Virus record (IMG/VR): IMGVR_UViG_3300009537_002866
Location: 1 to 26,856 of that record
Strand: one strand, 5' to 3'
DNA from: a virus
DNA length: 26,856 bases
The first letter of the stretch is position 1. Each line of letters opens with the position of its first letter. The notes below the pieces were generated by a model. The model saw nothing but the letters and a program-made list of their open reading frames with translations. It did not search any database and was not told the origin of the DNA. Positions 1 to 26,856 of the stretch are shown piece after piece. Made by a program: the position numbers and the translations under genes.

Positions 1-363
1 ACTGAGGCCAACCTGTTTTGGACCAACCTGACTGAGGCAAACCTGACTGGGGCCGTCCTGCGTGGGGCCGACCTGACTGGGGCCGATCTGTATGGGGCCG
101 ACCTGGGCGGGGCGAGTGGGATCATCTGCTTAGCCCCTGCCCCACACAACGGACGCGAAATTTACGCCTATTGGCATCAGGGGGAAACTTTTATTAAAGC
201 GGGATGCTTCGACAGTGGGCAATCCACACTGGCGGCATTTGAAGCACGAGTGCTCAATGGCGTTAACACAACATCTCAGGGGCGTGACTGGTATATGGCC
301 TTATTGCCAGCGCTTAAACATTTCGCTGGTCTTAACCCTACCACACCAGATGATAGCGAGTGA
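1..363 (+). CDS. Pentapeptide-repeat protein, 5' partial
   Basis: The reading frame is open from the first base of the window and ends at TGA 361-363, leaving 120 residues of a gene that starts outside. The first 40 residues are eight consecutive five-residue units of the A(D/N)LxG type (for example TEANL, RGADL, TGADL, YGADL), which fold as a right-handed quadrilateral beta-helix in this family. About 80 non-repetitive residues follow, with a GCF motif, a Trp-Tyr pair and an aliphatic C-terminus; I associate this kind of tail with phage and bacterial pentapeptide proteins. It is the only convincing plus-strand gene and converges on the late operon across the terminator at 392-430. It could be a phage early/accessory gene or the first host gene beyond a prophage edge. 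Some pentapeptide proteins mimic DNA and bind gyrase, but nothing here proves that role. Confidence 0.8.
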   Translation, partial: TEANLFWTNLTEANLTGAVLRGADLTGADLYGADLGGASGIICLAPAPHNGREIYAYWHQGETFIKAGCFDSGQSTLAAFEARVLNGVNTTSQGRDWYMALLPALKHFAGLNPTTPDDSE

Positions 364-391
364 GTTGAAAATAACGCGATTTCAAGCGATT

Positions 392-430
392 AAAAGAGCC
401 ACAGGGCATGAATTACCCTGTGGCTCTTTT
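392..430. terminator. Bidirectional intrinsic terminator between convergent genes
   Basis: A perfect 15-bp inverted repeat (392-406 paired with 416-430) encloses a 9-base loop (407-415). The stem has a GC-rich core, GAGCCACAGGG, flanked by an A-tract on the left and a T-tract on the right. Each strand therefore reads as a hairpin followed by a U-run. It lies 28 bases after the plus-strand stop and 20 bases after the minus-strand stop at 451, as expected for a shared terminator of two converging transcription units. Confidence 0.93.
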
Positions 431-450
431 TATTTCGTGCTGGCATTGAT

Positions 451-918
451 TTATTGCCCAGCGGGCGACCTGTCGGGATTCTTATCCCCGATGATAGGCG
501 CTTTCACATTACGAGCAACATTGTAACTTACCGCCCCCGCTGTCAAGCCGCCAACCCATAACAGGATTAGTCCAGCGATCTGATTCAGGGTGTTAAGTGT
601 GGTAACTGCCTGTGGTGCAAACCCAAAGTGATTAGCAGCGACCAACACTGCAGCTATGATCGCTGAAAAGATACCCGCAATATATTTAGCATAGCCATTG
701 AGGGGCGGTATCTTTTTGAAAATAGCGGTCAATGCCAGCGTGCCAACCCCGACAATCGCTGACCCTGAGATTGCTGACAGCAACCCCTTGATGTTAGCAA
801 GAATGTCAGCAATGCTGGCATTAACCTCGCTAACAGTCACCATGTCACCAGTTTCTTGCGCGCCAACCATTGGCACAACCAGCAACATTACCAACAGAAC
901 AATCAGAAAAACTCTCAT
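451..918 (-). CDS. Small membrane protein with signal peptide, holin candidate
   Basis: This is a 155-residue protein. It has an N-terminal signal-like helix (MRVFLIVLLVMLLVVPMVGA, then QE), a short periplasm-type segment, and three further hydrophobic stretches at about residues 45-66, 78-98 and 112-132, ending in a charged tail. It is the last gene of the late operon. It overlaps the upstream glycosidase-like gene by ATGA (915-918), with AGGAAA about 8 bases before its ATG. Last place in the lysis cassette, small size and multiple membrane segments suggest a holin or other membrane-lesion protein. No specific holin family is recognised, so the role comes from context. It is one of two proteins here whose predicted signal cleavage lies next to an Ala-Gln pair. 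Confidence 0.7.
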   Translation of the reverse strand: MRVFLIVLLVMLLVVPMVGAQETGDMVTVSEVNASIADILANIKGLLSAISGSAIVGVGTLALTAIFKKIPPLNGYAKYIAGIFSAIIAAVLVAANHFGFAPQAVTTLNTLNQIAGLILLWVGGLTAGAVSYNVARNVKAPIIGDKNPDRSPAGQ

Positions 919-2378
919 TGTGATTTCCTTTCATCTAAAACGCTTGCGAGATAAGCAATGAGTGTAAACTCAGGCGAGTCAGTATAAAATAATTCAGCCA
1001 ATTCTAAATACTTTCGGAATCTTGGCGTTAAATCATCGCGCCATGATGACGGTGGCACTGGTTCAGGGGCAGGTGGATCAACAGGTGGCGGTACTGGTTC
1101 AGGCGGCGTGACCGGGGCGCGCAAGAAATGCGAGGCAATAGCGATTTTAGCTATCGCCGACTCCATCACCTCAAAATAACCCTGATCGCGCTGGAGACCA
1201 TCGCGCCCGGTATCCCATACGTTGTGAGACAGCCACCAAAAATTAGACCCGCTGGTGTCGCCAGCGGCAAAGGTATGCCCGCCGATATGCACGCCTGAGC
1301 GGGCGTATATATTGCGATATTGCCAATTGAGTGACCAGGCCAATACCGTCCCTGGCGTTGACACCTGGGGGCCATACCAGTCCTCGCGCTTAAATGTTTT
1401 CTCAAGCGATCTGAATCCCTGCGGGGTGTCAAACCCAGCCATATGAATCAACTCATTCGCATGTACAGCCCGCACATCATTCATGTTGTCAAATCCCTGC
1501 TCGGTGTTGAGCAACCAGGGGCAGTATACAGGTTTGCCATCATCATCTTTCAGTATTTTTTCTGACACCACATAGAGCTTACCATCCGGTGATGGTTGCC
1601 ATCCAAGCGCCGTTTGTATACCTTGATAATTGCGCCCCAGATGATCTTGCGCCAAATGCCAGTCCAGCGCCTTGTCATGCTCAAATCGCTCGTGGCGCGC
1701 AATTAAATTTTTATCACCTTTTTCACCCCCCCAATTTTTGCCGCCTTTACGCCACTGGCCCGCATTGACCGCAATCAGTGGATACTGACTGGTATAACCA
1801 TGCACCCCCAGCACAAAAGCGTAAGCGCCATTGGGCAATCGTCGTTTGCGGTGTCGGTGCATGGCCTTGATAAACCCAAGCGCATACCACGACTCCCACT
1901 GATTCGGCTCATTCCAGAAACCTGTTTTGACTGAGCCACTTGCGCCATTCCAGAACACCATGCCAATAATGTCATTCAACTCAACAGAGCGCTCGATCAT
2001 GTACTTATACATGAGAAAATCGTCAGCCCGGAAACCCTGCTCATTGTTGATCTGAAACAACACATTGCCATTTTGAGCGTCATCGCGCAAATTGCGTATG
2101 TCGTCAAAACGCTGGTGAGCATAAGCCTTGATTTTTTCACGCCCGCTTTTTGTGTTCGCCTCAGACTCTCCCACATTGGCATGTGGCTCAAAAGGGTATA
2201 GGCGACTGACCATATAAGCCATGCCTGTCTTGCGCTGGAATTCGCCCGCTTGCCGATTCATGTCCAGAAACGTATGCGTCAGATAGCTGGCTCGCTGGCT
2301 GTGCTCTGCCAGCCAACCCAAATCAGGCCCGCGCTGATTCATAACGACCAGCCCGTTAGGGTTGTATAGATTAGACAT
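915..2378 (-). CDS. Putative TIM-barrel glycoside hydrolase, candidate endolysin
   Basis: The 487-residue protein starts at ATG 2378, which has GGGGAT about 5 bases upstream and overlaps the preceding stop by 8 bases. A further upstream in-frame start exists but lies inside the previous gene. Residues 1-415 look like a barrel enzyme. A Q-I-N-N-E-Q strand end (E113) resembles the acid/base Asn-Glu of clan GH-A glycosidases, and a second similar strand, L-L-N-T-E-Q-G (E293), could supply the other carboxylate. Many Trp and Tyr residues fit a carbohydrate-binding surface. A Pro/Glu/Val linker (about 421-445) leads to a roughly 40-residue C-terminal segment, possibly a targeting module. There is no signal peptide. 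The position between a membrane/coiled-coil protein and a holin-like protein argues for cell-wall degradation at lysis. A virion glycan-degrading enzyme is the alternative, and the substrate is unknown. Confidence 0.6.
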   Translation of the reverse strand: MSNLYNPNGLVVMNQRGPDLGWLAEHSQRASYLTHTFLDMNRQAGEFQRKTGMAYMVSRLYPFEPHANVGESEANTKSGREKIKAYAHQRFDDIRNLRDDAQNGNVLFQINNEQGFRADDFLMYKYMIERSVELNDIIGMVFWNGASGSVKTGFWNEPNQWESWYALGFIKAMHRHRKRRLPNGAYAFVLGVHGYTSQYPLIAVNAGQWRKGGKNWGGEKGDKNLIARHERFEHDKALDWHLAQDHLGRNYQGIQTALGWQPSPDGKLYVVSEKILKDDDGKPVYCPWLLNTEQGFDNMNDVRAVHANELIHMAGFDTPQGFRSLEKTFKREDWYGPQVSTPGTVLAWSLNWQYRNIYARSGVHIGGHTFAAGDTSGSNFWWLSHNVWDTGRDGLQRDQGYFEVMESAIAKIAIASHFLRAPVTPPEPVPPPVDPPAPEPVPPSSWRDDLTPRFRKYLELAELFYTDSPEFTLIAYLASVLDERKSQ

Positions 2379-2961
2379 CGTTATCCCCTGTTGGCTTATG
2401 CCCACTAGAATCGCCTTGAGCCTTTGGATCAAGCGATTTCTCAATGCGTTTAATGCTGGATAGGATTTGCCCATTAACCGCGTGAATCTCTAAAATTCGG
2501 GCCTTGTTTTCCTCGTGCACTTTCAACACGTCTTTTGCGCCTTCCGTAATGGTCTTCCATGCCATCACCATACTCGGCAATGTGTCCGCCAATGTGTTGA
2601 GCGGCTCGGCAATTTGAGCCCGCAAATACACATTGGTTTGGTCAACAGTCTCACGTCGCACTTTTTCGGCCTCAAGCAATCCCTTGACGCTGGCAATCTC
2701 ACTGATTAATTGTGCCCGCTCGATTTTGGACTCACCAAATTCTTCACGCAATAATTTTAGCTGTCCCTTTGTCTCGGCGATTTCTTGTTTATCCTCATCT
2801 CGTTGTGATACCATGAATTTAACCTGGTCGCTGATAGGTTTATTGCTGATTGTCCAGACCACGCGAAAAAAAGCCAGCATCGCCAGGATGATGACCAGCG
2901 ACCCGGCAAGCTCGCCAATGGCTGACGTATCAATCAGGCCTTGAGCGTAAAGCGTCAACAT
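2371..2961 (-). CDS. Single-pass membrane protein with long coiled coil (lysis cassette)
   Basis: The 196-residue protein starts at ATG 2961, chosen because GAGGG lies about 5 bases upstream; a TTG four codons earlier has no better site. Residues 17-37 form one transmembrane helix. A charged region from about 48 to 150, rich in Glu, Lys, Gln and Leu at heptad-like spacing, suggests a coiled coil, and the C-terminus is hydrophilic (Lys, Gly and Asp rich). It overlaps the upstream membrane gene by 32 bases and the downstream glycosidase-like gene by 8. A membrane anchor plus coiled coil beside lysis genes recalls spanin or holin-associated proteins, but spanins are usually shorter and no lipobox partner is seen. 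The function is unassigned. Confidence 0.7.
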   Translation of the reverse strand: MLTLYAQGLIDTSAIGELAGSLVIILAMLAFFRVVWTISNKPISDQVKFMVSQRDEDKQEIAETKGQLKLLREEFGESKIERAQLISEIASVKGLLEAEKVRRETVDQTNVYLRAQIAEPLNTLADTLPSMVMAWKTITEGAKDVLKVHEENKARILEIHAVNGQILSSIKRIEKSLDPKAQGDSSGHKPTGDNDV

Positions 2962-3382
2962 AAGATCCCTCAACCAGCCGGTCGTAAGCGCCCCACACGA
3001 TCAGGAAATTAGATAGCGACGCTGCTGCCCACACAGTTTTTGTGGTGTAAGCCACTGGCAGTATGAAAATCACCACCAAAGCATAAGCCAACAGAGGCAC
3101 AAGGCATAAGACCAAAACGAAAAACTGTTCGCCCCGTGCCAATGGAGTCGGTGTGGCCATACGCATATGCCGAAACGAAATGATCATGTAATACACTGAC
3201 ATCATGATGGCATACAACCCTATCAAATTGCTTGAAATGCCAAAGGAAGTTTTAATCCAACTGTAAACAAGCGTGTCGCCAGTATCTATCAGCCCAGCAA
3301 TCCCAAAAGACAGCATCTCAATGCCGGGAAATAACAACTGAGCGATAATTGACAATCTGAGTCGGTTCAGCGCCGCGATCAT
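2930..3382 (-). CDS. Polytopic membrane protein, lysis-region, function unknown
   Basis: The 150-residue protein has about four hydrophobic segments, near residues 11-31, 52-70, 87-110 and 117-133, and short basic loops (for example SFRHMRM). ATG 3382 is preceded by GAGG about 5 bases upstream. It follows an 81-base spacer, one of the few real gaps in the operon, and overlaps the next gene by 32 bases. It may be a second holin-like protein or an antiholin partner, because it heads the group of membrane genes leading to the putative endolysin. No family is recognised. Confidence 0.65.
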   Translation of the reverse strand: MIAALNRLRLSIIAQLLFPGIEMLSFGIAGLIDTGDTLVYSWIKTSFGISSNLIGLYAIMMSVYYMIISFRHMRMATPTPLARGEQFFVLVLCLVPLLAYALVVIFILPVAYTTKTVWAAASLSNFLIVWGAYDRLVEGSYVDALRSRPD

Positions 3383-3463
3383 ACGCGCCTCATTTTTATT
3401 TTATTGTAACACCAAAGCAGAACAATCGCGCCTTGATAGTGTTCGGTTTTGCAAACCGCTTTG
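3383..3463 (-). other. Intergenic spacer before the lysis cassette with small stem-loop
   Basis: This 81-base gap contains a six-base-pair inverted repeat (3444-3449 with 3453-3458, loop TGC) just after the HEAT-gene stop, with no U-run following it on the minus strand. Further downstream the minus strand carries TACAAT (a -10-like hexamer) within an AT-rich stretch, without a well-placed -35. It may hold a weak internal promoter or an mRNA-processing element for the lysis genes; neither is established. Confidence 0.3.
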
Positions 3464-3859
3464 TTACCCGCGCTTGAGCGCTTGCCCGGTGATGTACTCA
3501 TAAGCAACCCGTGCCTGATTGACAACCTTAGAGTCAGGATGATTGAATAAGCCCTCAATAATACTGACCGCACTGGTGTCTTTTAATTCAGCCAGCGCCC
3601 GCAACGCCATAATTCTCAAGTCAAGATTGGACTCGTTTTGAATGATCGTTCTCAATTGCGGCTCAATGCCGGGCAGCTCAGTGACTTTGGCCGCCAGCAA
3701 TATCAGCCAGCGGGTATCATCATCGCCTGTTGTGTATAGCGCTTGTATATTGGCCAGCGTTAAATCGCCATCGGTTTTGACCATTACCCATGAGAGTACC
3801 ACTTCATCTCGCACACTGGCCGACTCCTCGATAATTTTACGCATCAACCTGGCTGTCAT
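3464..3859 (-). CDS. HEAT-repeat-like small helical protein
   Basis: This 131-residue all-helical protein has HEAT-type helix pairs in its second half. One is an NLDLRIMALRALAEL helix followed by a D-T-S-A turn and an IIEGLF helix. The next is HPDSKVVNQARVAYEYI, giving the usual Asp/Pro turn and Arg/Ala helix pattern. It starts in an ATGA overlap (3856-3859) with the Tal-like gene, so it belongs to the tail transcript. HEAT repeats act as protein-binding scaffolds, so a baseplate assembly chaperone or a small structural adaptor is plausible. It could equally be an accessory gene at the tail/lysis junction. Confidence 0.7.
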   Translation of the reverse strand: MTARLMRKIIEESASVRDEVVLSWVMVKTDGDLTLANIQALYTTGDDDTRWLILLAAKVTELPGIEPQLRTIIQNESNLDLRIMALRALAELKDTSAVSIIEGLFNHPDSKVVNQARVAYEYITGQALKRG

Positions 3860-5046
3860 CGTTGCCGCCGCCTCTCTGTGCCAAAGCGCACGCCCACTCG
3901 ATCATGAGCATAACGCAAACGAAAAGCGCCCTCCGCTGTGATGTCATCAGATGATCTTAATTGCACCGTACTGCGTTGCGCATCGTAATCAACCTGACTG
4001 ACATAAAACAATCGCGGGTCGCCATCGTCGGTATCAATGCCCACATTCAGGTCAGCAATTAATGCCATGCGGTCGGGTCTGACCAGGTAGGGCGCAACCC
4101 GCCGCCCCCCTATCGTTCTGACTCGCGCATCTTTGGTGTGGATTAGGTATTCAGTCCCCAGATTGGCCGCTTTGAAATACAATTTACGTGTACCGTCTGT
4201 CTGAGTGGGCGTGACCCCCGCCACAAACGGCGTTATCCCGTCTCCCACCTCACAATAGCGTGCCAGCACATCCCAATAAGTCGCATTGCCGCCCTGCATA
4301 TTGACCTGGTCACTGTTAACGGCGATCTCTTCCACATACTTTGGGTTTTTTAACACAGTGGCGAGCGTGGTGTCTATAAAATCGGCGTTCGGGTAGGGGT
4401 CTGTCACGAACATTTGTTGAATGACCCCATTGACCGAATAGGCTGAGATGTCACGAGTCGTGGCGCTAGTCGAAAAGGGCACGCCCCAATTGAGCCAGTG
4501 ATAATATCCCAGACATTCCAGCGTCAGGGACGATCCGCCCCCGCCCGTATTAAACAAGATGCTCGATTGCGGATAGGCTTTTTGGCTAAGAATTGTATCC
4601 CTCAGATTGTTAGCGCTCCCACTTCTCTGGGTCGTGTTGTCTGGACTCCCCTGTTTAATTCCATACACTTCCTGTGAGGATAAGTTGTCAGCAGCAGTAA
4701 CGTAGGTCGGCGAGGCCGTAGCGTTACTGTGAATGCCTGACACGCGATTCGTCATTTCATCAAGTGAACGCGTATACAGCACCCCCCCCGCATTAATCGT
4801 GCCCCGACTGATAAATCCCTCCCAGATAGGCACAACCGGATTATCACGGTAAATATGGACACGGCAACCAAGCCGGTTAGATAAAATAGTTTCCGCTTTG
4901 GCACGTGATATTGCCAGACTAAAAGAAGCGGTGTCAAACCCGCCAACCGCTGCAATCGTATGCCTGTATTGAAAGGTGGGAAATCGAGCAATGAATCCAT
5001 CCCCTTGATTTGGCCGTTGGTAGATATGCACCATTTCTTTAGGCAT
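3856..5046 (-). CDS. Tail-associated (Tal-like) baseplate hub protein, putative
   Basis: The 396-residue protein directly follows the Dit-like gene, with an 8-base ATGCCTAA overlap. Its first 110 residues match the layout I know from phage baseplate hub proteins: a domain stating G-G-F-D-T-A-S-F, then G-C-R-V-H-I-Y-R, then P-I-W-E-G-F-I-S-R, then R-S-L-D-E-M-T-N-R. The middle includes a Y-W-D-V-L-A-R-Y-C-E-V-G-D segment typical of the second hub domain. It lacks the long C-terminal extension (peptidase or fibre) of many Tal proteins, so it is a short hub. The assignment rests on these motifs and on the order tape measure, Dit-like, Tal-like. Confidence 0.6.
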   Translation of the reverse strand: MPKEMVHIYQRPNQGDGFIARFPTFQYRHTIAAVGGFDTASFSLAISRAKAETILSNRLGCRVHIYRDNPVVPIWEGFISRGTINAGGVLYTRSLDEMTNRVSGIHSNATASPTYVTAADNLSSQEVYGIKQGSPDNTTQRSGSANNLRDTILSQKAYPQSSILFNTGGGGSSLTLECLGYYHWLNWGVPFSTSATTRDISAYSVNGVIQQMFVTDPYPNADFIDTTLATVLKNPKYVEEIAVNSDQVNMQGGNATYWDVLARYCEVGDGITPFVAGVTPTQTDGTRKLYFKAANLGTEYLIHTKDARVRTIGGRRVAPYLVRPDRMALIADLNVGIDTDDGDPRLFYVSQVDYDAQRSTVQLRSSDDITAEGAFRLRYAHDRVGVRFGTERRRQR

Positions 5047-6688
5047 CGCGAAGGCCCTGCCAGCGCCCCATTAAATTGAGCCGTATTGTAAAATTATGAT
5101 CGGGCACTGAGCGATTTGGCGTTGCCCCCCAATTGCCAATCGTGAAAAAATGCAAGTAATTGTCAAGGTTAGGCTCAAGCGTGGGCAATTCGCCCCTGAT
5201 TTCGGCTGACTGAATCGGGGAAACACTTGACGAATAGACTCCCGCCGACTCGCCAATTTCACCATGAAGCATGTATCCAGTATTGTCCATGAGTAAATCG
5301 TAGCCCGTTCCAATTGAGGCATTCATTGACAAGACTCTGATTTCGGCTGATGGCTCGGAATGCGGCAACAAGAAAAAATCGCAAACATATAAAACACCCG
5401 TACCAGTGGTCCGTTCGGCATACAGATGCAATTCACCAAAATTCTGGCGACCTTTGCCATCGGACTCGACAATTGTGCGGCCTGACAACGGGAACTCAAG
5501 CGTGCCCATATACGTCACCGGCCAACCCGCCGCCGTCGCGCCGGTAGTGCCTTCGAGTTCAGGACTCACCGGATCAGTTTCAACCGATAGGTCGCCTAAC
5601 GTGTCTTTAATATCAGCCACCATTTTAATGTTAATGTCACCAGCCGCCCCGTTGACCTGACGACACCGACAAAAGATTGCATACTTACCGGGGTTTTGTG
5701 TCATATTGAAAGGCGTGGCATTCATGCGCCTGATAAAAGTTGCGTCCGTTGCGAAACTCACCTCGGCTCTATCCTCAGTGCCATTGCCAGTATGGTCAAC
5801 ACCACCAGTGTCAGCAACAGTTGCCGTGTCCGTACTCAGACTACCAGGCACAAGCAACGTGTCGGGAACATTGATTTCGCCGTCTGGGTCGTGGGTCATG
5901 CGTGCAACAAACACGCGATTAGGCGCGTAATTTTCGTTAAATTCCATTTCGTAATTGACCAGCGTCAGCGCAGGGGCGTCACCGGAAATGTCTTCCCGAG
6001 GGATTTTTATATAATTATAGAATGGGTCAAATGTGGTCCGCTGATTAATCAGAGTGGCATCATAGGCAACAAAGTTAGTAGAGCCTGAAGCCAACGTCAG
6101 ATCGTTATAATCCCATGAGACTCCGTTGGCTTCAAGAGTTTCGATTTTGGGATTTGTGCCGGGGTGACGATTTCGCCAGAACGGTTCACGCTCTATGGTG
6201 ACAGTCATGATGTCCATTGATCCATCGCCAAAACCCTCATTCTGACGGGCTACCTCAATTTTGAATATCAGGGCATAACGCGGCGCAACCTCATACTTGG
6301 ATTGCACTGCTAACCAAATCGGCTCGACCTGATAATCTGTGGTGTGAAACATCACCGCATCACGCGCATATTGAAACAATCGCTTTTGCATATAAGAGCG
6401 CGTTTGAATAGTGGCATTGGTCGAGGTCAGCGTAAATGTTTCAACAACATTGCCAAATCCACCACCTACCAGCCCACGCCCGTCAACCAATTGATTGTCG
6501 GTAAAAACGCCACCGCCTTTTAATTGAGCATATTGAGGAATCCAACCGCCAGTTTGCAACGAAAAACCAGATTTGCTCATGAAATCTATCGGGTCTTTCA
6601 TGGGGTTTTCTTTGGCCGATGCGGGCAAGCCACGAGTATTGATGCCTATACCCTTACCAATGTACAGCAATACAAAATTGTTGCTCAT
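5039..6688 (-). CDS. Distal tail (Dit-like) protein, putative
   Basis: The 549-residue protein is coupled to the tape measure gene by an ATGA overlap (6685-6688). Residues 1-190 are beta-rich and end in a M-T-V-T-I-E-R-E-P-F-W-R stretch, similar to the strand that closes the N-terminal ring domain in Dit-type proteins. The remainder (about 200-549) is beta-sandwich-like and has no recognised catalytic motif; it could be a galectin- or carbohydrate-binding-type insertion, as in evolved Dit proteins. The position immediately after the tape measure supports the call. It is longer than a classical Dit (about 250-300 residues), consistent with an extra adhesion domain. Confidence 0.55.
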   Translation of the reverse strand: MSNNFVLLYIGKGIGINTRGLPASAKENPMKDPIDFMSKSGFSLQTGGWIPQYAQLKGGGVFTDNQLVDGRGLVGGGFGNVVETFTLTSTNATIQTRSYMQKRLFQYARDAVMFHTTDYQVEPIWLAVQSKYEVAPRYALIFKIEVARQNEGFGDGSMDIMTVTIEREPFWRNRHPGTNPKIETLEANGVSWDYNDLTLASGSTNFVAYDATLINQRTTFDPFYNYIKIPREDISGDAPALTLVNYEMEFNENYAPNRVFVARMTHDPDGEINVPDTLLVPGSLSTDTATVADTGGVDHTGNGTEDRAEVSFATDATFIRRMNATPFNMTQNPGKYAIFCRCRQVNGAAGDINIKMVADIKDTLGDLSVETDPVSPELEGTTGATAAGWPVTYMGTLEFPLSGRTIVESDGKGRQNFGELHLYAERTTGTGVLYVCDFFLLPHSEPSAEIRVLSMNASIGTGYDLLMDNTGYMLHGEIGESAGVYSSSVSPIQSAEIRGELPTLEPNLDNYLHFFTIGNWGATPNRSVPDHNFTIRLNLMGRWQGLRDA

Positions 6689-9408
6689 CCGAATCCCCTC
6701 ACATTGCTGGCAACGCTGCCAGCCGCTGCCGCTTGCGCATCCGACTGGACATTGAATACATTAGTTACTTGCGCTCGGCGACTGTTGTCGGTATTGCCCG
6801 GCCCACCAGCAGACAGCAAGCGCTCTACGGCTGAAAACAAACTCGATGCTGTGCGCGCATTCAACACACCAATTGATCTATCCGTACTGACAAATTCGCC
6901 CGTGTGAGTTGGGGTGATGCCAGGGCCTCGGGTGCCGCCAAAAGCCGCGCCCTCGTTGGTATTTGATGCTTGGAGTCCAGCATCTACAGCCGCTTTGTCA
7001 GTAGTTTCCCCCAACGAATTGAGGGCGTTGGCAATACTCCTTACTTCAGACTCGACCGCTAACAGTATTGGCGAGGCACGCTTGCGCCAATTGGCCAATC
7101 GCTCGATCATGCCGTCAAGCGCGAGCCCGCCATCTTCATTCATCAATTGCATAGCTAACGTGACATTATCCGCTCTCTGTTGGGCAGTGGTGGCCACGCC
7201 CGTCATTTCACCCTCAATACGACCGACAGCCGCTATCAGATTGCCGTCATCAAGCTCTGAGGCAATCCGATTTGCCAACTGAAAATCACCCGATGCCATC
7301 GCCACATCAAAAGCGGCGAGTGCATCTTCAAGAGGGATGTCAAGAAACGATCCGCCACCGCCCGTATTCGTTGCACCCCCGCCACCAAACTGGGCAAACA
7401 TCGCATCGGCAAAACGAGCTGAGGCTTCAGCCAGACGCGCATCGTTCGCTGCACCTGTCAGTACCTCATCAACTGCCGCAACATATTCATCTGATGTGCC
7501 AACAATAGCGGCCGGGTCAAATCCGGTTTGCAACCCTCTAAAAAACGCATCAGGGTCAAATAGAAACGCATCAGTTGCCCCCGCTTTTTTGCCTTCCACT
7601 GATGACGATAAAATATCACGGAACGCATTTGCCGCTTCTGCACCTGCTGTCGTTAACTGTTCTTGTGTGGCTTGGCCTAGCGACTCGGCAATTTGCGCAT
7701 CATCAAGACCGCGAAATACAGCCGTTGCGATTGAATTGCCAATTTCCTCTGGGGTTTGCGCCAGTTGTAAATCAAACGTCAACTGAGTCGCCGCCAATTC
7801 CTCAACCGTTGATCGGAGTCCACTTGCCGCGTCAGCCTTGCCTAAAAATTCTAAAATGCTGGCAAATGTGGCCGTCAGATCAATGGCTAAATTGGTAAGT
7901 ATAGACTCCAACCGGCTGAAAGCCTGCGGGTCAATATCTAATGCGATGCCCGCCGCACCAAAGATCGACTCGCCGCCCTGTAACTCACTGGTGAATGTCG
8001 CCAGTCGGGTTTTGACATCATTGAGAATAGCGTCCACATCCACATTGTCAGTGATTATGGTCGCAAAAGCATCGTCCACAGTGCGTGCCAGACCAGTAGC
8101 CAGGGTAGCCAGGTTGTTGTTGATCTTGGTGCTGGATTCCTCAGCTCGGCCCTCAATGGATGCAAACGTGATATCGCCTTGAGTCGACAGATTCTCAAAA
8201 GCGGTCGCGCCTAAATCCTCAAATTTCGTGCCAATCAGAGCCACGCCAATTTCATTGGCCGCATCTGGGTTTTCTGTAATCACCTGGTTAAGCGCGTTGA
8301 AAAAGCCGTCAAAAAAGGTGTCACCTGAAATCTCCCCCGCTTTGAATTGGTCAAACAAGTTTGTCAGATCAACATCAGATAACTCATCCAATCGACCAAA
8401 TGCCTTTGCTATATTTTCATCAGTACCGATTGTGTCTAATATAGTCCCTAACTCATGTACGGCATCAACAATGAAGTCGGATGATTTCACGCCATTGTCA
8501 AGCGCGTCATTGATGAGGTTGATCGTGCCCGGCCCGGTAATCTTTAGGTCGGCAAGTTTTGTACCATACTCATCAAAAGTTTCAAGCAGATCCTCAGCCC
8601 TGTCAGCGCCGCCCTGAAAACCCGCTGTGAGCAAGTCAGCCGCCGCTGTGTATGTTGGCACAAGCCCGGTCTTAACCAGGGTGTCCATTGCCCGGATGGT
8701 CTCTTTGGCCTGCCCGCCGGTGACATCAGTCACAAAAAAAGCAGCTTTGACAACCTCTTGTATGTCTTCATTAGCAATGCCCAGATTGGCGGCCTCAGCC
8801 ACCACGTCATTAATAGCAGTAATGCTATCACCCCAAGCATTGGTATACAAATCCCTGATGAGGTGTTCGGCCTGGGGAATGAGCCTCCCAGTTCTACCCT
8901 CCAGATTGCCTAGTGCGGTATCGTATTCAAGTAAGCTGGACACGCCGGGTATGTTACTCACTACCCCGGCTAACCCTCCAATAGCAGCGGGCGCTTTCAA
9001 TAAGACATGAATCGTCGCCAGCCCGCGCAAAGTCTCTAATTGTCTCTGAACATCAGAGAGTTCGCTATCATTCACTTTGACGGTACTGTTAGTATTGGTA
9101 TTCAATTCATCATGCAAACCTGCGGCGGTGCGTAATTCGCCGTCCTCTGCATTGGCAGTAAATGAGGTGTTGGTGTTTAAGTCATTATGCAAGCCTTGCG
9201 CTGCTCGCAACTCGCTGTCATCAAAATTGGCCTTGACATCAATATTGGCATTAAGCGTATTGATTTCACGCTCGGCAGTATTGGCCGCATTGCCCAAATC
9301 AGACACGGCTTTTTCAGCCGAATCCGCATCGCGTTTCATTTTGGCGATGTTGGAGTTCCAGCCGCTTAAGCCAAGCCCGGCTTCAAAATTGAAATCGTTA
9401 TCAGTCAT
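6685..9408 (-). CDS. Tail tape measure protein
   Basis: At 907 residues this is the largest tail gene, and it lies after the putative chaperones and before the Dit-like gene, the standard siphovirus place. The N-terminus is helical and rich in Ala, Asn and Asp. From about residue 135 a PhageMin-type core follows, with a hydrophobic stretch L-L-K-A-P-A-A-I-G-G-L-A-G-V-V and then ALGNLEGRTGRL, a DVVAEAANLGIANEDI region and a TAGFQGGADRAEDLLETFDEYG segment split over adjoining helices. If length scales as in other phages (about 0.15 nm per residue), the tail would be roughly 130-140 nm. Its ATG overlaps the upstream stop by 8 bases with only a weak Shine-Dalgarno, suggesting translational coupling. 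There is no obvious peptidase or lysozyme insertion. Confidence 0.88.
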   Translation of the reverse strand: MTDNDFNFEAGLGLSGWNSNIAKMKRDADSAEKAVSDLGNAANTAEREINTLNANIDVKANFDDSELRAAQGLHNDLNTNTSFTANAEDGELRTAAGLHDELNTNTNSTVKVNDSELSDVQRQLETLRGLATIHVLLKAPAAIGGLAGVVSNIPGVSSLLEYDTALGNLEGRTGRLIPQAEHLIRDLYTNAWGDSITAINDVVAEAANLGIANEDIQEVVKAAFFVTDVTGGQAKETIRAMDTLVKTGLVPTYTAAADLLTAGFQGGADRAEDLLETFDEYGTKLADLKITGPGTINLINDALDNGVKSSDFIVDAVHELGTILDTIGTDENIAKAFGRLDELSDVDLTNLFDQFKAGEISGDTFFDGFFNALNQVITENPDAANEIGVALIGTKFEDLGATAFENLSTQGDITFASIEGRAEESSTKINNNLATLATGLARTVDDAFATIITDNVDVDAILNDVKTRLATFTSELQGGESIFGAAGIALDIDPQAFSRLESILTNLAIDLTATFASILEFLGKADAASGLRSTVEELAATQLTFDLQLAQTPEEIGNSIATAVFRGLDDAQIAESLGQATQEQLTTAGAEAANAFRDILSSSVEGKKAGATDAFLFDPDAFFRGLQTGFDPAAIVGTSDEYVAAVDEVLTGAANDARLAEASARFADAMFAQFGGGGATNTGGGGSFLDIPLEDALAAFDVAMASGDFQLANRIASELDDGNLIAAVGRIEGEMTGVATTAQQRADNVTLAMQLMNEDGGLALDGMIERLANWRKRASPILLAVESEVRSIANALNSLGETTDKAAVDAGLQASNTNEGAAFGGTRGPGITPTHTGEFVSTDRSIGVLNARTASSLFSAVERLLSAGGPGNTDNSRRAQVTNVFNVQSDAQAAAAGSVASNVRGFG
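9073..9222 (-). repeat. 25-residue tandem repeat in tape measure N-terminus
   Basis: Two full 75-base units encode residues 63-87 and 88-112 of the tape measure. They share the pattern D-x-E-L-R-x-A-x-G-L-H-x-x-L-N-T-N-T. A third, decayed unit begins with NDSEL at residue 113, and NANIDVKAN before the first unit looks like the end of an earlier copy. Confidence 0.75.
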
Positions 9409-10048
9409 GATAGCTCACTCGCAATCCGTCGCATGGTCTGCTATCCCGATTATACAACAAACAGTTAACCCCGACACGCCCGGCAACGTACCAGTGTTCC
9501 CCACTCACATTAACCCGGCAATCATCCGGGGCGATTGTCCGCTGCCAATCCATCGGCAACACGGCATAATGCGTCGGCACAAAGTCGCCCGCTTGTTCAT
9601 TATAAAAGTCGGCCTTATCCACTGGCGTTTCCCAGACATAGCCGCCGCCATCACATGACCACATCACCCATTCAGACGGCCCACTCAAAATGACCAGCAA
9701 TAGCTCAGGCTCATGGGCGGGCAAGGCGCGACGCGGCCCGCAATATGACTCGTTTTCAAAATGCCAGCCATTGATAATGACATCCCGGTGAGCGGTCGTC
9801 AAAATCGCCTTATAAGGCGCAAGGCGCGATTGTAATGTAAAGTGGCCACTATCACCGCCTGATTGCCAGAAAAACGCTGTATGACCGTTTCCTTGCGAGT
9901 TGTCGATAATGAACGCATACCAGCCACGCCAGCAGCCATCTGGATAAGCGACCCAGCCTTCCGATTGAGCGGCGGTTTTGACGACCGCCAGCAGCACCAT
10001 GATTAAAAAAATCACGGCGGTTTTGCCCGTGATCGAAAGTCGGCTCAT
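9401..10048 (-). CDS. Secreted six-cysteine protein inserted in the tail gene cluster
   Basis: The 215-residue protein has a clear N-terminal signal sequence: basic start, a hydrophobic core VIFLIMVLLAVV, then a TAAQS cleavage region. The mature part has six cysteines, many Trp and Tyr, and a GWHFENESYCGP stretch, as expected for a disulfide-stabilised extracytoplasmic domain. No family is recognised. It is locked into the operon by an ATGA overlap upstream (10045-10048) and an 8-base overlap with the tape measure start. A secreted protein between tail chaperones and the tape measure is atypical, since the neighbours are cytoplasmic assembly factors. It may be a moron-like factor changing the host envelope (for example superinfection exclusion) or an envelope-targeted virion part. 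Function unknown. Confidence 0.75.
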   Translation of the reverse strand: MSRLSITGKTAVIFLIMVLLAVVKTAAQSEGWVAYPDGCWRGWYAFIIDNSQGNGHTAFFWQSGGDSGHFTLQSRLAPYKAILTTAHRDVIINGWHFENESYCGPRRALPAHEPELLLVILSGPSEWVMWSCDGGGYVWETPVDKADFYNEQAGDFVPTHYAVLPMDWQRTIAPDDCRVNVSGEHWYVAGRVGVNCLLYNRDSRPCDGLRVSYHD

Positions 10049-10332
10049 AATTTTTCTTTCCCCTTCGTCTTGGGCATGGTATCGTGCCGATACAAAAGCT
10101 GAATTATCCCTTTGGCACGATGATGACCTACCATGAGCGCCCGCGTCTGGCGATCAGCCATTGCATAGGCTTGCCAGCCAAAAGCCTCAGCCGTTGCGAA
10201 CTCATCATAGAGCGTATTGTATTCGACCTGTGGCTCCCCTGGTTGCCGGTGCATGGCCGGATGTGATTTGTGCTCAATGATGTCAATCAGTGGCGTGTTA
10301 TTGTATGTCACATCGAAAGGCGCGCACGCCAG
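10045..10332 (-). CDS. Small protein after tail chaperone, start codon unclear
   Basis: This frame encodes 88 residues from GTG 10311, or 95 from CTG 10332. The GTG has no usable Shine-Dalgarno, while a strong GGAGG (10342-10346) sits 9 bases before the CTG, so I extend to the CTG provisionally. The frame overlaps the end of the preceding gene and is +1 to it, so a +1 ribosomal frameshift is another way to express it. The product is polar with a central D-E-F-A-T-A-E-A-F-G-W-Q-A-Y helix and a basic tail. The position, just after a putative tail chaperone and before the tape measure region, matches the second chaperone (the T part of G/GT pairs) in many siphoviruses. No direct sequence match is recognised. 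Confidence 0.6.
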   Translation of the reverse strand: MACAPFDVTYNNTPLIDIIEHKSHPAMHRQPGEPQVEYNTLYDEFATAEAFGWQAYAMADRQTRALMVGHHRAKGIIQLLYRHDTMPKTKGKEKL

Positions 10333-10903
10333 CGCTTATTTCCTCCGTTTCGAGTGTTTGACTTGCCGCCTTGTAAAAACGTCTGACATCATCATTGGTC
10401 GTGAAAATGCAAAACTTGACGGTTGCTGTCCAGTCATCAGTGGGCATGTCTGGTACATATTTCGCCAGCGCTGTCAAACGGGGCTGGTAACGCTCAATCA
10501 ATATCTCGCGCCCGCCCTCAGCATCCACCGCCGCGCCAAAATCGATCAACGCCTCACGAACATAGGACAAACGCTGAATCGCCATTGTCAAACGCGCCTG
10601 CGTATATTCAGGGTTTTGGTCAAGCGGCTCATAGGCTTCAACGCCGTCGGGGATGTTTTTGAGTGCAACACGATACTCATCTTCATCGGGGGCAGGATAC
10701 AATGCCTCCGCATGTCTGACAATCGCTTGTCGGGCATAGATACTGACAGGCGTAACATACAGCACCACGCCGCAATCCATCGGCACACGATACAATAATT
10801 GCTGGGGCACGTCGGCCTCACGCGCCCCATTATCGCCCTTCATCCCATTGTTCAATGAGACAGGCGGGTCAATCTTTTCCGCTTGACCCGGATAATCAGT
10901 CAT
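10298..10903 (-). CDS. Putative tail assembly chaperone
   Basis: The 201-residue protein lies directly downstream of the probable major tail protein, the usual location of the tail assembly chaperone. Its ATG overlaps the previous stop by one base (TGATG at 10901-10905), and AAGGT lies about 9 bases upstream. After an acidic, disordered N-terminus the protein is mostly helical from residue 55 on (for example EYTQARLTMAIQRLSYVREA). It ends with a TDDWTATVKFCIF segment and a helix, DVRRFYKAASQTLETEE. No family motif is decisive, so the assignment is positional. Its last codons overlap the next gene in a different frame (see 10045-10332). Confidence 0.5.
   Translation of the reverse strand: MTDYPGQAEKIDPPVSLNNGMKGDNGAREADVPQQLLYRVPMDCGVVLYVTPVSIYARQAIVRHAEALYPAPDEDEYRVALKNIPDGVEAYEPLDQNPEYTQARLTMAIQRLSYVREALIDFGAAVDAEGGREILIERYQPRLTALAKYVPDMPTDDWTATVKFCIFTTNDDVRRFYKAASQTLETEEISAGVRAFRCDIQ
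10342..10346 (-). promoter_or_regulatory. Strong Shine-Dalgarno pointing to a CTG start
   Basis: The minus strand reads GGAGG here, followed 9 bases later by CTG (10332-10330) in the frame of the small downstream gene. No ATG, GTG or TTG in that frame lies within normal distance. The site is inside the 3' end of the preceding chaperone-like gene. Confidence 0.5.
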
Positions 10904-12375
10904 CAGAGCGCTACCTTGCCTAAGTAACCAAACGATGACAACGCCTCACCAGCAACATAGGCTGTGTTTTCATCGGGCGCAACAATGGCGTTGATAACAT
11001 TGGTTGCCGGACTGGTAAATGACCCGAAAATCTCAACGTCCTGCCCAAGATTACCGCCGCTCAGATCGCGCAATACCCTTGACTGGCTCGATCCGTCCGT
11101 CTGGACAACAAACAGCACCGCGCCCCTGAACCCAGCAAAGACAAGCGCCTCAATCGCGCCAGCGCCTGAGCTATCAAATGCCGGGGTTGACCAGGTGACA
11201 CCTTCATCAAGCGAGCGGTAGACATCGCCATCAGACGCACCCAGATAAATCTCAATGTCATTGCCGCGTTTGCGCTCAGGGATGGCAACCGCGTTGATGT
11301 TACTGGTTGAAATGCCAGTAACCGTCAATGCTGAGAATGTGCCATTTTTGAGTTTGTAGCATTCACCGCTCACCCCACCAAATATCAACAACGTCTCATC
11401 AAACGCCGCAACACTGATGACATTTTGCGCACCGCCAGTGGCCAGGGTCGTAAACGACAAGCCGCCATCAACTGACTTGTACACCGCGCCCGCATCACCC
11501 CCCGCATAGACAATCTTGGCACTGACAGCGATCACACAATGGACGCTTGTTCCAGATACCACACCACTTGATCGGGTTGGCGCTACTGCGCTGGCCTGAT
11601 CGCGCACATCGCTAACTGGCACATACCACAAACCGCCCGCCGATCCGTCTGTCGCCAGAATCAGGTTCGCGCCAGCTCGGGCCACGCCCATGATGTCATT
11701 GTTTATCAGACCCGTGCAATCAAGCTCTTTTGCGGTCAGCCAGCCATCATTGGTGTAACCGATTTTGGGTGTGGCTGGCGTGCCTTCGTCATCGGACACC
11801 GCGATGATTTCCTGATTGCCCCTGTCATTGGTTGATGGAGTAGGGATGCCAATACTGATAAGGTGATTGAATGCTTCAGCCGACAGTGCTGGCTGTACTC
11901 GCGTATGCTGAATCGGGTCAATTTCCAACATTGTTGGCGCGCGCTGCTCAACTGTCCGTCGTTGCGGATCACCCTCATTGGTCGTGTCATTGACCAGCCC
12001 GCGTGTAAAACCGATATTACCATTACGACTGTCAGGCAAGACGATCATTTTCAGGTAATTGGTTGGGACGGAATACTCGCCTTCATACCAGCGGACTCTG
12101 ATGGCTTTATTGCCATAGACGGTAGACAGAAATTGCGCCGTGCCGTAGGGCAGTTCAAGCGTGTAAGTGAACGGCGCGGGTGTGCCGCCCTCAATGGTGT
12201 CTACCACTTGCAGCACTCCACCAAGCCGATGATTGCGAGCAAACTGGTCAACGAATTCTATACCGCCGCCAGACGGCGCGCCCATGACCACGCCGGTCTT
12301 CTCACCTGAGAACGTCCCTAACACTTGCCAATCGCCAACGCCCTCTTGTATCTCTAGAATCTTTAACTCAGCCAT
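10903..12375 (-). CDS. Probable major tail protein fused to Asp-box beta-propeller
   Basis: The 490-residue protein starts at ATG 12375, with AGGAG 8 bases upstream; an in-frame start 30 bases earlier would overlap the previous gene and lacks such a site. Residues 1-170 are beta-rich and sit where tail tube proteins sit, between the gp10-like gene and the chaperone. From about residue 200 to the end the sequence has blade-like repeats with two clear Asp boxes, S-V-D-G-G-L-S-F (301-308) and S-L-D-E-G-V-T-W (388-395), plus a decayed one near T-N-D-G-W-L-T (208-214). This is the BNR/sialidase or YCF48-type propeller signature. The sialidase catalytic arginine triad is not apparent, so an adhesive or decorative role is likelier than hydrolysis. 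The tail-tube call is positional, and a surface domain of this size on a tube subunit would be unusual. Confidence 0.65.
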   Translation of the reverse strand: MAELKILEIQEGVGDWQVLGTFSGEKTGVVMGAPSGGGIEFVDQFARNHRLGGVLQVVDTIEGGTPAPFTYTLELPYGTAQFLSTVYGNKAIRVRWYEGEYSVPTNYLKMIVLPDSRNGNIGFTRGLVNDTTNEGDPQRRTVEQRAPTMLEIDPIQHTRVQPALSAEAFNHLISIGIPTPSTNDRGNQEIIAVSDDEGTPATPKIGYTNDGWLTAKELDCTGLINNDIMGVARAGANLILATDGSAGGLWYVPVSDVRDQASAVAPTRSSGVVSGTSVHCVIAVSAKIVYAGGDAGAVYKSVDGGLSFTTLATGGAQNVISVAAFDETLLIFGGVSGECYKLKNGTFSALTVTGISTSNINAVAIPERKRGNDIEIYLGASDGDVYRSLDEGVTWSTPAFDSSGAGAIEALVFAGFRGAVLFVVQTDGSSQSRVLRDLSGGNLGQDVEIFGSFTSPATNVINAIVAPDENTAYVAGEALSSFGYLGKVAL

Positions 12376-12385
12376 TTCTGGACTC

Positions 12386-12910
12386 CTATTTATTCCGGCG
12401 CACACCGCGCCTCATTGCATTTTCGATGCGTCGCCGAAAATCTGGCGTTACTTTTTTCGCTATTGTAGCGATGAAATCACGTGCTTTGCTGCCGGGATGC
12501 AACACAAAACTCTTGCTTACAAAGTCGCCAAATCGCTGACCCGTCCCCGCGTTAAACTTGCCGGGCGGTTGTGTTTTGGCATCATAGCCCGTTTTGAATA
12601 TCAACCGACCGCCGAATTTCCTGGGAAAAATGAAATGCTGCTTTGTGCCCTTATCCACATAGGTAAATATTTTGTTGGCTCTTGACCGTCCTGAGGTGAA
12701 CACGTTAACCGCAATCAGGTCAGGCTTGACAATGATAACCTTTTTGAATTTTGGCTTGTGCGACCATCGCCGAGTTCCTGTGGCTAATTCGCCAATCACA
12801 ATGTCGCCAATGAAATTCATTTCCGCACGCAATTCACGCCTGAGCCTGGTATCACGCTCAACGATCTGGCGACGGAAAGGCGATCGAGTTACCCGACTTG
12901 GCATGGTCAC
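12386..12910 (-). CDS. HK97 gp10-like head-tail joining / tail completion protein
   Basis: The 174-residue basic protein has the two hallmarks of the HK97 gp10 family: Y-V-D-K-G-T-K-Q-H-F-I-F-P (84-96), which resembles the family's G-T-K-P-H motif, and F-V-L-H-P-G-S-K-A-R-D-F (136-147), which resembles H-P-G-T-K-A-R-P-F. These proteins sit at the neck/tail terminator region in HK97-like phages. The start is either GTG 12910 in a GTGA overlap with the previous stop, or ATG 12904; neither has a strong Shine-Dalgarno. The N- and C-termini are very Arg-rich, perhaps for nucleic acid or portal-vertex contacts. Its place just before the putative tail tube gene is standard. Confidence 0.8.
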   Translation of the reverse strand: MTMPSRVTRSPFRRQIVERDTRLRRELRAEMNFIGDIVIGELATGTRRWSHKPKFKKVIIVKPDLIAVNVFTSGRSRANKIFTYVDKGTKQHFIFPRKFGGRLIFKTGYDAKTQPPGKFNAGTGQRFGDFVSKSFVLHPGSKARDFIATIAKKVTPDFRRRIENAMRRGVRRNK

Positions 12911-14055
12911 ACCGCCAAAATACTAGCGGGCGGGCGGTTGCCGGGCGATTTCTTTTCTTTGGCCTTAAAAGCCTTGATCACCGCCCATAGATTTTCAGCC
13001 GCCTGCGTGAACGGATAGGCCAACCGGTTGCTTTCATCCCTGATGGCCTGTTCCAAAACGGTATGATCCGATTCCCACATGGCGCGAGTTCTATCACACA
13101 ACCCTACCGGTGTTTGCGGGAATAGTGTGTTGGCATAGCGGATAATGGGCGATTCGAATATGTCTGCCATACGCTGATTGTCCAGCGGGTAGCCAGCCAG
13201 ATATGACACTTCCAGCCTGACACTATCCACCGGTTCAGGGTCGCCCGATTCAAGCACCCCTAACTTGAAATCGCCATTTTTCGCATCGACAATATAGGCC
13301 TGGACATTAGTGCGCGTGCCATCAATTTGCAACAATGACACCGCTGCGGTCTGGTCTGGCTGCAAACTGTCATCAGCCGTTATCTGATAAACATCAACCG
13401 CCGTGACAAAATCGCCCGGTGTTTCACTATCGCCCGCGTTTTTGGTGCGATATAAAGTTGCGCTAAAGTCAATATCCCAAATGGAGGGTTGGGCAAACAG
13501 TGACTTGTGACCAGTGATGTCATAAGTACCATCATCATTGTCTACAACGATCAACCCATCAATACGCCAGCGCTCATGGGCCTTGCCAGCCGCGCCGTCA
13601 CTCACCTGGAAAAATACCCCGATCTCATCCATCGGCACAAGCGCATCCACTGTGATGGTCGCCAGATCTTCGACCCCATCTGAGTCGCTGTCCGAATAAA
13701 CAATTGCCTGAGCAAGGCTGATGTCATTAGCTTGCCGGATGCCAAAGCACTTCACGTAACCATAAGACGTGGTGAATGTCTGCTCATCCCATGTTCGGTC
13801 AGGTGCAAGGGGCAGGGACTCGGTGACAAACACCGGCAAAGGATAATATTGCAGATATTTGGCCGATGATTCAATAGCTTGATTCAAGCCCGCCGCGATG
13901 TAATCGCGCTCGTATTGGATAAAAACCTTGTCCGTACAACCGGGTAATACCGTGACCCCATTGCCACGAATCTGATTGTAACGCCACGTGGACTCGTGCA
14001 TCACCCGCGCCCAAGCATCCAACATGCCAAAGTGGTTGACATCACTGCGAGCCAT
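12907..14055 (-). CDS. Virion structural protein near head-tail junction, unknown family
   Basis: The 382-residue protein starts at ATG 14055, with AAGGGG about 5 bases upstream. The N-terminal 110 residues are mixed (H-F-G-M-L-D-A-W-A-R and a Y-P-L-P-V-F-V region). The middle (about 115-300) is acidic and beta-rich and looks like an inserted beta-sandwich, including an Asp/Ser run D-S-D-S-D-G-V-E-D that could bind calcium. The C-terminus is helical and basic (K-A-F-K-A-K-E-K-K). It lies between small connector genes and the gp10-like gene, so it probably belongs to the neck or connector. I do not recognise the family, and an adaptor with an Ig-like decoration insert is one possibility. Confidence 0.7.
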   Translation of the reverse strand: MARSDVNHFGMLDAWARVMHESTWRYNQIRGNGVTVLPGCTDKVFIQYERDYIAAGLNQAIESSAKYLQYYPLPVFVTESLPLAPDRTWDEQTFTTSYGYVKCFGIRQANDISLAQAIVYSDSDSDGVEDLATITVDALVPMDEIGVFFQVSDGAAGKAHERWRIDGLIVVDNDDGTYDITGHKSLFAQPSIWDIDFSATLYRTKNAGDSETPGDFVTAVDVYQITADDSLQPDQTAAVSLLQIDGTRTNVQAYIVDAKNGDFKLGVLESGDPEPVDSVRLEVSYLAGYPLDNQRMADIFESPIIRYANTLFPQTPVGLCDRTRAMWESDHTVLEQAIRDESNRLAYPFTQAAENLWAVIKAFKAKEKKSPGNRPPASILAV

Positions 14056-14057
14056 CG

Positions 14058-14279
14058 TTACCCCTTTTCCGCCTTACGCGCTTTGGGGGGACTTTCCTCA
14101 TTACGCACCTCTGATCGTCCTTGCTGCCAATCGCTTGAAAACTGCTGCAAAAAGTAAGCAGCATCCTCATCCGTCATGAGAACCGGCTCGCCTGGCTGTA
14201 CATGATATTTGTTGCCATTTTCTTTATTGACAACCGTCAGCGCCCGTTTTTGTCTATGCTGGTAATACATCTTCGGCAT
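14058..14279 (-). CDS. Small head-tail region protein
   Basis: The 73-residue polar protein is preceded by a near-perfect GGAGGAG 7 bases before ATG 14279. It has a compact beta-type core (ALTVVNKENGNKYHVQPGEPV), a short acidic helix (DEDAAYFLQQF) and a charged tail. It overlaps the upstream gene by 26 bases and ends 2 bases before the next start. Proteins of this size and layout are common among head-completion genes, but no family can be named. Confidence 0.7.
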   Translation of the reverse strand: MPKMYYQHRQKRALTVVNKENGNKYHVQPGEPVLMTDEDAAYFLQQFSSDWQQGRSEVRNEESPPKARKAEKG

Positions 14280-14577
14280 GAGATGACTCCTCCATATGTT
14301 GGTATAGCGCCATCATGATCCTAGCGCGCCGAGTCAAGTGTTGCAACATCAACGAATACGAATTGAGTGTCAGGTTGTCAGCAAATAGCGCCCGGCCCTT
14401 TTGATCAATTTGCTGCTCAAGCCGCGCGCCCATTGCCACGCATTCCAGACGATCAGCCTTCATCGCCTCGGTTTCGTCAACCTCAACCTGATGTAAATAC
14501 GCAACCGCCTCAAGCAAGTGAATCCGGTAAAGAGCGAACACTTCAGGCAGCAACATGGGGCTCATCCGTTTATGCAT
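14254..14577 (-). CDS. Small helical head-completion/connector protein, putative
   Basis: The 107-residue protein starts at ATG 14577, with GAGG 9 bases upstream; an earlier in-frame start at 14616 lies deeper inside the previous gene and is less likely. It is predicted to be almost entirely helical and is rich in Met, Leu, Glu and Arg (for example EVFALYRIHLLEAVAYLHQ). It overlaps the previous gene by 8 bases. Position and size suggest a head-tail connector subunit. No motif confirms this. Confidence 0.6.
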   Translation of the reverse strand: MHKRMSPMLLPEVFALYRIHLLEAVAYLHQVEVDETEAMKADRLECVAMGARLEQQIDQKGRALFADNLTLNSYSLMLQHLTRRARIMMALYQHMEESSHAEDVLPA

Positions 14578-14914
14578 CACCGCTATCCTCAGAATCCGCC
14601 AATTGATGCAATTCAACCAAATCAGATTTTAGCCACTTGCCAGTGGCCCCCGAACCGCCGCCCTCGGTCAATTCAAACCCGCGATCAGCAGCAAAATCCT
14701 CAAGATCTTTCACCGTCCATTTGCCATAATCAACAGACGTGTTCATTGGTTCAGGATCATCGGCAACGAGCCATTCCGCTCGCAAATTCTCGACCAGAAA
14801 TGCGGCCAGACCAAACAGCGCCGGGTCATCATGCTCATATTCGCCCGGATGAATAACACGTTCTCTGCTGTTTGCGCCGCAATAACCCGCCTGAAAAACA
14901 CGTAATGTCGCCAT
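14570..14914 (-). CDS. Head-region protein with C-terminal SAP/HeH-like motif
   Basis: The 114-residue protein starts at ATG 14914, with AGGGG about 4 bases upstream; longer in-frame starts cross the intergenic hairpin and are rejected. Residues 1-50 form a small beta domain (TLRVFQAGYCG, then VIHPGEYEH, then AEWLV) that resembles small post-capsid proteins in many phages. Residues 65-105 follow a SAP/HeH pattern: W-T-V-K-D-L-E-D-F-A-A-D-R-G-F, a Gly-rich turn, then W-L-K-S-D-L-V-E-L. Such motifs contact nucleic acid in other proteins. It is probably a head-completion factor. Confidence 0.65.
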   Translation of the reverse strand: MATLRVFQAGYCGANSRERVIHPGEYEHDDPALFGLAAFLVENLRAEWLVADDPEPMNTSVDYGKWTVKDLEDFAADRGFELTEGGGSGATGKWLKSDLVELHQLADSEDSGDA

Positions 14915-14932
14915 GATGCCCCTTTTATCTGA

Positions 14933-14955
14933 GGGAGTCGCCTGGGGCAACTCCC
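14933..14955 (-). other. Stem-loop between capsid genes and connector genes
   Basis: A 10-bp stem (14933-14942 with 14946-14955, one C-A mismatch, three-base loop) lies in the 62-base gap after the decoration gene. On the transcribed (minus) strand no U-run follows it, so it is not a full intrinsic terminator. It could reduce read-through or protect the 3' end of an abundant capsid transcript. Confidence 0.45.
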
Positions 14956-14976
14956 CATCAAACTCAGCGTTGGTGA

Positions 14977-15393
14977 TTATGCAAACGTGATGGCGGCGCT
15001 GGTCACAATCGTGCCGCCCGGCAAACACAAGTTAAGATACCAGGTGCCTGAGCCGGAGTCGGTAAAGACCAGATCAATGTCACCATCCACTTCCGAGATT
15101 AAAAGCCCGGCCACGTCAGCCGTCCATTCAATCATCAGACCGTCAGTGCCAATGGCAACCCCGCCGTCAGTTGCCGTTGCCAGCGCTTGCCCGGCGGCAT
15201 CACTGCTCACATAAAACGGAATATGAGCCGCAAAGTCAATATCATCACCGTTGCCCTTTTCCAGTTGGATTGTGACAGCGACGGTTGTGCCCGCATCAGC
15301 GCCAACCGCAATGGTTGCCCCGCCAACGATGTCCACAAGATCAGCGATGCTCGCTACATCTTGCCTGAGTGTGTTCTCACCTTGCCTTGCCAT
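14977..15393 (-). CDS. Putative capsid decoration protein
   Basis: The 138-residue acidic, beta-rich protein is rich in Gly, Ala, Thr, Val and Asp and has almost no Lys after the N-terminus. It contains an S-S-D-A-A-G-Q-A-L segment and an F-T-D-S-G-S-G-T-W-Y-L-N-L strand pair typical of small beta-sandwich surface proteins. ATG 15393 has GAGGTG 7 bases upstream. It follows the protease-capsid gene with a 40-base gap and precedes an intergenic stem-loop, the usual place of head decoration or stabilising proteins. No family is recognised. Confidence 0.6.
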   Translation of the reverse strand: MARQGENTLRQDVASIADLVDIVGGATIAVGADAGTTVAVTIQLEKGNGDDIDFAAHIPFYVSSDAAGQALATATDGGVAIGTDGLMIEWTADVAGLLISEVDGDIDLVFTDSGSGTWYLNLCLPGGTIVTSAAITFA

Positions 15394-15433
15394 GTCATGT
15401 CACCTCACACTATAGAAACAAAGTCAGCGCGCG

Positions 15434-17566
15434 CTACACGCCAACATTGTAACTGGCGGCGCTGGCATCAGTGCTGAATTTCTGGAAACCGAGTCGCATG
15501 GACGCCACTACCGTCCAAGCCCCAGACTCAATGTTTTTCTGGGTCTCAATGGTGACGCGCCGTTTCCAGCCCAAAGTCCAGTAACGTGGCACAACACACA
15601 GGACGCGCCCGGTAGTGCCGCCCGCCGCAGGAATTAGCCCGTCAGCCGCCCGACCTAATGCCATCTGGCCCGACACATGATAAGGCACGCGCCAGATAAA
15701 TGGGATTTCACCATTGATGATAGTCGCCAGCCCTACATCCGATGTTTTCACCGCCGGGATTTGGAGCGCCTTCATCTCAGTCTGGACATCGGACACAAAC
15801 AACAGTTGCCCGCGATTGTTTTGCAGATTAGTCGCCAGCAAGCCAATCGTGCTTAAGAAGTCGGTGTCAGTCAATGACCCAGCCGCACTGCGATTCTTGC
15901 CCGATGTCAACAGCGCATTTTTCAACGCGCCATCGCTCACTAGATAAACCGGCTGGCTGGTAGTCGTGCCCGGCGTGCCGTCAATCAGGTTGATATTGGT
16001 GTTGACAGTGATAACGGTATCCCCGTTGAGATAGACATACTCAACCATGTCCGCCGCGCTCAATTCGAGCGATTGACGAGTATGGGGCAATATCGGCACA
16101 ATCGAATCCTCAACCAGGTTCTCATTGAGGATAATTTTGCTTTTGGCCGTGCCCGGTGTCAGAGTCGCATTGCCCGTACCAGCAACCGATGGGATATTGT
16201 CAATGGTTGGTCGCCCTACTGCGTCAACATCATGACTCACCTGGGCTTTATACCAGGTCGGGTCAGCGCCTTCAGTGGGCACAACGACTGACTCGTGGCC
16301 TTGCGGCACTTCCATTACCAGCATACCGCCAGCAATGAGCCGCTCCATGATGTTCGCATGACGAACCTTACCCCAGAGCATGGATGAATAGAAAACCCCA
16401 ACCCATTCATCGCCCTGTCCGGCCACCGTTGAGCCCATCAATTCATCTGCACGGGTTTCGCCACTGCCAAGCGGCAAGCGCGACCTGACAGCATTACGGT
16501 CAACACGCGTATCGAGTCCATCATTGCCGGAATCAATCGCGTCAACGGCCTTGTGAGCCATTGCCCGAATATAGTCCTCAGAAACACTTGGTTTGGGCAT
16601 GGATTGGAGAATCTCATAACCAAACAGCATATCTTCATGCGACAAATGCGCATAGCGCAAATCATTCACGCCACTGATCTGCGGACTTCTTGGAGCGGGG
16701 CGAGGTTCAGGAGTCAGTTCAGGCGGCGCGCCTTGCAACGCCACAAAGTCAGCACGCAATTGGTCAAATTCGGCACGCAAGGCCGAGTCATCAACCACTG
16801 GCGACGCAGGAGTAGGGATTGGTTCAGGCTGGGGCACGACTGGAGTCATGCGCGCAGCGATTAAATCAGCCAGTGCATCAAGATCGATGGCTGGCGGTGT
16901 CTCTTGATCTTGGGGAGTAACGTCATTAGGCATTTCAGTTTCCTCATACTGACCATCACCGGCAATTAATAAATCACCAGCAATGGCGCGCTCAACAGAT
17001 ATATCAGACGCATCAGCGTCCTGTTGCAGGTTTTGTCTGTGGCTTTCGGGTGCATCCCGCCCCGACTGGTCAGCCGCCCGTGTCATGATAACTTTGGGCA
17101 TACGCGATTCACTCGCGTATTTTGTAAGTGAGATCTCGAAAAGAGTCCAATTTACGAAACGATTATCATCATCAAACTCAGCCGCGTAACCGCCTGTGCC
17201 CGATGATGTCGCCAGCTCTTTTTTTACAACCTCATTAGCTATACGATAAAAGAAAACTGAGCTACGGTCAAGGTGTCCTTTGAATCTGATGCCAATTTCA
17301 TCAAACCAAACCTCATCTACTGAGCCAACAATCGCCTTTTTAATCACACCGTCCCGTGTGTGTTCGTAATGCAACGGCCAGGGCGCAAAGTCCAGGCCCA
17401 TTTCAGGCGGTTTGGCCCGGTCAAACCATGTGCCGTAACTGTCCACATGGTCAGGATCACCCCAAATAGCCACATACCCCTCAATCACGCCCAAAGCATC
17501 ATCAAGGGACAGATCCCCTCTGACAATGTTTACAAAAGGAGATTCATTCGTCTGTGTAACTGTCAT
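15434..17566 (-). CDS. Prohead protease (S78-like) fused to HK97-fold major capsid protein
   Basis: The 710-residue polyprotein starts at ATG 17566, with GAGGAG 7-8 bases upstream; earlier in-frame starts lie further inside the portal gene. Residues 25-160 match the HK97 prohead protease layout: E-G-Y-V-A-I-W-G-D, then P-L-H-Y-E-H (H66 or H69 as the catalytic His), a G-I-R-F-K-G-H-L-D strand, T-S-S-G-T-G-G (candidate Ser 121/122) and F-E-I-S-L-T (E144). Residues 165-300 are a Pro/Glu-rich linker with a coiled-coil stretch near 258-278, consistent with a scaffolding/delta region. Residues 300-710 look like the capsid subunit, with an N-terminal region DLRYAHLSHEDM and a beta-rich C-terminus ending W-T-V-V-A-S-M-R-L-G-F. 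Self-cleavage between 160 and 300 would release mature capsid protein. Confidence 0.85.
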   Translation of the reverse strand: MTVTQTNESPFVNIVRGDLSLDDALGVIEGYVAIWGDPDHVDSYGTWFDRAKPPEMGLDFAPWPLHYEHTRDGVIKKAIVGSVDEVWFDEIGIRFKGHLDRSSVFFYRIANEVVKKELATSSGTGGYAAEFDDDNRFVNWTLFEISLTKYASESRMPKVIMTRAADQSGRDAPESHRQNLQQDADASDISVERAIAGDLLIAGDGQYEETEMPNDVTPQDQETPPAIDLDALADLIAARMTPVVPQPEPIPTPASPVVDDSALRAEFDQLRADFVALQGAPPELTPEPRPAPRSPQISGVNDLRYAHLSHEDMLFGYEILQSMPKPSVSEDYIRAMAHKAVDAIDSGNDGLDTRVDRNAVRSRLPLGSGETRADELMGSTVAGQGDEWVGVFYSSMLWGKVRHANIMERLIAGGMLVMEVPQGHESVVVPTEGADPTWYKAQVSHDVDAVGRPTIDNIPSVAGTGNATLTPGTAKSKIILNENLVEDSIVPILPHTRQSLELSAADMVEYVYLNGDTVITVNTNINLIDGTPGTTTSQPVYLVSDGALKNALLTSGKNRSAAGSLTDTDFLSTIGLLATNLQNNRGQLLFVSDVQTEMKALQIPAVKTSDVGLATIINGEIPFIWRVPYHVSGQMALGRAADGLIPAAGGTTGRVLCVVPRYWTLGWKRRVTIETQKNIESGAWTVVASMRLGFQKFSTDASAASYNVGV

Positions 17567-20500
17567 CGTCAGACTCCTCAACATGATAATGCATTTCATC
17601 GGCCACATCATGACGCGGGCCGATTATTTTTGGAAAGCGACCTCGCGTTATTGGCTCATCCGTGTTTTCAAGTTTGCACTTACAATGAATGCCGAAACAA
17701 TTCAAATCAGGCGATTGTGGCTCAATGCCCGACTCGCGCCATTTGCTGGCCCGATAAACCCTCCCGTTAAGTTTCTTGCAATCAGGGCAATGCTCCGTGT
17801 TCCCAACCCGCCATATTTTTTTCTTATCGCCAGCCGCCGCCAGTTGCCCTTTGGTGCGAATGCGATCATAACGAGCAATCCAGCCATCAGCCCGACTCAA
17901 CACGGATTTGAGCTTGCCGCCATCAGCTTTGGTCATGCCCTCAAGGTCAGTCGCCACCTTGAGTAAGTTACGAATTTCATTATTGATTTCAGTCGCCAAC
18001 TCAGCCAACTCAGCCGGGGTTAATTCATGTTCACTGACACCCTCTCGCCTTGCCCCCTCAACCCAAGCGTTGCGGTAGTTGCGTGAAATTGCCGATTGGC
18101 CCGCATCAATAAACTGAAACATATCAAACTCATTCGCCCAAAAACCCCGGAAAAGATTTCTGATAGCGCGCTTATAGGTCGCTTTCGTTCTGATCTCATC
18201 CCCCCCATCAAACGTGCTGATCGCTTGCAACATGGGCAAAATTGACTCGGTGGCAATCGGCTTGCCGTCCTCGAATGCGACCAATTCAACCTCACCACGC
18301 AACATGCTATCCGCATAGCCAAATACCGACTCAATGGGGGCCTCAGTGGACAATGCCCATATGATGAAATCAGCCACCGCTGACCCTGCCAACACATCAG
18401 GCTTAAATGCATCATTCCCTTTACGCTCAGTGACTAACCGCCAATTGCGCAATTCCTTTACGGCTTCACTGCTTACCCCACGCAATGGCCAGGTCGTTTG
18501 TGATTTTTTGCCAATAGCCAGGCTTACATTCGTCAACACCAACGGATATTTTTGTGATGTGTCGGCATTTAAATCTTCATCGCTGATAGGTGGATTAGCA
18601 CGGCATAACAACACGCCGAACGGGGGCACGCCATCACCTTTGATGTTATAGCCCTCAGCCTCAAGCCGGATGGATTCGGCGAAACGTCGGGTCAAATCAG
18701 ACTCGGTAATTTTAAGATACACCGACTCCCCCTGGATGACGTAGCCATCTGTCCAAGCATTAATTTTGCTGGCTTTACTGATGTCCAGATTGCGCATCAG
18801 TTGCGCCACATCGCCCGGGTGCCAGTCCTCAATACGCAAGAAATCAATACGCCATTCCGAATCACCAAGCCAGACCACATCAGGCCGATCAGACAACAAC
18901 CGGGATAAGTTGCGCCGTGCGTAGCGCACAAATTGGTTATTAGCCAAATCAACCCCTAATGACAATGGCATACCCGCCCGCTTGGCACTCATCTCTGATG
19001 GCTGTTCGGTAAATGCACCATCCTCAAGGTCAAGCTGCGGCTCATCCTGACCACCAAGCCACAGACCGCCAATCTCATAATGGTCAGGACGGCTGATTGC
19101 TAATCCTTGCCCCTTAACCGTCACTGGCTGATTAAACTCAGGCACACTTGCCCCCTTTTGTGCGTAGGCCAAGGTCACATGCGGTCGCCAATTGTCAGGG
19201 TCACTTGTGTCAGATACCGTTGCTCCGGCTTGAACACACAAGTCATGAATCGAGCGCTGGAAATCGCGCAAACGCTGGTCGGCCTCGACATCTAATTTGA
19301 TAACCAGTGTCTCATTATCAAAAACGCTCAATGCTCCGATTTGAAGGGCGAAAGGCTCAATCATAGCCGGCAACATCGCCATGACCGCCCGGGCCTGTTC
19401 TGTGTCCATGATGGGGCAGTGGGTAAGGGTAAGGTGTAAATCATGCGGGTCAACCCATCGCACTACCTTAACCTCATCCACCATCAGGTTTCTGACCAAA
19501 CTTTGAATAGCCATAAGTAGCGGCTCATAGCTTAAGTCAAACAGGATATAAGCGCTGGCCTCACCAGTGCTGTTGGCGCGCAGGTCAAACCGCACCGGCA
19601 ACTCTTGAACGGATATTGCCTCATCCTCATCACCCTCTCCAGCCGGGACAACGAGCGGGTTTTCAACCACTGGTGCAAGGGCGGGTTGCTCACTGACAAT
19701 AATGGTCTCATCCTCAGATTTAGGCTCAGGTTTAGGCGGATCAACATAGTCGCCTAATTTGGAAAGTGGCACATAATCAGCGCCCAACTTGAGGAAATCC
19801 CCCGCGTCAATCTTGTCAAAACCAATCATGAGCCGCGCTTGATTCAAGGTGGCTAATCCGTCATTCCACAGGTTGCGCGGTTGGGTTGAATTGCGGGCCG
19901 GCCATAACACATCATCCCCACGCGGCAATAATCCCATTAACTCACGCGATTCATCAGTGTCATACACCCCTGACTCGCTCAGGCTGTTGGCGGTATCGGC
20001 TTTATCTTTATTGACATCGGATAATAAATCAATCGCCGCTCGATTGACCGCCAGCGTGTAATGGCCATTTGGCACAAAATCAACCGATGCCCATTGGTCG
20101 GTTAACGCCCTGAGTATGCGCTTGGCGCTGGGGATAATCACCCGATCAACCGCTTGCCGCTGCTCGCTTTCAAGTGTGGATTGCGCGCTCAAAGCATCAG
20201 GCGCATTGCCAAGCCCCACCAGTACCGGATGAATGCGAAAAGCTGCGCAAATTCGCTGTGTGGTCTGGTCGTTTAATTCAGCCAATGCCAGATCGCCCAT
20301 CGACATTTGAATGGGAGTCCACTTTGCGCCGGGCGGCATGACTGCCGTGCGATGAGCGTTGCTTGAGCCTTTAAATGCCTTGCGCCACGTCTCACGAGCA
20401 TCTTGCAATTGTGCATCACTGGTTTCTTCAGTAAATGACAACATGCCATCAGGTCGAGCTGAATTAAAGAAAAAAGTAGCCGCATACTTAGCGATATTTA

Positions 20501-21113
20501 AATCAATATTGGCCTCACTGAAAGCGACCTCAAGCGGGGATAGCGGATCACCTAATCCACTCACATCAAACAGTGAAAAATACACCACCTCATCTAACCC
20601 AACTCGCCTATGTTGCGGGGTCATTAGCCAGTAACCTGTGATGTGGCCCATATGGTCGATCACATTTTCCACATGGTTGTTGTTGCGCCATTTTAATCCA
20701 GACGGAAATCCGGCCGCATTTGGCATTTTTTCGGCATAGGCTTGCCCCCAAATCAGTTGGGCACGCTCAACATCCTCAAGCAGTTGCGGCGCTGTCCTGA
20801 GAAAATGTCCGAAAGGATGTGGCTCAATCGCCTCTCCATTTTCATCCACAACCCGGATGGCCACTTCAGTGATAAGTTGGGCGCGATACTGGATGCAGGC
20901 ATACGCCGGAATCACGACTTTGAACACATCGTTCAACGAGGTGTCGCTTACCCCAGTGGCCCCAGCGATGAGTTGTCGCCATTCCGTTTCCAGAATCGAG
21001 CGATACTCATCGCGCGAATGCCAGTCGTCACCCTTGATATACACCTCGCGGGTCGCTAATTGTACAGGGCTGACGGTCTCAACCGGTGGCAACATCAGGT
21101 CAAATAAGCTCAT
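17544..21113 (-). CDS. Portal - 2H phosphoesterase - MuF-like minor head polyprotein
   Basis: The 1189-residue protein starts 4 bases after the terminase stop (TGAGACCATG). Residues 1-430 are an HK97-type portal (VIPAYACIQYRAQLI, GDPLSPLEVA, AAFRIHPVLVG, then QSTLESEQR). After an acidic linker (455-505), residues 519-690 are a canonical 2H phosphoesterase with H560-L-T562 and H645-V-T647. Residues 715-880 repeat the 2H layout, but the motif positions read R755-I-D757 and F832-G-V834, so they look inactive. The C-terminus (about 885-1150) is MuF-like, with a helical region and the cysteine cluster C1109-x2-C1112, C1139, C1144-x-C1146. 2H enzymes cleave or form 2',3'- or 2',5'-linked nucleotide bonds, and some phage members (the Acb1 type) destroy CBASS cyclic nucleotides. 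The domain calls are motif-based, and the substrate is unknown. Confidence 0.85.
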   Translation of the reverse strand: MSLFDLMLPPVETVSPVQLATREVYIKGDDWHSRDEYRSILETEWRQLIAGATGVSDTSLNDVFKVVIPAYACIQYRAQLITEVAIRVVDENGEAIEPHPFGHFLRTAPQLLEDVERAQLIWGQAYAEKMPNAAGFPSGLKWRNNNHVENVIDHMGHITGYWLMTPQHRRVGLDEVVYFSLFDVSGLGDPLSPLEVAFSEANIDLNIAKYAATFFFNSARPDGMLSFTEETSDAQLQDARETWRKAFKGSSNAHRTAVMPPGAKWTPIQMSMGDLALAELNDQTTQRICAAFRIHPVLVGLGNAPDALSAQSTLESEQRQAVDRVIIPSAKRILRALTDQWASVDFVPNGHYTLAVNRAAIDLLSDVNKDKADTANSLSESGVYDTDESRELMGLLPRGDDVLWPARNSTQPRNLWNDGLATLNQARLMIGFDKIDAGDFLKLGADYVPLSKLGDYVDPPKPEPKSEDETIIVSEQPALAPVVENPLVVPAGEGDEDEAISVQELPVRFDLRANSTGEASAYILFDLSYEPLLMAIQSLVRNLMVDEVKVVRWVDPHDLHLTLTHCPIMDTEQARAVMAMLPAMIEPFALQIGALSVFDNETLVIKLDVEADQRLRDFQRSIHDLCVQAGATVSDTSDPDNWRPHVTLAYAQKGASVPEFNQPVTVKGQGLAISRPDHYEIGGLWLGGQDEPQLDLEDGAFTEQPSEMSAKRAGMPLSLGVDLANNQFVRYARRNLSRLLSDRPDVVWLGDSEWRIDFLRIEDWHPGDVAQLMRNLDISKASKINAWTDGYVIQGESVYLKITESDLTRRFAESIRLEAEGYNIKGDGVPPFGVLLCRANPPISDEDLNADTSQKYPLVLTNVSLAIGKKSQTTWPLRGVSSEAVKELRNWRLVTERKGNDAFKPDVLAGSAVADFIIWALSTEAPIESVFGYADSMLRGEVELVAFEDGKPIATESILPMLQAISTFDGGDEIRTKATYKRAIRNLFRGFWANEFDMFQFIDAGQSAISRNYRNAWVEGARREGVSEHELTPAELAELATEINNEIRNLLKVATDLEGMTKADGGKLKSVLSRADGWIARYDRIRTKGQLAAAGDKKKIWRVGNTEHCPDCKKLNGRVYRASKWRESGIEPQSPDLNCFGIHCKCKLENTDEPITRGRFPKIIGPRHDVADEMHYHVEESDDDSYTDE

Positions 21114-21117
21114 GGTC

Positions 21118-22563
21118 TCACCATACCTCAGATTTGTAACCGCCTGGCTTGTCCACTTCCATTACCAAATAGCGCATGGCATCCATACCGTGATTGAAAG
21201 CATCGAGCGGCAACTCTTTGTCGTTACGCCCGTCCCGACCCTCAGCCCATATATAAGCCGGAAATTCCTCGGCCGTATTAATCGGCTTTTCCTTTTCACG
21301 CAATTCAGAGTCAAGCTCTACCAGTGAATCGCGCATATAATACAGGCGCGGCTTGCCATCGCCCGCAATTAACAACCTGTTTTGTACCGCCTCAATCCCT
21401 GTTCTGATGTCTTTCCTGGCGGCGGTCGTGTCTACGCCCATCTCGCGCATAGTGGCCCTGTCTTCAGCGTCATGGTCAGCCACCCGGATTTGGCAACGGC
21501 GATATTCAGACGACTCGCGCCATGCTGCCCGTTTATCATCGTCGCTCAACCCTGCCCATCGCGCCACGTTGTAACCCGTTTCAAGCCGTTGTATCTGGTC
21601 AGTATGGGCGCGTACCGTGCGCCGTGTCATATAAATTTCACGGTATAAAATCAAGCGCCCATCCGGGTCTTGAGCCCACCATTGCGCCACAAAGGGATTG
21701 GTATAGCCGTAATCATAAGCACAAAACACCGGCCACACTTCGGGGATGTCAAAACGATCAATGACATGTACCGACTCGTCAAAGTCATCATAGACCGCGC
21801 CCTCAGACTGTACCCACAAGCCATACCGCTTGCGTTGTTTACGGACACCCGTCAAATTATCTAGCACAGCCAGGTATTGCAACCCCCGCGGTGTCCATGT
21901 CCCGGCATCATGATTATACAACACCGGGTTATCCTCGTGTTTTCCATACAACATTCTCAATGTGCCACTATCAGCCCGGCGTTTCAACCAGTGCGATGGC
22001 GGCCCAGGGTTGGTGTCACTAACCATCTGCTGATAAGGCATGGCGTTATTTCTAAGTCGTGTGGTCAAATCTTCATAGCCTAAGATTTTCGCCTCGATCG
22101 CCTCTTGAAAGAAAATCATATCATATTCGCCGGACAGGATTCGATTCGAGTTATCCATGCCGCCCGGTATAATTGTGCTTCCGTTTGGGTAACGATAGGC
22201 TTGTCGATTGGAACGCTCAGGTTTATTGCTGCGCTTGGGATTAAGGATAGGGTGTTGCCGACCTAAGACGAAATCCTCAAATGTCTGCAAGCCGGTCTCG
22301 TTCAAACTCACACGAGTCTGGCGTACAATCAAGCCGCGAAAACCGGGATATTTTTCAGCCAGGTAATGCATCTTTTCTAACCATGCACGCGATTTGCCCG
22401 TTCCAGCCGGGCCGCTGATAATCACCTCAGGCTCTGTCGACTCCCATGCCACCAAATTGGAACCATAGGGGGTATAGGACGGCTTGATAGTTGCCCGAAA
22501 GTCAGGCGACACCAAGCCATCGGTGATGGCATCCGCAAACTGCGCAGCAAGCGACAAGGCCAT
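21118..22563 (-). CDS. terL: Terminase large subunit
   Basis: The 481-residue packaging motor starts in a one-base overlap with the previous stop (TAATG at 22561-22565). The ATPase half shows Walker A, G-P-A-G-T-G-K-S (51-58), an R-Q-T-R-V-S-L segment after it, and Walker B, Y-D-M-I-F-F-Q-E (147-154, with E154 catalytic). The nuclease half has the RNase H-like acidic set: A-Y-D-Y-G-Y (D284), V-A-D-H-D-A-E-D (D363/D365) and H-G-M-D-A-M-R-Y (D461). The length is normal for the family, and all key residues are present. A small terminase is not recognised beside it, so that partner must lie outside the window or be highly diverged. Fibre genes occupy the usual upstream place. Confidence 0.95.
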   Translation of the reverse strand: MALSLAAQFADAITDGLVSPDFRATIKPSYTPYGSNLVAWESTEPEVIISGPAGTGKSRAWLEKMHYLAEKYPGFRGLIVRQTRVSLNETGLQTFEDFVLGRQHPILNPKRSNKPERSNRQAYRYPNGSTIIPGGMDNSNRILSGEYDMIFFQEAIEAKILGYEDLTTRLRNNAMPYQQMVSDTNPGPPSHWLKRRADSGTLRMLYGKHEDNPVLYNHDAGTWTPRGLQYLAVLDNLTGVRKQRKRYGLWVQSEGAVYDDFDESVHVIDRFDIPEVWPVFCAYDYGYTNPFVAQWWAQDPDGRLILYREIYMTRRTVRAHTDQIQRLETGYNVARWAGLSDDDKRAAWRESSEYRRCQIRVADHDAEDRATMREMGVDTTAARKDIRTGIEAVQNRLLIAGDGKPRLYYMRDSLVELDSELREKEKPINTAEEFPAYIWAEGRDGRNDKELPLDAFNHGMDAMRYLVMEVDKPGGYKSEVW

Positions 22564-22853
22564 TAGTTATCTATGACCTCACATTCAAACTCGAATACCA
22601 ACTCCTGCCCATCACTCAGAGTCACTTTGTTTTCAATGCCATAGGTGTTGCCAGACGTGCCACCAGCGAACAAAGGAGTCGTCTTGCGCGTGGTGTCTGA
22701 TTGTGAGTCCAACGTCAACGGGGCAGCATCACCAGCAATTGCCTCAATGGTGAAATCGCTTGAGGTTATAGTCGCCGTGCCAATGTCTTTTGTCCAATTG
22801 ATAGGCTGTGCTCGGATTTCATCTACATGTTTTGTCATCTTGAATAATGCCAT
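22563..22853 (-). CDS. Putative fibre-tail adaptor-like small protein
   Basis: The 96-residue beta-rich protein has the pattern I associate with small phage fibre-tail adaptors: a W-T-K-D-I-G start, an I-T-S-S-D-F strand, then T-T-P-L-F-A-G-G-T-S-G-N-T-Y-G-I-E-N-K-V and a final V-F-E-F-E strand. It overlaps the upstream gene by one base and the terminase by one base. Its place downstream of the fibre genes supports a role joining fibres to the tail or head-proximal structure. The call is tentative. Confidence 0.55.
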   Translation of the reverse strand: MALFKMTKHVDEIRAQPINWTKDIGTATITSSDFTIEAIAGDAAPLTLDSQSDTTRKTTPLFAGGTSGNTYGIENKVTLSDGQELVFEFECEVIDN

Positions 22854-23179
22854 TATGTTGCCCTTTCGTCTGCCCTGCCGGACACGTTCGCAACTTCAGA
22901 CCGTCTCTCAACCGCTGCCTCATTAGTTCGCGCTGTTATGCTAGCGGTTGCGGTTCTGGTCTGGACATTGGCGACCATAGTCCGGTCTGCTACCTGGAAA
23001 ACATAACCAGCATAATCAGTCACCATAACCGGCGCGCCTGCCAGTATGCCAGGATACATATAAGCGGATTGCTGTCGGTCAGCTTGATCAATCGTACTGT
23101 CGGCAAGCGGATACAACCCGCCAAAAGGCAACCCTACAACCACCGCACCCGCTCGTTCGTTTCGCGTGTCCATTGCCAT
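22853..23179 (-). CDS. Conserved small phage protein (DTRNERA type)
   Basis: The 108-residue protein begins M-A-M-D-T-R-N-E-R-A, followed by L-P-F-G-G-L-Y-P and D-S-T-I-D-Q-A-D-R-Q-Q. I recognise this start as typical of a widespread, uncharacterised family next to fibre and terminase genes of environmental siphoviruses. It has no signal peptide. The C-terminal third (from about residue 73) is low-complexity and hydrophilic, rich in Ala, Thr, Arg and Val. ATG 23179 lies 3 bases after the fibre stop with only a weak AGG, so coupling is likely; ATG 23173 is an alternative start. Confidence 0.65.
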   Translation of the reverse strand: MAMDTRNERAGAVVVGLPFGGLYPLADSTIDQADRQQSAYMYPGILAGAPVMVTDYAGYVFQVADRTMVANVQTRTATASITARTNEAAVERRSEVANVSGRADERAT

Positions 23180-23182
23180 TGT

Positions 23183-25423
23183 TTATGGGCCTGTCGCTAT
23201 TTCGCCACGCTCAAACGTTGTGCCGTCATCGCTAATGGTCGCTTTTTGGTCAACCGTTGTAGCATCATCATTAAATAACTCATACCCATTGGCCGCAGTG
23301 GTATTGACCTTATTGCGCCATGCCTTATAAAGATAGGACATCATGAGCAACATTGACGTGGTGGCCGCCGGCGTGGCCTGCCCCGGTTGCGCAAAGGTGT
23401 CTGTAGTCATCACATCCAACATTTCTGCGTTGACCTGGCCGACAGATAAGTCATTCAAGGCCGCTATCAGACCCGGTATGGTCGTGTCCGTGTCCACGAG
23501 TATAGCCGCGATCTCAGTGGCTATTTCGCCAAATGAACCACCGGTGACGTGGCTGGATTGCAACGCATTCCAGACCGCCGCCGCTACAGTGGCCGCTGTC
23601 GGGTCATTGAGCGCGGCAAACCCTGAGTCCAGTTCCGTTTTAGTTGGCGCATCATAATCCGCCAGCGCGGTATCTACTTCTGCATTTACCGCCACTGCGC
23701 TCAAATCATTCAAGGCCGCAATCAGACCCGGCACATCATCCGTCTGCAATTCGTTGGTGTCGGCGACAATCGCTGTAAGCTGCGTGCTATTGCTGTCTAT
23801 CTCGGTGCGGATAGCTGCAGCGGTAGGTGGCGTGGTCGTGTTTGCCCCGTCCGTTCCGCGCTCGGTTTCGCGGATTGATGTTTGCGCGAATACCCCGATA
23901 GCACCGGTGATATTGTAGGTATTGGTGTCAGCAGTGACGGACACGCTTTCAAACTGAATACGGATACTATCGCCTTCTGCGTAGCCCGAACCACTGTCGA
24001 ATACCTCGTCATAGTAAACGAGGCCATCCTGTTCAGACATCGCCGCCGCGCTAACTACGTTTGTCCAACTCGTGCCCCCGATTGCTTTGCGCGCAATGGT
24101 GATCGTGCCTGGCGTGATTTCGGCAGTGGTCGGCAGATCGTCAAGCGAATTGGTGAGCATAATGCCGATGCGAACTGTCGCTGTGTCTGCCAGGTCAATC
24201 GACAACGGGATTATCATCAGCGGTTGAATGGCTTGCGTCAGACCGCCACCGCCGCCTGTGATCCAGGCTGCATCACCGCGATCCCGCAACGCCTGCAAAC
24301 TCTCAGTCGTATTATCGAAATCGTCATAATCTGAGGTAATGCTGGCACTCACCATATCGGCCACGATGCTGTTGTCGGCCACGTCCGTACCTGCGACTGC
24401 TGCGCTTATTAAATGGTCAAGCCCGATGTCAGCCAGCGCCGTGTCAACCTCAGTATTCACCTGTGCAGCACTGATGTCATTCAAAGCGGCAATCAACCCC
24501 GGCACATCGTCAACCTGCAATTCGTTAGTGTCAGCAACGATAGCGGTAGTATCCGTTTGTACGCTGGCAACATCAGTGATGATTTGGGCGGTTTCGCTGG
24601 CAATCAGCCCCATACTACCCACCGCAACATGGTCGGCTTGCGCTTCATCCCACACCGCGTCGGCGACTGCCGCCGCCGTTGGGTCATTCAAAGCCGCGAT
24701 CAGGCCCGGCACATCGTCAACCTGCAATTCGTTGGTATCGACAAGAATAGCAGCAATCTCAGTCGCCAGTTCGCCAAATGAGCCGCCAGTGACATGCGCC
24801 GATTGTAAAGCATTCCAGACCGCCGCCCCAATCTCAGTCGCCGCGTCCGCTGCTAATTCAGACGCGCCAATCGCGTCTGCCGCTATCTTAGCCGCCGTGA
24901 TCGCATCAGTGGCAATGGCCGCCGCATCAATCGCGCTAGCGGCAAACTTGGCGGCGGTAATCGCGCCTGTGTTGATGGCGGTGGCCGTCACGACATTGGC
25001 CGCCATTGCGCCGACATTGGAATTTACTCGTTGCGAAGTCAGAGCCAGTGGTGCAGTGCCCAACCACTGAATGAGCGACACATCAAGTACATCTGTGCCC
25101 AGGATCAGGCTGTTGTAGACATTGGCGGGCATGACCATAAACTCGCGCCAGACTGGTAACGCGCCGCTTTCATGAACGGCGACAATCAACGTACCCAGAG
25201 TGTTGGTGTCAGTGGTGGATAGAGCGACCGTATACCAGCCATTCTCGTCATGCGTCAGCGTTTGCGCAGCCGACTTTTGCGCGAATGCACCGCCATTCTT
25301 CGAAAGGCGAATGTCAGGCTGCGTAATGGTGAGTGCCCCCTCTATCGTATTTCCATCCGTCGAGTCCAGGAACGGCCCAACTTTAATATTGACAGCGGTA
25401 GACTGTAGTAACCATACACTCAT
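23183..25423 (-). CDS. Modular tail fibre / appendage protein with internal repeats
   Basis: The 746-residue protein starts in an ATGA overlap (25420-25423) with GAGG 9 bases upstream. The N-terminal 105 residues (VGPFLDSTDGNTIEGALTI, then R-L-S-K-N-G-G-A-F and E-N-G-W-Y-T-V-A-L) match an attachment domain common in environmental phage fibres. Residues 145-200 are an Ala/Ile/Asp repeat (AITAAKIAADAIGASELAAD), typical of trimeric helical shafts. Then come modules built from D-T-N-E-L-Q-x-D-D-V-P-G-L-I-A-A-L-N-D (four copies) and A-V-W-N-A-L-Q-S-x-H-V-T-G-G-S-F-G-E (two copies). A beta domain without repeats interrupts them at about 400-515, a candidate adhesive or shaft knob. The C-terminus (690-746) is a short conserved-looking tail. 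Confidence 0.8.
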   Translation of the reverse strand: MSVWLLQSTAVNIKVGPFLDSTDGNTIEGALTITQPDIRLSKNGGAFAQKSAAQTLTHDENGWYTVALSTTDTNTLGTLIVAVHESGALPVWREFMVMPANVYNSLILGTDVLDVSLIQWLGTAPLALTSQRVNSNVGAMAANVVTATAINTGAITAAKFAASAIDAAAIATDAITAAKIAADAIGASELAADAATEIGAAVWNALQSAHVTGGSFGELATEIAAILVDTNELQVDDVPGLIAALNDPTAAAVADAVWDEAQADHVAVGSMGLIASETAQIITDVASVQTDTTAIVADTNELQVDDVPGLIAALNDISAAQVNTEVDTALADIGLDHLISAAVAGTDVADNSIVADMVSASITSDYDDFDNTTESLQALRDRGDAAWITGGGGGLTQAIQPLMIIPLSIDLADTATVRIGIMLTNSLDDLPTTAEITPGTITIARKAIGGTSWTNVVSAAAMSEQDGLVYYDEVFDSGSGYAEGDSIRIQFESVSVTADTNTYNITGAIGVFAQTSIRETERGTDGANTTTPPTAAAIRTEIDSNSTQLTAIVADTNELQTDDVPGLIAALNDLSAVAVNAEVDTALADYDAPTKTELDSGFAALNDPTAATVAAAVWNALQSSHVTGGSFGEIATEIAAILVDTDTTIPGLIAALNDLSVGQVNAEMLDVMTTDTFAQPGQATPAATTSMLLMMSYLYKAWRNKVNTTAANGYELFNDDATTVDQKATISDDGTTFERGEIATGP
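23450..23652 (-). repeat. Fibre repeat block, distal copy
   Basis: This block encodes fibre residues 591-658. It includes an A-V-W-N-A-L-Q-S-S-H-V-T-G-G-S-F-G-E unit (617-634) followed by a shortened P-G-L-I-A-A-L-N-D unit (650-658). DNA similarity to 24683-24825 is visible by eye across about 120 bases, for example CAAATGAACCACCGGTGAC against CAAATGAGCCGCCAGTGAC. Confidence 0.75.
23705..23764 (-). repeat. Fibre repeat unit, D-T-N-E-L-Q module copy 3
   Basis: It encodes residues 554-573 of the fibre. The plus strand shares CTGCAATTCGTTGGTGTC-like sequence with the copies at 24476-24535 and 24683-24742. Only a few third-position differences separate the three copies, pointing to recent duplication or ongoing recombination. 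Confidence 0.8.
24476..24535 (-). repeat. Fibre repeat unit, D-T-N-E-L-Q module copy 2
   Basis: It encodes residues 297-316 and is identical at the protein level to copy 1 over A/V-D-T-N-E-L-Q-V-D-D-V-P-G-L-I-A-A-L-N-D. The plus-strand core CACATCGTCAACCTGCAATT is shared exactly with copy 1. Confidence 0.85.
24683..24825 (-). repeat. Fibre repeat block, proximal copy
   Basis: It encodes residues 201-247: the A-V-W-N-A-L-Q-S-A-H-V-T-G-G-S-F-G-E unit, the A-T-E-I-A-A-I-L-V link and D-T-N-E-L-Q module copy 1. The whole block recurs, diverged, at 23450-23652. Confidence 0.8.
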
Positions 25424-26856
25424 GAGACTCGCCTCTGTCTATAGTGATGCATTGCAACCGGGATACTCAGGCCACCAGCAGCTACCGTATAATCAATGGT
25501 CAGCACGGGCGCATCACCGGGCGTGCCATCATAGGCAGTGACAATATGCTGGTTGGCCGCCGCGCCGATGGTCTCCATGTAAAATATCATGGCGACAGGC
25601 GCGGTCTCATAATCATAGGACGCGCTGAGTTCCTCAATAATAGACACCAGCGACGGCGTATTGTGATCGCCTGTGGTCGTGACCACACTGGTGTCATAAG
25701 ACACACTGGCCGTCGTTCGCGCCCGACCATCGGCATCCCCCGCGCTGGAGAGCGCCGCCGGATCGGCCTCATCCACGAACGTCATGGTAAACGTATGCAC
25801 CCCCAGATAGGTCGCGTTGGGCCAGTTGAGGGTCACATAGGCCGCATCGATGCTGGTTGGCACACCAGTAAACTGGACACCGGGCCACCGAGCGAATAAG
25901 TTAATCCAGGAGTACCCGCCTGCAGGCTCGCCGAACGCGATCTGACCTTCACCTGTGGCTCCAAAATAACTGGCCTCACCTGTTTCTAACTGCCAGCGGC
26001 CATCGTCACCGCCCGCCCCGACCTGTTCGCTGACCGTCGGGTCAAACACCAGATCGCCAGCGGGCAAGGCGGCAATAGCTGCTGCTTTCGCGCCCATGAC
26101 CAGATAATGATTGCCATTACTGTCATGCCAAAATCGTTTGCGCATCGGCAAGCGCGTATCGCCGCCCGCCGGGCCAGTGCCGCGTACTATCACATCATCC
26201 AGTGGCATAAAGGCCAACAATTCACCAAGCGCATTTTGCAATTCTATCGCACCTGTGGTATCCGTAAAATCATCGTCCATGCCGTGCAACACCCCGTTCA
26301 CGACCCGGCGCGGGATATCTGACCAATCAATCTTGAACGCAAAAGAAAAATAGGCATTGGCGGCGGCGATGCCTTTATCAGCAGGGCTGGCATTCGCAGC
26401 AATCCATGCGCGCCCCGCCGCATTGATGACATACTCTGCCTTGAGCCGCCTACCATTGACCACAAATCGTAAATATAACTCCCCGCCTCCGGGAGTATTC
26501 CATAAGTTGCGCCATTCTACGACCAATCTGTTTTTGTAAACCAATGAACCGATGGGTTGTGTCAGAGTTGCCCGTGACAGGTTGGGCAAGTTGTAAGTCG
26601 GAGTAGGCTGTCCATCAGCAATGTGATACCAATCGCTCGCCAGGTCAGGCGAACCTGCCGGATCATCCAGGTAACCGACGTGGCGTAATTGAAACCAAAA
26701 CCAATGTTGTCCACCTTTACCGCCAAAGCCCACATTGCCATCCGTACTGAGCGCGTAATGCCATTGGTTGGTCGTCACACGCCAGCCATCGAAAGCTGGA
26801 TAAGCGGGCCAATCAGTGGGGTTGATACGCACAGGGGTGACATCAATCACTACCTG
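25420..26856 (-). CDS. Phage appendage/adhesion protein, 5' partial
   Basis: The frame is open to the right edge (two more codons precede a GTG at 26850), so the gene probably begins outside; at least 478 residues are present. Trp- and Tyr-rich beta regions at the start (Q-H-W-F-W-F-Q-L-R, then L-V-V-E-W-R-N-L-W) give way to an E-Q-V-G-A-G-G-D-D-G stretch. A C-terminal jelly-roll-like domain follows: A-A-Y-V-T-L-N-W, then D-G-R-A-R-T-T-A-S-V-S-Y, then A-P-V-L-T-I-D-Y. That layout resembles DNRLRE/CBM-like modules found in phage and secreted bacterial proteins. It overlaps the fibre gene by ATGA, so the two are probably made together. It may be a receptor-binding or fibre-tip protein. No catalytic motif was identified. 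Confidence 0.65.
   Translation of the reverse strand, partial: QVVIDVTPVRINPTDWPAYPAFDGWRVTTNQWHYALSTDGNVGFGGKGGQHWFWFQLRHVGYLDDPAGSPDLASDWYHIADGQPTPTYNLPNLSRATLTQPIGSLVYKNRLVVEWRNLWNTPGGGELYLRFVVNGRRLKAEYVINAAGRAWIAANASPADKGIAAANAYFSFAFKIDWSDIPRRVVNGVLHGMDDDFTDTTGAIELQNALGELLAFMPLDDVIVRGTGPAGGDTRLPMRKRFWHDSNGNHYLVMGAKAAAIAALPAGDLVFDPTVSEQVGAGGDDGRWQLETGEASYFGATGEGQIAFGEPAGGYSWINLFARWPGVQFTGVPTSIDAAYVTLNWPNATYLGVHTFTMTFVDEADPAALSSAGDADGRARTTASVSYDTSVVTTTGDHNTPSLVSIIEELSASYDYETAPVAMIFYMETIGAAANQHIVTAYDGTPGDAPVLTIDYTVAAGGLSIPVAMHHYRQRRVS

Follow-up and report, generated by a model that had tools for sequence, protein, structure and literature searches.

The portal ORF and its 2H domain

The locus raises two questions, namely why a phage portal gene should carry the paired HxT motifs of a 2H phosphoesterase, and what such an enzyme would act upon. 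The window, by which we mean the whole stretch of DNA analysed here, is a 26,856-base IMG/VR virus record with its late genes on the minus strand, in the order terminase (21118-22563), portal ORF (17544-21113) and a 725-aa head gene (15434-17611), with the tape measure farther on. The terminase large subunit matches PF04466 (E=1.3e-7) and phrog_2 (E=1.9e-28), and directly before its gene, in reading direction, stands a Gp77-like fiber-tail adaptor (22563-22853; PF23148, E=2e-12). The sole match of the 725-aa head gene is to phrog_1623, a virion structural protein (E=2.6e-5), at its C-terminus; by eye, its N-terminus is protease-like and its C-terminus capsid-like, giving it the look of a prohead protease-scaffold-capsid fusion. 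A small HEAT-repeat protein (3464-3859; PF13646, E=2.9e-7) also lies within the late genes.

The portal ORF encodes 1189 aa, open throughout, in the order portal, linker, 2H, extra domain and MuF-like C-terminus, all on the minus strand. The HK97-type portal domain (residues 70-394; 19932-20906) is recognised by PF04860 (E=7.1e-44) and phrog_12 (E=5.3e-47). A Pro/Glu-rich linker (residues ~415-512; 19578-19871), which has Pro-rich counterparts at the equivalent position in homologues, joins it to the 2H domain (about residues 513-695; 19029-19577). There follow an extra domain of ~190 aa found in the window only (residues 697-888; 18450-19025) and a helical region with a MuF-like C-terminus bearing a CPDC...C.G..CKC motif (residues 884-1173; 17595-18464). 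The profile that defines this C-terminus is common to 2H-bearing portals and their 2H-less relatives, while Pfam Mu_F reaches only E=0.034, below its cut-off. Thus PF04860 and PF13563 occur within one ORF, with the MuF-like end assigned by family profile and not by Pfam. The original prediction spoke of a portal polyprotein; portal and 2H are indeed parts of one chain, but the wording is loose for what is a single multidomain ORF.

The catalytic motifs, H560-L-T562 (19428-19436, minus strand) and H645-V-T647 (19173-19181, minus strand), lie in the contexts VRWVDPHDLHLTL and WRPHVTLAY, with 85 residues between them. On the whole protein, PF13563 matches residues 554-658 at 47 bits (E=3.7e-12), well over its cut-off of 27, and on the 2H domain alone the match improves to E=2.8e-13. 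The model for RNA 2',3'-cyclic phosphodiesterase, TIGR02258, matches at E=1.6e-13 (50.9 bits for the whole protein, 55.7 for the domain), although both scores miss its ThpR/LigT equivalog cut-off of 65.7 bits. A profile of six homologues, when compared with solved structures, finds CPDase and LigT proteins, including PH0099 (7.4e-6) and drCPDase 5h7e (3.9e-5). Judged by such scores, the 2H match far exceeds chance.

An AF2 model of residues 513-695, built on a 6-sequence alignment (pLDDT 83.4, pTM 0.81), has a 2H fold in which both HxT motifs open beta-strands (model residues 48-57 and 133-139). By Foldseek this model matches drCPDase 5h7e (E=2.4e-8, TM 0.68) and also E. coli LigT, and because the model matches LigT, we infer that the two HxT pairs face one cleft. 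The placement of a 2H domain in the portal gene, with its coordinates, motifs and spacing, had been proposed from the letters alone; it is confirmed in the sequence, and the Pfam, TIGR02258 and fold results concur. Taken with both HxT motifs, PF13563 and the LigT-like fold support a genuine and apparently active domain.

Conservation in a family of portal-2H proteins

A search that started from the terminase led to one portal of like layout (L015), and alignment-based scans added L022, L024, L028, L029, L051, L053, L063, L065 and L068. This gives 11 contigs, the window included, in which a portal is followed by a 2H domain. The MuF-like part is seen after the 2H in 10 of these; contig ends truncate L022, L024 and L063, and L024 ends before the MuF part. 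Loss of the motifs in homologues would have spoken against an enzyme, and it is not seen, both HxT motifs being kept in 11/11 contigs at a spacing of 85-88 residues. This holds even though the 2H of the window is only 25-29% identical to that of other members. In an 8-member alignment of 189 columns, 20 are invariant, and all four catalytic positions (H/T/H/T) are among these. Values of dN/dS in the slot between portal and MuF-like part are 0.07-0.19 for the computable pairs of relatives, which exclude the window and in several of which dS is near saturation; by this measure, the 2H is under purifying selection between close relatives. With the catalytic residues both present and conserved, an active, metal-independent phosphodiesterase is supported, and we consider it very likely that the domain is an active 2H enzyme.

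A single-protein search of IMG/VR returned no close relatives of the whole portal, nor did either of two scans that covered 84,980 prokaryote genomes. The matches listed by tblastn against phages and plasmids are confined to the portal region, and residues 490-1189 have no tblastn match among phages.

A slot of exchangeable modules after the portal

That portals have no need of a 2H domain was part of the original prediction, and it is borne out by related phages whose portals lack the 2H or carry other modules in the same slot. For instance, L015 and L054 are 76% identical in the portal and 67% in the MuF part, and their slot inserts are unrelated. The module of L054 (501-990; beginning GVLSWIREREAWAARH...) recurs in hypothetical proteins of Salinibacter phages. 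Another slot module, that of L045 (3030-3525; beginning RGGTEVGIARARD..., phrog_2859), has ORFs of the same length in L046 and L049, and phrog_2859 also occurs within proteins whose annotation is capsid, portal, protease or minor head protein, from Vibrio, Roseobacter, cyano- and other phages.

Exchange is also visible among the 2H domains themselves. L029, L051 and L053 are 82-94% identical in the flanks and 65-71% in the 2H, and fourfold-silent divergence is higher in the 2H than in the flanks (P=0.002, 0.009 and 3e-5). In the reverse direction, L028 and L015 are 45% identical in the 2H as against 24% in the portal and 27% in the MuF part. The simplest reading of these differences between flank and 2H divergence is recombinational exchange of the 2H, which, on such comparisons, behaves as cargo rather than as part of the portal. 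A fixed structural task for the 2H is disfavoured because the slot exchanges it with unrelated modules. On balance, the insert is probably a catalytically competent, LigT/ThpR-like 2H phosphoesterase attached to the portal as a piece of exchangeable cargo.

The extra domain

For residues 697-888, which like the exchangeable slot went unmentioned in the original prediction, there is no Pfam match above cut-off, and no homologue of them was found. Their start, LSLGVDLANNQF, resembles the 2H start of relatives, LCVALDLANQPD. When aligned with the 2H profile by hhalign, the extra domain scores 25.3, against a maximum of 19.9 for 150 shuffles and 23.8 for 120 other segments, and the profile comparison gives P=0.0033. 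Direct BLASTP and HMM tests of tandem duplication give no or marginal support, a single-sequence AF2 model (pLDDT 34) is uninformative, and HxT motifs are absent. The resemblance is suggestive of a degenerate second 2H. If so, one might picture a tandem in which an active 2H is paired with a dead one that binds the substrate or host signal, making a virion-borne device for capturing and cutting nucleotide alarms in a slot for anti-defence modules, but we regard this picture as doubtful.

Substrate and role

From the order of scores, the 2H of the window lies nearer to LigT/ThpR than to Acb1, and the best-supported substrate class is LigT/ThpR-like, that is, 2',3'-cyclic or 2',5'-linked nucleotides. 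The HxT tetrad would act by acid-base catalysis, without metal, to cleave a 2',3'-cyclic or 2',5' (possibly 3',5'-cyclic) phosphodiester in a small nucleotide or an RNA end. The most likely role would be either destruction of a host nucleotide alarm or the healing or cleavage of RNA ends made by defence nucleases. For counter-defence of some kind we put the chances at about even; no defence gene, host or substrate could be linked to the portal-fused 2H, and the window is a partial contig of late genes.

Portal rings hold about 12 copies per particle, and in portals of known structure the C-terminus faces the capsid lumen. The 2H may accordingly ride in the virion as part of the portal ring, in ~12 copies, and would also be present late in the cytoplasm before assembly. 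Delivery with the DNA, as opposed to action solely in the producing cell, is rated the less probable course because a 2H tethered to the portal must be cut free to exit the particle. Since it otherwise stays behind, injection is no more likely than action in the producing cell.

Narrower readings can be weighed against this general one. RNA end healing, in which the domain would open the 2',3'-cyclic phosphates that cleavage by host anticodon or other RNases leaves behind, or would trim RNA, as LigT, ThpR and Usb1 do, is a tentative candidate. The top specific model is that of an RNA 2',3'-cyclic phosphodiesterase (TIGR02258), the top folds are CPDases and LigT, and an RNase role is among the options offered by Iyer et al. 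2017 (PMC5512222). However, the genes scanned in the window, itself partial, include no recognisable RNA ligase or kinase, and Iyer et al. report that these 2H versions were never seen with RNA ligases.

An Acb1-type anti-CBASS enzyme, which would cleave cyclic di- or trinucleotide signals at once on infection, is an identity to which the original prediction pointed by inference, and it now appears unlikely. Acb1 shares the superfamily and the HxT/HxT tetrad, and five of six members have a weak Pfam match to it. Yet the Acb1 model PF23474, with a cut-off of 27 bits, gives only 17.5 bits for the whole protein (E=0.0036) and 19.9 for the domain (E=0.00065), so that Acb1 as a specific identity is rejected at the Pfam cut-off. 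Moreover, the 50 PDB fold matches listed include no Acb1 entry, a BFVD fold search puts Acb1 proteins in 23rd and 45th place, and the ThpR/LigT model scores far above Acb1, leaving LigT/ThpR as the nearest class. A non-catalytic structural or nucleotide-binding domain, for which its location in a virion protein and the HxT-less extra domain of the window might speak, is improbable given the retention of both motifs in all 11 contigs despite a residue difference of ~70% between the window and the others, and given the swapping of unrelated modules into the slot.

Relation to known systems and significance

Portal-fused 2H domains are not a new idea. Iyer et al. 2017 (PMC5512222) report phage polyvalent proteins in which a 2H is fused to a MuF or a portal domain and propose, besides the RNase role, the degradation of defence nucleotides as counter-defence; a 2022 survey (PMC9503650) describes the fusions again and suggests that they are packaged and injected and that they counter nucleotide signalling. 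The packaging and counter-defence inference of the original prediction was thus in print in 2017 and again in 2022. As Iyer et al. had already published both, neither the idea nor its interpretation originates here, and the window shares with their fusions a 2H on a portal with a MuF-like part and the same proposed function. Compared with the text of that paper, the present case unites the portal, the 2H and the MuF-like part in a single chain and has an extra domain behind the 2H. A portal-2H-MuF family is also sampled here, and slot exchange is demonstrated.

With LigT/ThpR enzymes (TIGR02258, drCPDase 5h7e, E. coli LigT 5ldm), which give the best sequence and structure scores, the domain shares fold and HxT pairs; those enzymes are free-standing and cellular, whereas the window domain is portal-fused and under the equivalog cut-off. 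The Acb1 anti-CBASS nuclease (T4, FBB1) belongs to the same superfamily and has the same tetrad, but the 2H of the window is fused to a virion protein, falls below the Pfam Acb1 cut-off and has an HxT spacing of 85 against 69 in Acb1 (H44/H113). Acb1 additionally has aromatic stacking residues and a C-terminal lid (Y12, W74, F107, W147, E141; PMC9117128).

Other head proteins also carry 2H domains with two HxT motifs, among them gp11 of Streptomyces phage TP1604, a fusion of MuF and capsid maturation protease, and gp14 of Gordonia phage Tangent, a head maturation protease. Like the window, these have the 2H in a head protein, but theirs sits on MuF or a capsid maturation protease and belongs to a different 2H branch. 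The portal insert of L008, with HLT and HVC, falls in this actinophage branch by PHROGs, and hhalign does not recognise it as related to the portal-2H family. In L058 (4788-5507), a stand-alone Bixzunavirus 2H a few genes from the portal is annotated 'RNA ligase', a name that is probably misleading.

What is new here is the sampled portal-2H-MuF family and its module swapping, together with the suggestive case for a degenerate second 2H. In the open-access literature, no report was found in which a portal-fused 2H had been tested by experiment, and the culturable Streptomyces and Gordonia phages with a 2H in a head protein make the question testable. The slot between portal and MuF-like part offers a handle for locating further virion-carried modules, and the family described here is added to the published idea of nucleotide-cutting enzymes bolted onto phage head proteins.
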